This document shows positions 1 through 64,000 of a DNA stretch of 64,000 nucleotides, in pieces; positions within the stretch are counted from its first letter, which is position 1; each line of letters starts with the position of its first letter. The notes beneath the pieces are model-generated. The model did not search any database. It was given only the letters and a program-made list of their open reading frames with translations, and had not been told where the DNA came from. Source of the DNA: Methanococcus maripaludis (GTDB taxonomy: Archaea; AGJL01; Methanococci; Methanococcales; Methanococcaceae); assembly GCF_013760955.1 (NCBI RefSeq), contig NZ_JACDUL010000003.1, positions 254,872 to 318,871 on the forward strand, in the 5' to 3' direction. A program made the position numbers and the translations under genes.

Positions 1-260
1 TCAAGGAATCCTGACTCTGTTGCATTTAATACGTCACTTGTAAGGGCTGAATAATCAGCTGTTAAGTAATCGATAAACGTGTACTCTATAAGGTCGCGGT
101 AGTCGTTAGACTCGCTTGCCAGTTCAAGAGCTTCGTTTGGGGTGTAGCAGATGTAAGTTACCCTAACTTTACCATCGTCTCCAGCATCTGCTGAAACTGC
201 TGTAAGAGATGATAAAAGCAGCACGCTCATTATTATCAAAAATATATTTTTAAACCGCAT
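1..260 (-). CDS. Secreted protein, N-terminal fragment (possibly CobN-like)
   Basis: Only the first 86 codons lie in the window; the gene continues past the left edge. The ATG at 260-258 follows a GGTGA ribosome binding site. Residues 1-24 form a clear signal peptide: basic MRFK, a hydrophobic core rich in I, L and V, and a likely cut after AVSA. The mature start reads KVRVTYICYTPNEALELASE and is followed by an acidic region, so the product is exported. The pattern resembles the start of methanogen CobN-like surface proteins, but this is a weak guess because the body of the protein is outside the window. Confidence 0.55.
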   Translation of the reverse strand, partial: MRFKNIFLIIMSVLLLSSLTAVSADAGDDGKVRVTYICYTPNEALELASESNDYRDLIEYTFIDYLTADYSALTSDVLNATESGFL

Positions 261-1006
261 TCGTTCACCTGAATTTAGTAAATAGGCCTGATTAATTTTT
301 TAAAGGGGTTTTTAATGTTTAGTCGATGTTCTTAATTTTGAAATCGTTAAAACCAGTATTTTGCCTAAAAAATCAATATTAACGTTATTTTAGGGTTTTC
401 GTTATTGAAAACAGATTTATTATAATTATTTGCTTAATTGGATTTTATTGAACAGTTAATTACCTGATCACCCAAAACTCCCGATTTGTCCTACCTCCAA
501 TATATTTTAATTTAAATTTTTTTGTAAAAATACAAATAAAATTGAATAAATAGTAATATATATGATTTTCTAGCTAAACTTATGATTTATAAATTAATGT
601 TGAACAGACTTCAACGTTTTTTAAAATTTAAAAAAATAGTCCAATAGCTGTTTTTAGATAATTTAAAAACTATTAATTTCTAAATGTAAGATTATTCTCT
701 TAAAAATCCAGTAATTCCTAAAAATCGTTTTTTTTTTGCAATATCGCAAGTATTATTGACGAAAATACATTTTAAAAGTATAATAATATTTTATAATTAA
801 TGAAATAATAGTCCTATAAATTAAAGAATAGTATTAATATATACATTATGACATAATATGGCATATGAACATTGCAAAACAGCGAGGGTAAATTAAACGT
901 AGGTTAAAACTAACTTGCATTAAAAATTGGCGTGATTTTGTATTGAAGATGCATACTTCATCAACGTTAATTTACAAAAACATTTTAAAAATTGGTTGTG
1001 GTCGAC
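261..1006. other. AT-rich intergenic region between divergent genes
   Basis: About 750 bases without a convincing gene separate the secreted-protein gene from the divergent methyltransferase. The region is very AT-rich, with several TATA-like stretches (for example around 836-862) that could serve either gene. A short imperfect inverted repeat lies near 944-960, with TGAAG and CTTCA arms around ATGCATA, just upstream of the methyltransferase. No tRNA, repeat array or insertion sequence is visible. Confidence 0.5.
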
Positions 1007-1678
1007 ATGGACAAAGGAAAGGAGCATTTTGATGGAATTGAAGATTCGTATGAGAACATGATAATAAAAATAGTCCCTTCATCAGAAGATTTCTTTGGTG
1101 CTGTTCTCTCATTTATTCCTGAGGGCAATACCAAAATTCTTGAACTTGGTAGTGGTACTGGGTTTTTAACTACAAGAATTGTTGAATTGAACCCTTCAGC
1201 AGAAATAACTTGTATTGACCTTTCAGAAGGCATGTTAGATGTTGCGAGAGGAAAACCTGAACTTTCCGATGTAAAATTTATTAAAGGAGATTTTCGTGAA
1301 GCATGGGGCGATGGAAAATTTGACGTGATTTTATCAACTCTTTGCCTACACCACCTTCCAGATGATGACAGAACGGATATTCTTGGCAAAATATACGATT
1401 CATTGAATCCAAGAGGGGCATTCATAAATGGAGATGTATTTTTAGGGGAAACTGAGGAAGAAGAGGCTAGAATTCTTTCTTGGTGGCATAAGGCTATGCT
1501 TCAAAATAATATGTCTGAAAAAGAGGCAGACTCAATGATAAAAAAGAGAGATGCTAACCACGATTATCTCGATAAAATTTCTGCTTTTACCGAAAAGATG
1601 AATTCTACAGGCTATGATGATGTAATGCTAGTTTATAAAAATAGGCTGTATGGAGTCTTTGTTGGACTTAAAAAATAA
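1007..1678 (+). CDS. Class I SAM-dependent methyltransferase
   Basis: This is a 223-residue cytosolic enzyme with a Rossmann-type methyltransferase fold. Motif I is ILELGSGTGFLT near residue 45, an acidic residue ends beta-2 (ITCIDLSEGML), and motif IV-like VILSTLCLHHL follows. This layout matches class I methyltransferases of the UbiE/COQ5 type acting on small molecules. The substrate cannot be read from sequence. The ATG at 1007 (MDKGKEHFDG) is chosen over upstream in-frame TTG at 992 and GTG at 998; no strong ribosome binding site decides this. It is a single-gene unit with a long upstream region. Confidence 0.75.
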   Translation: MDKGKEHFDGIEDSYENMIIKIVPSSEDFFGAVLSFIPEGNTKILELGSGTGFLTTRIVELNPSAEITCIDLSEGMLDVARGKPELSDVKFIKGDFREAWGDGKFDVILSTLCLHHLPDDDRTDILGKIYDSLNPRGAFINGDVFLGETEEEEARILSWWHKAMLQNNMSEKEADSMIKKRDANHDYLDKISAFTEKMNSTGYDDVMLVYKNRLYGVFVGLKK

Positions 1679-1775
1679 TTTTCTTTTTTTTTGAAATTTT
1701 AATGGAAATTTATTTTTTAAAAAATTATAAAAATAGAGATATCAATCGAATACATTCAAACACCAGTTAAAGAAA

Positions 1776-2324
1776 TTATTCAAAACTTGCAATTATTGCA
1801 CCAAATACACTTGTTAAAATCCATTCTGCATCCGATTTCAAATAAGTTAACGCACTTTTGATGTTTGATTTTTCAATTTTTTCGTTTGAAAGTTCTTTTT
1901 CAATTATCCTAACGTTTCTGATAATTTCAAACCTTTTTTCAGGATTTTTATCATTAATTTCATTGTAAACTTCTTTAAAAGGCAGTATTGTAATTAGATG
2001 TTCACTACCCATTCCAAAAATAATATCATTATCACAGATTACTGGATTAAATTCAGGAAATTTATTTTTAAAATACTGTGAATTTTCAATAAATGCAATT
2101 CCGCTTTTTGATAATTTTACGATATAAAAAATTCCGACAGTAGTTTGAACTCTTGACTTTATTTCAATATATCCTTTTGATTTCAGATTTTTAAATATCA
2201 AATCTAATGTGTTATCTTCAGGTTCAATACCCCTAAAATCCTTTCTTTGAAGGCTCGAATTTCCCCTACGATATTCCAAATACATTTTTTCTAAAATAGA
2301 ATTTTGAAGTTCATTCATATCCAT
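1776..2324 (-). CDS. Winged-helix DNA-binding-like protein
   Basis: The product has 182 residues. The first ~95 have the pattern of a winged helix: an N-terminal helix (MNELQNSILEKMYLEYRRG), then NTLDLIFKNLKSKGYIEIKS as a likely recognition helix, and a beta wing (TTVGIFYIVKLSKSGIAFIE). The remainder (residues 95-182) matches no family I know and may be a sensor or oligomerisation part. The ATG at 2324 is preferred because GGTGTG precedes it; an in-frame GTG lies at 2330. Repeated TGTCCCAATTA blocks upstream suggest autoregulation. The regulator role is inferred. Confidence 0.6.
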   Translation of the reverse strand: MDMNELQNSILEKMYLEYRRGNSSLQRKDFRGIEPEDNTLDLIFKNLKSKGYIEIKSRVQTTVGIFYIVKLSKSGIAFIENSQYFKNKFPEFNPVICDNDIIFGMGSEHLITILPFKEVYNEINDKNPEKRFEIIRNVRIIEKELSNEKIEKSNIKSALTYLKSDAEWILTSVFGAIIASFE

Positions 2325-2362
2325 TTTCACACCAAAAAGTTCAAAGTCCCAGATAATAATTA

Positions 2363-2420
2363 TGTCCCAATTATCCTATTTTTAAAAATATATTTAAAAA
2401 TGTTGATTTTGTCCCAATTA
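2363..2420 (-). promoter_or_regulatory. Promoter with paired TGTCCCAATTA operator-like repeats
   Basis: Two exact copies of TGTCCCAATTA lie at 2363-2373 and 2410-2420, 47 bases apart, in the same orientation. They flank an AT-rich TATA-like block (about 2380-2398). A weaker third copy (AGTCCCAGATA) begins near 2345. The block sits directly upstream of the winged-helix gene that ends at 1776. Such direct repeats around a TATA box are typical binding sites for a repressor, here probably the product of the adjacent gene. The binding itself is inferred. Confidence 0.45.
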
Positions 2421-2551
2421 AAAAGTCTAGAATTTAACAACAAAACCATATTTGAAATCTTAGTATCATCATTATTCGATTAAATCGCAAATAAGATATA
2501 TTGTAGCTAGAATATGTCAAAAATAATATATTGTTGGGGCGAAGGATTAAA

Positions 2552-2779
2552 ATGAACATTGAATCTCGAATAAAAAGATATTTTAGAAAAGATATATCAT
2601 ATATGCTGTTTAACGTTCTTTTAGTAATGTTTTTAGCATTCATTATATTGGCGACACTTCAATTATTTGTATTTAGAAATCCGTTTTTAAATGAACTATC
2701 TCACGACATTTATGTGTTATTGGGCTTTTTCATGTTTGTTTCGATAATTGGGATTGCAATTTTGGAAATTATATTTTAA
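2552..2779 (+). CDS. Small two-helix membrane protein
   Basis: This is a 75-residue protein. A basic amphipathic N-terminus (MNIESRIKRYFRKD) is followed by two hydrophobic helices, roughly residues 17-43 and 54-75, joined by a short polar loop with FLNELSHD. It is probably an inner-membrane protein with both ends in the cytoplasm. The ATG at 2552 is chosen over an upstream TTG at 2531 because GGCGAAGGA lies at ribosome-binding distance. It does not resemble a family I can name. It is divergent from the winged-helix gene and shares the intergenic region with the operator-like repeats. Confidence 0.55.
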   Translation: MNIESRIKRYFRKDISYMLFNVLLVMFLAFIILATLQLFVFRNPFLNELSHDIYVLLGFFMFVSIIGIAILEIIF

Positions 2780-3178
2780 AGATCAAGCCTGTTTTAAATT
2801 TCTTTTTTTTTGAATTTTACCATATTCACGATAGTTTCTAGATTTTAAATTTTACGATGTAAAAAAATAGATTAAAAAACGGATACCCTACACAAATTAA
2901 ATTGAAAAATTTTTCAAATTTTTTTAAAAGATCCTTTGGAATTGAAGTATAATTCCACGATAACTTTCTTAAAATTTATTTTAAAAATGATAATTAAAAT
3001 TTTTATCAAATACATATTAATTAATTTAATATATAAATTGTAGATTTTTTAAAGTATTATGCACTTTGTGGGCCCTTACCTACAAGTTAATCAGTATTAT
3101 CGTTCTGTTGTAACTTTTACGGCATAAACTCATCCCAATTACGAAATGTATTTATAAAATATAGTTTTATTTAGTTTA

Positions 3179-3268
3179 GATCCTGTTTTAGTTATTAAGA
3201 TATTTATTTTAATAATATCCTTGATATGGTTAAATCCCCATTTATTGCTAAAACAGGATCACTTTTTT
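3179..3268 (+). ncRNA. Candidate structured ncRNA A, closed by 13-bp stem
   Basis: The arms GATCCTGTTTTAG (3179-3191) and CTAAAACAGGATC (3248-3260) are perfect 13-base reverse complements that close a 56-base interior. The interior contains a second hairpin with TTATTAA and TTAATAA arms. The closing stem is followed at 3263-3269 by seven T residues, an archaeal-type terminator. A TATA box (TTTATAAAATATA, about 3151-3163) lies about 27 bases before the first stem base, exactly where transcription would begin. Promoter, stem and terminator are therefore consistent with an independent RNA of about 90 nt. No coding potential is seen. Confidence 0.55.
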
Positions 3269-3382
3269 TATATCAAATAATTAAGATTTTTTTGTTATCG
3301 TATCTACTTTTTGACTTTACAATAAATTTTAATCGAAATTTGATCTTGAATATCTAAACTGTTTTAAACCTTAAAACTATTT

Positions 3383-3550
3383 AAAAAAGAATTATTTTAA
3401 AACGGAATAAAACCAGTGCAGTATATCACTGCACCAGTATTCCATATCTATCCTCGAGAAGTTAAAATCCCCATAATAACAACCCAATTGGAACCGAAGT
3501 TCCAATATTTGGTATCTTCTAAGTACTACTAATAACTTACGACTAATGTT
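3383..3550 (-). ncRNA. Candidate structured ncRNA B with cUUCGg hairpin
   Basis: Read on the minus strand, 3505-3488 folds as TTGGAAC-TTCG-GTTCCAA. This is a 7-bp stem capped by the extra-stable cUUCGg tetraloop. Further downstream, 3434-3416 forms a perfect 7-bp stem (GTGCAGT/ACTGCAC with a 5-nt loop) enclosed by an outer GGAATA/TATTCC pairing (3404-3443). A run of six T (minus strand, 3388-3383) could terminate the transcript. An AT-rich TTTAATATATTC at about 3583-3572 could be the TATA box, giving a start near 3550. The ends are approximate. It matches no RNA family I recognise. Confidence 0.5.
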
Positions 3551-3918
3551 GTAAAAACTTCATTACCCCAGAATATATTAAATTTCTTAAAAATATTTTT
3601 GGCCCCCAATATATCTTTTTAAAACTTTAAAAACAGTGATGACAATTATGCAGGATATTAAACATAAACAAATTATTTTAATTAGTTTTTTTAATTAAAA
3701 ATCAAAAAGATATGGGGCAACTTAAAAATAAAAAATGGCATGATATACGACAATGAACATATTACTTGTTAAAAAATTCAAATTAAATATAATACTGTTG
3801 AAATTAAACATTAAAAAAGAAAAATTAAAAATCATTTAAGTTCGTTTTTAACCCGACGTATTGGTTTTGATTACCCTAAAAGTTTAAGTAATACTATTTT
3901 CAAAAATTATATTACCCG

Positions 3919-4037
3919 AGGTGGGAAAGATCTTGGGAAACGGGGAGTAATTTTCATCGTTTGTTAAATGGGTGTCATAGACCACGAGAACAGTTCAATT
4001 TCTGGGGGGTTGTTGAATTGTTCTAGATCTCTTTTTT
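3919..4037 (+). ncRNA. Candidate structured ncRNA C, GC-enriched with terminator
   Basis: This stretch is much richer in G and C than its surroundings, a known hallmark of structured RNA in AT-rich archaeal genomes. AGAACAGTTCAA (3987-3998) pairs with TTGAATTGTTCT (4013-4024) as a 12-bp stem with one G-U pair and a 14-nt G-rich loop. AAAGATCT (3926-3933) can pair with AGATCT plus the following T run (4025-4036) to close the whole molecule. Transcription would end in the T run at 4032-4037. TATA-like sequence lies at about 3878-3912. The 5' end is uncertain and no family is recognised. Confidence 0.55.
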
Positions 4038-4112
4038 CTTTTTTAAAAAGGTAATATACTTATATTTTAACTTTCTTTTTAAGAATAGCCTGTTCGTTCT
4101 GAAGTTTTATGT

Positions 4113-4436
4113 TTAATGTCGATAGCCCACGTTTAATGCCTCTTCAAGTACTCGATAATCTTTCCACTCATTATGATCTCTTTTAAAGCGTTTCAGGTTT
4201 TCAAAGAATTCATATTTCAACTCTTCAGATAAGTTGAGTTGTTTTGATATTTTTCCAGCTTGAGTTTTTAATAATTGCATTTTGGAACATTTTGCATTAT
4301 CGAATACTGACTCGGTCTGCAGGTATCCACAGCATTTGTTTTCTGTATCAACAAAAACTGGCCTTACCTTTCCAGTTATGTATTCTTTATCGTAATGGAC
4401 CACAGCCTTCAAACACTTTGGACATATTCGAATCAT
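4113..4436 (-). CDS. Small zinc-ribbon protein of unknown function
   Basis: The product has 107 residues. The N-terminus MIRICPKCLKAVVHYDKEY carries a CxxC knuckle, and NKCCGYLQTE near residue 34 can supply the second pair of ligands, so a single zinc ribbon is likely. The rest is a charged, probably helical region (LSEELKYEFFENLKRFKRDH). The ATG at 4436 is preceded by GTGAGGGG seven bases upstream, an excellent ribosome binding site. The gene abuts ncRNA candidate C on one side and the integrated element on the other. The function is not known. Confidence 0.6.
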   Translation of the reverse strand: MIRICPKCLKAVVHYDKEYITGKVRPVFVDTENKCCGYLQTESVFDNAKCSKMQLLKTQAGKISKQLNLSEELKYEFFENLKRFKRDHNEWKDYRVLEEALNVGYRH

Positions 4437-4566
4437 CTAAAACCCCTCACGTAGTTATTGATAGTAATATACTACATGAAAGGTTTTTTATTTGAAATAT
4501 AAATAATTTGTTCGTTAAATCGTGTATAAGTCTGTAAAAACCGTTTTTAAATTCTTAAAAATAGAC

Positions 4567-4611
4567 TCGATAGATCGGACTCAGGATTTTTGAAAATCGA
4601 TAGATCGGACT
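4567..4611. repeat. Two 15-bp TCGATAGATCGGACT direct repeats
   Basis: TCGATAGATCGGACT occurs at 4567-4581 and again at 4597-4611, exactly 30 bases apart. The core GATCGGAC recurs near both ends of the integrated element, yet these two copies lie outside its left boundary. They could be binding sites for a recombination protein or relics of an earlier integration at the same tRNA gene. Confidence 0.6.
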
Positions 4612-4764
4612 AGTGAAAAACCATCAAAATCGGTGCCATTGGTAAAAATCAGATATAGTTTGAGGAACAATTCCGGGTCCTTTGGATGTAAAATACTGCA
4701 AAAAAGCTAAATCTTGTTAAAAACCCACGGTCTTGAAAGAAACCAAAAAAGAGTGCGTTATTTC

Positions 4765-4821
4765 AAAAAGTGGAGGGAAAGGGATTTGAACCCTCGAACC
4801 GCTACCGGATCGGATCTTAAG
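4765..4821 (-). repeat. Left attachment site: displaced 3' part of tRNA-Leu
   Basis: These 57 bases are identical to 11905-11961, which include the 3' half of tRNA-Leu(UAA) (acceptor strand, T arm, variable arm and the 3' side of the anticodon arm). The identity stops just after the anticodon loop. The copy cannot form a tRNA because the 5' half is missing. This is the classic signature of a tyrosine-integrase element inserted into a tRNA gene: the element restores the tRNA at one end and leaves the original 3' fragment at the other. Confidence 0.9.
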
Positions 4822-4833
4822 GAATATTTACCC

Positions 4834-4969
4834 GATCGGACGCATTATTTTTGAGATTTGTGAAAAATAACAATTTTTTAATCGATATTATCAATTTTTT
4901 ACAAAACTCGTTTCATTTGTTTTTGAAAACAGGATCGGACTTAGTCCGATACGGTAAGAATGTCCGATC
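4834..4969. repeat. GATCGGAC octamer cluster at left end of element
   Basis: GATCGGAC occurs at 4834-4841 and 4933-4940, its partial complement GTCCGAT at 4944-4950, and the full complement GTCCGATC at 4962-4969. The 4933-4950 pair forms an inverted repeat around TTA. The sequence resembles the anticodon arm of the target tRNA. Similar copies lie near the right end at 11681, 11755 and 11784. They look like protein-binding sites for integration or excision; this is inference. Confidence 0.5.
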
Positions 4970-5109
4970 CGGTGATTTTTTGATTTTTCATAAAATTTAA
5001 TGCTAATTTTAGACGATTAATCTAATTAATGAGAACAATAAGGAAATTAATATATATTTTTAAATCCTACAATAATTGGGTATTTTTTAAAAATTATGGG
5101 GTGATACCT

Positions 5110-8100
5110 TTGAAATTGAAGATTTTAATGGTATGCATGGTAACGCTTTTTGTTTTAAACTCTTGCTGTGCTGAATATTACAATTTAGATTTTTTAATTG
5201 ACATAAACCACAATGAACCATCGTCCGAGTATGTAGTCTCGGGAGAAGAGGTAGATTTTAATATATTATTCAACACGATAGACAGGACTACCTCGAACGA
5301 AATTGAAAATATATGGGCAGATGATCCAGCAGTAACTGCAAATTTAACTAGTGTGCTTTTAATTGCTGCTGCAAATGACCGTTATAGTGAAGGCATGCTT
5401 TCATTTGTAAATGGTACATCAAATACAACAGATTTGTTTGATATAACTAATGCCGATATTTCAATGGATTTAGGCGAATTAATGTTGTTATCTCGAAGCT
5501 GGGAGGTAGATCCTTTTGAATGGTATTCTGATGATTTAGAAGCATCAGAAATCATTGTAGCGTTAATTAATAGTGAATCGAGTAATTTTAGCGAATCACC
5601 AGATTTAGAAGTTGACGAAGATGGAATGGTATATGCCTCAATAGTATTTCAAAATGGAGATGGGGAAAATTCTAATACTTACGGCACCCTTTCCCCAGGT
5701 ATGGTAATACCATTCCTCGGTCAAGAAATGCTAGTTGTAAAACTCGATAGTGACAATGATCAGGTTGTTTTGGGTAATGAATTATATGAAGGAATTCTGA
5801 AAAACAGTACCGAACAGGATATCGGGGAAGGCTATTCTGTTAAAGTATCGAATATATTATTTGAAGAACCTGATTATTACAAGGTTGAAATACAGGTTTT
5901 GAAAGACGGAAATGTTATTGACTCAAAATTTGATACTGTGGATGGAAACGGTACCCAGATAAACCTAATTTGTGGGGATATAGGGGTTGTTGTAAACGAT
6001 GCATTTAGAGATGAAAATGGAACTCGTTATGCACAACTTTTTGTCGCAGAAGATTTGGTTACTTTAGATTTAGGTGAAGAATATTCTGAATATTATGAAG
6101 CATGCACTGTTGATCTAATTCCGGGTGTTGGACTTAAATTATCAAACGATACTATTGCCCAAGGTAAAATCGTAGGTATAGCTTTGAAATACGTCGGCAA
6201 TATAATTAACAATATTAACTCTAATGAAGAATTAGATATTGCAAACTATACAAAATTAGAATTCGACAAAGAAAATGGAGAAATGTCCATCCAATTTGCA
6301 ATTTCTGATGTTGGAAATCTATCAAACACTTGCAATAATGTTAAGTATGTAATTAACACGACAGGACCCGGAGATGCATACTTTACTAACGGAAACTTTA
6401 GTTTTATAAACAATAGTATTTGGCCAGATGAGTCTTTTGACATTTTTAATGGATATTCAAATGCATCTAGCTGGAAATTAAAATTCACTGAGGCAGGAAC
6501 TTACAAAATAACAGTGGGTTTGGTAAATGCAACAAACACTTCAGATACGTCATGGGTGTTTAGAAATCACAGTTCTGTTTTAATCAAGGTTTTGGATCCC
6601 AAATACCCAAACTACGACTTCAAATATGAAATTCCTGAAGAAATTATTTCTGGAAAAGAAACAGAAATTAATTTAACACTTAATGTTACGGGAAAATTGG
6701 AATCCAACAGAATTGAAAATATATGGGAAAATAACGGTACGTTTAGTACGGATAATGAATTATTTATAATCGCTACAGGGAATGAGACATATTCTGAAGG
6801 ATTACTCGGCTTTTTAAGTTCTGAAAATGTAAAAATATCTGAATATGATGTTCAAGATGCATCAATTGGTGATATACATAAAAATTACTGCAATCTTGGA
6901 GAAATACCTGGCATGAAAGTTATTGAAAATGCCAACATGTGGAACTGGTACTTTGGATATGATTCATCTGACAGCCAATATACAGGTACAGTTCAGACAT
7001 TTGAGTCTGTTTCAGCAGTAATCAATACTGATTTAAATACTACTTTTGGTAGTGCTGAAAATCCAGACTTAAAAATAAAAAATAACAGTGCATTTTACAC
7101 TACACTAGCAGTAAAAAATCAAAAATCTGGAAATACCGTCAATGATTATGTAACTTTAGCCACGGGTACAAAAATTCCGATTCTGGGTAACGAAAAGGTT
7201 GTTATTGACGTGAATAGTGATGACAACCAGATAACGTTAGGTTTAGAAGTATTTAAAGGAGTTTTAGAAGAAGGAATGGCTTATGACCTTGGAAATGGAT
7301 ATTTGGTAAACATTACCAATGTTTTGAATGTTACAGGAGGATACAAAGCAGAAATACAGATTTTAAAAGATGGAAGAACTGTTGCATCAAAATTTGATAC
7401 TGTGGAGGAAGGACATCCATTTAAAATAATTTGTATGGATGTTGGGGTTATTGCAAATACTGCAATAATCGATATAGATGAAAATAAAGGATTTGTAGAA
7501 TTAGCAATATTGGATAATATTTCTCATGTAGAATTTGGTAAAGAATATTTGCCAGATTGGGAAGCCCGTGGTATCGTGGCCTCCATATCGGGTTTGGAAT
7601 TTAAGAACAATATTTCAGATAGTAAAATCGTTGGAATGGGTTTAAAATACGTAGGAAACGATGTAGATAATATCAATAATTTCAAAACATTTGAAATTGC
7701 AAATTATGCTAGAGTCGATTTTGATGAATATTCTGATAAAATGAGCATTCAATTTGCAATGGACAATAGGTACGAGGATGTTAAATACTTGGTAAGTGCG
7801 ACAGGGCCTGGAAACGTAAGTTTTACCAACAATAATTTAACTTTTATAAATACTGCGTTATGGCCAGAAAGTTCGTTTAGCGTTCCAAATGTTTACGAAA
7901 ACGATTTAATGTCCATGACGTGGAAACTGAACTTCAGCAAACCTGGAGATTATAACTTAACATTTAGTTTAGTAAATTCCAAAAATGAAACTATATCAAA
8001 TATTTCAAAATCCGAAATAATTACTGCAATCACAAAAGAAACTTTTGGAAATGTTTCGATTATCTATCTAACTGATGATATAACAAACACTACAATTATT

Positions 8101-9120
8101 GAAAATAGTGAATTTAATATTTCAAAAATAGATTTTACCACTAACGATAGCTTGTATTTGCCATTACTTGAAGAATTGGAAAATATCACATTACCTAAAG
8201 ATACCTTGGAAAAAATGGAAAATTTAACCAATGAAACAGAACTTTTTAACAATATCACTATTACAAGCGAAGAAGATATTTCGTATATCTTGAACTTTAC
8301 CAATAATACCTTTGTGGAAATACTAAATGAAGGATTTAATGTATCAAACATTACGTACCTGATTGAAAATAATGGTGGTAGCGTAAACGCAAATTTCACA
8401 TTTAATGCAGTAAATACCTCCGAAAAAGGAATATTAATCGTTAGACTTCCGATTGGAAACTTAACTCTTGATGAAATCATTGTAAATACAGGATCAGAAA
8501 ACGTTACGTTGGTAGAAAATAATATTTCTAGCACAATTGGTTGGTACAGAATTCCAAGTACTGGAATTTTAGAAATAACTCTTGTAAATGATCCATTGGT
8601 TACAGTTAAATTCTCATCTACAATTCCCACAACAACTTCCGGCGGTGGCGGAGGGGGCCTTGGTGGGGGAGCTTTGAATTCAGATGACGAATATACATTT
8701 AACTCAGAATCAATTAGAAAAGCCGTAACCAAATCAATAATTGTTTATGGAAACCTCGTGGATAAAGAATATGCACTGAATTTATGGAGTAACATAAGAA
8801 GTGGATATAATTATGAACTTATTGGAAACACAGTGATTGTTGGGGGGCCTAAAGCCAATGTTTGCGCCAACAAGTACGATTCAGAATTTGAAATACACAT
8901 TACAAATGAATTCCCTGGACAAAATAAAGGAATCATTCAAATTAAGGATATCGAAGTAAATTCTGAAAACCTCATAAAAACCTACCAAGTAATCTACATT
9001 GCAGGAAGTGATCGATACGGAACAGATGCTGCATTAGAATACTTTAAAACTTTGGAAGAACTTCCTGAAGAACCAATAATTGTTGAATGGACACAAACCG
9101 GTCCTGTTATAGCTGAATAA
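5110..9120 (+). CDS. Giant S-layer-like secreted surface protein
   Basis: The product has 1336 residues. The TTG at 5110 follows GGGGTGA at ideal spacing and begins a proper signal peptide (KLKILMVCMVTLFVLNSCCA); an in-frame ATG at 5029 would add 27 residues and hide it. Two tandem units, about residues 23-497 and 498-973, share landmarks such as IENIW, YSEG, ILKDG, SKFDTV and GLKYVGN. They resemble the S-layer duplication domain of methanogen surface proteins. An Asn/Thr-rich stalk follows, rich in N-x-S/T glycosylation sequons, then a Gly-rich linker (~1178-1188). The C-terminal domain contains VIVGGPKANV and YIAGSDRYGTDAA, like the Methanococcus S-layer C-domain. It is cargo of the tRNA-Leu element. 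Confidence 0.75.
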   Translation: MKLKILMVCMVTLFVLNSCCAEYYNLDFLIDINHNEPSSEYVVSGEEVDFNILFNTIDRTTSNEIENIWADDPAVTANLTSVLLIAAANDRYSEGMLSFVNGTSNTTDLFDITNADISMDLGELMLLSRSWEVDPFEWYSDDLEASEIIVALINSESSNFSESPDLEVDEDGMVYASIVFQNGDGENSNTYGTLSPGMVIPFLGQEMLVVKLDSDNDQVVLGNELYEGILKNSTEQDIGEGYSVKVSNILFEEPDYYKVEIQVLKDGNVIDSKFDTVDGNGTQINLICGDIGVVVNDAFRDENGTRYAQLFVAEDLVTLDLGEEYSEYYEACTVDLIPGVGLKLSNDTIAQGKIVGIALKYVGNIINNINSNEELDIANYTKLEFDKENGEMSIQFAISDVGNLSNTCNNVKYVINTTGPGDAYFTNGNFSFINNSIWPDESFDIFNGYSNASSWKLKFTEAGTYKITVGLVNATNTSDTSWVFRNHSSVLIKVLDPKYPNYDFKYEIPEEIISGKETEINLTLNVTGKLESNRIENIWENNGTFSTDNELFIIATGNETYSEGLLGFLSSENVKISEYDVQDASIGDIHKNYCNLGEIPGMKVIENANMWNWYFGYDSSDSQYTGTVQTFESVSAVINTDLNTTFGSAENPDLKIKNNSAFYTTLAVKNQKSGNTVNDYVTLATGTKIPILGNEKVVIDVNSDDNQITLGLEVFKGVLEEGMAYDLGNGYLVNITNVLNVTGGYKAEIQILKDGRTVASKFDTVEEGHPFKIICMDVGVIANTAIIDIDENKGFVELAILDNISHVEFGKEYLPDWEARGIVASISGLEFKNNISDSKIVGMGLKYVGNDVDNINNFKTFEIANYARVDFDEYSDKMSIQFAMDNRYEDVKYLVSATGPGNVSFTNNNLTFINTALWPESSFSVPNVYENDLMSMTWKLNFSKPGDYNLTFSLVNSKNETISNISKSEIITAITKETFGNVSIIYLTDDITNTTIIENSEFNISKIDFTTNDSLYLPLLEELENITLPKDTLEKMENLTNETELFNNITITSEEDISYILNFTNNTFVEILNEGFNVSNITYLIENNGGSVNANFTFNAVNTSEKGILIVRLPIGNLTLDEIIVNTGSENVTLVENNISSTIGWYRIPSTGILEITLVNDPLVTVKFSSTIPTTTSGGGGGGLGGGALNSDDEYTFNSESIRKAVTKSIIVYGNLVDKEYALNLWSNIRSGYNYELIGNTVIVGGPKANVCANKYDSEFEIHITNEFPGQNKGIIQIKDIEVNSENLIKTYQVIYIAGSDRYGTDAALEYFKTLEELPEEPIIVEWTQTGPVIAE

Positions 9121-9188
9121 TTATCCAAATATAAATATTTCTTTTTTTATTTTTTAGTTGGATTTAAATGTTTTTTGAGTAAAAAAAT

Positions 9189-9209
9189 CATATCTTGTTG
9201 TTTTTGATG
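9189..9209 (+). repeat. 21-bp repeat, copy 1, upstream of PemK module
   Basis: Twenty-one bases beginning CATATCTTGTTG are identical at 9189-9209 and 10081-10101. Similarity continues imperfectly for about 40 further bases, to about 9250 and 10140. Each copy lies upstream of one toxin-antitoxin module, so the two modules share a duplicated upstream segment. Confidence 0.6.
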
Positions 9210-9268
9210 TTTTTTTAAAAAATTAAAACCAAATTTAAAAAAGTATTTAATGATAAAATAATGATTTA

Positions 9269-9296
9269 TGACTAACACATGAACATGTGTTAGTCA
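9269..9296. promoter_or_regulatory. Perfect 13-bp inverted repeat upstream of antitoxin
   Basis: TGACTAACACATG (9269-9281) and CATGTGTTAGTCA (9284-9296) are perfect reverse complements separated by AA. It lies about 140 bases before the antitoxin start. It could be a large operator bound by the toxin-antitoxin complex or a strong RNA hairpin. No T run follows, so a terminator is less likely. Confidence 0.5.
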
Positions 9297-9436
9297 GTTC
9301 AAAAATAAAACGTATTTTAAAACCTGTTACTTGCCCATATATGGGGTAATGAACTTGAAACATAATCAATTATTAAATATTTTATAACAGAAAATACATA
9401 GATATAGAATAATTAAAAATAATTCAAGTGGTAAAT

Positions 9437-9673
9437 ATGTTTAAAACAGTTCAAAAAATAAAGATCCCAAGAGATCATAAAGTAACGATAGAACTTCCAA
9501 AATTCTTAAAAGAAAATGAAGAAATAGAGATAGTTATTACTGCAAATCCATCTGAATTAACATTGTCTCAGAAATTAGAATTAATGAAAATGGCAGCCAA
9601 GGATAAAATGTATTTAAAAGATATTTCAGAAATTAACGAAGATTTTAGATATGTTGATTCAGTAGGTTGGTAA
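9437..9673 (+). CDS. Antitoxin of PemK/MazF-type module
   Basis: This is a 78-residue protein directly upstream of a PemK-like toxin gene. The N-terminus (KTVQKIKIPRDHKVTIELPKF followed by a charged KENEEIEIVI stretch) has the alternating pattern of a small beta DNA-binding fold. The C-terminus (MAAKDKMYLKDISEINEDFRYVD) is an acidic tail of the sort that wraps and inhibits toxins. The ATG at 9437 is preferred over an in-frame GTG at 9428, because GTGGT then serves as the ribosome binding site. The stop codon is only one base before the toxin start, indicating translational coupling. Confidence 0.65.
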   Translation: MFKTVQKIKIPRDHKVTIELPKFLKENEEIEIVITANPSELTLSQKLELMKMAAKDKMYLKDISEINEDFRYVDSVGW

Positions 9674-9674
9674 T

Positions 9675-10031
9675 TTGTTTGATAGATGGAATATTTACTG
9701 GATAGATTTAGAACCAGTGATTGGTTCTGAACAAGGCAAAAAAAGACCCTCAATTATAATAAGTAGAACTGAATTAAACGAAATATTACCTGTTTTAAAC
9801 ATAATTCCTATAACCACCCATAAAAATGGAAGAATTATTTATCCAAATGAAACTTTGGTTCCAATTGAGGATACAGGACTTAAAAATGAATCCATTGCAC
9901 TGTGTCACCAGATACGAACTGTTGACAAAAGTCGCATTAATAATAAAATAGGGACTATAACAAATCCAATCATTCAGAACAGTATTTTAGAATCTTTGAA
10001 ATTTCAGTTAGAACTCGATTCAATAGAATAA
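9675..10031 (+). CDS. PemK/MazF-family mRNA interferase toxin
   Basis: The product has 118 residues. The opening NIYWIDLEPVIGSEQGKKRPSIIIS is the family signature: a beta strand, then a G-S-E-x-x-K-x-R-P loop with the conserved arginine. It is followed by LPVLNIIPITTH and SIALCHQIRTVDKSRI, the second conserved core. Family members cut mRNA within ribosome-independent sequence motifs and are held inactive by the cognate antitoxin. The start is TTG at 9675 with GGTTGGT just upstream; no ATG is available in frame. It is the second gene of the pair on the integrated element and probably stabilises it. Confidence 0.82.
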   Translation: MFDRWNIYWIDLEPVIGSEQGKKRPSIIISRTELNEILPVLNIIPITTHKNGRIIYPNETLVPIEDTGLKNESIALCHQIRTVDKSRINNKIGTITNPIIQNSILESLKFQLELDSIE

Positions 10032-10080
10032 AATTTTCTTTTTTTTTAGACCACTATATTCTTTAAATTTAAAAATATGA

Positions 10081-10101
10081 CATATCTTGTTGTTTTTGAT
10101 G
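10081..10101 (+). repeat. 21-bp repeat, copy 2, upstream of RelB-like gene
   Basis: This block is identical to 9189-9209, with further imperfect similarity to about 10140. It lies about 90 bases before the RelB-like antitoxin start. The duplication suggests that the two modules arose with a common upstream region or share a regulator. Confidence 0.6.
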
Positions 10102-10189
10102 CTTTATAAAAAAATTTAAAACTAAATTTGAAAAGGTATTATGTGTAAATAAATATTCCCATGTAAATATAAAACTTGAAAAGGATACT

Positions 10190-10414
10190 ATGAACGTTAA
10201 GAGAACTTACAGCATTGATGAAACAGTAGTTAAAAAATTTTCGGAATATTGTGACGAAAGGGGGCTCAACATGGGTAAACAGATTGAAACCTTCATGAAA
10301 TATGTTGTCGAAGGATCCGAAGTTAGGCCAAAATACCTTGAAAAATTAGAAGAAATTCGAAAAGGAGAGTTTATTCCAGTTAAGGATTTTGCCAAACACT
10401 ATGGGTTAAAATAA
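10190..10414 (+). CDS. RelB-like antitoxin with ribbon-helix-helix N-terminus
   Basis: The product has 74 residues. MNVKRTYSIDETVVKKFSEYC followed by GKQIETFMKYVV fits a ribbon-helix-helix: one beta strand and two helices. The C-terminal KGEFIPVKDFAKHYGLK is a signature tail of archaeal RelB-type antitoxins that grips RelE toxins. The next gene downstream is a broken RelE-like toxin, so this antitoxin appears to have lost its functional partner. GAAAAGGATACT lies before the ATG and provides a moderate ribosome binding site. Confidence 0.7.
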   Translation: MNVKRTYSIDETVVKKFSEYCDERGLNMGKQIETFMKYVVEGSEVRPKYLEKLEEIRKGEFIPVKDFAKHYGLK

Positions 10415-10465
10415 TGACTTACTAATCTCTAAAAAAGCCGATAAAAAAAATAAAAAAGCATTCTT

Positions 10466-10702
10466 GTGATAAAAAAATTTATAGAAACTGTAAATAAAAA
10501 AGTAAGCGAAATTCTGGAAAATCCCGAACACTACAAGCCACTACGTGGTGATATGCAGTGATCAAGACGAGCCAATGTTCAATCATCTTATGCCATAGTT
10601 TACGAAATTGATGGAAATACTGTAAGATTATTGGATATTGAACAACATGATAAGGTTTACTTAATTTTAACAATATTTGAATTATTAATTAAAAATATTT
10701 AA
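10466..10702 (+). pseudogene. RelE-type toxin interrupted by in-frame TGA
   Basis: From GTG 10466 the frame reads KKFIETVNKKVSEILENPEH, then YKPLRGDMQ, a TGA stop at 10559-10561, and then continues in the same frame with SRRANVQSSYAIVYEIDGN and LLDIEQHDKVY. LRGD followed by an RR-containing strand, and the final HDKVY, are RelE family hallmarks, so both halves belong to one gene. A single nonsense change breaks the toxin. UGA can encode selenocysteine in this genus, but no SECIS-like fold is visible in the AT-rich 3' flank and RelE proteins have no Cys at this point, so a null mutation is the simpler reading. Confidence 0.7.
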
Positions 10703-10812
10703 AAATTTTAAATTTTTGCTGTTTTTTTAAAATCAAACTATATTTAATCTATTTTCGGAAATTCGATTAATTGATCGATTTTAATTTCATTTCATTATTC
10801 ATAATGAATTAA

Positions 10813-11643
10813 TTTAAAACTGTTGATCTGACAGAATACAAAAAAATTGTTGAGTAATACATTTATTAAACTAGCAGATCGGTTTTTTTTAGATTTTTAA
10901 AAGAAAATCATGGAGAAATCAATCAATTAAAAGACATTAATGAAGTACACATTCAAGAATTCTTAAACTTTAAAGCTGATGTGTGTACAACTGAAACTCT
11001 TTACAATTATCGTGCAAGATTTAAAAAAATTGCACTTTGCGTAAATCATGCATTCCAATCATGTGCAATGAAGGTTTCAAATGTGGTAATTCCCCAATCT
11101 TTGGTTGGAAAATCAAAGAGGGATATCACGATGACAGAAGAACATGCTGAACTTTTGTTAAATTACTGTAAAAACAGTACTGCAAAGGCTGCGATTGGGG
11201 TTAGATTTGCTTTGATGTTTGGACTGCGTGTTTCCGAAGTTACCAAAATCATGGCCAAAGATATTGATTTTGAAAAAAGGACTTTGCATATTCATCGAAG
11301 TAAAGGTGGACTCAGTAGAGACATTCCAATTGCAGAATTGCATTTGAAATTTTTAAAAGAAATCAAGAATCAATTTGATGAAAATCAGAGACTCTGCCCT
11401 TTAAAGAATGATTCGGTCAACAAATTCATATATCGGGTTTTCGAGTTTCACGGAATAAATGACTACAAAGATGCAAAAACGTCTGTTCACGCCATTCGGA
11501 AATTGTGGGCACAGAAATTGTACAATAAATTACGCCATGAAGGAAAAACAATAAAACAGGCATGTGAAGAAGTATCAGTTCAGTTGGGTCACGGAAAAGA
11601 TAGAAAAGATGTATTCAACAGATATATATCAAATATATGGTAA
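10813..11643 (+). pseudogene. Tyrosine integrase with nonsense codons in N-terminal region
   Basis: The catalytic domain is intact: FGLRVSEV supplies the first Arg, SKGGLSRDIP a Lys, SVHAIRKL the H-x-x-R box, QLGHGKD the second His, and FNRYISN the Tyr nucleophile. The core-binding domain extends upstream in the same frame (FRFLKENHGEINQLKDINEV, QEFLNF) beyond the only usable start, GTG 10981. Reading further up gives VDLTEYKKIVE, TAA at 10855, YIY, and TAA at 10867. The N-terminal arm-binding part therefore appears to have been lost to two nonsense codons. A truncated 220-residue product from GTG 10981 remains possible. It sits beside the tRNA-Leu target, as expected. Confidence 0.75.
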
Positions 11644-11680
11644 AATATGGCATATCGTGTCGAATAAGATAACTAAACCG

Positions 11681-11790
11681 GATCGGACTAATGAAATCCT
11701 TTAATTCAAAAATAGAGCCCGATTTGGGCATATTTTTTTAACGACCAAAAAAAAGTCCGATCCGGTATCTCCGGAAATCGCTAGTCCGAT
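11681..11790. repeat. GATCGGAC octamer cluster at right end of element
   Basis: GATCGGAC lies at 11681-11688, its complement GTCCGATC at 11755-11762 (continuing CGGT, as also at 4962-4973), and GTCCGAT at 11784-11790. All lie between the integrase and the tRNA. Together with the left-end cluster they form a family of sites flanking both attachment sites. Confidence 0.5.
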
Positions 11791-11904
11791 GGTAAATTTT
11801 TGAAAAAATTGACATAACAGACGATGTAACATCGAGATAGAAATAAACTGACAATAAAAAACGACATATATCAAAAAAGACGTTCGTTTTGAAGTTGATT
11901 TTAA

Positions 11905-11961
11905 AAAAAGTGGAGGGAAAGGGATTTGAACCCTCGAACCGCTACCGGATCGGATCTTAAG
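11905..11961 (-). repeat. Right attachment site within intact tRNA-Leu
   Basis: This 57-base block is the element-borne copy that completes the functional tRNA and is identical to 4765-4821. Identity ends one base past the TTAAGA of the anticodon loop, so strand exchange probably occurred at or near the anticodon loop, a common crossover point for tRNA-targeting tyrosine integrases. Confidence 0.88.
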
Positions 11962-11995
11962 TCCGACGCCTTTGACCAGGCTTGGCAATCCCTCC
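11911..11995 (-). tRNA. tRNA-Leu (anticodon UAA)
   Basis: On the minus strand the 85 bases form a class II tRNA. The acceptor stem GGAGGGA pairs with TCCCTCC, followed by discriminator A. A D arm is present. The anticodon stem TCGGA/TCCGA encloses the loop CTTAAGA with anticodon TAA. A long variable arm and a T arm with GTTCAAAT follow. The CCA end is not encoded. The gene is the integration target of the adjacent element, whose end supplies its 3' half. The A discriminator and long variable arm fit leucine. Confidence 0.93.
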
Positions 11996-12078
11996 AATGA
12001 GACATATTGCTTGCATCTATACCTATAGATATCTAATATATATACTTTTCCTTTTTGAAAAATTTAAAATTAAAAAAT

Positions 12079-13008
12079 TTAGTAGAAATTATTCTCCAAA
12101 ATTTCATCGAATTTGTACTCAAAGTCGTTTGAAAGATACATTCTGAGTTCTTCTGGAGTAATTAACGTACTTTCATAATTTTGGTAGTCATCCATCACAA
12201 TTCTCGGACATGCACAGATCACGTATGCGTCGACTTTGTAAATTAAATAGCTCTGTGATAAGTTGTTTAAAACTATTGGAATGTATTCAATGTTATTCTT
12301 CTTTAAAAGTTCAATTACATTTTCAAATGACTTTAACCTGCACTGTCCTTTTTTGGTCGATAAAACCACGCCAATTTTTTTAGGTGGATTTAATAATAAC
12401 TTTGAAACTCGCCCGATCCTCAATTTTATCAGTTTTTTTATCTCTTGGTCACTTATTTCAGAAATCTTCCTTGTAACCGGATTATAAATTTTAACAGTTT
12501 TTTTAAGTTTATAAGCCATCATTAAGGGGTGAAATATTCCAGTTCCAACAAAAAGGACGTTTTCTGCATTTTCAACCGGAGCCTTGCATCCCAAAATTAC
12601 AACGGGATTGAACTTTGAAAGCGCTTTTTTAAATTGAATAGTTGTCGTAACGGTCGGATTTTCCATTTCTTTAACGATATTTTCAACATCTTCTAAAAAA
12701 TACTCGTTTTCTTTAAAATAAGCGTGAACGAATACTACGGGAATTTCTGAATGAACGTATGAAAGTTCTTCATGCCCGTAATGGATAATTAAATCTATTC
12801 CTAAAATTTTAACTTCTTCATCGCACAGATCACACGCACCAAAACAGGTTTCGCCCCATATCATGAGTTCTGCATCAACTTTCGTTTTTAAAAATTCTAT
12901 TTCCTTTTCAACTGCCCTTTTAAGTCCTTCAGGTGCTTGAAATAATACTTTTCTCGCATTTCTTGTTTTTATCTCGTTTAAGACCCTATCTGTCTCTAAA
13001 TCCCACAT
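12079..13008 (-). CDS. dph2: Diphthamide synthase Dph2
   Basis: This is a 309-residue archaeal Dph2, which transfers the 3-amino-3-carboxypropyl group of S-adenosylmethionine to a histidine of elongation factor 2, using a 4Fe-4S cluster in a non-classical radical SAM reaction. Three well-separated Cys-bearing loops are visible: GETCFGACDLC near residue 55, LGCKAPV near 143, and ICACPRIV near 266. These match the three cluster ligands known in the family. FVGTGIFHP and LYI-type core strands fit the three-domain repeat fold. The ATG at 13008 has GGTATT upstream. It is transcribed away from thiC and toward the tRNA. Confidence 0.88.
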   Translation of the reverse strand: MWDLETDRVLNEIKTRNARKVLFQAPEGLKRAVEKEIEFLKTKVDAELMIWGETCFGACDLCDEEVKILGIDLIIHYGHEELSYVHSEIPVVFVHAYFKENEYFLEDVENIVKEMENPTVTTTIQFKKALSKFNPVVILGCKAPVENAENVLFVGTGIFHPLMMAYKLKKTVKIYNPVTRKISEISDQEIKKLIKLRIGRVSKLLLNPPKKIGVVLSTKKGQCRLKSFENVIELLKKNNIEYIPIVLNNLSQSYLIYKVDAYVICACPRIVMDDYQNYESTLITPEELRMYLSNDFEYKFDEILENNFY

Positions 13009-13097
13009 AATACCACTTCGAATATTTATTTAAATAATCACTACATACTAATACAGATGATTCAATACTATTTAATTAAAGTTATAAAAGTGATATT

Positions 13098-14378
13098 ATG
13101 ACCCAGATGACTGACGCAAAATCCGGAATAATTACCGAAGAGATGAAGTTCGTAGCAAATGAAGAGGGAATGGATGTTGAAACACTCAAAAACCTGATTG
13201 CGAAAGGATACGTCGTAATTCCAAAAAACGTAAACAGAAACACGAAACCAGTTGGAATTGGCGATAATTTAAGAACTAAAGTTAATGTAAATCTTGGAAC
13301 TTCTCCAGATTTTGTAGATATCGCTTGCGAACTTAAAAAAGTTGAAATTTCAAATAAATACGGTGCTGATGCAATTATGGACTTAAGTACCGGCGGAAAT
13401 CTTCCAGAAATCAGAAAAGAGATTATTAAAAACACGAATCTTCCAATCGGAACCGTTCCAATATATGAAGTCGGTGTTGATGCAAAACAAAAGTACGGAA
13501 GAGTCATCGATATGGACGAGGATTTAATATTTAACGTGATTGAACGGCAGGCAAAAGAAGGTGTTGATTTCATGACACTTCACTGCGGAATTACAAAACA
13601 GACTGTTAACGCATTGAATAACGATCCAAGGAAAATGGGCGTAGTAAGTAGGGGCGGCGCATTTTTAACCGCATACATCATGTACCACGACAGAGAAAAC
13701 CCGCTTTACAAAGAATTTGATTACTTGCTCGAACTTTTAAAAGAACATGACGTAACTTTGAGCCTCGGGGATGGAATGAGACCTGGATGCTTACAGGACA
13801 ATACGGATAGAGCCCAAATCCAGGAATTAATTACGTTAGGAGAACTAGTGGACAAATGTAGGGAACAAGGAGTTCAGGTAATGGTTGAAGGACCGGGACA
13901 CGTCCCATACAACAACATCGAAGCAAACATGAAAATTCAAAAAACAGTGTGTAAAAATGCGCCATTCTACGTTTTAGGCCCGATTGTAACAGATTTAGCA
14001 CCTGGATACGACCATATCACGGCAGCAATTGGTGGAACTCTTGCAGCAGTTAGTGGGGCAAATTTCCTCTGCTACGTAACTCCTGCTGAACACGTAAGGC
14101 TCATGAAAGAAGACGACGTGAAAGAAGGATTAATCGCATCAAAAATTGCTGCACAAGCTGCAGACGTTGCAAAAGGACATTCAATCGCATGGAAACTTGA
14201 AAAAGAAATGGCTGATGCAAGAATAAAACACGACTGGGATAGGCAGTTTGAAATCGCGCTTGATAGCGATAAACCAAGAAAAATGAGAGAAGAAATTCCT
14301 TCAAAAGATGAAAAAGCATGCAGTGTCTGTGGAGACTACTGCGCCCTTTTAATGGTCGAAGAACTTGGAAAAAGATAA
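13098..14378 (+). CDS. thiC: Phosphomethylpyrimidine synthase ThiC
   Basis: This 426-residue radical SAM enzyme rearranges aminoimidazole ribotide into the hydroxymethylpyrimidine phosphate of thiamine. Characteristic stretches are present: DLSTGGNLPEIR, FMTLHCGIT, SRGGAF, SLGDGMRPG, VEGPGHVPYNN, GPIVTDLAPGYDHIT and CYVTPAEHV. The C-terminal cluster motif is CSVCGDYC, a Cx2Cx3C version. The length fits archaeal ThiC, which lacks the bacterial N-terminal extension. GTGATATT precedes the ATG. The 89-base upstream gap is too short for a TPP riboswitch, and none of its conserved elements is visible. Confidence 0.95.
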   Translation: MTQMTDAKSGIITEEMKFVANEEGMDVETLKNLIAKGYVVIPKNVNRNTKPVGIGDNLRTKVNVNLGTSPDFVDIACELKKVEISNKYGADAIMDLSTGGNLPEIRKEIIKNTNLPIGTVPIYEVGVDAKQKYGRVIDMDEDLIFNVIERQAKEGVDFMTLHCGITKQTVNALNNDPRKMGVVSRGGAFLTAYIMYHDRENPLYKEFDYLLELLKEHDVTLSLGDGMRPGCLQDNTDRAQIQELITLGELVDKCREQGVQVMVEGPGHVPYNNIEANMKIQKTVCKNAPFYVLGPIVTDLAPGYDHITAAIGGTLAAVSGANFLCYVTPAEHVRLMKEDDVKEGLIASKIAAQAADVAKGHSIAWKLEKEMADARIKHDWDRQFEIALDSDKPRKMREEIPSKDEKACSVCGDYCALLMVEELGKR

Positions 14379-14450
14379 AATATAACTGATTTTTTAATTT
14401 TTATTAACTTTTAATTAAAATTTTAAAATTTACAAAAATAGATAAAAAAA

Positions 14451-15071
14451 TTATTCTTTTACTGTTCTTAAAATATCTTCAAATGGGATTTTACCTTCCC
14501 TTATCAATTCTATTTTGCCGTCAATCACTTTTACGATCGTAGACTGAACTTTGTATTTGCATGGGCCGGTATCAATTATTAAATCAACTTTTTCTTTTAT
14601 TATAGAATCAACTTCCTCAAGAGATGCTGGGGCAGTTTTTCCACTGATATTTGCACTTGTCGTTGTTAATGGAACAATTGCAATCTTTCTTATAACATCG
14701 TTATCAGGAATCCTAACTCCGACATCATTTTTTCCCAAAATATCAGGAATTATATCTTTTTTCTTTAAAATAACGGTAATTGGACCAGGCATGAATTTTT
14801 CGATTATTTTTTTTGCGGGTTTATCAACATAAACGTAATTTTCAATCTGGTCTTTTTCACCGAGACTTATCGAAATTGGCTTATTTGGATCCCTTTCTTT
14901 TATTGAATAGATTTTTTCAATTGCCTTTTTATCTAAAGCATTTGTAGAAAGGCCGTAAAGTGTATCAGTCCCACAAAGAATAATTTTTCCATCCAATATC
15001 ATTTTTCTTGCAGATTCTATTTCATCATTACAATTTTTGAGATTACTTTCCGAAATCTCGAAAGTTTTCAT
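14451..15071 (-). CDS. tsaC: Threonylcarbamoyl-AMP synthase (YrdC/Sua5 family)
   Basis: This is a 206-residue YrdC-domain protein making threonylcarbamoyl-AMP from threonine, bicarbonate and ATP, the first step of the t6A modification of tRNAs that read ANN codons. Conserved blocks are GKIILCGTDTLYGLSTNA, IKERDPNKPISI, FMPGPITVILKK, VGVRIPD and TTSANISGKTAP, which form the substrate cavity. The protein is short, lacking the C-terminal Sua5 domain. GGGATATTT precedes the ATG. It lies 14 bases downstream of mtnP on the same strand and is probably co-transcribed with it. Confidence 0.9.
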   Translation of the reverse strand: MKTFEISESNLKNCNDEIESARKMILDGKIILCGTDTLYGLSTNALDKKAIEKIYSIKERDPNKPISISLGEKDQIENYVYVDKPAKKIIEKFMPGPITVILKKKDIIPDILGKNDVGVRIPDNDVIRKIAIVPLTTTSANISGKTAPASLEEVDSIIKEKVDLIIDTGPCKYKVQSTIVKVIDGKIELIREGKIPFEDILRTVKE

Positions 15072-15085
15072 AAATATCCCTTTTT

Positions 15086-15847
15086 TTACATTACCGCATT
15101 TTCAAGTGCAGATTTACAAAAACATGTTCTTTCATCAAATTCATAATTAATAAAGTCGTCAACAACATTTAAAATCTTTTCTTCCATTTCTTTTAAAGTT
15201 TCTAACACTTCATCGACTGTTAAAACATTTTTAGAAATTCCTGCCGCATAATTTGAAACATTGCAGACTGAAGTGTAGCACATTTCCATTTCTCTTGCCA
15301 AAACTACTTCTGGATACGCTGTCATTCCAACAACGTGCCCCCAATTTTTATAAATTTGAATTTCTGTTTTTGTTTCAAATCTCGGGCCTTCAGTACAAAC
15401 GTAAACTCCCTCATCAAACTTGTAATCTCTTTTTTTGAGAATTTCTTTTGTAACTTCTTTTAATTCTGGGCAGTATGGCTCAGTTACATCAATGTGAACG
15501 ACTTTTCCATCGTCTCCATCGTAAAATGTACCTTTTCTTGCTTTTGTAAATTCTAAAAAGTCGTTTGGAATTAAAAAGTCCCCTGGAACCACTTCTTCAC
15601 GAAGGGATCCAACTGAACTTAATGCTAAGATCCTTTCAACGCCAAGTGTCTTTAAAGCGCAGATATTTGCACGATAATTTATTTTATGTGGTGGAGTGTT
15701 GTGTTCAGCCCCGTGTCTAAAAAGTAATACAACATCACTTTCTTTATCGATTAAAACTTTAGATTTTCCGTATTTTGTATCAATTATTCTTTCTTCGCCC
15801 TTGTTTAATATCGAAGAAATTCCTGTTCCGCCAATGATGCCAATCAA
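15086..15847 (-). CDS. mtnP: Methylthioinosine/methylthioadenosine phosphorylase
   Basis: This 253-residue enzyme phosphorolyses methylthio-nucleosides in purine and methionine salvage. Family blocks are IIGGTGISS (phosphate site), LFRHGAEHNTPPHKINYRAN, TEGPRFETKTEI, GMTAYPEVVLAREMEMCY and NVSNYAAGI. Asn rather than Asp in NVSN-YAAG favours a 6-oxopurine, so methylthioinosine is the likelier substrate; that inference uses family knowledge. The TTG at 15847 follows GGGTGAT and starts directly on the first beta strand; an in-frame TTG at 15868 is less likely. It is divergent from ribK and upstream of tsaC. Confidence 0.85.
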   Translation of the reverse strand: MIGIIGGTGISSILNKGEERIIDTKYGKSKVLIDKESDVVLLFRHGAEHNTPPHKINYRANICALKTLGVERILALSSVGSLREEVVPGDFLIPNDFLEFTKARKGTFYDGDDGKVVHIDVTEPYCPELKEVTKEILKKRDYKFDEGVYVCTEGPRFETKTEIQIYKNWGHVVGMTAYPEVVLAREMEMCYTSVCNVSNYAAGISKNVLTVDEVLETLKEMEEKILNVVDDFINYEFDERTCFCKSALENAVM

Positions 15848-15955
15848 ATAATCACCCAAATATACCAAATATTTATGCGATAAAATAAAATTATTAGATA
15901 ATATTTTTGAATAAATACTAACGGTTTCAAATTATATATAGTGACGGTGACACTT

Positions 15956-16339
15956 TTGGAAATTTTTGGGAATGTCGTAAGCGGACTTGGAGAAGGTAGG
16001 TTTTTTGTTGGATTAACCCCGTACAAAAATAAATTTAAAGAATTAACTGGATTTACTCCGTTTGAAGGAACCTTGAATGTAAAATTAAAGCATAATTTCA
16101 ATTTAGATGAATTTAATCCAATAGAATTTGATGGATTTGAAATCGACGGGAAAAAATACTTTGGCGGAAAGGTACTTTTAGTAAAACTATTTGATAAATC
16201 TGGGCATTCGATAAATTGCGCAATTGTTGCTCCAAAAAAGACCGATCACTCCAAAAAGACGTTAGAACTTATTGCACCAGTTCATTTAAGAAAATTTTTA
16301 TCATTGAATAATTCCGATGTTGTAAAAATCGTAATTTAA
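15956..16339 (+). CDS. ribK: CTP-dependent riboflavin kinase
   Basis: The product has 127 residues. Archaeal RibK phosphorylates riboflavin to FMN using CTP rather than ATP. The family signatures are visible: [20 protein letters not shown] at the N-terminus (nucleotide loop), [12 protein letters not shown], a central [16 protein letters not shown] barrel strand, [20 protein letters not shown] and a basic VVKIVI end. The TTG at 15956, preceded by GGTGA at five bases, is preferred over GTG codons at 15941 and 15947. It is the first of three riboflavin-pathway genes in this neighbourhood and is divergent from mtnP. Confidence 0.9.
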
Positions 16340-16459
16340 AATTAATACATCAATTTTGCTCTTTTTTTATTTTTATTTTTAAATCCCAAATCCGTATCCT
16401 AACAGATATATAGTCTTAAAAACAGATTGGTAAAAACTTAAAAATAATAGAGTGATAAT

Positions 16460-17203
16460 GTGACTACAGATTTAAAAAATGCGAGAAATTCAGAAATAAA
16501 AATATCTGGAGATGAAAAAATCAGTAACGTCGAAAAAGCAATTGATGCTCTAAAAAGTGGAAAAATAGTATTACTTTACGATAGCGATGACAGAGAAGGA
16601 GAAACCGACATGGTTGTAGCGTCTGAGTTCGTCACCCCCGAACACATTCGCGAAATGAGAAAAAATGCAGGAGGCTTGATCTGCACCTGTCTTCATTCAG
16701 AGTTCTGTGATAAACTCGGTATTCCATTCATGGTTGACATTTTAGATGTTGCAGCTGAAAAATTCCCAGTTTTAAAAGAATTATATCCAAATGACATTCC
16801 ATACGATGAAAAATCAACATTTGCACTTTATGCAAATCACAGAAAAACATTCACCGGAATTACAGATAACGACAGAGCATTAACTGTTAAAAAAATAACA
16901 GAACTCTGCAGTGAAGAAAGATTTAACGATTTTGGAAAAGAATTCAGATGCCCTGGCCACGTTGCATTTTTAAGAGCTACAAAAGGACTCGTTAAAAACA
17001 GGCAAGGACATACAGAAATGACTGTTGCACTTGCAGAAATGGCCGGACTAACCCCAATCACGACCATTTGTGAAATGATGGGCGATAACGGAAAAGCAAT
17101 GTCAAAAGACCTAGTTAAAAAGTATGCTGAAGAAAACAACCTCGTTACAATAAACGGTCAAGAATTAATTGAATACTACCTCAATGAATTTTCAAAAGAA
17201 TAA
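16460..17203 (+). CDS. ribB: 3,4-dihydroxy-2-butanone 4-phosphate synthase
   Basis: This 247-residue enzyme converts ribulose 5-phosphate to the four-carbon unit of riboflavin, releasing formate. The acidic metal-binding loop [17 protein letters not shown] is canonical. [30 protein letters not shown] and GHVAFLRAT (substrate), and [17 protein letters not shown] with [14 protein letters not shown] near the C-terminus, are all present. The GTG at 16460 follows GAGTGATA. The first ~20 residues are polar and probably disordered. It stands alone, without a GTP cyclohydrolase II fusion, which is usual in archaea. Confidence 0.95.
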
Positions 17204-17373
17204 TTTATTTTTTAAATTCAACTGAATTTACCTTCTTTTTTTAAAATTTACCCAATAATTGCTTTTTTTTAGGAATTTTCTTTGATATATTTAGCGTATT
17301 TATTAATTCATGGATATAGATAAATACCCCTAAAAATAAATTTATTATCGTCAACAAAAACCAGAGGGGGAAT

Positions 17374-17586
17374 ATGGAATTTATTTTACCATCAAATATG
17401 AGATCTGGGGCCATGCATTTTAAAATGAAGCATACTGTGCAGGCTAAAAAGAATAAAACTAAAATTAGAGAACTTTTCAGTAAAGCAGACGCTTATAGGG
17501 AACTTTACCACGTCGCAATTTCAAAAATTGAAGAAAGAGAAAATAAAGCTAAAAAAGGTAGAAAAGCTAAAAAAAGTAAAAAATAA
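17374..17586 (+). CDS. Small basic protein of unknown function
   Basis: The product has 70 residues and is strongly basic: the second half contains KAKKGRKAKKSKK, and the middle (KNKTKIRELFSKADAYREL) looks helical. The composition suggests nucleic-acid or ribosome association, but no known domain is recognised. GAGGGGG lies directly before the ATG, so translation is expected to be strong. It lies between ribB and the riboflavin synthase gene on the same strand, with its own upstream AT-rich region. The function is unknown. Confidence 0.6.
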   Translation: MEFILPSNMRSGAMHFKMKHTVQAKKNKTKIRELFSKADAYRELYHVAISKIEERENKAKKGRKAKKSKK

Positions 17587-17697
17587 CTATTCATTGCTTT
17601 TTAAATATATTATTTCTTTTTTAAATTTACTTTTTTAAATGTGTTTTTAATGTTATCAATTTCGTGACATGTTTTTTATAGTTTAAATATGCTATAA

Positions 17698-18201
<504 letters not shown>

Positions 18202-18376
18202 ATTACTTTTTTCCTAATTCTTAACTTTAAAATATTTTAAAAATTCAGGATTTATGTTATTTATTTAAACCTTGAATTCATCTAGTTTTATTATATTCTA
18301 TTCACGTTTATCGACAGAAAAAATTTATACACTAGATTATTGTTATTATCCTTAATTTACTACGAGGGATGTATTC

Positions 18377-21346
18377 ATGCAAACGATTAATGCTGAAAAC
18401 AACGGAAAAATATACAGAATAGAGATTGATACAAAAGAAAAAAGTTCTGAAGCAAAATCGATTGAAAAAAAGCTATTCGAACTTGGATTCAATGTATCCG
18501 TAGACGTGAACAAGGTCTACACAATAAACTACGATTTTTCAATTGCAGATGTTGAAAAAATTGCAAATTCACTTCACAATCCTGTAACGGAAACCTCAAG
18601 AATAAATGTTCCATTTAACAATAAATTCGACTGGGCACTTGAACTTGGATTTTTACCAGGAGTTACCGATAACGTTGCAAACACGACCACTGAAATCATT
18701 AACGATCTTTTAAAAATCGATATTGGACTCAGCAAGGTATTTTCATCAAAAATAATATATTTAAACGGAAATTTAGCAAAACACGACGTTGAAAAAATTG
18801 CAGAAGAGCTTATCAACATTTTAATCGAGAGATATCACATTAAAACTTATGATAATTACGTTAAAGACTGCGGAATGGATTACATTATCCCAAAAGTAAA
18901 TTTAACGTCTGAACCAAAAGTTATTGAAATTAATTTAAATGTAAGCGACGATGAATTAATCGAAATCGGTAAAAAAGGGATATTGGATCCAGAAACTGGC
19001 GAAAGACGAGGCCCTCTTGCACTTGACCTCGATTACATTACCGCAATAAAAGAATACTATCAAAAAGAAGGCAGAAATCCAACAGACATTGAATTAGAAG
19101 CACTCGCTCAGACATGGTCAGAACACTGTAAACATACTATTTTTGCATCACAAATTGATGATATCGAAGAAGGAATCTTTAAAAAATACATAAGAAATGC
19201 TACATACGAAATAAGAAAAGAACTCGGCGAAAAAGACTTCTGTATTTCCGTATTTTCAGATAATTCCGGTGGAATCATATTTGACGATGAATGGATGGTG
19301 ACTGATAAGGCAGAAACCCACAACAGCCCTTCAGCACTTGACCCATTTGGTGGTGCAATTACCGGAATTGTTGGAGTTAACAGGGATACTGTTGGTTTTG
19401 GTCTTGGAGCACTCCCTGTTGCAAATAAATACGGATTCTGCGTTGGAAGGCCCGAAGATACAGAAATAATTTACAGGGGACAAAACAAAACAAATCCATC
19501 ACTACTCCCAAGAAGAATACTTGATGGAATCGTTCACGGAGTAAATGTTGGAGGAAACCAATCAGGAATTCCAACCCCTAACGGATTCGTCTACTTTGAT
19601 GATACTTACAAGGGAAAACCTCTCGTATTCGTTGGAACTATCGGTTTAATTCCAAGAAAACTTCCAGACGGAAGATTAAGCCACGAAAAAGCGGCTGAAA
19701 ACGGAGATAACGTCGTAGTTATTGGTGGAAGAGTTGGAAAAGATGGAATTCACGGTGCAACGTTCTCCTCAGAAGCCATGGATGAAGGAAGCCCTGCAAC
19801 AGCAGTTCAAATTGGAGACCCGATTACCCAGAAAAAACTCTCGGATGCAGTTGTTAAAGAAGCTAGAGATAAAGGACTCTACAACAGCATTACTGATAAC
19901 GGTGCTGGTGGAATTTCCTGTTCGGTTGCGGAAATGGCTGAAGAATGTGGCGGTTTTGTTGTAGAACTCGAAAAAGTTCCTTTGAAATACCCTGGACTCG
20001 AACCTTGGGAAATCTGGATAAGTGAATCACAGGAAAGAGTTACACTATCCGTTCCAGACGATAAATTAGAAGAATTCATGGATTTAATGAAAATAAGGGG
20101 CGTTGAAGCTGTTGTAATTGGTAAATTTAACAATACCGATAGAGCCGTTGTAAATTACAATGGAAAGACCATTATGGATTTAAATATGGACTTTTTACAC
20201 AACGGGCTTCCAAAAAGAAAATTAATAACAAAACCTTACCCTTACAAAACAGACGAACCAGAAATTGCTGTTGAAAACCAGTTAAAAACTTTTGAAACAG
20301 TACTTGGAAACCACAACAATTGCAGTTTTGAATACATTTCAAAACAATACGACCACGAAGTGCAAAATAATTCGGTAATAAAACCACTTCAAGGAAAAGG
20401 AAGAGTAAATGGAACTGCTTCAGTTGTAAGGCCCCTTTTAAGTAGTAAAAAAGGACTCGTAATGAGCCAGTCGCTTTTCCCAAGATTGAGCGAAATTAGC
20501 TGCTATGACATGGCTGCATGTGCAATGGATACCGCAATTCGAAACTGTGTTGCAGTTGGCGGAAATATCGACCATATCGCGATAATGGACAACTTCTGCT
20601 GGTGCAGTTCAGATGAGCCTGAAAGGTTATACCAGTTAAAAGATGCTGCAAAATCATGCTACGATTACGCAAAAACATACTTAACCCCATTAATTTCTGG
20701 AAAAGACAGTATGTTTAACGATTTCAAAGGATTTGACGAAAATAATAATCCAATTAAAATCTCGGTGCACCCTACTTTGATGATGTCTGCCCTTGGTGTA
20801 ATCGATAACGTGGAAAATACAAATTCAATGGATTTAAAATTAAAAGACGATTTAATTTACGTTATTGGAGAAACTAAAGACGAATGCGGGGGAAGTGAAT
20901 TCTACCATGCATTTAATGAAGTTGGTGGAAAATCTCCGAAAGTCGATGCAAAATCTGCAAGAAAATTGTACAAAAAAATGTACGAATTAAGCCAGAATGG
21001 AATACTTAGCTCCTGTGCATCAGTCGCTGCAGGGGGACTTGTAATTACGCTTGCAAAAATGGCAATTTCAGGTATGCTTGGAATAGAAGCTGATTTATCA
21101 AAAACACCAAATGAAAATCTTGAATTTGAAAAAATCATGTATTCAGAAACACAATCAAGATTTATAGTTACTATTGCTCCTGAAAATGAAAAAGAATTTG
21201 AAAATTTAATGAAAGAATTCAAAATCGGAAAAATAGGTAAAGTTACTGAAAAAGAATTCATAATCAAGAATAATGAAGATATTGTGATAACTTCAAGCCT
21301 TGAAAACATGGACGAAGTATACAGAAGGAGATTTGAGGAGTTCTAG
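18377..21346 (+). CDS. purL: Phosphoribosylformylglycinamidine synthase, PurL with PurS-like N-terminus
   Basis: This 989-residue protein catalyses the fourth step of purine synthesis with PurQ. The first ~165 residues look like two PurS-like halves (RIEIDTKEKSSEAKSIEKKL..., and again WALELGFLPGVTDNVANTTT...), so a separate PurS is unnecessary. The catalytic part starts with DELIEIGKKGILDPETGERRG and includes LAQTWSEHCKHTIF, AETHNSPSALDPFGGA, SVAEMAEECGG and KPLQGKGRVNG. This resembles the long PurL minus its glutaminase, which is the next gene. A promoter-like AAATTTATACA lies at about 18319-18329. The stop codon abuts the purQ start. Confidence 0.93.
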   Translation: MQTINAENNGKIYRIEIDTKEKSSEAKSIEKKLFELGFNVSVDVNKVYTINYDFSIADVEKIANSLHNPVTETSRINVPFNNKFDWALELGFLPGVTDNVANTTTEIINDLLKIDIGLSKVFSSKIIYLNGNLAKHDVEKIAEELINILIERYHIKTYDNYVKDCGMDYIIPKVNLTSEPKVIEINLNVSDDELIEIGKKGILDPETGERRGPLALDLDYITAIKEYYQKEGRNPTDIELEALAQTWSEHCKHTIFASQIDDIEEGIFKKYIRNATYEIRKELGEKDFCISVFSDNSGGIIFDDEWMVTDKAETHNSPSALDPFGGAITGIVGVNRDTVGFGLGALPVANKYGFCVGRPEDTEIIYRGQNKTNPSLLPRRILDGIVHGVNVGGNQSGIPTPNGFVYFDDTYKGKPLVFVGTIGLIPRKLPDGRLSHEKAAENGDNVVVIGGRVGKDGIHGATFSSEAMDEGSPATAVQIGDPITQKKLSDAVVKEARDKGLYNSITDNGAGGISCSVAEMAEECGGFVVELEKVPLKYPGLEPWEIWISESQERVTLSVPDDKLEEFMDLMKIRGVEAVVIGKFNNTDRAVVNYNGKTIMDLNMDFLHNGLPKRKLITKPYPYKTDEPEIAVENQLKTFETVLGNHNNCSFEYISKQYDHEVQNNSVIKPLQGKGRVNGTASVVRPLLSSKKGLVMSQSLFPRLSEISCYDMAACAMDTAIRNCVAVGGNIDHIAIMDNFCWCSSDEPERLYQLKDAAKSCYDYAKTYLTPLISGKDSMFNDFKGFDENNNPIKISVHPTLMMSALGVIDNVENTNSMDLKLKDDLIYVIGETKDECGGSEFYHAFNEVGGKSPKVDAKSARKLYKKMYELSQNGILSSCASVAAGGLVITLAKMAISGMLGIEADLSKTPNENLEFEKIMYSETQSRFIVTIAPENEKEFENLMKEFKIGKIGKVTEKEFIIKNNEDIVITSSLENMDEVYRRRFEEF

Positions 21347-22165
21347 GTGATAAAAGTGGTTCCAAAAGTACTTGTGATGTCGGGATACGGCATAAATTGT
21401 GAAACAGAAACCGCCCACACATTCCAAAAAGCGGGTGCAAAAACGGACATTGTCCACATTAACGATTTAATCGCTGGAAAAAAGAAAATGGCAGATTACG
21501 AAATAATCATGTTTCCGGGCGGGTTCTCATACGGAGACGATACCGGATCAGGTAACGCATTTGCAAACAAAATTAAAAACAACTTATTTGACGATTTAAA
21601 AGAATTTATTAATTCTGGAAAATTGATTTTGGGAATATGTAATGGCTTTCAGGTAATGACCAATCTGGGATTATTTGCACTTCCTTCAACCGATTACGGG
21701 GAAAGAATTAGTGCCCTTGAAGCAAACACAAACAACAGGTACGAATGCAGGTGGGTGCATATTAAAGAAAACGAATCCATTTGTGTATTTACAAAAGGAA
21801 TCGATATAATACACGTCCCAATTGCCCATGGGGAAGGCCGATTTTACTGCGATGAAAAAACCTACCTTGAATTAAAAGAAAATAAACAGATTGTATTTAC
21901 TTACTGCGATTCTGAAGGAAATCCTGCTAACAAAGAGTACCCATTAAATCCAAACGGTGCTTACTACGATATTGCAGGAATCTGTGATAAATCTGGAAGA
22001 ATCATGGGTTTAATGCCGCACCCTGAAAGGTCACTTTACTCAATAAGTGAACCAGAATATCAACTTAAAAAAGAAATTGCTAAAAGAAATGGAGAAATCA
22101 TTCCAGAATTTATTGAAAGCAATATTCAAATCTTTAAAAATGCGGTTGAATACTTCAACAAATAA
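21347..22165 (+). CDS. purQ: PurQ glutaminase subunit of FGAM synthase
   Basis: This 272-residue class I glutamine amidotransferase delivers ammonia to PurL. The nucleophile is in GICNGFQVMTNLGLF. The His-Glu pair is in MGLMPHPERSLYS. The oxyanion part is FPGGFSYGDDTGSG. It is larger than the ~227-residue bacterial small-type PurQ and resembles the C-terminal glutaminase of the fused long PurL, so the pair looks like a split long-type enzyme. GTG 21347 directly follows the purL stop with GAGGAG upstream; GTG 21356, after GGTGAT, is an equally plausible start. Confidence 0.93.
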   Translation: MIKVVPKVLVMSGYGINCETETAHTFQKAGAKTDIVHINDLIAGKKKMADYEIIMFPGGFSYGDDTGSGNAFANKIKNNLFDDLKEFINSGKLILGICNGFQVMTNLGLFALPSTDYGERISALEANTNNRYECRWVHIKENESICVFTKGIDIIHVPIAHGEGRFYCDEKTYLELKENKQIVFTYCDSEGNPANKEYPLNPNGAYYDIAGICDKSGRIMGLMPHPERSLYSISEPEYQLKKEIAKRNGEIIPEFIESNIQIFKNAVEYFNK

Positions 22166-22299
22166 TTAAAAACCAGTTTTTTACCCCACTACTCTTTTTA
22201 AACATTTTTCAGTAGATTAATTTGAAATTTTAACTTTTTTAGAAATTTATAAATAATTTCGCCCACATATTTTAAATTTATAACTAAAAGGGGGATTTC

Positions 22300-22659
22300 A
22301 TGGAAAACTGGAAGTTAAGCCATTCTACAAAATGCTACAGTTGTGGAAAAGTTGCAGATCAAATTATTGAAATTTATCCAAATCAGGCGTTAGTCAGATG
22401 CAGTAATTGTAATGCTACAAGATACTACGTAATTAAAAAAGCAGATATTGAAGACGAAAGTCTGTTAAAAGAAGAATTAAGCGTTAAAAGAAAATACGAT
22501 AACTGGGTACTGCAAAAAGATATAGATTGTGCCCGATGCGGCGAGTTTGGACCTCAAGATATTTTAATTACTGAAAATGGAATATATGTCAGATGTAGAA
22601 ATTGTGGATTTACGAGATACTACCGATACCACATTCACGACCCTGCTGGGGGAGAATAA
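22300..22659 (+). CDS. Protein with two tandem zinc ribbons
   Basis: The product has 119 residues. Two zinc ribbons are obvious: CYSCGKVADQ...RCSNCNATRYY near residues 9-43 and CARCGEFGPQ...RCRNCGFTRYY near residues 77-109. They are joined by an acidic helical linker. Both end in TRYY, so the domain was duplicated. GGGGGATTTC precedes the ATG. It lies between purQ and cdc48 on the same strand. A DNA- or RNA-binding role is plausible but unproven. Confidence 0.65.
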   Translation: MENWKLSHSTKCYSCGKVADQIIEIYPNQALVRCSNCNATRYYVIKKADIEDESLLKEELSVKRKYDNWVLQKDIDCARCGEFGPQDILITENGIYVRCRNCGFTRYYRYHIHDPAGGE

Positions 22660-22732
22660 TTCGAATAAATTAATAATATATAACCGAAATCTATATATAG
22701 AACCTCAAATGATTATTAAGTTTAATTAATAA

Positions 22733-25177
<2,445 letters not shown>

Positions 25178-25214
25178 CAAAGATAAAAAAATAAACAAAT
25201 ATTAATTAATTTTT

Positions 25215-25673
25215 TTATTCTACTATTTTTGAAATAATTTGGTTAACCTGTTTAAAATATTCTGGGCGAATTGCATAGTCAGAATAAATCCTGTTCCATC
25301 CTTCCCCTGCAGAGATATTATCCCTTAAATCACTTAACTGATAAACCAATATTCCTGATTCGTTTTTCCATACTGTAAATTTAATATAGTTTTCCTCATA
25401 AGGGGCTTCAAATTCACGGTATTTATATTTTTTAAGAAGATTTACGGTCTTTAGTTCTTCTTCAGAAAGGTTTAATTTTGAAATTTCTTTTTCAAGTATC
25501 CTAAATATTAAAATAGAGTATAAACAAAATTTTATATACTTATAGGGGTCGTTTACCTTGAAAGAGTCTTTTTCTAGCCCTAAAAGCTTTTCTTCATATT
25601 TTTTGATCATTGATGAAATTGAACTATTTTCTGAAAACGTATCTACAAAATATGAGCTATTGTTAAATTCCAT
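25215..25673 (-). CDS. Hypothetical protein, helical
   Basis: This is a 152-residue cytosolic protein. The N-terminal half is helical and charged (SSMIKKYEEKLLGLEKDSF, FRILEKEISKLNLSEEELKTVNLLKK). The C-terminal half has strand-like segments (YIKFTVWKNESGILVYQLSD). No cysteine cluster, nucleotide loop or membrane segment is seen and I do not recognise the family. The ATG at 25673 is chosen because GGTGG lies five bases upstream; a GTG at 25682 is also in frame. It is convergent with cdc48 and divergent from the HD-domain gene. Confidence 0.55.
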   Translation of the reverse strand: MEFNNSSYFVDTFSENSSISSMIKKYEEKLLGLEKDSFKVNDPYKYIKFCLYSILIFRILEKEISKLNLSEEELKTVNLLKKYKYREFEAPYEENYIKFTVWKNESGILVYQLSDLRDNISAGEGWNRIYSDYAIRPEYFKQVNQIISKIVE

Positions 25674-25815
25674 TTTTGCCACCTGAAGTCTTAATGACGT
25701 AATATCTCAGTTTCATATATTATAGTTATGCTAAAGCCAAAATTAAACGAAAAATCAACTAAACTACCAATATATCCATATAAATTTATATATTTGTTTA
25801 AATATATTTTGTAGC

Positions 25816-27192
25816 ATGTCAAAACTCAAAATAATACGGGATCCAATCCACAAAGATATCAAACTTAATGAAGAAGAGATTTCAATAGTTGATATGCCCG
25901 AAATTCAGAGATTGAGAAATATTAAGCAGACCGGACTTACTTGCTTAGTATATCCTAGTGCAAACCATACTCGTTTTGAGCATTCTATAGGTACAATGCA
26001 CGTTGCAGGTGAAATTGCCAAAAATTTAGAAAATATTGATAAAAATCTAACCAAAATCGTTGCATTACTGCATGATATTGGCCACCCTCCTTTTTCACAT
26101 ACTTTAGAAGTTGCAGGATATGAACATGAAGAATTTACTAAAGAAAAAATAAAAAAAATGAGTTTTGAGAACTATACTTCAAAAGATGTTTTGGATGTCT
26201 ATTCATCAAAGGGTTTAGAAGGTTCTTTGATTCACGGGGATGTTGATGCTGACAGAATGGATTATTTGGTAAGAGATAGCCACCACACCGGGGTAGCTTA
26301 TGGTTCAATCGATATTCCACGACTTATACGAAGTATTGTAGTTCTTGAAGATACTAATAAACTCGGAATCATTGAAAAAGGAAGAACTACTGTAGAATCA
26401 CTCCTTACTGCACGATATCAGATGTATCCAACTGTTTATATGCATCCCGCATCCAGAATTTCAGAAACTATGATAAAAAATGCAACGATCGATGCAATAA
26501 AAGATGACGTCTTCAAACTAAGCGATTTATCGGTAATGGATGATATTGATCTTATATGCACACTAAGGCAATCTGAAGGCCCTGCAAATGAAATGATGAA
26601 GAGATTGGATAAGAGAGATTTATTTAAAAGCATTTCCATTCAACGGTACAATGAATTGTCCCCCGAAGAGAGATGGAATTTAATAAATCTGTCTGAAAAC
26701 GAAATGGGCCTCATTGAAAACGAAATGACCGAATATTTTGAATCGAGAATCTTTTTAGATATTCCAAAACCTCCTAAAATGGCCGAACATAGAATCACTG
26801 TCATGATGGGGGACAGAAAACAAAGACTCGATGAAATATCCCCTCTTGCAGAGAGTCTAAAAGAAGCTTACAAGAAATCTTGGAGTATTATGGTCTATTC
26901 AGAACCCGAATCTGCAAAAAAACTATCTGAATTAATAAAAGAGAAGGAAAAATTCTTATTTGAGTTTATCGGTGACGAACCAATTGCTAATTCAATTTTA
27001 GATGTTTTAAACGAACAGGGGACCGTTCAAGGAGTTACAAAACTAGCAGGTCTCCTGAAAAAAAGTCCAAACGATGTAGAATTCCATTCTGAACTTCAAA
27101 AATTGATATTCTGCGGATTAGTTGACAAAAAAGTTGAACCCGTACGCGGAACATATAGATACGATTACACTGCGGTTTCCATAGATATTTAA
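25816..27192 (+). CDS. HD-domain phosphohydrolase (SAMHD1/dGTPase-like)
   Basis: This 458-residue protein belongs to the family of metal-dependent HD hydrolases that includes dNTP triphosphohydrolases. IIRDPIHKDIKLNEEE is the usual opening. H in NHTRFEHSIGTMHVAG, the HD pair in ALLHDIGHPPFSHTLE and the distal D in HGDVDADRMDYLVRDS complete the H...HD...D site. The C-terminal ~120 residues (from DGQ-type helices to EQGTVQGVTKLAGLLKK) may be a winged helix. There is no ribosome binding site; TTTATATA ends about 24 bases before the ATG, suggesting a leaderless transcript. The substrate is unknown. Confidence 0.82.
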   Translation: MSKLKIIRDPIHKDIKLNEEEISIVDMPEIQRLRNIKQTGLTCLVYPSANHTRFEHSIGTMHVAGEIAKNLENIDKNLTKIVALLHDIGHPPFSHTLEVAGYEHEEFTKEKIKKMSFENYTSKDVLDVYSSKGLEGSLIHGDVDADRMDYLVRDSHHTGVAYGSIDIPRLIRSIVVLEDTNKLGIIEKGRTTVESLLTARYQMYPTVYMHPASRISETMIKNATIDAIKDDVFKLSDLSVMDDIDLICTLRQSEGPANEMMKRLDKRDLFKSISIQRYNELSPEERWNLINLSENEMGLIENEMTEYFESRIFLDIPKPPKMAEHRITVMMGDRKQRLDEISPLAESLKEAYKKSWSIMVYSEPESAKKLSELIKEKEKFLFEFIGDEPIANSILDVLNEQGTVQGVTKLAGLLKKSPNDVEFHSELQKLIFCGLVDKKVEPVRGTYRYDYTAVSIDI

Positions 27193-28391
27193 CACAGTTT
27201 CGAGCGGTAAACTACCAAAGTATTGTCTTTAAATTCATAATTTTTAATATCGACCATTTCCAAATTAACATATTTTTTCAAATATATTCCAACATCTCCT
27301 GCGATCGTAATTTTAACTCCTTTTTTAAGATATTGGTTTATTAACTCTGCCAGTTTTTCGATGTTTATTTCTTCGCAGGTGCATCCAAAGTCCCCACCAA
27401 CAATTACCATTCCATTCTCAAACAAACTTAAAAAATCAGATATCGCATAATCTATTGCTTTTAAATCGAGCCCAGGATTTATATTTTTTACAATTGTATA
27501 TTCTTCCTTTTTTTCCACATTCATCCGGTTTTCGATTTTAAATTTTTTAAGGCTGTTTTTTATTTTCTCAAAACTTAAAAAATTTGAACACAATTCAATT
27601 GCAAAAATTGAATTTTCTATAAAGTGACTTCCAAGAATAGATTCATTGAATTCGAAGTCATTTTTCAAATAATTAAATTTTAAAGGGTATTTTGAAATTA
27701 TATTTGCATTTTTAACGACTTTTAAATTTTTATGATTCACATCGAAAATATTAATCACATCGTCGTTAATAATTGCGATTTTGGAATTTTTTAGAGAATC
27801 TATTTTTATAGAAGCACTTCTCATCCCTCTCGCAATTTTGTAGTTTTCCAAAATATTTGTTAAAATAGAATATTTTGAAGAAACAATCCCGAGTGAAATT
27901 TCAAATATAAAAAAGTCGTAAATTTGAAGTTTTCTTTCATCACTTAAATTATTTAATATATTCAGCACAGTTATCGGAGTAATCGATCCATCATTACTAT
28001 TGTGACAGTAAACAGTATATTCTTCAGACAATATATGTTTTAAAAGTTCAGTGGTTGTAGTTTTTCCCTTAACTCCTGTTACAGTTATCATTTTTTCGAT
28101 AACTCCTGGATACTTTTTAGAAATGATTTCAGAAACTGCATCGTGAAACGTTTTAAATTCAACATCGATAGGACAGTGCACTGGTGCTATAACTTCTGTA
28201 TAATTTGAAAAATCCGGCATTTCTTTTTTTGAAATTATTTTAAATTTTGATAAAATATTTTTATTACACTCTTTAAATTTTTCATCTCGCTCCAATTTTC
28301 CATAGATATCCCAAATTACCGGATTTTTCCCGGATTTTTCATATTCTACTGCAAGATCCAAAGCACCGTGATTAATATCGATGATTAACAT
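27189..28391 (-). CDS. cfbE: CfbE-like Mur ligase (coenzyme F430 synthesis)
   Basis: This 400-residue ATP-dependent ligase is of the MurC-F fold. In F430 synthesis, CfbE performs the last step, closing the carbocyclic ring of 15,17-seco-F430-17-acid. The P-loop is ITVTGVKGKTTTTELLKHIL near residue 104. A Mur-type central domain (ENRMNV) and a C-terminal dinucleotide-like domain with IVGGDFGCTCEEIN follow. The lack of a peptidoglycan pathway, the length and the nearby cfbA and cfbC support CfbE. GGTGAATAA precedes the ATG. Its stop codon overlaps that of the HD gene by a few bases, in convergent orientation. Confidence 0.75.
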   Translation of the reverse strand: MLIIDINHGALDLAVEYEKSGKNPVIWDIYGKLERDEKFKECNKNILSKFKIISKKEMPDFSNYTEVIAPVHCPIDVEFKTFHDAVSEIISKKYPGVIEKMITVTGVKGKTTTTELLKHILSEEYTVYCHNSNDGSITPITVLNILNNLSDERKLQIYDFFIFEISLGIVSSKYSILTNILENYKIARGMRSASIKIDSLKNSKIAIINDDVINIFDVNHKNLKVVKNANIISKYPLKFNYLKNDFEFNESILGSHFIENSIFAIELCSNFLSFEKIKNSLKKFKIENRMNVEKKEEYTIVKNINPGLDLKAIDYAISDFLSLFENGMVIVGGDFGCTCEEINIEKLAELINQYLKKGVKITIAGDVGIYLKKYVNLEMVDIKNYEFKDNTLVVYRSKLC

Positions 28392-28469
28392 TTATTCACC
28401 AGAAAATTGTTTTTGTTACATTTTTAAATCATTAATTAATATTTCTTGGGAATTATCCGAGGGATAGTT

Positions 28470-28736
28470 TTGAGTATTACAGAAATTTTCGAATTAATTG
28501 TTAATTTATACAGTTTATTATTTGAACAGGTTTTCGGGCATTGTGGTGTATATTATCCGTTATTTGTGAGTGGAATTGTTTCCATATCTGTTTTTTTCAT
28601 TTTTAGGGGTCCAAATAAAAGTATTATTGCGTTGATAATAACTGCCTTGATTATTATGGCATTTTCAGTAACCCCTTATGCATGCAAACTTGTTGCACTC
28701 GTTCTTGTGGCCGTTTTTTCAGTATTTTTTTTATAG
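28470..28736 (+). CDS. Small membrane protein with three to four helices
   Basis: The product has 88 residues, nearly all hydrophobic. Likely helices are at about residues 3-22, 30-48, 53-68 and 70-88, the last ending LVALVLVAVFSVFFL. A short loop carries RGPNKS. The TTG at 28470 follows CGAGGG at six bases; a TTG at 28446 is in frame but has no binding site. It is divergent from cfbE and convergent with fetB. No family is recognised and the function is unknown. Confidence 0.5.
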   Translation: MSITEIFELIVNLYSLLFEQVFGHCGVYYPLFVSGIVSISVFFIFRGPNKSIIALIITALIIMAFSVTPYACKLVALVLVAVFSVFFL

Positions 28737-28763
28737 TGTTGGTCAGATCGGTACGATAATTTA

Positions 28764-29498
28764 TTAAGATATTTGATAGATAAATTCTTTATAAAGCAGG
28801 TAACAGGCAATTGTAACAGAAAATATGTTCGAAGACATTATCATCCACATTATTGTTATCTGAATCTTTGCAGCTTCTAAAGGGTCAGTCCCTGCAAGAA
28901 GCATTCCAACCATTGCCCCAGGAATGAATATAAGTCCAACTGCCCTTGTAGAGTTTAAATGCGGTGTCAGTGCCGCCCGAACTGCTTTTTTAACAAAACT
29001 ATGTACCGATTGTTTTTCAGTTGCCCCAAGTGCAAGATAACCCCAAAGTACATCTTTTTCGGATTTTAAATCACTCAAAAATCTTTCAAGCCCTATTGAC
29101 ATTGCATTTGTAGAACCCCCAATAACCATGCCCATTAAAGGAATTAAGTAACGTACTTCGAATAATATTGTTTTTGACAGGGTTAAGATAGTCAAAGCTA
29201 TAATCGCAATGGTAAGATTCGATAAAAATGCTGTGAATACAATTTTTCTGTTTTTTTCTTTTGTTACGTTTCTTTTGACCATGAACGCTGAAACTGATAT
29301 CATAAATAGTATCATAATTCCCGCATAATAAATTCCTAGATCAAATACGATAACGATGATATATCCCAAAATAAAAAGCTGAACCAGTGCCAAAAGTTCT
29401 GCGACAAATATTTCTTTTCCGATACCGAGTTTTTCCTTAAATATCAATATTAAAGAAAGTAACACAAATGAAAAGGAAATTAAAAGAGATTCAAACAC
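28764..29498 (-). CDS. fetB: FetB-like (UPF0014) metal-export permease
   Basis: This 244-residue membrane protein has about seven predicted helices. The signature region YLIPLMGMVIGGSTNAMSIGLERF, followed by ALGATEKQSVHSFVKKAVRAALTPHLNS and GLIFIPGAMVGMLLAGTDPLEAAKIQ, is that of the FetB/YbbM permease family, implicated in iron export in Escherichia coli. No FetA-type ATPase is adjacent, so the partner, if any, is elsewhere. It begins 13 bases after the ATP-grasp gene and is probably in the same operon. The start is GTG 29498, with a weak binding site. Confidence 0.85.
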   Translation of the reverse strand: MFESLLISFSFVLLSLILIFKEKLGIGKEIFVAELLALVQLFILGYIIVIVFDLGIYYAGIMILFMISVSAFMVKRNVTKEKNRKIVFTAFLSNLTIAIIALTILTLSKTILFEVRYLIPLMGMVIGGSTNAMSIGLERFLSDLKSEKDVLWGYLALGATEKQSVHSFVKKAVRAALTPHLNSTRAVGLIFIPGAMVGMLLAGTDPLEAAKIQITIMWMIMSSNIFSVTIACYLLYKEFIYQIS

Positions 29499-29511
29499 TT
29501 TTTATCATCTT

Positions 29512-30369
29512 TTAGCTTTTTTTGTATTTTATAAGGCACTCTGCAATTCTTTTATCAACATCGATTCCAAGAGATCGAAAACCAATTGTACCCGGAGCAG
29601 TGTTTACTTCGACAATATAGTATTCACCCTCTTTAGGCAGGATATCGATTCCCATAATATAACCATTCATGCACTCAGAACACTTTAATGCCATTTCTTC
29701 AAGTTCTGAGGATACGTTTAAAGGCTCAATTCGACCACCAATATGAAGATTGGTTATGAAGTTATCGCTAACTCTTCGATAACCCCCGATAACATCCCCG
29801 TCAATTACGAGTATTCTCATATCTTTATATGTGTCCCCTTCTTTAAAATCCACATACTCCTGAATCAGTTTGTTCTCCCAGATTGCATTTCTTGAAAGTT
29901 TCTTTAACTCAGAATCTGAATTTACACGATCCACTTTCGTCCCACATTTTGAAAAGGAATTTTTTAATACAACAGGATAATCCATTTTAGTCGTGTTTAA
30001 AAAGTGTTTTCCGTCCTCGTAATCACGAACCAGTGCAGTTTTTGGCGTTTTTAGTCCGTTTTTACTAAGTATTTTTGCTGCTTTAAATTTATCTGATGAA
30101 TTGTAAATTGTTTCAAGCGGGTTTATGAAATAGTGCCCTTCTGATTCCAGATTTTTTAGAACCTGCCATGAAAAAAGGGTCAACCTATCCAAATAATCCC
30201 CAATACCGCATCTTGAGTGTATCAGGTCTGTTTCAATATTAAATTCAGTATCAATCAATAAATTATCGCTAGAAAGCAGTAATACATCACATTTTTCGCC
30301 CAAATCTTCAATAGCTTTTTTAATGGAGTTTACTGTAGAGCCTCCTTCTACACAGGCAATCGTTATCAT
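29512..30369 (-). CDS. RimK-family ATP-grasp ligase (MptN/CofF-like)
   Basis: This 285-residue ATP-grasp protein forms amide bonds between carboxylates and amino acids. NPLETIYNSSDKFKAAKILSKNGLKTPKT, YPVVLKNSFSKCGTKV (ATP lysine), GDTYKDMRILVIDGDVIGGYRR and IMGIDILPKE with VEVNTAPGTIGF (Mg-binding Glu/Asn) mark the fold. In methanogens this family includes MptN, adding glutamate to tetrahydromethanopterin, and CofF, adding glutamate to F420; sequence alone does not let me choose. GGGTGAATA precedes the ATG. It is flanked by the protease gene upstream and fetB downstream on the same strand. Confidence 0.75.
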   Translation of the reverse strand: MITIACVEGGSTVNSIKKAIEDLGEKCDVLLLSSDNLLIDTEFNIETDLIHSRCGIGDYLDRLTLFSWQVLKNLESEGHYFINPLETIYNSSDKFKAAKILSKNGLKTPKTALVRDYEDGKHFLNTTKMDYPVVLKNSFSKCGTKVDRVNSDSELKKLSRNAIWENKLIQEYVDFKEGDTYKDMRILVIDGDVIGGYRRVSDNFITNLHIGGRIEPLNVSSELEEMALKCSECMNGYIMGIDILPKEGEYYIVEVNTAPGTIGFRSLGIDVDKRIAECLIKYKKS

Positions 30370-30389
30370 TATTCACCCAATATTAACGT

Positions 30390-31517
30390 TTAAATGAATG
30401 AGTATATCATTGAAGCTAGTATCACCAGCCATACAAATATACTTATCGAGTTTAAATTTCTTTCACTGATTATCCATCCAACCAAATTTGCGAGTTTTGA
30501 AACTAACCAGTTATTCTTTCTAAAGTCCCTTATTGTATCAGGTAATGCCATCCAGATGTGATATCCATCGAGAGGGGCTGCTGGAAGTAAATTGAAAAAT
30601 CCTAAAAGCATGTTTAATAGTGAAGTCCAGTAAAGCGTTTGAAGTACATATAATACGGTTTTTGAAGGTTCTGAAACTATCCCCATTTTTCCTTCTTCTG
30701 ATGTATTTATAAAATACGAATTTACTTCGTTATTTCTTAAAACGACCAATTTGACAGTTTGTTTTGGTTCTATATCACTTACTGCATTGTAAAAATCATT
30801 TAAAGAATTAACCGTTTTTCCATTTATAGAATAAATTACATCGCCTTCAAAGATTATTCCATAAGCTGGAGCATCTTCTAAAACTTCAGTTATCGTTAAG
30901 TTTGAATTCATTCCTGTAAAATAGGGCATTGCAAAAAGTACGAGGAAAAACACAAGTACATTTGAAATCGGGCCTGCTGCTGCAATTGCACCTCTGATTT
31001 TAGGTTTTGAATCCTTAAATTCTTCGCCGAGTTCTACAAATGCACCCATAGGAATTCCCAAAGCCATTAAAAGTCCAGAACTCTTTATCTTCTGCCCAAA
31101 TGATGCTGCAACAATCCCATGTGAGAGCTCGTGAATTGTAACTCCAATAATTATTGCCAAAATTCCTGGAATCCATGGAATTGTACTTCCAAATAAAAAT
31201 ATAATCGGTTTAGCAGCTTCTTTTTCAACAGTTCCATCAAAAAGTCCAACAGTGGATAGAATAAATGCATAAAATGTGTAAATACTTATTACAACACATA
31301 CGGGAATTGAAAGATATGCAAGTTTCTGCCATATTTTGTATTTTCCAAGTTTTTTTATCGTATTCATTCCAATTTGTGTTCTTAAAATACCAAAAATTCC
31401 CAGGTATGTTTTTAAATCTAAATTAATTCTCAATTTATCTTTATTATAATTTGTAATATACAGAACTGTCCAAAATATTAAAAAAAACAACAGTACTGCG
31501 GTTGACGTAAGTTCCAT
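30390..31517 (-). CDS. Site-2-type (M50) membrane metalloprotease
   Basis: This 375-residue intramembrane protease has an N-terminal helix, then HELSHGIVAASFG near residue 129 with the HExxH zinc site inside a membrane segment. A PDZ-like domain follows (ITEVLEDAPAYGIIFEGDVIYSINGKTVNSL), then NLLPAAPLDGYHIW, the second zinc-binding motif with LDG. Terminal hydrophobic helices complete the M50/RseP architecture. Such enzymes cut membrane-bound regulators; the substrate here is unknown. GGTGAAG precedes the ATG. It is the first gene of a minus-strand run, divergent from the PadR gene. Confidence 0.88.
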   Translation of the reverse strand: MELTSTAVLLFFLIFWTVLYITNYNKDKLRINLDLKTYLGIFGILRTQIGMNTIKKLGKYKIWQKLAYLSIPVCVVISIYTFYAFILSTVGLFDGTVEKEAAKPIIFLFGSTIPWIPGILAIIIGVTIHELSHGIVAASFGQKIKSSGLLMALGIPMGAFVELGEEFKDSKPKIRGAIAAAGPISNVLVFFLVLFAMPYFTGMNSNLTITEVLEDAPAYGIIFEGDVIYSINGKTVNSLNDFYNAVSDIEPKQTVKLVVLRNNEVNSYFINTSEEGKMGIVSEPSKTVLYVLQTLYWTSLLNMLLGFFNLLPAAPLDGYHIWMALPDTIRDFRKNNWLVSKLANLVGWIISERNLNSISIFVWLVILASMIYSFI

Positions 31518-31599
31518 TTTTTCTTCACCGTTTGTAATTATCAGAGTTACAAATAAAAATGTTTCAAAAGTACTTAACTTTTTATATTATATATAATAC

Positions 31600-31619
31600 A
31601 ATATATCTTAAGATATATT
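31600..31619. promoter_or_regulatory. 20-bp perfect palindrome, probable PadR operator
   Basis: AATATATCTTAAGATATATT is perfectly self-complementary. It lies directly downstream of a TATA-like stretch (about 31580-31597) and about ten bases before the padR start, where a bound dimer would block transcription initiation. PadR proteins usually repress their own operon from such palindromes; binding here is inferred from position. Confidence 0.6.
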
Positions 31620-31629
31620 TTGTGATACA

Positions 31630-32088
31630 ATGAAGCATGGTAAAAAAGTAAAGGAACTAATAAAAATTTTGATACTAAAATTTCTTGAAAAAGAACCCCT
31701 TCATGGTTACCTTTTGATTTCGAAAATCGGAGAAATCACGGGAATTTCAGTTAGCCCGAGCATGGTTTACCCGATATTATCCAATCTAAAAACTAATGGC
31801 CTTATTGAAGTTGAAAAAACAGAAGATAGGGGTAAAAAAATCTACAGATTAACTGAAACAGGTTATTCATTTTTAGAAAAAAACCGTGAAAAAGTAGATT
31901 ACTGCATGAAAAAATCTGAAGCGCTTTACTATTTCCACAATGGCGGCGGAAGTGAACTTAAAAAAGCGGTTCATTTGGCTTTTGAAGAATTTATTGATAT
32001 GGATGAAGAAAAAAGGAAAAAAATAGGCGAGATAATGCAAAAATGCGCAAAAGATATTCGTTATCTAATTGAATACGGGGATGAATAA
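31630..32088 (+). CDS. PadR-family transcriptional regulator
   Basis: This is a 152-residue winged-helix repressor. The DNA-binding part, ILILKFLEKEPLHGYLLISKIGEITGISVSPSMVYPILSNLKTNGLIEVEKTEDRGKKIYRLTETGYSFLE, is textbook PadR (the HGY and Y-P-L-L-type helix). The C-terminal helical dimerisation arm is short. GTGATACA precedes the ATG. It leads a four-gene export operon (ABC ATPase, MATE, ABC-2 permease), and a 20-bp palindrome lies just upstream, so drug-responsive autorepression is likely. Confidence 0.9.
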   Translation: MKHGKKVKELIKILILKFLEKEPLHGYLLISKIGEITGISVSPSMVYPILSNLKTNGLIEVEKTEDRGKKIYRLTETGYSFLEKNREKVDYCMKKSEALYYFHNGGGSELKKAVHLAFEEFIDMDEEKRKKIGEIMQKCAKDIRYLIEYGDE

Positions 32089-32089
32089 C

Positions 32090-33064
32090 ATGTATGCAAT
32101 CGAAGTAAAAAATCTGGTAAAAAAATTTGATACGAATACTGCAGTAAATAATGTCTCGTTTAATGTTAAAAAAGGAGAAATTTTCGCATTTTTGGGTCCA
32201 AACGGTGCTGGAAAAAGCACCACAATAAACATGCTCACAACACTACTTAGATCAACATCGGGCAGTGCATTGATTTCAGGATTTGATGCGTCTAAAGATC
32301 CTAAAAAAGTTAGAAAAACCATAGGAATTGTTTTTCAAGATTCTACCCTCGATAATCAATTAACAGCTTATGAGAATCTCTATATTCATGGAAAAATATA
32401 TGGATATAAAGGAGAGGACTTAAAAAAGAGGATTGATGAATTATTATACTTCGTAGAGCTTTTGGAAGTTAAAGACACGGTTGTAAAAAATTTCAGTGGG
32501 GGAATGGTTCGAAGACTTGAAATTGCAAGGTCACTAATTCACGAACCCGAAGTTTTATTTTTGGATGAACCTACAATCGGACTTGACCCTCAAACCAGGT
32601 CACATATCTGGGAGTATATCCAAAAGATGCAGAAAAAAAATAATATGACCATATTTTTAACTACCCACTATATGGATGAAGCAGAGCTTTTGGCCGATAA
32701 AGTTGCAATAATCGATAACGGAAAAATTATTGCCGAAGGAACTGTAAACGAGCTTAAAAAAATCGTTGGACATGATTGCATTTCTATAAAATTTGAAGAA
32801 ATTCCAAAAGACTTGGATTCGAAAAAGTGTGAACTTAAAGAAGATGGCAGAGTACATTATTACACTGAAAATGCAGATTCTGAAATTCCAAAAATATTCG
32901 AATTCGCACAGGAACATGGCCTGAAAATTCAGGAAATAAGCTATAAAAAGCCAAATTTAAATGACGTCTTTATAAAATTAACTGGAAGAGAAATAAGGGC
33001 TGAACGGGAAAACTCAAAAATAAGTATGCGTCCTCTAATGATGATGGGAAGGAGAGGATTTTAA
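32090..33064 (+). CDS. ABC transporter ATP-binding protein (DrrA-like)
   Basis: This is a 324-residue ATPase. Walker A is GPNGAGKSTTINML. The signature is FSGGMVRRLEIARSLIHEPE, Walker B is VLFLDEPTIGLDP, and the H-loop is FLTTHYMDEAE. The C-terminal ~90 residues resemble the DrrA-type extension. The ATG at 32090 begins two bases after the padR stop, with GGGGAT upstream. It pairs with the ABC-2 permease two genes downstream, although a MATE gene lies between. Confidence 0.9.
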   Translation: MYAIEVKNLVKKFDTNTAVNNVSFNVKKGEIFAFLGPNGAGKSTTINMLTTLLRSTSGSALISGFDASKDPKKVRKTIGIVFQDSTLDNQLTAYENLYIHGKIYGYKGEDLKKRIDELLYFVELLEVKDTVVKNFSGGMVRRLEIARSLIHEPEVLFLDEPTIGLDPQTRSHIWEYIQKMQKKNNMTIFLTTHYMDEAELLADKVAIIDNGKIIAEGTVNELKKIVGHDCISIKFEEIPKDLDSKKCELKEDGRVHYYTENADSEIPKIFEFAQEHGLKIQEISYKKPNLNDVFIKLTGREIRAERENSKISMRPLMMMGRRGF

Positions 33065-34447
33065 ATGAAAACCACCAAAGGTGTTCAAAACCTACTTGGA
33101 GACCCTAAAAAAGCCATTGTAAAAATCTCGATACCCATGGTTATTGCAATGTCTTTTCAGTCGTTATACAACATAATCGATGCAATATGGGTTGCAGGAC
33201 TTGGATCTGACGCTCTTGCAGCAATTGGATTATTCTTTCCATTCTCGTTCGCATTGATAGCGATTTCAAACGGTGTAGGAATTGGTGGAAGTTCCGCAAT
33301 TTCAAGACGAATTGGACAGAATAATAAGAGCGCAGCAGATAATATTGCGGTTCATTCCGTCGTACTTGGAATAATTCTTGGAATTTTATTAATTAGCTTT
33401 ATTCCATTTTTGGGGACCATTTTTTCAGTTATCGGAGCATCTGGAATCACAGTTACAATGGCAGTTGAATATTCCACAATTTTATTCGGCGGTGCTGTTG
33501 TACTGCTCTTTACAAATATTGCAAATGCAATTTTGAGAGGAGAAGGAGACACTAAAAGAGCCATGTATGCAATAATTCTTGGATCAGTTTTGAATATCGT
33601 CCTAGATCCGATTTTTATATATGTATTGAATATGGGCATTGCAGGTGCCGCATGGGCCACATTGCTTTCCATGTTAATTACAAGCCTTTTATTTGTATAC
33701 TGGCTTTTCGTAAAAAAAGATACGTTTGTGAATATTCATTTTAAGGATTTTAAAATGAATTTGAACATTATAAAAGAAATATTCTCAATAGGAATTCCTG
33801 CTTCCGTTTCACAGCTTACGATGGCTTTTTCAATGTTTTTATTGACTGCAATTGTAGCAAAAGCTGGTGGAAACGATGGAATTGCAGTTTTCTCCACCGG
33901 CTGGAGAATAGTGTCCACAGGGGTCATTCCTATGGTGGGATTTGCAGCAGGAGTTACTGCGGTAACTGGAGCAGCGTATGGCTCTGCAAATCCTGAAAAA
34001 CTGGAAATTTCATACAAATATGCTATAAAAATGGGAATTCTCATTGAATTGGTGGTTGCAGCGTTAATTTTATTATTTGAAAATCAGATTGCTTATTTAT
34101 TTACCTACTCGGAAACTTCAGTGCATATTTTGGGAGATTTGCTCGTATTTTTAAAATACATGTTTGTATTCTACCCGACAATGCCGCTTGCAGTGCTTAC
34201 TGCTGCAATGTTTCAGGGCGTTTCAAAGGGAAAAAATTCATTGTTTATTTCATTCCTAAGAACGATAATCCTGCAAGTTCCAATGGCATACCTCTTTGGA
34301 GTAGTATTTAACCAGGGGCTAACAGGCGTCTGGTTTGGAATGATTTTAGGGCACGTTATTGCAGTATCCATTGCATTTTTACTTGGACTATACACAATAA
34401 AACAATTAAAAACAACATTAACACCAGAAACTGTAAAATTTAGATAA
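33065..34447 (+). CDS. MATE-family multidrug efflux transporter
   Basis: This 460-residue membrane protein has twelve predicted helices in two similar halves. GDPKKAIVKISIPMVIAMSFQSLYNIIDAIWVAGLGSDALAAIGLFFP and later ANAILRGEGDTKRAMYAIILGSVLNIVLDPIFIYVLNMGIAGAAWAT are classic MATE blocks. The family exports cationic drugs or metabolites using sodium or proton gradients. The ATG follows the ATPase stop immediately, with GGAGAGG upstream. Its position between the ATPase and permease genes of an ABC exporter is unusual. Confidence 0.9.
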   Translation: MKTTKGVQNLLGDPKKAIVKISIPMVIAMSFQSLYNIIDAIWVAGLGSDALAAIGLFFPFSFALIAISNGVGIGGSSAISRRIGQNNKSAADNIAVHSVVLGIILGILLISFIPFLGTIFSVIGASGITVTMAVEYSTILFGGAVVLLFTNIANAILRGEGDTKRAMYAIILGSVLNIVLDPIFIYVLNMGIAGAAWATLLSMLITSLLFVYWLFVKKDTFVNIHFKDFKMNLNIIKEIFSIGIPASVSQLTMAFSMFLLTAIVAKAGGNDGIAVFSTGWRIVSTGVIPMVGFAAGVTAVTGAAYGSANPEKLEISYKYAIKMGILIELVVAALILLFENQIAYLFTYSETSVHILGDLLVFLKYMFVFYPTMPLAVLTAAMFQGVSKGKNSLFISFLRTIILQVPMAYLFGVVFNQGLTGVWFGMILGHVIAVSIAFLLGLYTIKQLKTTLTPETVKFR

Positions 34448-34456
34448 GTGATTGAT

Positions 34457-35218
34457 ATGGACGCATTTTCAGCTATGCTTTACAGACAACTTAGGAGATT
34501 TACCCGTGCAAGATCCAGGGTAATTGGATCCTTATTAAACCCGCTAGTTTGGCTAGTTTTCTTTGGAATCGGATGGAGCAGGGCCTTTAATTTCCCTGCA
34601 GCAAGAGAAATATTTGGTGGAGTTGACTACTTGACGTATTTGATTCCAGGAGTAGTTTCAATGACAGTATTTAGCGGAAGCTTCATTAGCGGTGTTACTG
34701 TTATATGGGATAAACAGTTTGGATTTTTAAAAGAAACGTTAGTTGCCCCAACTTCGAGAAGCGAAGCAATTTTAGGTAGAATTATGGGGGACTCCCTTAC
34801 AGCACTCGTTCAAGGTGTTTTAATAATGGTACTGAGCCTTTTTTTAGTATCATTAAACCCGTATGGAATGATTCCGGTGGTTTTTACAAGTTTTGTTCTA
34901 GCCACAGCATTTGCGAGTGTTGGAATGACCCTTGGATTAAAAATAAACAGCCAAGAAGGTTTTCATTTGATATTTGGTCTTTTAATGCAACCGTTGATAT
35001 TTTTGAGCGGTGCATTTTATCCGATAGATGCAATGCCGATTTGGATGAAAACTCTGGCATACTTAAATCCACTAACATATGCTGTTGATTCTGCAAGATA
35101 TTTTCTGGCAGGTTTTTCGAGATTTCCAATTATGCTAGATGTCTCGATTTTAGTGATTCTCAGCATTTCTCTCGTAATTATAGCCATGTATACGTTTGAA
35201 AAGGCAGTTATCGAATAA
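34457..35218 (+). CDS. ABC-2 type exporter permease (DrrB-like)
   Basis: This is a 253-residue membrane subunit. A cytosolic N-terminus (LRRFTRARSRVIGSLLNPLVWLVFFGIGWS) is followed by about six helices, including the ABC-2 motif region KETLVAPTSRSEAILGRIMGDSL and the LMQPLIFLSGAFYPIDAMPIWMKTLAYLNPLTYAVDSARYFL block conserved in DrrB-type drug and polyketide exporters. ATG 34457 is preferred to GTG 34448, since AAGTGAT then acts as the binding site. It is the last gene of the PadR operon. Confidence 0.88.
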   Translation: MDAFSAMLYRQLRRFTRARSRVIGSLLNPLVWLVFFGIGWSRAFNFPAAREIFGGVDYLTYLIPGVVSMTVFSGSFISGVTVIWDKQFGFLKETLVAPTSRSEAILGRIMGDSLTALVQGVLIMVLSLFLVSLNPYGMIPVVFTSFVLATAFASVGMTLGLKINSQEGFHLIFGLLMQPLIFLSGAFYPIDAMPIWMKTLAYLNPLTYAVDSARYFLAGFSRFPIMLDVSILVILSISLVIIAMYTFEKAVIE

Positions 35219-35308
35219 TTTCTATTTAAAACGTAAGTTATATATGGCTGTAAAGTAAAATAATCCTAAATATTAAAAATGAATTCAAAAATATTACAGG
35301 TGCATATT

Positions 35309-35749
35309 ATGGAAGCATTGGTTTTGGTAGGTCACGGTAGCAGACTCCCACACTCAAAAAACGTTGTTACAGAAGTTGCTGAAAAAATAAAAGCAAGAAA
35401 TATTTACGACATTGTAGAAGTAGGTATGATGGAATTCAACGAACCTACAATCCCTGAAGCGATAAAGAAAGTAATTGATGCAGGCGCTAAAAAAGTAATC
35501 GTAACCCCGGTATTTTTAGCTCCAGGAAACCATACTGAAAGAGATATTCCAAAAATACTTGGAATTTATGAAGGAGACGATGATTGTGGACATCACCACC
35601 ATCACGACCACGATTGCGAACACCATCACCACCATCACGACACTGAAAAGGTAGATATTCCAGAAGGTGTTGAATTAGTTTACAGAAAACCGATGGGTGC
35701 AGATGATAGAATTATAGATATAGTCCTCGATAGAGCTAACGGACTTTAA
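35309..35749 (+). CDS. cfbA: Sirohydrochlorin cobalto/nickelochelatase CfbA
   Basis: This 146-residue chelatase inserts Ni2+ into sirohydrochlorin in F430 synthesis and can insert Co2+ for B12. The opening MEALVLVGHGSRLPHSKNVV carries the catalytic His, and TPVFLAPGNHTERDIPKIL the second. Residues ~91-112 form a His-rich loop (GHHHHHHDHDCEHHHHHHD), typical of small archaeal CbiX and thought to store metal. ATG 35309 follows GGTG; an ATG at 35279 would add ten residues. It is convergent with the Get3 gene. Confidence 0.92.
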   Translation: MEALVLVGHGSRLPHSKNVVTEVAEKIKARNIYDIVEVGMMEFNEPTIPEAIKKVIDAGAKKVIVTPVFLAPGNHTERDIPKILGIYEGDDDCGHHHHHDHDCEHHHHHHDTEKVDIPEGVELVYRKPMGADDRIIDIVLDRANGL

Positions 35750-35796
35750 TTTAAATTTTTTTAATTTTAAAAAAATAAAAAAAGTATTTTATTTAA

Positions 35797-36834
35797 TTAC
35801 GCTACGATTACTTCTTCTTTTTCTTCAGATTTAGATTCTGTGTAGAGTTTGTGTGCAATCTCTTTTAAAACTTCGAGTCCTTTTGCTTCAGTTCTCAATA
35901 ATTCAAGGTTTGCGATAACTTTGTCGCCGAATTTTTCTTTTACGAGCTCAAGTCTTTTTTCCTGTAAGCTTCTTCTTGCCCTACAGAAGTCACATTCCAC
36001 ATCTTCAGGGATTATCTGGTTTACGATAACTGAATCTACAGGTATTTTAAACTTGTTCAAAGCTTGCATTGCCCTTTCACTTTCTAAAATACTCATTTCT
36101 TCAGGAATTACAACAAGTCTGAATGCTGTTCTATCAGGATTTGCAAGAATTCCTCTTGCTTTTGTAATTCTCTCTTTCATTACTTCCATTTCTTCCAAGG
36201 CTTTATCGTAGTCTACATCTTCGCCTTTACCGCCAAATGGCATGACTTTTTTCATCATGTTCATGAAACCGCTCATCTGTTTTTTGAACTTGATCATTTT
36301 GGTCATGTATTTGTCCATAATTTCTGGAAGACCCAAGAATCTTAACGTGTGTCCAGTTGGTGCGGTATCGAATACAACTATGTCAAATTCGTCGCTGTCC
36401 ATGTATTTTAAAAATACATCAAATGCTGCGCTTTCGTCAGTTCCAGGAGATAATGAAGCCATTTCAAGTTGATCTTCAAGCATTCCGCCCATCATTGGAT
36501 TTTCATCCATCTGTGATTTTAATTTTTCTTTGTATTCAGACATTGCAACTTCCGGGTCAATTTCTACAACATAGAGGTTTTCCATGCCGTTTACTTTTGT
36601 TGGTTCGTGACCAAATGACTGTTCGAAGCTGTCTCTTAATGAGTGAGCAGGGTCTGTTGAAACTACAACTGTTTTCATGCCTTGTTCTGCACAGTAAATA
36701 CCTGTAGCGGCACTCATTGTAGTTTTTCCAACTCCACCTTTTCCACCAAACATGATGTACTTGGTTCCGTTTTCTTTTTCAAGTTTTTTAGCGGTAATTC
36801 CTTTTAATGATTCCTTTAATTTAGATAATACCAA
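35797..36834 (-). CDS. Get3/ArsA-family ATPase
   Basis: This is a 345-residue P-loop ATPase. The deviant Walker A is [16 protein letters not shown] near residue 31. Switch I reads [16 protein letters not shown] and switch [26 protein letters not shown] supplies the CxxC pair that holds the zinc of Get3 dimers. A Met-rich segment ([17 protein letters not shown]) in the helical region fits binding of hydrophobic tails. A role in tail-anchored protein targeting is inferred from Get3 homologs; arsenite export is less likely as ArsB is not nearby. The TTG start follows GGTGATATT. Confidence 0.88.
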
Positions 36835-36894
36835 AATATCACCTTACTGATAATCTAAGATACTTAGTAGTTACACGTTTTTATAGGTTTTTAA

Positions 36895-37539
36895 TTAACA
36901 CGGTTCATTTTTAAGTCGACTAATTAATTCTTCAACATCTACGAGTGTTGAAATACATCCATCCTTCATTAAAAGTTGTCCCTGAATAGGTATATTCTTT
37001 CTCGAAAGTGAATTCATTCCATGAAACATGTCGTTATGGCATGCTACTGCAAAAACTCCGTCTGGCCTTTTCTCTTTTAAAACTCTCTTTAAAAAAGTAG
37101 AACCTGGAACCACGTAAGTTTTGTAGCCATTTTCTTCAGCAACTTTTATTATTCTTCCAATTGGACATTTTCCACAGAATATGCACTCTACCCCATCAGG
37201 ACCGAGTTTTCCAGGGCATTTTAAGTCCCTCAAACAGTGTGGAAGGATTAAAACTTTATTTTTTGATTTTTTAAATTCTTCGCAGTAGTACTTGTTATAA
37301 AAGTCACTCGCAACTTTGTAAAATGTATCTTCCGTTCCAATTATTAGAAACATTCTTAATAGAATGGAATAAAAGTTATTTGTAATATACAATGATAATT
37401 TAGGAAAAAGGATTTTATTCTTCTTTAAAAGATAATATCCGAGAATAATTGCAGTTAACAATAAAAGAATTGCTAAAACAATTAATATTGATGAAATTAT
37501 CCCCAAATACTCAAAAATCCACATACTACTAATATCCAT
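36895..37539 (-). CDS. DUF116 family membrane-anchored protein
   Basis: The product has 214 residues. An N-terminal hydrophobic helix (residues ~10-37) is followed by a cytosolic domain with cysteine motifs: LPHCLRDLKCPGKLGPDGVECIFCGKCPIGRI (likely metal or Fe-S ligands), VPGSTFLKRVL, and GVFAVACHND. This arrangement is that of DUF116, found in many anaerobes, of unknown function. Its ATG is only 18 bases from the divergent comB start. GTGATAAA provides its binding site. Confidence 0.78.
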   Translation of the reverse strand: MDISSMWIFEYLGIISSILIVLAILLLLTAIILGYYLLKKNKILFPKLSLYITNNFYSILLRMFLIIGTEDTFYKVASDFYNKYYCEEFKKSKNKVLILPHCLRDLKCPGKLGPDGVECIFCGKCPIGRIIKVAEENGYKTYVVPGSTFLKRVLKEKRPDGVFAVACHNDMFHGMNSLSRKNIPIQGQLLMKDGCISTLVDVEELISRLKNEPC

Positions 37540-37557
37540 TTTATCACGGTGAACTAA

Positions 37558-38304
37558 ATGAAAATTTCAATTTCTTTTGATTTTTTTGATAGCGATGAAA
37601 ACCCAAAAACAGTTGATTTTAGCGATTATTGCGTTATTGTAATCGATGTTTTAAGGGCCTCTACTACCATTTGTACACTACTTGAGTTATGTGACAAGAT
37701 ATATATAACAGACAGTCTCGAAAAAGCCGAAAAAATAGAAAATTCTATTAAAATAGGTGAAAGAAACGCTCAAAAAATTGAAGGATTCGATTTTGGAAAT
37801 TCTCCTGTTGAATTAATTGTGAATAAAAATTTAATAAAAGAGCATGCAAATAACGGGGGAAATATTGTATTAACTACAACAAACGGAACGAGAGTTCTTG
37901 AAAGTATCGTTTCAAACCACGTCCTGATAGGTTCAATTACAAACGCAGAAGCAGTTGCTAAAAAAGCCTACAAAATTGCAAAAGAAAATAAAAAAGGAAT
38001 AATGCTTGTTCCAGCACACAGAAAAGGAAATTTCGCAGTTGAAGATTTTATCGGGGCCGGAATTATTGCAAATTATCTTTTTAAAGAATACGATGAAGAA
38101 ATTCCCAATGAAAAATTTGAAGAATTGATTCCTGCAAGATCTTTGACTAAATCTGACTGGGTAAGAAAGATATTTGAGTCAAATTCCGGAGAAAACTTGA
38201 AAAAATTAGGTTACTTTGAAGATTTAATATTCTGCACTTCGAAAAACAGCCAGAACTCCGTTGGAATTTTTGATAAAAAATCTGGAACCGTTTTACCTAT
38301 CTAA
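37558..38304 (+). CDS. comB: 2-phosphosulfolactate phosphatase ComB
   Basis: This 248-residue Mg-dependent phosphatase makes sulfolactate in coenzyme M biosynthesis. VIVIDVLRASTTICTLLE near the N-terminus, KIGERNAQKIEGFDFGNSPVEL, and NIVLTTTNGTRVLE are the ComB signatures; VPAHRKGNFAVEDFIGAGII follows. The family is essentially methanogen and spore-former specific. CGGTGAAC precedes the ATG. It is divergent from DUF116 with an 18-base gap, so its promoter must lie inside the neighbouring coding region. Confidence 0.92.
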   Translation: MKISISFDFFDSDENPKTVDFSDYCVIVIDVLRASTTICTLLELCDKIYITDSLEKAEKIENSIKIGERNAQKIEGFDFGNSPVELIVNKNLIKEHANNGGNIVLTTTNGTRVLESIVSNHVLIGSITNAEAVAKKAYKIAKENKKGIMLVPAHRKGNFAVEDFIGAGIIANYLFKEYDEEIPNEKFEELIPARSLTKSDWVRKIFESNSGENLKKLGYFEDLIFCTSKNSQNSVGIFDKKSGTVLPI

Positions 38305-38447
38305 TTTAGAAAATAATATATAATTAAACTTGAGTTTTTATATTAATAATCTTATAATTGAAGGATTATTTTTAATTTAATTGTTTAATTTCGTCAGAGT
38401 TTGGTAATTTAAGATTAAATCGGATAAAAAAGATGGGGGAGAGCAAA

Positions 38448-39749
38448 TTGATCTGGTCCAAAGAAGAAACACTGGATAGAAATGAAATCAAAAAAATACA
38501 GCTTGAAAGATTGAAAGAATCTGTAAAAAAGGCTTATGAAAATGTCCCACTATATAAGGAAAAATTTGACAGTATTGGATTAAAACCGGAAGATATAAAC
38601 ACGTTAGATGACCTTAAAAAGATTCCTTTTACGGTAAAAGATGATTTCAGAGCTAATTATCCTTTTGGAATGTTTGCAGTTCCAAAAAAAGAAGTTGTGA
38701 GAATCCATGCGTCATCGGGAACCACGGGAAAACCAACTGTTGTAGGGTACACTAGAAAAGATCTCAATACCTGGGCAGAACTAATTTCTAGAGTTGTAAG
38801 TGCTGCAGGAGTAACTGATGAAGATACTGCTCAAGTTGCATTTGGTTATGGACTTTTTACAGGGGGATTTGGGCTACATTACGGTCTTGAAAACGTTGGA
38901 GCTTCTGTAATTCCAATTTCAAGCGGAAATACTGAAAAACAGTTAATGCTTATGAAAGACTTCGAAACAACAGTTTTGATCTGCACTCCATCATACGCCC
39001 TTTATATTGCAGAAGTTGCACAGAAAATGGGAATTGACCCTAAAAAAGACTTGAAAGTAAAAATAGGTCTTTTCGGTGGAGAAGCGTGCTCTGAATCTGC
39101 AAGAGCGGAGATTGAATCAAAATGGGGAATGTTGGCCACACAAAACTACGGTATGAGTGAATTAATGGGTCCAGGGGTTTCTGGAGAATGCAAATTCAAA
39201 TGTGGAATGCACATTTCTGAAGACCACTTTATTGCAGAGATAATCGATCCAAAAACCGGTGAAGTGTTACCTGAAGGCAAAGTTGGAGAACTCGTCATTA
39301 CAACACTTACAAAAGAAGCTCTTCCAGTTCTTAGATACAGAACAAAAGACATGACGAGCCTCACTTACGAAAAATGTGAATGCGGAAGAACCACCGCAAG
39401 AATGTTAAAAATGAAAGGAAGAAGCGACGACATGTTAATCATTCGAGGAGTAAATGTATTTCCAACACAGATTGAAAGTGTTTTAGAAGGAATCGAAGAA
39501 ATCGGACCACACTATGAAATAATTGTTACTAAAAACGGGCACCTTGATCAGATGACGATCAACATTGAACTTGCGGATGGAAAATTCCTCGAAAAATTCA
39601 GCTGCCTTGAGCAGATCAGTAAAAAAGTAGATCACAAATTAAAAACAGTACTTGGTTTAAGCTCTAAAATAAATATAGTCCAGCCTAGAACCCTTGAAAG
39701 GTTTGAAGGTAAAGCAAAACGTGTAAAAGACTTAAGAAACTTCGATTAA
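38448..39749 (+). CDS. Phenylacetate-CoA ligase-like adenylate-forming enzyme
   Basis: This 433-residue acyl-CoA ligase is of the PaaK type. Motifs: RIHASSGTTGKPTVVGYTRKD (phosphate loop), QVAFGYGLFTGGFGLHYG, TQNYGMSELMGPGVSGEC, and GRSDDMLIIRGVNVFPTQIE (hinge). It activates an aryl or short acyl acid with ATP and CoA. In methanogens such enzymes are thought to salvage aryl acids for aromatic amino acids together with indolepyruvate oxidoreductase; no such gene lies nearby. TTG 38448 follows GGGGGAG at six bases; ATG 38433 overlaps the binding site. Confidence 0.85.
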   Translation: MIWSKEETLDRNEIKKIQLERLKESVKKAYENVPLYKEKFDSIGLKPEDINTLDDLKKIPFTVKDDFRANYPFGMFAVPKKEVVRIHASSGTTGKPTVVGYTRKDLNTWAELISRVVSAAGVTDEDTAQVAFGYGLFTGGFGLHYGLENVGASVIPISSGNTEKQLMLMKDFETTVLICTPSYALYIAEVAQKMGIDPKKDLKVKIGLFGGEACSESARAEIESKWGMLATQNYGMSELMGPGVSGECKFKCGMHISEDHFIAEIIDPKTGEVLPEGKVGELVITTLTKEALPVLRYRTKDMTSLTYEKCECGRTTARMLKMKGRSDDMLIIRGVNVFPTQIESVLEGIEEIGPHYEIIVTKNGHLDQMTINIELADGKFLEKFSCLEQISKKVDHKLKTVLGLSSKINIVQPRTLERFEGKAKRVKDLRNFD

Positions 39750-39801
39750 ATTCAATTATTTTTTTAATTTTAAATTTGATGAAAAAAAGAAGATATTTTA
39801 A

Positions 39802-39957
39802 TTATTTTTTAAGGTTTTTTCTTCTCCAGTGTCTCATTTTTGGGTGCTGTTTAACGCTTCCTTTTGTTCTTGCAATAGCAAACATAGGAACTCTTCTGTT
39901 CTGTTTTAAAGCTTTTGCAAGTCTGATTTTTTTACCCAAAGGTTTGTTGCCTGCCAT
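39802..39957 (-). CDS. rpl39e: Ribosomal protein L39e
   Basis: The product has 51 residues, strongly basic: [20 protein letters not shown] near the N-terminus, [12 protein letters not shown], and a tail ending HWRRKNLKK. This is the archaeal/eukaryotic L39e, located in the exit tunnel of the large subunit. GAGGTGAAAAG before the ATG is a strong binding site. It is the last gene of a minus-strand run (S19e, PDCD5, PP-loop protein, L39e). Confidence 0.95.
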
Positions 39958-39973
39958 CTTTTCACCTCTGAAC

Positions 39974-40561
39974 TTATCGTTTTAAACCAATAACTCTTGA
40001 TTGAATATGTTTTGGGAAGTATTCAAGCGGATCGATTCCTCTTTGCCGTATTAACTCCCTTATTTCGGTTTCATAATCTGATTTCAAAAGTTCTTCACTT
40101 TCTTTTTCAGAAATTATGAAGTAATTGTTAACTAGATTTCTTAAAGTTTTGTGACCAAATCCCATTAAAGGAGTCACGTACTGAATATTTTTCCTCATTT
40201 CAAGGCTCTGGATCTCAGAGTGATCGAGTCTTGGAACACGATCATCTCTTCTTGTACCATCTGCAATCACATCGTATTTCTCGGAAATTATTTCGAGAAC
40301 CTGCTTGTGCACAAACTGAATCCCGTTTCCAGGATATCCATCCTTTAAAATCATGTCAACAGATTTTTCGATTAATTCCTTATCCAATGACTCAACTTTA
40401 TGAGAATAGCCAATTATCTTGGCAGTTTCTTCTGCATGACGGTATGAATCCAAAACTCCGAAATTAACGGTTACTAATTGAATTTCATAGCCCAGATTAT
40501 GCAAAATTATGGCAGAAAGGGAACTATCTTTTCCACCGCTGAATAAAACGTGAGCTTTCAT
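39974..40561 (-). CDS. PP-loop ATPase (asparagine synthase/adenine hydrolase fold)
   Basis: The product has 195 residues. [17 protein letters not shown] at the N-terminus is a PP-loop that binds ATP and releases pyrophosphate. The rest ([47 protein letters not shown]) fits the archaeal subgroup of N-type ATP pyrophosphatases found beside L39e and PDCD5. Related enzymes modify tRNA or coenzymes; the substrate here is unknown. ATG 40561 is preferred to TTG 40570. It lies 16 bases before L39e. Confidence 0.75.
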
Positions 40562-40570
40562 ATGAATCAA

Positions 40571-40930
40571 TTATCTTCTCATTATTGTGATTTCTTTCTT
40601 AGCAGGTTTGTTCATCTCGTATATTCTATCGAGAAGGCCCTTAAAGTACTCGTCAGTGAGTGGAATTGGAAGTTTTCCTGCCTGTGCGAGTTGTATTAAC
40701 TGCATTTCAACCTGTTCTGCAAACTGAGGTTTTGCAAGTTTTATTCTTGCTAATCTCGATCTTGCGTCTTCAGAAAGAATCTGCCTGAGAATTTTTTGTT
40801 TTTGCATTTCGTATTGCATTTGCTGCTCTTGCGCTTGTCTCTGAGCTTCAGGATCATTTGCTGCCCCTTGCTCTTGAGCTTTTGCTTGCATTTCCTGCAA
40901 TCTTCTTTGCCTTATTTCTTCCGGGTTCAT
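40571..40930 (-). CDS. PDCD5-family DNA-binding protein
   Basis: This 119-residue helical protein starts MNPEEIRQRRLQEMQAKAQE. A Gln-rich low-complexity helix (residues ~15-50) precedes the three-helix core (LRQILSEDARSRLARIKLAKPQFAEQVEMQLIQLAQAGKL, with DEYFKGLLDRI). It is the archaeal relative of eukaryotic programmed cell death protein 5; archaeal homologs bind DNA. It is encoded between S19e and the PP-loop gene, a conserved archaeal arrangement. Confidence 0.9.
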   Translation of the reverse strand: MNPEEIRQRRLQEMQAKAQEQGAANDPEAQRQAQEQQMQYEMQKQKILRQILSEDARSRLARIKLAKPQFAEQVEMQLIQLAQAGKLPIPLTDEYFKGLLDRIYEMNKPAKKEITIMRR

Positions 40931-40954
40931 GAAACCCCCTCTAATAAAATTAAA

Positions 40955-41380
40955 TTATTGTGCTACTGAATCAGCTACTTCTTTTGCAGTGTTGTCTACT
41001 AAAGATTGGCCTTTTGGTGCAATGATTCTTCCACCATTTTCAGCTTTAGCGAGTAAGTCTTTAGCTTCTAAAGCTTGGAAAGCTGTTCTGATAATGTTTC
41101 CACTACCTTTAACGAATTTTTCAGGAGCGCATCCTCTGTTTTTTCTTCCACCGTATACGCTTCTTAATCTTTCAACACCAACAGGGCCGTTGATGTATAC
41201 TTTCCTTAATATTGCAGCACATCTTACGTACCACCAGTCTTCGTTGTCAGGTCTTCTTTCTTTGTGAGCCCCTGTTTTAACGAAGCTTGTCCATTCAGGC
41301 TCTTCTACGCCCATTTCTTTCAATTTTTCAGCTAACTTTGCGATTAAATCGTTTGCTGGTACATCGTAAACGGTTACCAT
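40955..41380 (-). CDS. rps19e: Ribosomal protein S19e
   Basis: This 141-residue small-subunit protein reads MVTVYDVPANDLIAKLAEKL, then EEPEWTSFVKTGAHKERRP and WWYVRCAAILRKVYINGPVGVERLRSVYGGRKNRG, a winged-helix ribosomal fold. ATG 41380 follows GAGGTGTTTAC; longer in-frame starts exist but add an unrelated extension. It is the first gene of the S19e-PDCD5-PP-loop-L39e run. The family is archaeal and eukaryotic. Confidence 0.94.
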   Translation of the reverse strand: MVTVYDVPANDLIAKLAEKLKEMGVEEPEWTSFVKTGAHKERRPDNEDWWYVRCAAILRKVYINGPVGVERLRSVYGGRKNRGCAPEKFVKGSGNIIRTAFQALEAKDLLAKAENGGRIIAPKGQSLVDNTAKEVADSVAQ

Positions 41381-41619
41381 GTAAACACCTCTAATAATAA
41401 CGTTCAGTTCATCCTTTTGTAACTCATATTCGGATAATCTGGACAATTAACGGATTCATTAAAACAATATTTAAAAATCCTTAAGACCGAGCAATCTTAT
41501 TATAATAATCGTATCCCATATATATTACTTTCCCCGATTTTCAGCAATATAAATAAGAGTAAAAAAAGAGTAAAAAATGAAAAAAAGGTTAAAATATCAT
41601 CCTTTATTAAAATAATCCT

Positions 41620-42003
41620 TTATCGTTTAAGGAGTGTTTTTTTAGACCGCATTTCTTCAAATTCTTCAACATACTTTTCTTTCTTTGTTTTCTTTGTTGA
41701 ATACTTTTTCCATCCTTCTTTTGGCTTGAAAATAGTAATAACATTTCCAACTACGCTAATAATTTCTGCACCGGTTTCTTTAGCAACTTTTTCAGCCATT
41801 TCTGTTTTATCGCCACTTTCAAGTGCACTTTTTCTTACTTTAATTTTTATAAGGCTTTTATCTTTTATCTGCCTTTTAATTTCTTCGATAGTTTTATCGA
41901 TCCCTTCCTTTCCAACCCAGACTACTGGTTCGATTTCGTGTGATTGGGACCTTAACATCTTTTTGGCTTTGGATGATATCTTTATTTCAGTATTTTCGGT
42001 CAT
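41620..42003 (-). CDS. YhbY/CRM-domain RNA-binding protein
   Basis: The product has 127 residues. The CRM fold is plain: KAKKMLRSQSHEIEPVVWVGKEG (with the GxxG-like VGKEG loop), IKIKVRKSALESGDKTEMAEKVA, then TGAEIISVVGNVITIFKP. A basic tail follows. Bacterial YhbY binds 50S precursors, so a role in ribosome assembly is likely. GGAGAG precedes the ATG. It lies upstream of the S19e run on the same strand, 240 bases away. Confidence 0.88.
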   Translation of the reverse strand: MTENTEIKISSKAKKMLRSQSHEIEPVVWVGKEGIDKTIEEIKRQIKDKSLIKIKVRKSALESGDKTEMAEKVAKETGAEIISVVGNVITIFKPKEGWKKYSTKKTKKEKYVEEFEEMRSKKTLLKR

Positions 42004-42241
42004 AATCTCTCTCCTTGATATGTATGCGCATAATTTGATGTCATGAGTTAATTTTCCATTAAAACAGTAAAATTATTACGATAATCAATAAATTAATCTG
42101 TCCGCTAAGTTATTTAAAATATCATATATATAATGTACAGTTAGCAACATACTTATTGTTATTTAAGTATAAATATATTTTTGGAAAATTTTTATCATAC
42201 TATTTGGAATATTATTTAAGAAGCCAAAAGGGGCTGGTTAT

Positions 42242-43747
42242 ATGAATGTACTAGTAAACAACAACCCAAAATCCGGAAAAACCTTGAAAGACGTAATAAA
42301 AGACGAATATTATATTCCGGGATCAAATATCGTGATTATAAAAGGAACCTCCACAGTAATTAAGGAAGAAACTAAGAAATACCTGATAAAAACTACCAAG
42401 GGCTCATTTGTAGTTGGAATAACTGAAGAAAATGAAACAGTTGCTTTCTGGAATAAAAATTACAAATCATTTGAAGATAAATCTCTGATCTGGAAAAGTA
42501 TTTCTGATGTATCTTTTGGATCTATAGAGATACCCCTTCCGGTAAGTAGCTTAAAACAAAATTTTAAAAAGTGGGACGTTGTTTTAAGCGTTTCAGGACT
42601 AGATACTAGTGAAGGAAATCTGATATTCGTTCAAAGAGATGTATTGGAATTATACGGGCTTGAAAATCCAAAAATAGGTATATTAATTGGTGGAAAACGA
42701 GTTTTAAAAACATTGACTGCCAAGGATACAATAATATCAATAGAACAGATGCGGGAATCAAAAGAAAATATCAATTATGAAATAACTACTGATTTAGACA
42801 AAGAAATTCAGGATGATTGGAAAATATACACTTACTGTAAAGCAGAATTTGATGGCCCTTCGAAAAGTACGGAACATACCCTTGCAATTCTTGAAAACGG
42901 CACTTTAGAAATATCGGAAAATACAAACACGTATGTTGCAGATTGTAGACTTCAAACCCTTTTGATAGATGAAGAAAATCCTGAAGATAGAGATAGAGGA
43001 ACTATTACTGTTAGAAATATTGGAAATGGCGTTGGGAAAGTATACATCTATCAAGAAAACCGTGCATCATCCCTGTCCCATACCGTAGTTGGGAAAGTTA
43101 CAGATGGAATTGAAATCGTTGATTTTTCAAATTCTGGGTATATTACAGTAAAAACGAGCCCTGAAAGACTCAATGTAATTGGAAAAACACAAAAAGATGC
43201 CAAAATTTTGTTTGGAAAACATGGGATAGCCTTAAAAATGGATGGAAATATAAATGAAGATGCCATAATCGTTGAACAAATCCCGGAATGTACAATGGAT
43301 ATATTAAAATCAAAAGAAGTTACTACAAAGGGAATCGAACCTGAAAAATTATTATATGTCGAAATATACGACAAAGATGCCCCAACTACCGCTTGGTACT
43401 TTAGAAAAATCACGGGACTTACTACAAAAAGAATCGGTACATTGAAGATTTATTTCAGACACGATGACATTTCAATGTTTGAAAGAGATTGGGATTATTC
43501 AAAAGGATTACTGCCTGAAAATACGCCTGAAAAATCTGTTGATCCTGGAATAATTGCCGTTACAAACATGGTTAAAAAATACAAAGGATATATTGGAGTT
43601 AGAACTTCTTCAAACGATAAATATGGACCTACGGGAGAAACTTTTGAAGGTACAAATGTCGTTGGAAAAGTAGTTAAAAACTCGGAAATTTTAAAAAGCG
43701 TTAAACAGGGCGAAAACATATACATACTTGAAGTTAATAAAAACTAG
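42242..43747 (+). CDS. Methanogenesis marker protein 3 (UPF0288)
   Basis: This 501-residue cytosolic protein starts MNVLVNNNPKSGKTLKDVIK. It alternates strand-rich segments, including IPLPVSSLKQNFKKWDVVLSVSG, VGKVYIYQENRASSLSHTVVGKVTDGIEIVD (repeated as GPTGETFEGTNVVGKVVKNSEIL) and CTMDILKSKEVT. To my reading this is the family present in all methanogens and named methanogenesis marker 3; family members are linked to methyl-CoM reductase activation. It may contain a cyclophilin-like part. It is followed by aksA on the same strand. Confidence 0.7.
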   Translation: MNVLVNNNPKSGKTLKDVIKDEYYIPGSNIVIIKGTSTVIKEETKKYLIKTTKGSFVVGITEENETVAFWNKNYKSFEDKSLIWKSISDVSFGSIEIPLPVSSLKQNFKKWDVVLSVSGLDTSEGNLIFVQRDVLELYGLENPKIGILIGGKRVLKTLTAKDTIISIEQMRESKENINYEITTDLDKEIQDDWKIYTYCKAEFDGPSKSTEHTLAILENGTLEISENTNTYVADCRLQTLLIDEENPEDRDRGTITVRNIGNGVGKVYIYQENRASSLSHTVVGKVTDGIEIVDFSNSGYITVKTSPERLNVIGKTQKDAKILFGKHGIALKMDGNINEDAIIVEQIPECTMDILKSKEVTTKGIEPEKLLYVEIYDKDAPTTAWYFRKITGLTTKRIGTLKIYFRHDDISMFERDWDYSKGLLPENTPEKSVDPGIIAVTNMVKKYKGYIGVRTSSNDKYGPTGETFEGTNVVGKVVKNSEILKSVKQGENIYILEVNKN

Positions 43748-43798
43748 TAACTTTATGTGAAACTTTTATTTCTTTATTATTTAACTGGAGGAATGATT

Positions 43799-44959
43799 AT
43801 GGATTGGAAAGCGGTATCCCCATACAACCCAAAATTAGATTTAAAAGACTGTTACTTGTATGATACAACATTGCGAGATGGTGAACAAACCCCCGGGGTC
43901 TGTTTTACACATGATCAAAAACTTGAAATTGCTAAAAAATTGGATGAACTTAAAATTAAGCAGATTGAAGCAGGTTTTCCAATTGTTTCTGAAAACGAGA
44001 GAAAATGTATTAAATCCATTACTGGCGAAGGACTGAACGCACAAATTTTGGCATTATCAAGAGTTTTGAAGGAAGATATTGATAAAGCAATAGAATGTGA
44101 CGTTGATGGGATAATCACATTTATTGCAGCTTCTCCGATGCATTTGAAGTATAAATTACATAAAAGCCTCGATGAAGTCGAAGAAATGGGTATGAAAGCC
44201 GTTGAATACGCAAAAGACCACGGACTTTTCGTAGCGTTCTCTGCAGAAGATGCAACAAGAACTCCGATTGAAGATATCATCAGAATTCACAAAAATGCAG
44301 AAGAACACGGTGCTGATAGGGTTCATATTGCAGATACCCTCGGATGTGCTACACCCCAATCAATGTACTACATCTGTTCTGAATTAAGCAAACATTTGAA
44401 AAAAGCACATATTGGAGTACACTGCCACAATGACTTTGGATTTGCAGTTATAAACTCGATATATGGGTTATTAGGTGGGGCAAAAGCAGTATCTACCACA
44501 GTCAATGGAATAGGCGAACGAGCAGGAAATGCTGCAATTGAAGAAATTGTAATGGCTTTAAAAGTACTTTACGACTACGACATGGGCTTAAACACTGAAA
44601 TCTTAACCGAAATGTCAAAACTTGTTGAAAAATATTCAAAAATCAGGATTCCTGAAAATAAACCTCTTGTTGGGGAAATGGCATTTTACCATGAAAGTGG
44701 AATACACGTTGATGCGGTTTTAGAAAATCCTTTAACATATGAACCATTTTTACCTGAAAAAATCGGTCAGAAAAGAAAAATCATACTTGGAAAACATTCA
44801 GGTTGCAGGGCAGTTGCTCACAGGTTGCAAGAACTTGGTCTTGAAACATCCAGAAATGAACTCTGGGAAATTGTAAAGAAAACAAAAGAAACTAGGGAAG
44901 AAGGTACCGAAATAAGCGACGAAGTGTTTAAAAACATTGTCGATAAGATTATTAAATAA
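43799..44959 (+). CDS. aksA: Homocitrate synthase AksA
   Basis: This is a 386-residue TIM-barrel enzyme of the isopropylmalate synthase family. LYDTTLRDGEQTPGVCFT opens the fold with the catalytic metal-binding R-D, HIADTLGCATP and GVHCHNDFGFAVINS carry the metal His pair, and GIGERAGNAAIEE completes the site. AksA condenses acetyl-CoA with 2-oxoglutarate and longer oxo-acids to extend the chain of coenzyme B, and may also supply homocitrate to nitrogenase. ATG 43799 follows GGAGG at seven bases; earlier ATG codons are too close or unsupported. Confidence 0.85.
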   Translation: MDWKAVSPYNPKLDLKDCYLYDTTLRDGEQTPGVCFTHDQKLEIAKKLDELKIKQIEAGFPIVSENERKCIKSITGEGLNAQILALSRVLKEDIDKAIECDVDGIITFIAASPMHLKYKLHKSLDEVEEMGMKAVEYAKDHGLFVAFSAEDATRTPIEDIIRIHKNAEEHGADRVHIADTLGCATPQSMYYICSELSKHLKKAHIGVHCHNDFGFAVINSIYGLLGGAKAVSTTVNGIGERAGNAAIEEIVMALKVLYDYDMGLNTEILTEMSKLVEKYSKIRIPENKPLVGEMAFYHESGIHVDAVLENPLTYEPFLPEKIGQKRKIILGKHSGCRAVAHRLQELGLETSRNELWEIVKKTKETREEGTEISDEVFKNIVDKIIK

Positions 44960-44985
44960 CTTTAAAACTTTTTTAAGGTGGGAAC

Positions 44986-45138
44986 TTGTTTAGCTGGATA
45001 ATAACTGCAATTATTGCCGCAATTATCGTATTCTTGATCTTAAAGTTTATTTTTAAAATGGTATTTACAACAATAAAATTAATATTGCTTTTTGCAGCGA
45101 TAATTCTGATTGTTTACGCGCTTAGCGTATTAATTTAA
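44986..45138 (+). CDS. Small two-helix membrane protein, 50 aa
   Basis: The frame begins with TTG 44986 after GGTGGGAAC. It reads FSWIITAIIAAIIVFLILKF as helix one, then IFKMVFTTIK, and LILLFAAIILIVYALSVLI as helix two, a compact hairpin with a basic turn. It lies 26 bases after aksA and is probably co-transcribed. It is short, but the strong binding site and clean hydrophobic pattern support translation. The function is unknown. Confidence 0.55.
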   Translation: MFSWIITAIIAAIIVFLILKFIFKMVFTTIKLILLFAAIILIVYALSVLI

Positions 45139-45394
45139 TTTTTTATTAATTTTTTTAAAAAATTTTAAAAATAGAAATTTTTCCCGATTAGTTGGAGTGG
45201 TGACTAAAAGAGATAGATAGAGAGATAGTTTAACATCATGTTTGTACGCATATGGCTAGTGATGGTCTAATGGTTGCAACCATACTATTACTTCACACTT
45301 ATACTATATAAGTATTACGAATTAAAAAAAAATCATACTGAAAATTATATTTCTTAAAATTAGTATTACAATTAAAATCAAAATAAAAAAAGAA
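45139..45394. other. Intergenic region with 14-bp palindrome
   Basis: These 256 bases lie between convergent genes. ATGGTTGCAACCAT (45270-45283) is a perfect palindrome. Flanking AGTGATGG and CCATACTATTACTT can extend it imperfectly. A purine-rich run of GATAGATAGAGAGATAG lies at about 45210-45227. A TATATAGTATAAG-like stretch on the minus strand (about 45311-45299) could start a minus-strand transcript across the palindrome. A small RNA is possible but weakly supported. Confidence 0.35.
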
Positions 45395-46735
45395 TTAAAA
45401 TGGCCAAATTATTGGAATAAATATAATTGCAATTATTGCACAGATTATTTCAAGTGGCCAGCCTGATTTTGCGTAATCTTTAAATGAATAACCTCCAGGA
45501 CCAAGTATAATCATGTTTGGAGGTGTCGCAATTGGAGTTAAGAAGCATGATGATGCTGCAACTGCAATTGCCATCAATATCGGTTTTGCACTAACGTCAA
45601 ATGCATCTGCAAGAGCTATTCCAAGTGGCATTACCAGAGCAGCTGTTGCAGTGTTTGACATTACTTCAGTAATTAATGCAGTCAAGATATATGCTGCTGC
45701 AAGAAGTGCAAGTGGGCTATGAACATATGTGATAACTGTGTTTGCAATCATTGTAGCAGCACCGGTAACCCCCATTGCAGTACCAAGCGGAAGCATTCCT
45801 GCAAACAAAAATATCGTTGTCCACGAAATACTGTTAAATGCTTCCTGCATCGTGATACATCCGGTCATTACGACCACACATGCACCAAGCATGAATGCAG
45901 TTACAAGTGGAATCGTTCCAGTTGCGGTCATCAATACAACAAATGTAAAGACCAGCGTTGCAATCCACATCTTGTTAGTTCTATATTTTAAAGTATCAGA
46001 AACAAAATCTCTTGCTTTTGCTTTTGATTCGGGCAGTAATTTGTGCCCAATTGCACCATAATATAAAATTCCTGCAATGAATATTAAAATTCCTATTTTT
46101 GCAAACTCAAAAAATCCAAATGGAGCAATTCCTGATTTTTCAAGTGCATCGTTTACAAGCCCGTTTGGAGGAGTTCCAATTAACGTTAAGGTTCCACCAA
46201 GGGACGCTGCATAAGCCATAGGAATTAACAATTTTCCAGGTTTTAAACTTGCGGAAACACAGATTCCCATTACAATTGGTATAAATGCTGCTGTTGTTCC
46301 AGTGTTTGATAAAAATGCAGACATTGTACCTATTGCAAGCATTACAAGTAGCATTAATTTTAACTGGCTTTTTCCAGCTGCTTTTACAGTCATTTGCCCG
46401 ATTTTATCTGCAAAACCGGTTCTAAATACGGCTTCACCAAGTATAAATGCGGCCATAAACAGTACTACCCATTTATTCCCAAAATCAGCGAAAGCTTGCG
46501 TACTAGACAGTATATCTATCCCGGGAAAACTTAAAGCGACCGGAACAAGCATTGCAGTAACGGGTAGAGGGAGTGCTTCTGTAAAAAACATTACAGCTGC
46601 AGTTCCCAAAATTATAAGCGTGATTATCGATTTTTGGCTGTTTATTCCGTCAGCAGATTCTTCATCCACGTACGTGATCTTTGTAAAACCAATTAAAAAT
46701 ACGGCAAGCACGAGTAAAATTAGTGCTTTTTTCAT
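45395..46735 (-). CDS. DASS-family sodium:anion symporter
   Basis: This 446-residue membrane protein has about eleven helices. AVMFFTEALPLPVTAMLVPVAL near the start, LSNTGTTAAFIPIVMGIC (SNT motif), GTPPNGLVNDAL, and the second-half STNT-like EVMSNTATAALVMPLGIALA with IATPPNMIILGPGGY mark the divalent anion:Na+ symporter family (sulfate, tungstate/phosphate or dicarboxylates). The substrate is not predictable. GAGGTGATTTT precedes the ATG. A palindrome GTCGAATCGAC at 46775-46785 lies in its leader. Confidence 0.88.
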   Translation of the reverse strand: MKKALILLVLAVFLIGFTKITYVDEESADGINSQKSIITLIILGTAAVMFFTEALPLPVTAMLVPVALSFPGIDILSSTQAFADFGNKWVVLFMAAFILGEAVFRTGFADKIGQMTVKAAGKSQLKLMLLVMLAIGTMSAFLSNTGTTAAFIPIVMGICVSASLKPGKLLIPMAYAASLGGTLTLIGTPPNGLVNDALEKSGIAPFGFFEFAKIGILIFIAGILYYGAIGHKLLPESKAKARDFVSDTLKYRTNKMWIATLVFTFVVLMTATGTIPLVTAFMLGACVVVMTGCITMQEAFNSISWTTIFLFAGMLPLGTAMGVTGAATMIANTVITYVHSPLALLAAAYILTALITEVMSNTATAALVMPLGIALADAFDVSAKPILMAIAVAASSCFLTPIATPPNMIILGPGGYSFKDYAKSGWPLEIICAIIAIIFIPIIWPF

Positions 46736-47114
46736 AAAATCACCTCGTTATCTAAATTTCGATAAATTCACCTCGTCGAATCGACTTTAGAAAAACTTTT
46801 GAAAAAATCGTATAAAAGTAGAATGCATATAAAACTAGGTTTATTGGCTTTGAATAAATACTAACTGGATAAATTGTTAGTTTTTAAAGAACTTCGAGGA
46901 ATTTCTCGAGTTAAAAGTTTAGTCTCCGACATATTGCCTGAATAGATTTTTCTTAGATTCTATCAGGAACTTTTATTCCTATATTCTGTGTAATATTTAT
47001 TACTATTCATTTGAATCGGAAAAAAATAGTGCCCTGAACTTAAAAAATAATTCTTTAAAAAAGCGATTTTGTAAAATAAAATATAAATTTAAACCAAAAA
47101 AGAAAAGTAATGGA
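46736..47114. other. Intergenic region upstream of anion symporter
   Basis: These 379 bases lie between L40e and the symporter, both on the minus strand. The region contains the palindrome GTCGAATCGAC (46775-46785), three serial hairpins (46860-46967) and AT-rich promoter-like sequence. A tiny frame starting with GTG at 46774, with GAGGTG upstream, ends after seven codons and is not considered a gene. Confidence 0.45.
46858..46970 (+). ncRNA. Candidate structured ncRNA D, three serial hairpins
   Basis: Three hairpins lie in series: ACTAAC/GTTAGT (46860-46881), AACTTCGAG/CTCGAGTT with one bulge (46890-46912), and CCTGAATAGA/TCTATCAGG with one bulge (46937-46967). TATA-like elements on the plus strand (TATAAAAG at ~46811 and ATATAAAAC at ~46828) would start transcription near 46855. 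No open reading frame is present. The alternative is that the hairpins form part of a long 5' leader of the symporter on the minus strand. No known RNA family is recognised. Confidence 0.4.
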
Positions 47115-47258
47115 TTATGCTCTAGCTTCTTTAGCTTTAGGCCTTAAATTTGTGTATCCACATTTTCTACATTTTGTAGCTTTCCATGAGTTTCTTGAAT
47201 TACATTTCATGCAAATCTTTTTCATGAAAACTCTTTTGATTGCTTCTTCGAATGCCAT
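47115..47258 (-). CDS. rpl40e: Ribosomal protein L40e
   Basis: The product has 47 residues: [20 protein letters not shown] followed by a second CRKCGYTN, together a four-cysteine zinc finger on a basic background. This is archaeal L40e, which lacks the ubiquitin fusion of eukaryotes. CAGGTGAGATA before the ATG is a strong binding site. It starts five bases after the end of the Tsr3 gene and is co-transcribed with it. Confidence 0.95.
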
Positions 47259-47262
47259 TATC

Positions 47263-47778
47263 TCACCTGTTTCGTATGTTATTTAAAATTTCGTTCTGAA
47301 TCCTAATGATTTCATCAGATGTTTTTCCACAATACTGTTCAAGTAACTCTTTATTAACATCTATAAAAGTGTTTCCCCATTTGAAACCATTCAATAAAGA
47401 GACGGCCTCATTTTTATAGTTTGCTATATAGAGGGTGGCCACTATTGCTTCCAGAGTAGTTAGTTTACAGGGTTTTCCGTAATTTACAGGATTTCCTGCA
47501 ATCAAGAACGGTAAAACTCTCTGATTCTTGGCGTTTGTTTTTTTAAATACAACTTCAGCCTGTTTCCACGAACAGTCCAGTCCCAAAATTCCATATTTTT
47601 CGATAATTTCCCTATCTTCAACGGAAACTGTCTTTTCCGAATATGGATTTAGTAAAAGTGAATTCCTCGGAACCTTGTTTGGATTTGTAATTATCTTTGC
47701 GTACCCGAGTTTTCCCATTTTTAGTGCAGTACACCGTTTTGGGTCGCACTGTTTTTCATGGTATATGAAAAGTTTCAT
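47263..47778 (-). CDS. tsr3: Tsr3-family rRNA aminocarboxypropyltransferase
   Basis: This 171-residue SAM-dependent enzyme adds the acp group to a hypermodified uridine of small-subunit r[32 protein letters not shown]-type [26 protein letters not shown], and [28 protein letters not shown] are all characteristic (RLI-like N-terminal motif and the SAM pocket). ATG 47778 follows GTGAT; a GTG at 47787 is also in frame. It is divergent from the tRNA methyltransferase gene and upstream of L40e. Confidence 0.88.
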
Positions 47779-47847
47779 TGAAATCACTAAGATATATATG
47801 AATACAACACCTATGATGTTTTGAAATTTAAACCTACTGGTGATATG

Positions 47848-48900
47848 TTGAATTTAAGAAACACAAAAGCAGGTTTTTTGTTGAGTGCTGAGCACGAAAA
47901 ACTCCCACTGGCAGAACTAAATGCTTTAATCGATATTTTTAGTCTTGATGGTAATTTAAACTGCTTTAAAAATTACGTGATACTGGAAAGTTCAATTTCA
48001 GAAGATATTATAAAAAAAATGGTTAGTAGAGGTGGGTATACGAACGAAGGACACGTTTTATTCTCAGAAACTCCGATAATTAACCAGAATGTAGACGAAA
48101 CATTGCATAATTTTTTCAAAATTTCTGAAACTCTTGATTTTCCAGTTGAACATGATGAAACTTTTGCAGTTCGTGTTTTAAAATTAGAAAAAGATAGCCC
48201 GTTCAATTCGATGGAAATCGAAAGAAAACTCGGAGGGATTATAAAGAAAAAAACTTCTGCTGAAGTAAGTTTAAAAAACCCGATAAAAACTATTCGAGTT
48301 GTTATTTCAGATAATAAGATCTATACAGGACTCGTTCTTGAAAAAAGAGATATTGAATATTTCCAAAATAACAGGCCCCATTTAAGAGCATATTTCCACC
48401 CAGGATGTATAATGCCAAAACTTGCAAGGTGTCTTGTAAATTTATCGAGAGTTAAAGAAGGAGAGATTGTTTTAGATCCATTCTGCGGAACAGGAGGATT
48501 CTTAATTGAAGCCGGATTTTTAGGATGCAAATTAATTGGTAGTGACATCGATGAACAGATGGTAAAAGGTGCAATTTTAAACTTAAATACATATGATTTA
48601 TCAAAACAGGTCATTTCAATAAAGCAGAACGATGCTAAAAACGTCTCAAAATATTTAGGAGAATTGGGAATTGAAAAAATAGATGGAATTGTAACTGACC
48701 CCCCATACGGGATTTCCACGTTCAAAAAAGGAGATATGTTAGAAATTTTCGAAAAAATTGCTGGTGTTTTAAAGAATAACGATTATTTAGTCTTTGCAGC
48801 CCCAAATAAAATGGAACTTAATTTAGAGTTAGTTAAATTCTACGAAATGAGAGTTCACAAAAGCCTTACAAGGTATATTCACGTTTATAGGAAAAATTAA
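47848..48900 (+). CDS. trmG10: tRNA (guanine10-N2) dimethyltransferase
   Basis: The product has 350 residues. An N-terminal THUMP-containing region (to about residue 160) that grips tRNA is followed by a methyltransferase domain: VLDPFCGTGGFLIEAGFLGC (motif I), LIGSDIDEQMVKGA, and IVTDPPYGISTF (the DPPY active site for exocyclic amine methylation). This is the Trm-G10/Trm11 architecture. TTG 47848 follows GGTGA at four bases; TTG 47821 and ATG 47845 are less well placed. Confidence 0.88.
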   Translation: MNLRNTKAGFLLSAEHEKLPLAELNALIDIFSLDGNLNCFKNYVILESSISEDIIKKMVSRGGYTNEGHVLFSETPIINQNVDETLHNFFKISETLDFPVEHDETFAVRVLKLEKDSPFNSMEIERKLGGIIKKKTSAEVSLKNPIKTIRVVISDNKIYTGLVLEKRDIEYFQNNRPHLRAYFHPGCIMPKLARCLVNLSRVKEGEIVLDPFCGTGGFLIEAGFLGCKLIGSDIDEQMVKGAILNLNTYDLSKQVISIKQNDAKNVSKYLGELGIEKIDGIVTDPPYGISTFKKGDMLEIFEKIAGVLKNNDYLVFAAPNKMELNLELVKFYEMRVHKSLTRYIHVYRKN

Positions 48901-48921
48901 ATTTAAAAAAGAAAAAATTAT

Positions 48922-50832
48922 TTAATCGTACTTGAAATCTTCAAGCTCTTTTTTAACTTCTTCTAGACTGGTATTGTCTTCCAAAGTGCTAACATCCCCT
49001 ATATCTTCGCCCATTATAAGTTTTTTCAAGATTCTTCTCATTATCTTTCCACTTCTTGTTTTTGGAAGTTTATTTACGAAGAATATCATTGCTGGAGTTC
49101 CAATTGGACCAACAGTATCCCGGATATGCCTTATAAGTGTAGCTTTTACTTCATTTGATGGAAGTTCCCGGTATTTTTCGTTTAATATCACAAATGCAAC
49201 AGGAACCTCTCCTTTCACGTCATCAGGTTTTCCAACTACTGCAGACTCTGCAACCATTTTATTCGATACAAGTTCGTGTTCGAGTTCCGCAGTTCCGATT
49301 CTGTGTCCTGAAACATTCAATACTTCGTCAGATCGTCCCAGTACCCATATATATCCATCCTGATCTCTTATTGCATAGTCAGATGTTGAGAATTTGTTTT
49401 TGAACCTATCCCAATATGCTGCACGGTACCTTTCATCATTATTCCACAGCCCTGCAAGCATTCCTGGCCATGGCTTTTTTATGATAAGATTTCCTTTTAC
49501 ATTTGCATCAACTGGATTTCCTTCGTTATCTACAACATCAACGTCAATTCCAATTCCTGGGAACGTTGCAGAACCTGGTTTTAATGGGACTGACTGGAGT
49601 CCAATTGCAGGGTATATCATGTGTCCCCCTGTTTCTGTTTGCCAGTAGCAGTCACATATTGGGCATTTTTCTTTTCCAATTACTTTATAGTACCATTTCC
49701 AAGCTCTTGGGTTTATCGGCTCACCAACGCTTCCCAAAAGTCTCAGTGTTGATAAATCGTGAGTATTTACCCATTTTTCACCGTACATCATGAGCATTCT
49801 TATCGCGGTTGGTGCAGTGTAGAGTAATGTAACTCCGTGATTTTCTACAATACCCCACAATCTGTCAGGTTCAGGGTAATCTATCGCACCTTCGTAAAGA
49901 ACTATCGTAGCACCAAGTGATAGCGGCCCATAAACCACATACGTGTGGCCGGTAATCCAGCCAATATCTGCAGTACACCAAAATACATCCATTTCATTTA
50001 ATCCCCATGTCCAATCCATGGTTTTCGTAGCGTAAGTTAAATATCCCCCTGTTGAGTGAACTACCCCTTTTGGACTTCCTGTTGTACCGCTCGTGTAAAG
50101 AATAAATAGTGGGTGCTCTGACTCTACAGGAACCGGTTCTACGTAGCTTTTAGCTCCGCCCATCAATTCATCCCAGAAGTACTCTTTTCCGGAAACTAAA
50201 TTAAATTCTTCACTGCCTCTTTTTGCATAAACTACGTGTTTTATTGAATTACAATTTAATAGTGCTTTATCCAGTATTTTTTTAAGGTCAATCTCTTTTC
50301 CACGCCTGTACAACAGGTTTGTAGTAACCAATATTTTTGATTTTGAATCATTTATCCGATCAGCGAGCGCATCTGATGAAAATCCAGAGAATACAACGTT
50401 GTGGATTGCCCCAATTCTCGAACATGCGAGCATTGCAATAATTGCCTCTGTCATCATCGGCATGTAGATTGTAACAACATCGCCTTTTTCAACGCCCAAA
50501 TTCTCAAGAACATTTGCGAATTTATTTATTTCCCGGTATAACTCATAATATGTTAAAATTCCGCAGCTCCCATCCTCTTTTTCGCAGATTATAGCAGCTT
50601 TATTTCTCCGGTTTCCTTTTATGTGTCTATCAACACAGTTGTAACTTGCATTTAAAATACCGCCTTTGAACCATTTTGCGTAAGGAGGATTCCAGTCCAA
50701 TACCTTATCCCAGGTTTTATCCCATTCTAAACATTTTGCCTGTTCTCCCCAGAATTTTTCAGGGTCATCCAAAGCTTTCTGCTGCATTTCCGAATATTTT
50801 TCGAGCATTATGTATTTGTCTCCAGTTTTCAT
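48922..50832 (-). CDS. acs: Acetyl-CoA synthetase (AMP-forming)
   Basis: This 636-residue enzyme activates acetate for assimilation. Motifs: LFILYTSGTTGSPKGVVHSTGG (phosphate loop), WCTADIGWITGHTYVVYGPL, CDCYWQTETGGHMIYP, GRSDEVLNVSGHRIGTAELE (hinge) and KLPKTRSGKIMRRILKK with the regulatory, acetylatable Lys. The length is normal. ATG 50832 is chosen because GAGGG lies six bases upstream; ATG 50838 is too close to it. It is divergent from cfbC across 295 bases that contain AT-rich promoter sequence. Confidence 0.93.
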   Translation of the reverse strand: MKTGDKYIMLEKYSEMQQKALDDPEKFWGEQAKCLEWDKTWDKVLDWNPPYAKWFKGGILNASYNCVDRHIKGNRRNKAAIICEKEDGSCGILTYYELYREINKFANVLENLGVEKGDVVTIYMPMMTEAIIAMLACSRIGAIHNVVFSGFSSDALADRINDSKSKILVTTNLLYRRGKEIDLKKILDKALLNCNSIKHVVYAKRGSEEFNLVSGKEYFWDELMGGAKSYVEPVPVESEHPLFILYTSGTTGSPKGVVHSTGGYLTYATKTMDWTWGLNEMDVFWCTADIGWITGHTYVVYGPLSLGATIVLYEGAIDYPEPDRLWGIVENHGVTLLYTAPTAIRMLMMYGEKWVNTHDLSTLRLLGSVGEPINPRAWKWYYKVIGKEKCPICDCYWQTETGGHMIYPAIGLQSVPLKPGSATFPGIGIDVDVVDNEGNPVDANVKGNLIIKKPWPGMLAGLWNNDERYRAAYWDRFKNKFSTSDYAIRDQDGYIWVLGRSDEVLNVSGHRIGTAELEHELVSNKMVAESAVVGKPDDVKGEVPVAFVILNEKYRELPSNEVKATLIRHIRDTVGPIGTPAMIFFVNKLPKTRSGKIMRRILKKLIMGEDIGDVSTLEDNTSLEEVKKELEDFKYD

Positions 50833-51127
50833 TATCATCCCTCAAATTTATTTGTCATTATTAATCATTATAGATACGACAAAGTATATATAAATTTCGG
50901 ATGAAGTAGGTATATGTTAGTCTGATGACGAAATAATTCTAAATAAAATAGCGATTACGTTTAATATCGGTTTTAAAAAAATTAGTTTTGATAATTCAAA
51001 GATTCTAACTATGGATTTTTCAATCAATAATCCCATAATAAATTATATTAGTTATTTAGATTATATGTACTATATTGTTTTAATTAAATTGCGAGAATCC
51101 ATCATATTCAGGTTAATCGGTGATATT

Positions 51128-52006
51128 TTGAAACAGATTGCGTTCTACGGAAAAGGAGGCATTGGAAAGTCGACTACTGTTTGTAATTTGGCAGCGGCAT
51201 TATCAAAAAGTGGTAAAAAGGTTATCGTTGTAGGATGTGATCCAAAACACGATTGTACGTCCAATTTAAGACGTGGTGAAGATATACCTACTGTTTTAGA
51301 TGTTTTGAGAGAAAAAGGAATTGATAAACTTGGAATTGAAACCATAATTCGCGAGAATTTATTAAAAAAAGAAGACATAATTTACGAAGGATTTAATGGA
51401 ATTTACTGCGTTGAAGCAGGCGGCCCAAAACCCGGGTACGGCTGTGCGGGAAGAGGAGTGATTGTTGTAATCGACCTCTTAAAAAAAATGAACGTTTTTG
51501 AAGAACTCGGTGTAGATATAGTTATTTATGATGTTTTAGGGGATGTTGTGTGCGGAGGATTTGCAATGCCGCTTAGAATGGGGCTTGCTGACCAGATTTA
51601 CGTAGTAACTTCTTCAGATTACATGGCGCTCTATGCAGCAAACAATATCTGCAACGGAATAAGCCAGTTTGTAAAACGTGGAGGAAGTACACTTGGAGGC
51701 ATTGTATACAACGTCAGGGGATCTATGGATGCATTTGATATTGTAAGTGAATTTGCGAGTCAGTTAAATGCAAATATCATTGGAAAAGTTCCAAATTCTT
51801 CAATAATTAACGAAGCTGAAATCGATGGACAGACTGCAATAGAATACGCTCCAGAAGAAGAAATAAGTAAAATATACATGGAACTTGCAGAAACGATATA
51901 TAAAAATAATACTGGAACGACTCCAAAACCGCTTGAAAACGCCCAAATAATGCAGATTGGAAAAATGATTAAAGAAAGAATAAAAAAACAGAAAACTGTC
52001 GAATAA
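51128..52006 (+). CDS. cfbC: NifH-like CfbC, reductive cyclase iron protein
   Basis: This 292-residue homodimeric iron protein supplies electrons to CfbD for ring reduction and cyclisation of Ni-sirohydrochlorin a,c-diamide, in F430 synthesis. KQIAFYGKGGIGKSTTVCNL is the P-loop. GPKPGYGCAGRGVI and VLGDVVCGGFAMPLR carry the two Cys that bridge the 4Fe-4S cluster between subunits. No nif genes are near, and the sequence fits group IV NifH homologs. TTG 51128 follows CGGTGAT; the 39 residues from ATG 51011 are hydrophobic and unrelated and are not included. Confidence 0.85.
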   Translation: MKQIAFYGKGGIGKSTTVCNLAAALSKSGKKVIVVGCDPKHDCTSNLRRGEDIPTVLDVLREKGIDKLGIETIIRENLLKKEDIIYEGFNGIYCVEAGGPKPGYGCAGRGVIVVIDLLKKMNVFEELGVDIVIYDVLGDVVCGGFAMPLRMGLADQIYVVTSSDYMALYAANNICNGISQFVKRGGSTLGGIVYNVRGSMDAFDIVSEFASQLNANIIGKVPNSSIINEAEIDGQTAIEYAPEEEISKIYMELAETIYKNNTGTTPKPLENAQIMQIGKMIKERIKKQKTVE

Positions 52007-52021
52007 GAGATGCGTGAAACA

Positions 52022-53428
52022 ATGGATGTAATTGTAGTAGGTGGCGGAACTTCGGGACTTCTTTCAGCACTTGCACTTGAAAAAGAAGGGCATAATGTAA
52101 TCGTATTTGAAAAAGAAGATGTTGTAGGCGGTTTATGTAGGAGTGAAAAAATTGACGGATATACTGTTGATATTGGAGTCCACGCAATTACCATGCTCGA
52201 TAACGGACCTTTAATCAGACTTTTGAATAAGTACTCGCGATACATTCCAAATTTCAGAAATTATGGGGATTACTACATAAGAACTGATAAATTACACAGA
52301 ATCCCTGTTTCGATGCATGAATGGATGACTACACCAGTAATTCCAAATAAAGACAAAGTTTTGATCACTTCAAAGATTATGGACTTAATGACGATGGGTT
52401 TTACAAAAGATGCTTCTGTACATGATTTTGTAAAAGAAATGGGCCTTAGTCAAACGTCAATAGACTTTTTCAACACTATTGCTTATTTTTTAAGTGGAGA
52501 AGACCTTGAACACACACCACTCTGGAGATTTTTTACCGGTGCAGGCTATATTCCTGAAGACGATATTTTACCATTCATCTACAAGGATATGAAAATAAAT
52601 CCGCTGAAATCAACACTTGTAAAGAAATTTGGAACTGAAAGAATCATCAATATCTTAAATGCCGGATTTATAAGCTCCATAAAAAACGGTTCAAAAAAAT
52701 ACATCAATAAATTCATGACTGAGCACAGATATTCAACACAAGGCTATCCTGTTGGTGGAGTTCAGTCTATCTGTAATTGTGTAACTTATTCACTTACAAA
52801 TACCCAAATAAAAAACGAAGAAGTCAAAAAAATAACAAAAAACGGTAAAAAATACACTGTAAAGACTTCTGAAGGAGAATACACGTCAGATATTATTGTT
52901 TATTCTGCACCTGCAATTACGTTACCAAAAGTGGCGAAAATAACTAAAATTCAAAAGAATAAGGAAAAATTAAGCAACATCAAGTTTACAAAATCAACTA
53001 CTGTCTGGATCGGGGACGAAAAAAATTACTTCCCATATTTGGGTTCTGAAATCTGGATAGAGAATCCTTGCTGGGCGTCTACCATTTCAAACTACGATGA
53101 GAGCCTAGCTCCAAAAGGAAAACACTTAATGGGCTTTTCTTTCGTAAATTCAAAGAGAGAAGATGCTTTGCAAACTATTGAAAATAAACTAAATTTAAAT
53201 ACCGATAAAGTCGATATGCTCTATGTTCAAGAAACGGTTCCAGAGCAGGCATCTTGCTCAATTGGACAGTTCTTCGTTTACCCGAAAATTGATGATAGTT
53301 TCTTTGTTGTTGGAACAGATTCTGATCCCCGAAGTATGGGCATAACAAGAGCCGCATATTCTGTTGAAGTCATGTTATCTGAATTTAAAAATATCTACGA
53401 TACTCAGAACGAATCAGCTAAAAAATAA
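52022..53428 (+). CDS. FAD-dependent oxidoreductase (phytoene desaturase-like)
   Basis: This is a 468-residue flavoprotein. MDVIVVGGGTSGLLSALALEKEGHNVIVFEKEDVVGGLCRSE is a complete dinucleotide-binding motif with the GG-doublet of amino-oxidase/phytoene-desaturase proteins. TQGYPVGGVQSICNC and the C-terminal SMGITRAAYSVEVML close the FAD site. The substrate may be an isoprenoid or a porphyrinoid; the cfbC gene ends 15 bases upstream, making an F430-related role conceivable but unproven. ATG 52010 is an alternative start. Confidence 0.75.
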   Translation: MDVIVVGGGTSGLLSALALEKEGHNVIVFEKEDVVGGLCRSEKIDGYTVDIGVHAITMLDNGPLIRLLNKYSRYIPNFRNYGDYYIRTDKLHRIPVSMHEWMTTPVIPNKDKVLITSKIMDLMTMGFTKDASVHDFVKEMGLSQTSIDFFNTIAYFLSGEDLEHTPLWRFFTGAGYIPEDDILPFIYKDMKINPLKSTLVKKFGTERIINILNAGFISSIKNGSKKYINKFMTEHRYSTQGYPVGGVQSICNCVTYSLTNTQIKNEEVKKITKNGKKYTVKTSEGEYTSDIIVYSAPAITLPKVAKITKIQKNKEKLSNIKFTKSTTVWIGDEKNYFPYLGSEIWIENPCWASTISNYDESLAPKGKHLMGFSFVNSKREDALQTIENKLNLNTDKVDMLYVQETVPEQASCSIGQFFVYPKIDDSFFVVGTDSDPRSMGITRAAYSVEVMLSEFKNIYDTQNESAKK

Positions 53429-53452
53429 ATTAAATTTAAATCGGTGAATTTT

Positions 53453-54010
53453 ATGAGCAGATTATTGGAAGAATCATTGAAAACATGCCCTATTGTAAAA
53501 AGAGGAGAATACCACTACTTTATACACCCCATATCTGATGGAGTTCCACTTGTTAAACCAGAATTATTAAGAGACGTTTCAACAAGAGTCATCAAGATGA
53601 TTGACACAGACATTGATAAAATAGTGACCGCAGAAGCCATGGGGATTCCAATCGTGACCGCAGTATCGATTGCAACAGATATTCCTTATGTCATAATGAG
53701 AAAAAGAGAATACTTACTCGAAGGCGAAATTCCAGTTCACCAAGAAACTGGATACAGTAAGGGGGAACTCTACTTAAACGGGATAAATAAAGGAGACAAA
53801 GTTGTAATCCTCGATGATGTTATATCAACCGGTGGAACCCTTGTTGCAATTATAAACGCATTGAAAAGAGCTGGTGCAGATATCAAAGATGTTTTGTGTA
53901 TAATCGATAGAGGAAACGGGCAGAACGTTGTTGAAGAAAAAACAGGATACAAAGTAAAAACTCTTGTAAAAATTGAAGTTGTTGATGGAAAAGTACAGAT
54001 ATTAGAGTAA
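53453..54010 (+). CDS. hpt: Archaeal hypoxanthine/adenine-type phosphoribosyltransferase
   Basis: This is a 185-residue type I PRTase. [35 protein letters not shown] and the PRPP motif [26 protein letters not shown] are characteristic of the archaeal hypoxanthine phosphoribosyltransferase (Hpt), which salvages hypoxanthine and guanine. ATG 53453 follows GGTGA; an in-frame GTG at 53444 overlaps that site. It follows the flavoprotein by 24 bases and precedes the FAH-fold gene by 14, so it lies in a plus-strand operon-like run. Confidence 0.9.
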
Positions 54011-54024
54011 ATTTGGGTGAAATT

Positions 54025-54633
54025 TTGGACATAATTCCTTCAAAAATAGTGTGTGCTGGATTAAATTACAAAGACCATGCCAAAGAACTTAAAATGGAGT
54101 TGCCAAAAGAGCCAGTCATATTTTTAAAACCCACTTCTTCGATAATATTTAACGAAGAAGCAATAAAAATACCAAAAGCATCTAAAAGAGTTGATTACGA
54201 AGCTGAACTTGCAATTGTAATTGGAAAAACCTGTAAATCTGTAAAAAAAGAAGATGCTAAAAACTACATAAAAGGATTTACAATTTTAAATGATGTTACT
54301 GCAAGAGACATTCAGGAAAAAGATGGGCAGTGGACAAGAGCCAAATCCTTCGATACGTTTTGTCCAATTGGTCCAAAAATAGTATCTGGAATAGATGCAA
54401 ACAACTTAAAAATCCAGTTAAGAGTTAATGGAAAAATAAAACAGGATTCTAACACCAATAATATGATATTTGATGTCGAAGAACTTGTTGAATTTGTTTC
54501 ATCGGTAATGACACTTTATCCGGATGACATTATTTCGACAGGAACTCCGCCAGGAGTTGGAAAACTTGAAAAAGGAGATACTGTCGAAATTGAAATTGAA
54601 AACATTGGAATTTTGAAAAATTTCGTTGAATAA
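54025..54633 (+). CDS. Fumarylacetoacetate hydrolase-family protein
   Basis: The product has 202 residues. IVCAGLNYKDHAKELKMELPKEPVIFLKP, the acidic metal site in VDYEAELAIVIGKTCK, FTILNDVTARDIQ, and TLYPDDIISTGTPPGVG are diagnostic of the FAH fold, which covers hydrolases, decarboxylases and isomerases of oxo-acids (for example acylpyruvate hydrolase or oxaloacetate decarboxylase). The substrate is not predictable. TTG 54025 follows GGGTGA; TTG 54013 is also in frame. Confidence 0.85.
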   Translation: MDIIPSKIVCAGLNYKDHAKELKMELPKEPVIFLKPTSSIIFNEEAIKIPKASKRVDYEAELAIVIGKTCKSVKKEDAKNYIKGFTILNDVTARDIQEKDGQWTRAKSFDTFCPIGPKIVSGIDANNLKIQLRVNGKIKQDSNTNNMIFDVEELVEFVSSVMTLYPDDIISTGTPPGVGKLEKGDTVEIEIENIGILKNFVE

Positions 54634-54659
54634 TTTAATATTTTTTTATGTGTGATACT

Positions 54660-55775
54660 TTGAACGTAGGAATTGTTGTACATGGGCCTGAAATCATTGA
54701 TTCGGGATTTGCAGAAAAAATTTTTGCTATTTTAAAAAATTTAGATGAAAATATCAATTTACAGATTAAATTAGGCGGAACCATTGGAAGGGTTGCAGTA
54801 ATCGATAATTCCCTTGAAGATATCATCGATATTTCTGAAAAGCTGGTTCCATCAAAATCACTTAAAAAACTTGAAAATAATGACATATTAATTCTTTTAA
54901 ACTATGGAAAATCAAAAATTACCGGCCACACTTTCGGAAAAATCGTTGTTGAAAGATCAAACGTTGAAAAGCCAGTTATTCAGATTGAAAGGCCTGGAGA
55001 ATCTGATGGAACGATAATACTATGGAATACTACAAAAGATGATGAAAATTTAAGAAATATTGTGGACGAAATTTCGGATAAACTCGATTTAAACGTTGAC
55101 GAATGTATCAGTAAAGGATTAAATTTCTGGGTTGAAGGAACTAAATCGTTTAGAAAAATAAATGGTGTAGATATTGACGAGTCCATTATGCTAAACGGCA
55201 TCATAATTGGACGATCTAATCAAAACGATGTTACAATAGTTTCTGAAAATGGAAATATCGTGGATATTATTGGTGGAACTGTCAAATGGCATGGTGTTGA
55301 AAAGTTAGGAAATATCGACCTTGAAAAAGTTGTTGTAAAAACAGGACTTTTAAGGCGCCACCCTTCAAAAAACCAGAAAATTGCCAAATATAACTTAAAT
55401 TCTGATTTAGGAGAAGTTTTATTTGTAAATCATGCTGGAGAAGACGTTTTAGAAACCATAAAGCATAAAAAAATATGTGCTGTCATAACGGTTGGTGACG
55501 ATACAACAACAATCTGCGGAGATATCCTCTCAAGATTTGGAGTTAAAATAATTGGAATTACTGACGGGGATAAAGACGATATTTTAAAAAATCCGAGTAT
55601 TTTAAGCGGTTCTGTTGTATTTCTGATTAAAAATCAAAAAGATGACGATGTCGGGGAATTACTTGAAAAAGAACTTGGTAATTTTGAAAAATTGGGGAAT
55701 TTTGAAAAATACGTGGAAACTATAAAACAGATAATGAAGAGAGAATGTATTGAATTTGAAGAAATAATCTATTAA
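54660..55775 (+). CDS. DUF2117 family archaeal protein
   Basis: This is a 371-residue cytosolic protein. NVGIVVHGPEIIDSGFAEKI starts the fold; LGGTIGRVAVIDNSLED and the C-terminal LFVNHAGEDVLETIKHKKI with AVITVGDDTTTICGDILSRFGVKIIGITDGDKD suggest Rossmann-like domains. This matches the archaeal DUF2117 family as I recall it; its function is unknown and it is largely restricted to methanogens. TTG 54660 follows GTGAT; ATG 54648 is in frame. It lies 14-26 bases after the FAH-fold gene. Confidence 0.65.
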   Translation: MNVGIVVHGPEIIDSGFAEKIFAILKNLDENINLQIKLGGTIGRVAVIDNSLEDIIDISEKLVPSKSLKKLENNDILILLNYGKSKITGHTFGKIVVERSNVEKPVIQIERPGESDGTIILWNTTKDDENLRNIVDEISDKLDLNVDECISKGLNFWVEGTKSFRKINGVDIDESIMLNGIIIGRSNQNDVTIVSENGNIVDIIGGTVKWHGVEKLGNIDLEKVVVKTGLLRRHPSKNQKIAKYNLNSDLGEVLFVNHAGEDVLETIKHKKICAVITVGDDTTTICGDILSRFGVKIIGITDGDKDDILKNPSILSGSVVFLIKNQKDDDVGELLEKELGNFEKLGNFEKYVETIKQIMKRECIEFEEIIY

Positions 55776-55819
55776 CTAAATCATAACTCCATTTTTATTT
55801 AACGTAATTATGTGAAAAG

Positions 55820-56206
55820 ATGATGGAAATATTTTGTATGGATTGCGGATTAAAATTAAATAAGAACGATAAAACGTGTCCAAATTGTGGAAGTTTAAAA
55901 CAGGAAATCATAATTGATATTGTCGATACAACAACCATAACCGTGCATGAAGAAATACGTGGTAAAACTAAAAAAATGGATTTAAAAAAGCCATTATTTG
56001 AGTTTAAACAAGGCGATAGTTTACATAAAAAATCAGGTGTCTGGAATCATCGGGAAATGATAATAGATAGAGAAAATAACACATATAAAGAAATAATAAT
56101 GGATAAAGACAATAACATAATACATTCCTGTGAAGAACCACTTTCAGAACATTTTGGCCACGGTAGTGCAAAATACAAGTCTAATAAATATAAAGAAAAT
56201 AAATAA
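55820..56206 (+). CDS. Small N-terminal zinc-ribbon protein
   Basis: The product has 128 residues. MMEIFCMDCGLKLNKNDKTCPNCGS is a zinc ribbon with two CxxC knuckles. The rest is strand-rich and polar (IDIVDTTTITVHEEIRGKT, REMIIDRENNTYKEIIMDKDNN) and ends in a basic tail; no second domain is recognised. The ATG is preceded by GTGA; the next codon is also ATG (55823). It is located between DUF2117 and the thiamine diphosphate enzyme on the same strand. The function is unknown. Confidence 0.6.
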   Translation: MMEIFCMDCGLKLNKNDKTCPNCGSLKQEIIIDIVDTTTITVHEEIRGKTKKMDLKKPLFEFKQGDSLHKKSGVWNHREMIIDRENNTYKEIIMDKDNNIIHSCEEPLSEHFGHGSAKYKSNKYKENK

Positions 56207-56232
56207 TCCATTGAGTTTAAAATGGGGATTTT

Positions 56233-57738
56233 ATGAAATATTTGGATTTTATGATAGATTTTTTTGAAAATAAAGGCGTTAAATCTGTTTTCGCATATCC
56301 TGGAGAGCAGATTCTTCCAATTTATAGGGCACTTCATGAAAACTCGAAAATAAACTGTATCGATGTAAAACATGAACAAGCTTCTGCTCATGCGGCAGAT
56401 GGATACTTTAGGGGTACAAATGAAGTTGGAATTTGCCTTGCAACTGCTGGCCCAGGCGCTACAAATTTAACAACTGGTATAGCAACTGCCTTTAAAGATT
56501 CTTCTTCAGTTCTTGCAATTACTGGACGGTGTTCTACAAATTATATTGGAAAAAACTACTTTCAAGAAATTCCAATGGATTTCTTAAATTTTGAAAAAGG
56601 ATATTTTATCGAGAGTCCTGACTCCAAATATTTAATTAATTCATATAATGATGTTTATGAACTTAAAAAACCGATTTCATTAAATATTCCTGCAGATATC
56701 TACGACCAATCCGTTATTGATTCAGAAATGGATTTAAAAAATAATTTTGGTGAATCGATTGAAAATGCGGTTTCAACGATAAAAAAGTACAAAAATGCTA
56801 AAAATCCCGTTTTACTCATCGGACAGGGAATTTATGGAAATTTAAAATACTATGAAATGATTGAAATTGGTAAAATTTTAAAAAAGCTTCAAATTCCAAT
56901 ATTAACAACTTATCCTGCAAGAGGGGTAGTTGATGAGAATTTTGAAAATGTATACGCAATGGTTGGAAGAAGGGGAAGTTTAGAGTCAAATGAACTCATT
57001 TTAAAAAGCGATGCAGTATTTTCAATAGGTGCAAGTCTTTCATACAACACACTTCCAGAAAGCATAAGGGATAAAATTTTATATAATGTAATTCCCCTTA
57101 ATTTTGGTATCAATAGTACCAACGACATTAAGACTATTGTAAATACATTTAATGAAAACGTTTCTTCCGGCCACGTTAAGCTGTCCGGACAAAATTTAAG
57201 CCGAAACGAATTTAAATTCGGCGACTATTCTACTAAAATCCATGAAATATTGGAAAATTTACCAAAAGATACAATAATAACTACGGATGCTGGAAATCAC
57301 ACTGTTTTCGTTTCTTTATTAAAAAAATGTGTGGCTCCACGAAATATCATTTCTTCTCATTCAATGGGCACTATGGGCTTTGGGCTTCCTGCCTCAATCG
57401 GTGTCAAATTTGGATGCAATGATTACAATATAAACCGAGAAGTCGTTTCCATCAGTGGAGATGGCGGTTTTCAGATGAATATCCAAGAACTTGGGACTGT
57501 CGCTGAAAACAATTTAAAAATACTTATTGTAGTGATGAAAAACAATCATTTAAACATGTTTGGCAAAATCAATACGCCCGATTTCAATAAAATAGCGGAT
57601 GCATACGGAATTGAAAATGTTTACATCCAAAACAGCGATGAAATCGGTGAAAATGTATCTTACTTCTTAAAAAAGAGCATTCCATACGTTATGGTTGTAG
57701 AATGCGAAAATGAAAAACTTCCAAAACCGTTTATTTAA
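56233..57738 (+). CDS. Thiamine diphosphate-dependent enzyme, acetolactate synthase-like
   Basis: The product has 501 residues. VFAYPGEQILPIYRAL and the catalytic Glu region DVKHEQASAHAADGYFRGTNEVGICLATAGPGATNL are shared with acetolactate synthase. The C-terminal GDGGFQMNIQELGTVAENNLKILIVVMKNNHLNMFG gives the GDG...N diphosphate site. The product is shorter than a true IlvB (~570-590) and has no small subunit nearby, so it is probably a paralog with another 2-oxo acid substrate. GGGGATTTT precedes the ATG. It may share an operon with the zinc-finger protein downstream. Confidence 0.8.
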   Translation: MKYLDFMIDFFENKGVKSVFAYPGEQILPIYRALHENSKINCIDVKHEQASAHAADGYFRGTNEVGICLATAGPGATNLTTGIATAFKDSSSVLAITGRCSTNYIGKNYFQEIPMDFLNFEKGYFIESPDSKYLINSYNDVYELKKPISLNIPADIYDQSVIDSEMDLKNNFGESIENAVSTIKKYKNAKNPVLLIGQGIYGNLKYYEMIEIGKILKKLQIPILTTYPARGVVDENFENVYAMVGRRGSLESNELILKSDAVFSIGASLSYNTLPESIRDKILYNVIPLNFGINSTNDIKTIVNTFNENVSSGHVKLSGQNLSRNEFKFGDYSTKIHEILENLPKDTIITTDAGNHTVFVSLLKKCVAPRNIISSHSMGTMGFGLPASIGVKFGCNDYNINREVVSISGDGGFQMNIQELGTVAENNLKILIVVMKNNHLNMFGKINTPDFNKIADAYGIENVYIQNSDEIGENVSYFLKKSIPYVMVVECENEKLPKPFI

Positions 57739-57767
57739 AATTAACACATAACTTATTCGGTGAAAAT

Positions 57768-58640
57768 ATGTCAAACGAATTATTTGAAACCCTTACAAGT
57801 AATATTCACTTTAATGTGACAGAAATGGGTAGAAAAACGTGGAATCAAAACTGGATGGTTCCTGAAAACCTGATTACAATTGTAGGACTTAAGAATGGTA
57901 AAAAACCTGTATTCTACTACGGGCTTACTGAAAATTACAGAACAAACTTCGTTTTAAAAAAAGGAACTTCAGAAAACGGCAATAAATACATAAATGCCAG
58001 AGTTTACTTCAGATTCTGTAAGGATACAATTGTTGAAAAGGAAAAATACGTTGTTGCAAACGGATTTAACGGCCTATTACTCGGAATAAAAATAGGAAAA
58101 ACTGAATTTATAAACACTTTCAAAAGTATGCTCCTTGAAGAGTACAAAAGAGGAGATGCACATACAATCGAAGTTTTAGAAAGAATGAAAGATAGAAATG
58201 TCTTTGAATCTGTTGAAGAAAGTGCTCAGTATATTGCTGATAGAGATTACAACTGGTTAATCGGCAGATTAAAATATAAAGGCAAATTATTCAACTATTC
58301 CGGTCAAGGCTACTGGTTACTTCCTTTGAAAACCCAGATGGAATTAACAAAAGGTTTCGTTGAAGAAGACTGTGATTTAACGATAGACCTTGAAAATACA
58401 GAAGTTTTCGAAAACTACCTTATCTACGTTGACACGATAAACAGTGTCGTTAGATACAATGGTGAAAGGCTCTGTACTTCAGGATATTCGCTTGCAGAAG
58501 AGTTGAAAAAACATAACGACGAAAATACCTGTCCTTGGTGTGGGGAAAAATTAAGGCTCATAAGAACCAAAAAAGGAGAATTTTTAGGTTGCTCCTCTTA
58601 TCCAACATGCCTTTACAGGCGATTTTTAAATAAAAAATAA
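57768..58640 (+). CDS. Unknown protein with topoisomerase-type C-terminal zinc finger
   Basis: The product has 290 residues. The last ~45 residues, NTCPWCGEKLRLIRTKKGEFLGCSSYPTCLYRR, form a topoisomerase I-type zinc finger, usually a single-stranded nucleic-acid binder. The first ~245 residues (MSNELFETLTSNIHFNVTEMGRKTWNQ...; FESVEESAQYIADRDYNWLIGRLKYKG) do not match a catalytic domain I know; no topoisomerase active-site Tyr block is apparent. GGTGAAAAT precedes the ATG. A role in nucleic-acid binding is inferred from the zinc finger alone. Confidence 0.6.
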   Translation: MSNELFETLTSNIHFNVTEMGRKTWNQNWMVPENLITIVGLKNGKKPVFYYGLTENYRTNFVLKKGTSENGNKYINARVYFRFCKDTIVEKEKYVVANGFNGLLLGIKIGKTEFINTFKSMLLEEYKRGDAHTIEVLERMKDRNVFESVEESAQYIADRDYNWLIGRLKYKGKLFNYSGQGYWLLPLKTQMELTKGFVEEDCDLTIDLENTEVFENYLIYVDTINSVVRYNGERLCTSGYSLAEELKKHNDENTCPWCGEKLRLIRTKKGEFLGCSSYPTCLYRRFLNKK

Positions 58641-58684
58641 AATAATTCTTTTTTTAATTATCGATTTATTTTGGTGACGTTTCA

Positions 58685-60994
58685 ATGACTACAAAACGAA
58701 TAGATGTCAAAGGCATCGTTCAGGGCGTTGGTTTTAGGCCTTTCGTATACAGAATTGCTAAAAAAAACGACATGCAAGGTTATGTCAAAAACATGGGAAA
58801 TTACGTTGAAATAGTAGTTTCTGGAGAATTGAAAAATATTGATGCTTTTTTATCAGATTTGAAACTCGAAAAACCGCCACTATCAAAAATCGATAGCATT
58901 TCTATTAAAAATATAGATGAAAATTTAAACGAAATTTACAGCGATTTTACAATAACATTAAGTGAAAACTCCGAAATTGAAGAAGAAGGAACTATTCCTC
59001 CCGATATTTCGATATGTGATGAATGTTTAAAAGAAATAATGGATAAAACGGACAGAAGATCAAATTACGCATTCACCGCATGCACAAACTGCGGTCCAAG
59101 ATTTACTGTCATTGAAAAACTGCCTTATGATAGAGAAAACACGTCAATGAAAGATTTTCCATTGTGTGAAAACTGTATCGAAGAATATAAAAGTCCAGAA
59201 AATCGAAGATTCCACGCTCAGGCCACCTGCTGTGAATTTTGCGGTCCAGAACTTTTTATAACCAACAATTCTGGAAAAATAGTAAGTAATGACATTGTTG
59301 ATGCCGTTAAATTCCTAGAAAATGGAAAAATCCTTGCAATTAAAGGGATTGGTGGAACTCACCTCGTTTGTTCAATTAATTCCGATGAAACTGTTTTAGA
59401 ACTTCGAAAAAGACTTAACAGACCAACTCAAGCTTTTGCAATTATGAGTCGAGAAGAATATTTAGATTTATTTTCAAAAATTGATGAAAACGAATTAAAT
59501 GCAATAAAATCTCCAAAAAAACCAATTGTTGCCCTGAAAAAAAATGAACTTTATGGAAAATATTTTTCAAAACACGTTTCAAACCTAAACACCATTGGAG
59601 TAATGCTCCCTTATTCCGGACTTCACCACCTTCTTTTTGAAAATACTGACCAAATTGCATATATAATGACTTCTGCAAACATGCCCGGACTTCCAATGTC
59701 GATAGACAATGAACAGATTTTAGAAAAATTAGGAAATATTGCAGATTATTTTTTACTCCACAACCGAAAAATTGTAAATCGATGTGACGACAGCGTTTTA
59801 AAAGAAATAAATGGAAAAATGGAACTTTTAAGGCGTTCTAGAGGCTTTGCTCCAGAACCTGTTGAAGTAAATTATGGAACAATTAAAAACAGTAACAAAA
59901 ACATTCTTGCTCTTGGCCCTGAATTAAACTCGGTTGCATGTTTGGTTAAAAATAACAAGTTTTATTTAACGCAGTATATTGGAAATACTGGAAAATACGA
60001 AACTTTTAATTATTTAAAGGAAGCTGTAGAAAATTTGATAAAAATCACGAACACGAACAAAATTGATACAATAGTCTGCGATTTGCACCCTTCTTTTAAT
60101 TCAACGATTTTTGCAAAAGAACTTGGAGAAAAGTATGGAATTCCTGTAACCCAAATACAACACCATGAAAGCCACTGCTATTCATTAATGGGAGATTCAG
60201 ATATTTTTGAAAATAACGTCACAATTGCAATTGACGGCCTTGGATACGGTAACGATGGAAATATCTGGGGTGGAGAGATATTTTTATTTAAAGATGGAAA
60301 AATTGAAAGAACTGGTCACCTTGAAGAACAAATTCAGCCTGGAGCCGATCTTGCATCAAAATATCCGTTAAGAATGCTTGCTTCTGTGTTACATAAAGCC
60401 AATCTAAACGTTTCTGAAATTATTAAAGGATATAACTATTTTTCAGAAAAAGAACTGAAATTGATATTATTCCAGCTTGAAAAAAACATAAATGTTTCAA
60501 AAACTACCTCAACTGGCAGGATTCTGGATTCAATTTCTGCACTTGTTTCTCTTTGTTTTGAGAGAACTTACGATGGTGAGCCATCGATAAGGCTTGAAGC
60601 ACTTGCAAATGCATATAATGGAAAAATCTCGGAAATTGAAACATTAGTAGAAGATTCTCTTAAAATTGAAAATAATATAATCGATACGACTTCTTTGATC
60701 GTTAAATCATTAGAAATGTTGAATAACAATGAAAAAATTGAAAAAATAGCGTATTTCATTCATATTGCGCTTGCAGACGGGCTATCAAAAATTGCAATTG
60801 AAACTGCAAAAAAACAAGGTATTGAATATATCGGAATAACTGGCGGAGTTTCGTACAACAAAATAATTTCTGAACGAATTGTTGAAAAAATTGAAAAAGA
60901 ATCATTAAAACCATTGATTCATGAGCGAATTCCAAATGGGGATGGCGGAATTTCCTTTGGCCAAGCTATCGGATATCTTTTAAATTCCAATTGA
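58685..60994 (+). CDS. hypF: Carbamoyltransferase HypF
   Basis: This 769-residue protein makes the carbamoyl-AMP used for the cyanide ligands of NiFe hydrogenases. Domains in order: acylphosphatase (IDVKGIVQGVGFRPFVYRIAKK), two zinc fingers (CDECLKEIMD...CTNCGPRFTV and CENCIEEY...CCEFCGPEL), YrdC-like (IKGIGGTHLVCSIN, KRLNRPTQAFAIMSRE), and a Kae1-like part with HHESHCYSLMGD, ITGGVSYNKIISE and ERIPNGDGGISFGQA. GGTGACG precedes the ATG. It is convergent with fdhB; its hydrogenases are encoded elsewhere. Confidence 0.95.
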   Translation: MTTKRIDVKGIVQGVGFRPFVYRIAKKNDMQGYVKNMGNYVEIVVSGELKNIDAFLSDLKLEKPPLSKIDSISIKNIDENLNEIYSDFTITLSENSEIEEEGTIPPDISICDECLKEIMDKTDRRSNYAFTACTNCGPRFTVIEKLPYDRENTSMKDFPLCENCIEEYKSPENRRFHAQATCCEFCGPELFITNNSGKIVSNDIVDAVKFLENGKILAIKGIGGTHLVCSINSDETVLELRKRLNRPTQAFAIMSREEYLDLFSKIDENELNAIKSPKKPIVALKKNELYGKYFSKHVSNLNTIGVMLPYSGLHHLLFENTDQIAYIMTSANMPGLPMSIDNEQILEKLGNIADYFLLHNRKIVNRCDDSVLKEINGKMELLRRSRGFAPEPVEVNYGTIKNSNKNILALGPELNSVACLVKNNKFYLTQYIGNTGKYETFNYLKEAVENLIKITNTNKIDTIVCDLHPSFNSTIFAKELGEKYGIPVTQIQHHESHCYSLMGDSDIFENNVTIAIDGLGYGNDGNIWGGEIFLFKDGKIERTGHLEEQIQPGADLASKYPLRMLASVLHKANLNVSEIIKGYNYFSEKELKLILFQLEKNINVSKTTSTGRILDSISALVSLCFERTYDGEPSIRLEALANAYNGKISEIETLVEDSLKIENNIIDTTSLIVKSLEMLNNNEKIEKIAYFIHIALADGLSKIAIETAKKQGIEYIGITGGVSYNKIISERIVEKIEKESLKPLIHERIPNGDGGISFGQAIGYLLNSN

Positions 60995-61040
60995 TTTATT
61001 TAAAAAAAAGAAAAAAGAAAGGGCATTACCTGTAACTATC

Positions 61041-62168
61041 TTATTTGTATAAAAATGGCATTGTGTCATCAATTCCTGGCACGAAACCTGTTGTTTCTTG
61101 AATTCTTTGCTGTGCTCTGTGGTAGATTTTTGATAGTGGAATTTCCACAGGACATACATCTTCACACTGTCCGCAGTTTATACAGCTGAAACTCATGTGT
61201 GACAGCCTTATTCCCTGGAACATTACTGGATCAGGCGGTATTGTTCCCTTATCAAGATAATCTTCACCTAAAGCACATTCTTTACAGAAGCATATCGGGC
61301 ATACATCCCTACAACCGTAGCATTTTATACATCTGCTCCAGTATTCATTCCATTTTTCATTTGAAGGGTATTTTTCATCCAAATGTTCTTTTTGGAATTT
61401 TTTACCGAGATTGATCATTGATTTCTCGATTTTTCCCCTAATTTCAAGCGCTTTTTCAGAAGGTGCTTTAACATTTATGTAGCCTTCTTTTTGCGCATTT
61501 TTAAGTAATTCTTCTCCTTTTTCAGAACTAACTTCAACAAAAGTCCATCCTTTTTCAGCACCCCAGTTTCCGCAAGCGAGGTCTGCATTTCTTGGAACTT
61601 TTAATTCGCATCTTTGACAGTTTGATCTTCTTCCATATCCTTCTTCTTCGAGTTCATCGATTTTAACGGATTTTTCGCTTCCATCTTTTAATTCAATTAT
61701 GAATTTACCTTTATCGATTTCTTCTTTGATTACATCTCTTGGATCTACATCATAAAATAGTTCAATCATCTTTTTTGCAGTTTGTGGAGGTACTGTCCCA
61801 CCACAATTCAATCCAATTGTGTATATCTTGTCTTTGTCAATTTGATGTCTTTTTTCGAGTTCTATTATGGACATTGCGTCACATGGCTTTACAGATACTG
61901 CAAGATTCATATCTTTTAAGTGCTTGCTTATCATTTTTCCAAACATTGTTGGAGCACAGTGAAGTGAACCGCAAGTTTCAACCAGTTCTTTTGAATCAGT
62001 AACTAAATAGGGAAGTCCGTCATATACGTCTTCTCCTTTTTTAAGTGCTAAAACTCCATCAACCAGTTTTTTATCAAGAAGGTACTTGAAAAATGCAGTA
62101 ACTGCCCCACCACATTCCGCATGCTTTAAAATATCTTCGTCCGTTGACTGAACTAAATAATAGCTCAT
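61041..62168 (-). CDS. fdhB: Formate dehydrogenase beta subunit, F420-reducing
   Basis: This 375-residue flavin/Fe-S subunit passes electrons from FdhA to F420. Two ferredoxin-like clusters near the C-terminus are [22 protein letters not shown] and [17 protein letters not shown]. The N-terminal part ([59 protein letters not shown]) is the F420-binding FrhB-type domain, and [24 protein letters not shown] binds a further cluster. It begins 23 bases after the fdhA stop; GAGGTGATTTAA precedes the ATG. It is co-transcribed with fdhA. Confidence 0.93.
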
Positions 62169-62191
62169 TTAAATCACCTCAAAAATAATTA

Positions 62192-64000
62192 TTAAATTTT
62201 TTCAACATTAACGGCACATATTTTGAGTTCTGCGGTTTTTGATACAGGATCATATGCGGAATTTGTTAGTTTGTTTGTTGCTTCCTCTAAAAAGTGGAAT
62301 GACATGTAAACTACTCCTTTTATGACGTTTTCAGTTACTCTAGCATTCGCATTTACAGTTCCTCTTCTTGAAGAAACTCTAACTTTTTCTCCTGCCTTTA
62401 TCCCTAAGTTTTTGGCATCTTCGGTGTTTATCTCAATGAAATTTTCGTCAATTTCGTTTGTGATACTTTCACACCTTCTGGTCATGGTTCCAGAGTTGTA
62501 GTGGAATATTATCCTTCCAGTAGTGAGTATAAGTGGGTATTCTTCATCTGTGAGCTCGTCAGCATCTTTGTGTTCAACTGGAACAAATTTACCGAGTCCG
62601 TTTGGCCTTAAGAATTTTTCTTTGTGGAGGATCGGTGTTCCAGGGTCTTCTGGAGTTTTACATGGCCACTGAAGTCCATCGATACCGAGTCTTTCAAAAG
62701 ACATTCCTGCATATTGCGGAATAACTTTTGCCATTTCATCGAATATTTCTGATGCACTTTCGAAATTGAGTTTTTCACCAGCGCCCATTTTTTCGGCAAG
62801 TTTTCGAACGATGAGCCAGTCTGGAAGCGCTTCCCCTGGTGCGTCCACTGCTTTTCTAATTCTTTGTACTCTTCTTTCGGAATTTGTAAATGTTCCGTCT
62901 TTTTCAGCCCAGCAAGCTGCAGGAAGTACAACATCGGCGAGTTTTGCAGTTTCAGTTAAGAATATATCTTGAACCACAAATAGATCCAGACTTTTTAAAG
63001 CTTTTTCAACGTGGTTTATATCTGCATCAGCAATCATTGGGTCCTCCCCAACAATGTGGAGGTATTTTATCTGTTTTCCGGCTTCGTGTAATACTTCAGG
63101 ACTTGTTAATCCAATTTCCCGGTTTAAATCTGCTGTTTCCCATAACTCTTCGAGTCTTTCATAAGTCTCCCCAACTTTCTGGTATCCAGGGAATACGTTT
63201 GGAAGTGCACCCATGTCACATGCACCTTGAACGTTATTCTGGCCTCTTAATGGATTTACACCAGTTCCAGGTCTTCCAAGGTTTCCAGTAACCATTGCAA
63301 GGTTACAGCATGATTTAACGTTGTCCACACCAAAGGTATATTCGGTAACACCCAAACAGTACATTATAGCCGCATTTTTTGCACCGCCGTACAATCTTGC
63401 TGCTTCAATTATTGTTTCTGCAGGAATTCCTGAAATTTCTGCTGTTTTTTCTGGAGTGTATTTTGAAACTACTTCTTTTAGTTCGTCGTAGCCTTCAGTT
63501 CTGTTTTTAATAAATTCTTCATCAGCCAGTCCTTCTTGGATAATGACATTCGTGATAGTATTTATTAAATCAATGTTTGATCCAGGCATAAGTTTTAAAT
63601 GCAAATCTGCCATTTTTGCAGTGTGCGTTGTTCTTGGATCAATTGCAATTATTTTTGTTCCGTTTTCTTTGGCTTTTACAATACTTCTTGCTATTAAAGG
63701 GTGAGCTTCAAAAGTATTGGAACCGTAGATAAGCAGTACATCTGCTTGTGCTAAATCAGTGATTGAATTGGTCATTGCACCTGACCCAAAACATTCTCCA
63801 AGACCTACAACCGTTGGCGCGTGTCATATCCTAGCACAGTGATCTACGTTGTTCGTTTTCAGTACTGTTCTTGCAAATTTCTGCAAAGCATAGCTTTCTT
63901 CATTAGTGCCCCTAGCACATGAAAAGAATGCTACTTCGTCAGGAGAATATTGTTTTAATTTTCCTGCAATAAGACTTAATGCTTCATCCCACGTAGCTTC
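62192..64000 (-). CDS. fdhA: Formate dehydrogenase alpha subunit, selenocysteine-containing (partial)
   Basis: This is the C-terminal 602 residues of the molybdenum or tungsten-bis-pterin enzyme; the N-terminus with its 4Fe-4S motif lies past the right edge. Reading through TGA at 63824-63826 gives NNVDHCARI, selenocysteine, [20 protein letters not shown], the active-site loop of FdhH-type formate dehydrogenases. Later blocks are [65 protein letters not shown] and the cofactor-binding [18 protein letters not shown]. An ATG at 63775 would give a product without the catalytic residue and is not the true start. It forms an operon with fdhB. Confidence 0.95.
63824..63826 (-). other. Selenocysteine codon (UGA) in fdhA
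   Basis: The minus-strand TGA lies in frame between ARI and [10 protein letters not shown], exactly where formate dehydrogenases have Sec or Cys. The frame is open on both sides, from 64000 to 62195. Recoding is therefore expected, not termination. Confidence 0.93.

Follow-up and report, generated by a model that had tools for sequence, protein, structure and literature searches.

A tRNA-Leu-integrated element of a Methanococcus-type host carries the gene for a tandem-core S-layer-type surface protein

The window, i.e. the whole 64,000-nucleotide stretch of DNA analysed here, contains a small element integrated at a tRNA-Leu gene, and this element carries the gene for an S-layer-type surface protein in which two S-layer cores are followed by a stalk, a flexible linker and a C-terminal anchor domain. 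The two units that hold the cores descend from the main Methanococcales S-layer protein of the genus, their exact placement being provisional. The product is probably an anchored and glycosylated accessory component of the S-layer, carried as cargo beside a MazF-type toxin-antitoxin pair, which would alter the make-up of the cell coat and whose benefit likely lies in surface variation.

Parts and relatives of the surface protein

The reading frame at 5029-9120 is open over 1363 codons from ATG 5029 (Table 1; residue numbers refer to this frame). TTG 5110, the start chosen in the preliminary description, is the better one as GGGGTGAT lies directly upstream and the signal-peptide-like KLKILMVCMVTLFVLNSCCA follows. 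The parts listed there, i.e. a signal peptide, two tandem units, an Asn/Thr-rich stalk, a glycine linker and an end with VGGP and AGSDRYGTDAA, can all be found in the sequence, the linker as SGGGGGGLGGG. The units comprise ~470 residues each and are 34% identical when aligned over ~460 residues. PF05123 matches twice, together with 429 bits (E 2.4e-128), which excludes chance, and TIGR01564 matches the surface protein with 299 bits.

Table 1. Coordinates of the features of the element in the window
Feature	Position	Strand	Basis or remark
attL	4765..4821	.	57-bp exact copy of tRNA-Leu 3' half; direct repeat; left end matches that of G001
Left-end repeats (A)TCGGAC/GTCCGAT(C)	4835..4972	.	GTCCGATACGGTAAGAATGTCCGATCC identical in G001 sister element
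S-layer-like surface protein, 1336 aa from likely start TTG 5110	5110..9120	+	longest ORF: ATG 5029
Signal-peptide-like segment KLKILMVCMVTLFVLNSCCA	5110..5172	+	judged from sequence
Unit 1, residues 49-524 (476 residues): PF05123 core 110-426, beta-rich extension after	5173..6600	+	profile match; AF2 model matches 3u2g
Unit 2, residues 525-985 (461 residues): second PF05123 core ~620-918 and same extension	6601..7983	+	
Asn/Thr-rich beta stalk, residues 986-1203, 19 N-X-S/T sites	7984..8637	+	homologous stalks in other Methanococcales proteins
Glycine-rich flexible linker	8638..8688	+	pLDDT < 50
C-terminal anchor domain, residues 1221-1363, contiguous	8689..9117	+	partial PF05124; Foldseek match to 9FSA
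Putative antitoxin, 81 aa, first gene of MazF pair	9428..9673	+	position alone; conserved in G001
MazF/PemK-type toxin, 118 aa	9675..10031	+	PF02452, E 1.4e-25
Small ORF, possible ribbon-helix-helix antitoxin	10190..10411	+	translation read by eye
RelE-like remnant, broken (in-frame stop)	10475..10699	+	similar intact gene L060:13121-13408
Tyrosine integrase, catalytic domain kept, N-terminal part of homologue missing	10870..11643	+	PF00589
Right-end ATCGGAC/GTCCGAT repeats	11682..11792	.	putative arm sites
attR core	11905..11961	.	inside intact tRNA-Leu

The cores stand in tandem and outside any anchor, each followed by a beta-rich extension, whereas the S-layer proteins of the host (562, 532 and 532 aa) have one core each, inserted between two PF05124 halves, with PF05124 positions 1-177 matched around the core. 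No such split PF05124 is found in the surface protein, where the C-terminal PF05124 stretch alone matches. A C-terminal transmembrane helix is likewise absent: the C-terminus (...EEPIIVEWTQTGPVIAE) is free of long hydrophobic stretches and is predicted to be a folded alpha/beta domain. The stalk consists of Asn (13.8%) and Thr (14.7%) to a large part, and the whole protein contains 50 N-X-S/T motifs, 31 of them within the two units, as compared to 22 +- 4.1 in shuffled sequences of the same composition and to 1 in each host S-layer protein. As several other proteins with this type of anchor are also enriched in N-X-S/T, the enrichment marks that class and not the surface protein alone; judged from the motifs, the protein is probably heavily N-glycosylated.

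The AlphaFold2 model of unit 1, calculated from a 33-row alignment, has a mean pLDDT of 72.8, with values below 50 for most of the last ~100 residues. Among PDB entries its only match below 0.001 is 3u2g, the DUF1608 domain of Methanosarcina acetivorans MA0829 (E 7.4e-10, probability 1.00, TM 0.44, rmsd 8.4 A), so that the predicted fold is not an unrelated one; the relative orientation of the domains is, however, unsure, given the moderate model and the TM and rmsd values. Independently of the fold match, the canonical S-layer protein of the host matches the Methanosarcina model TIGR01567 weakly (E 2.1e-7), and taken together the two matches suggest that the two core families are remotely related. 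An analogous arrangement has been described for the S-layer proteins of Methanococcus and M. acetivorans (PMC11410804). Thus, the earlier proposal that the units resemble the Methanosarcinales domain is upheld for the fold, but not for the sequence, which belongs to PF05123 and not to PF07752.

The model of the C-terminal region (pLDDT 81.5) shows a beta stalk, a disordered glycine linker and an alpha/beta domain. Its sole match below 0.001 is 9FSA (E 9e-4, 121 columns of the 135-residue target), the anchor structure of the S-layer protein from M. voltae (PMC11410804), in agreement with the Methanococcus S-layer type suggested before for this end of the protein. 9FSA is built from residues 24-75 and 484-576, whereas the corresponding domain of the window protein is contiguous, and its first beta-alpha unit may, according to the structural match, be the counterpart of the N-terminal part in the split anchor. 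By sequence, just the VGGP...AG.DR part can be aligned to the split anchor, with a score of 56 as compared to 42 for the best of 200 shuffles. A sequence search of the PDB with the whole surface protein gave no significant match, and among viral structures there was no credible match, the single one below 0.001 having a probability of 0.12.

The module of stalk, linker and C-terminal domain (VGGP/AGSDRxGTxAA; 22-row alignment with 26 invariant columns) is common in surface proteins of Methanococcales, where it is combined with various passengers, e.g. papain-like or cohesin/CARDB domains, and this variety argues for a general anchoring role. In the host genome (1.76 Mb, order Methanococcales) the same anchor module ends a 718-aa papain-like protein encoded on a 24.7-kb contig (L086, G000:C6:15527-17683).

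S-layer proteins of the PF05123 family were found in 31 of 36 Methanococcales genomes, each species being represented by one genome; a phylum-wide search led to the same 36 genomes, and the PF05123 control matched only Methanocaldococcus jannaschii. Almost all of the other S-layer proteins of the family have 525-600 aa and a few 667-868 aa. The window protein (1363 aa) is alone in these genomes in having two full cores per chain, the tandem-core gene occurs in a single genome, and no further copy was found in the 36 genomes, i.e. none of these relatives has it as a fixed chromosomal gene outside the element. The gene was also absent from 25 more distant relatives outside Methanococcales (protein search), from known plasmids and phages (tblastn) and from viral contigs (profile and integrase queries). 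A distant, chromosomally encoded protein of 1248 aa in another genome (G033, L109 7608-11354) combines a repeat-rich N-terminal part, three partial cores, stalk and anchor.

In a tree of 33 rows units 1 and 2 form a sister pair (100/99), which groups with the main S-layer proteins of G000, G001 and G003 (100/99), and each unit placed singly comes to the same position (98 and 96 SH-aLRT). As both units are on long branches, their exact placement is provisional; their identity to host-type cores is at most ~43%. An origin from Methanosarcinales by sequence is ruled out, since the units are PF05123 domains, have no PF07752 match and group with Methanococcales. The idea of a mosaic across lineages, put forward in the preliminary description, thus has to be given up: the units branch with the main S-layer protein of the genus itself, and the protein consists of Methanococcales parts rearranged in a Methanosarcina-like layout.

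The element and its other genes

The insert has a length of 7,140 bp, and exact direct repeats of 57 bp form its boundaries; the second of these is part of the tRNA-Leu gene (11910-11995). In one relative (G004) the site is exactly empty, the flanks being contiguous around a single 57-bp copy (L060 16690-16746), and the same flank overlap is found in G003. Direct repeats at a tRNA gene, a tyrosine integrase and an empty site in relatives, i.e. the marks of a tRNA-targeting integrative element, are thus all present, in line with the earlier view that the surface protein, now recognized as S-layer-type by its two PF05123 matches, is encoded on an integrated element. The short repeated motifs at the left and right ends are probable arm sites of the recombinase. 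Two ATCGGACT motifs resembling arm sites lie directly outside attL (4574-4610), and one is found outside attL in G001, too.

A closer relative than the one with the empty site, G001, has a sister element at the same tRNA-Leu (L061 9746-9802 and 16472-16528). Left end (91%), MazF region (89%) and integrase (~76-77%) are common to both elements, but the sister element lacks the S-layer gene, positions corresponding to ~4975 and ~9192 of the window being joined almost directly. Its other cargo includes a second recombinase as well as a protein of 275 aa (L061 12943-13770) that belongs to PDC-S14 (E 1.5e-65), a candidate group for phage defence in PADLOC. In another region of G001 (L107, G001:C1:1114000-1133000) there is a second copy of the integrase (1124286-1125230), 90% identical to the tRNA-Leu copy, which adjoins a joined att site; the latter has both arms, resembles attP and is not accompanied by a tRNA-Leu. 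Thus, the second copy is apparently part of a larger island that was integrated at another place, possibly close to a tRNA-Ser. In G004 a cluster that includes genes for SIR2-like and OLD-like ATPase proteins (L060 2287-11745), near the empty tRNA-Leu site, is possibly a defence island.

The 81-aa putative antitoxin has no family match in the profile search. AT-rich repeats of ~65 bp, similar to each other, precede both toxin-antitoxin regions (9196-9260 and 10084-10152), as though each region formed a cassette that shares its upstream sequence with the other. The integrase can be aligned to its G001 homologue only from residue 134 of the latter's 385-aa ORF on and is therefore not complete. 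We infer from the missing N-terminal part and the broken RelE-like gene that the element is probably not self-mobile now. Moreover, neither the surface gene nor the MazF pair is damaged, whereas integrase and RelE-like gene are broken, which suggests that selection keeps the former two. Upstream of the element, a 1609-aa protein with a C-terminal membrane helix is encoded (L017 15043-19872), whose translation reads like that of a surface-exposed cobaltochelatase (CobN)-like protein.

Possible role in the cell coat

In the reading we favour, a small tRNA-Leu element of a Methanococcus-type host carries the gene for an accessory S-layer-type glycoprotein beside a MazF-type toxin-antitoxin pair. 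The protein would be exported and N-glycosylated at many of its 50 sites, and would be attached to the envelope by a domain of the type that also fixes the S-layer protein of the host there. On its stalk, the pair of cores may then be held at the host lattice or above it, altering the composition of the coat. The toxin-antitoxin pair may help to keep the cargo, and the benefit would most likely be surface variation, affecting what binds to the cell, e.g. viruses, other cells or surfaces.

It is possible, if doubtful, that the protein is an adhesin, its cores being mere display domains on a stalk for contact to cells or surfaces and perhaps aiding the transfer of the element. Stalk and anchor are common to many adhesin-like proteins of Methanococcales (~430-2300 aa), and the distant G033 protein combines three partial cores and a repeat-rich part with such a module; however, the surface protein contains no known binding domain and no transfer genes were seen in the element. 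An unlikely, though reasoned, role is the exclusion of viruses, the protein covering or replacing the receptor surface of the S-layer and thus protecting host and element. The dense predicted glycosylation and the PDC-S14 candidate, which the G001 element at this tRNA carries instead, fit this role, but the connection of the two cargoes is a circumstantial one, and a search of the defence library gave no match to the surface protein. For the archaeal virus HFTV1 an S-layer glycoprotein is likely the receptor (PMC9973310), which fits as well.

Distinctly unlikely is an alternative S-layer subunit, whose two cores would form a covalent pseudo-dimer that co-assembles into the hexagonal host lattice or replaces it locally, like the tandem-core protein of Methanosarcina. 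That protein, with its tandem DUF1608 domains, linker and membrane anchor (PMC3361143), the fold match and the dimeric anchor with which Methanococcus lattices have been modelled (PMC11410804) speak for it. On the other hand, the cores have no split anchor around them and are at most ~43% identical to host-type cores, and the 31 N-X-S/T sites in the units, as opposed to 1 per host protein, suggest that the packing of the unit surfaces differs from that in the host lattice. More improbable still would be a remodelling of the lattice by the insertion of a covalent two-core subunit, i.e. a tile of the Methanosarcina type composed of Methanococcus parts, e.g. as a protection from viruses for which the cell coat is the receptor. 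An ordinary chromosomal S-layer paralogue flanked by the repeat by chance, for which one might cite the truncated integrase of an element that may not move alone now, is hardly credible and already contradicted by the empty site, as well as opposed by the exact 57-bp repeats, the gene-free sister element and the lack of a copy in the 36 genomes.

The accessory component that we prefer presents S-layer cores as movable and duplicable passengers, freed from the split anchor, and it is one case of the Methanosarcina tandem-core layout in another order, made of that order's own domains, which bears on the evolution of single-core and tandem-core S-layers. Should the protein become part of the coat, it would offer a tractable example of how a mobile element alters the surface of an archaeon, the host belonging or being close to a genus for which genetic tools exist.

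Comparison with known systems

Like the S-layer protein of Methanococcales (TIGR01564; M. voltae Q50833), the window protein has cores of the PF05123 family and the same anchor fold, and the nearest neighbours of its units in the tree are the main S-layer proteins of the genus. Nevertheless, it has two cores instead of one and an added stalk, is ~2.4 times longer, ends with an undivided anchor rather than having one split around the core, and has 50 glycosylation motifs instead of 1.

With Methanosarcina SlmA1/MA0829 (PF07752; 3u2g) it shares the order of signal, two tandem cores, linker or stalk and envelope anchor, as well as the unit fold. It differs in having no significant match to PF07752 or TIGR01567, no C-terminal transmembrane helix and a much longer stalk. 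The anchor-module proteins of Methanococcales have the same stalk, linker and anchor, with up to 60% identity over residues 1193-1361, whereas the passenger of the window protein is a pair of S-layer cores encoded on an integrated element.

As to the element, integrated forms of the pT26-2 plasmid family are known from Methanococcus and share seven core genes, including those of a putative secretion system; compared by size, the 7.1-kb element is far smaller than the Methanococcus forms listed in PMC6972569. Among the cryptic integrated elements described for Thaumarchaeota (PMC6563490) there is also a small, integrase-bearing one with a gene of the S-layer type as cargo, which encodes an S-layer protein with an Ig domain. 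Its host belongs to another phylum, and a tandem-core architecture is not mentioned in the passage on it. In view of this precedent, the transport of an S-layer gene by an archaeal integrated element is not new in itself; the new part is the architecture of the surface protein.
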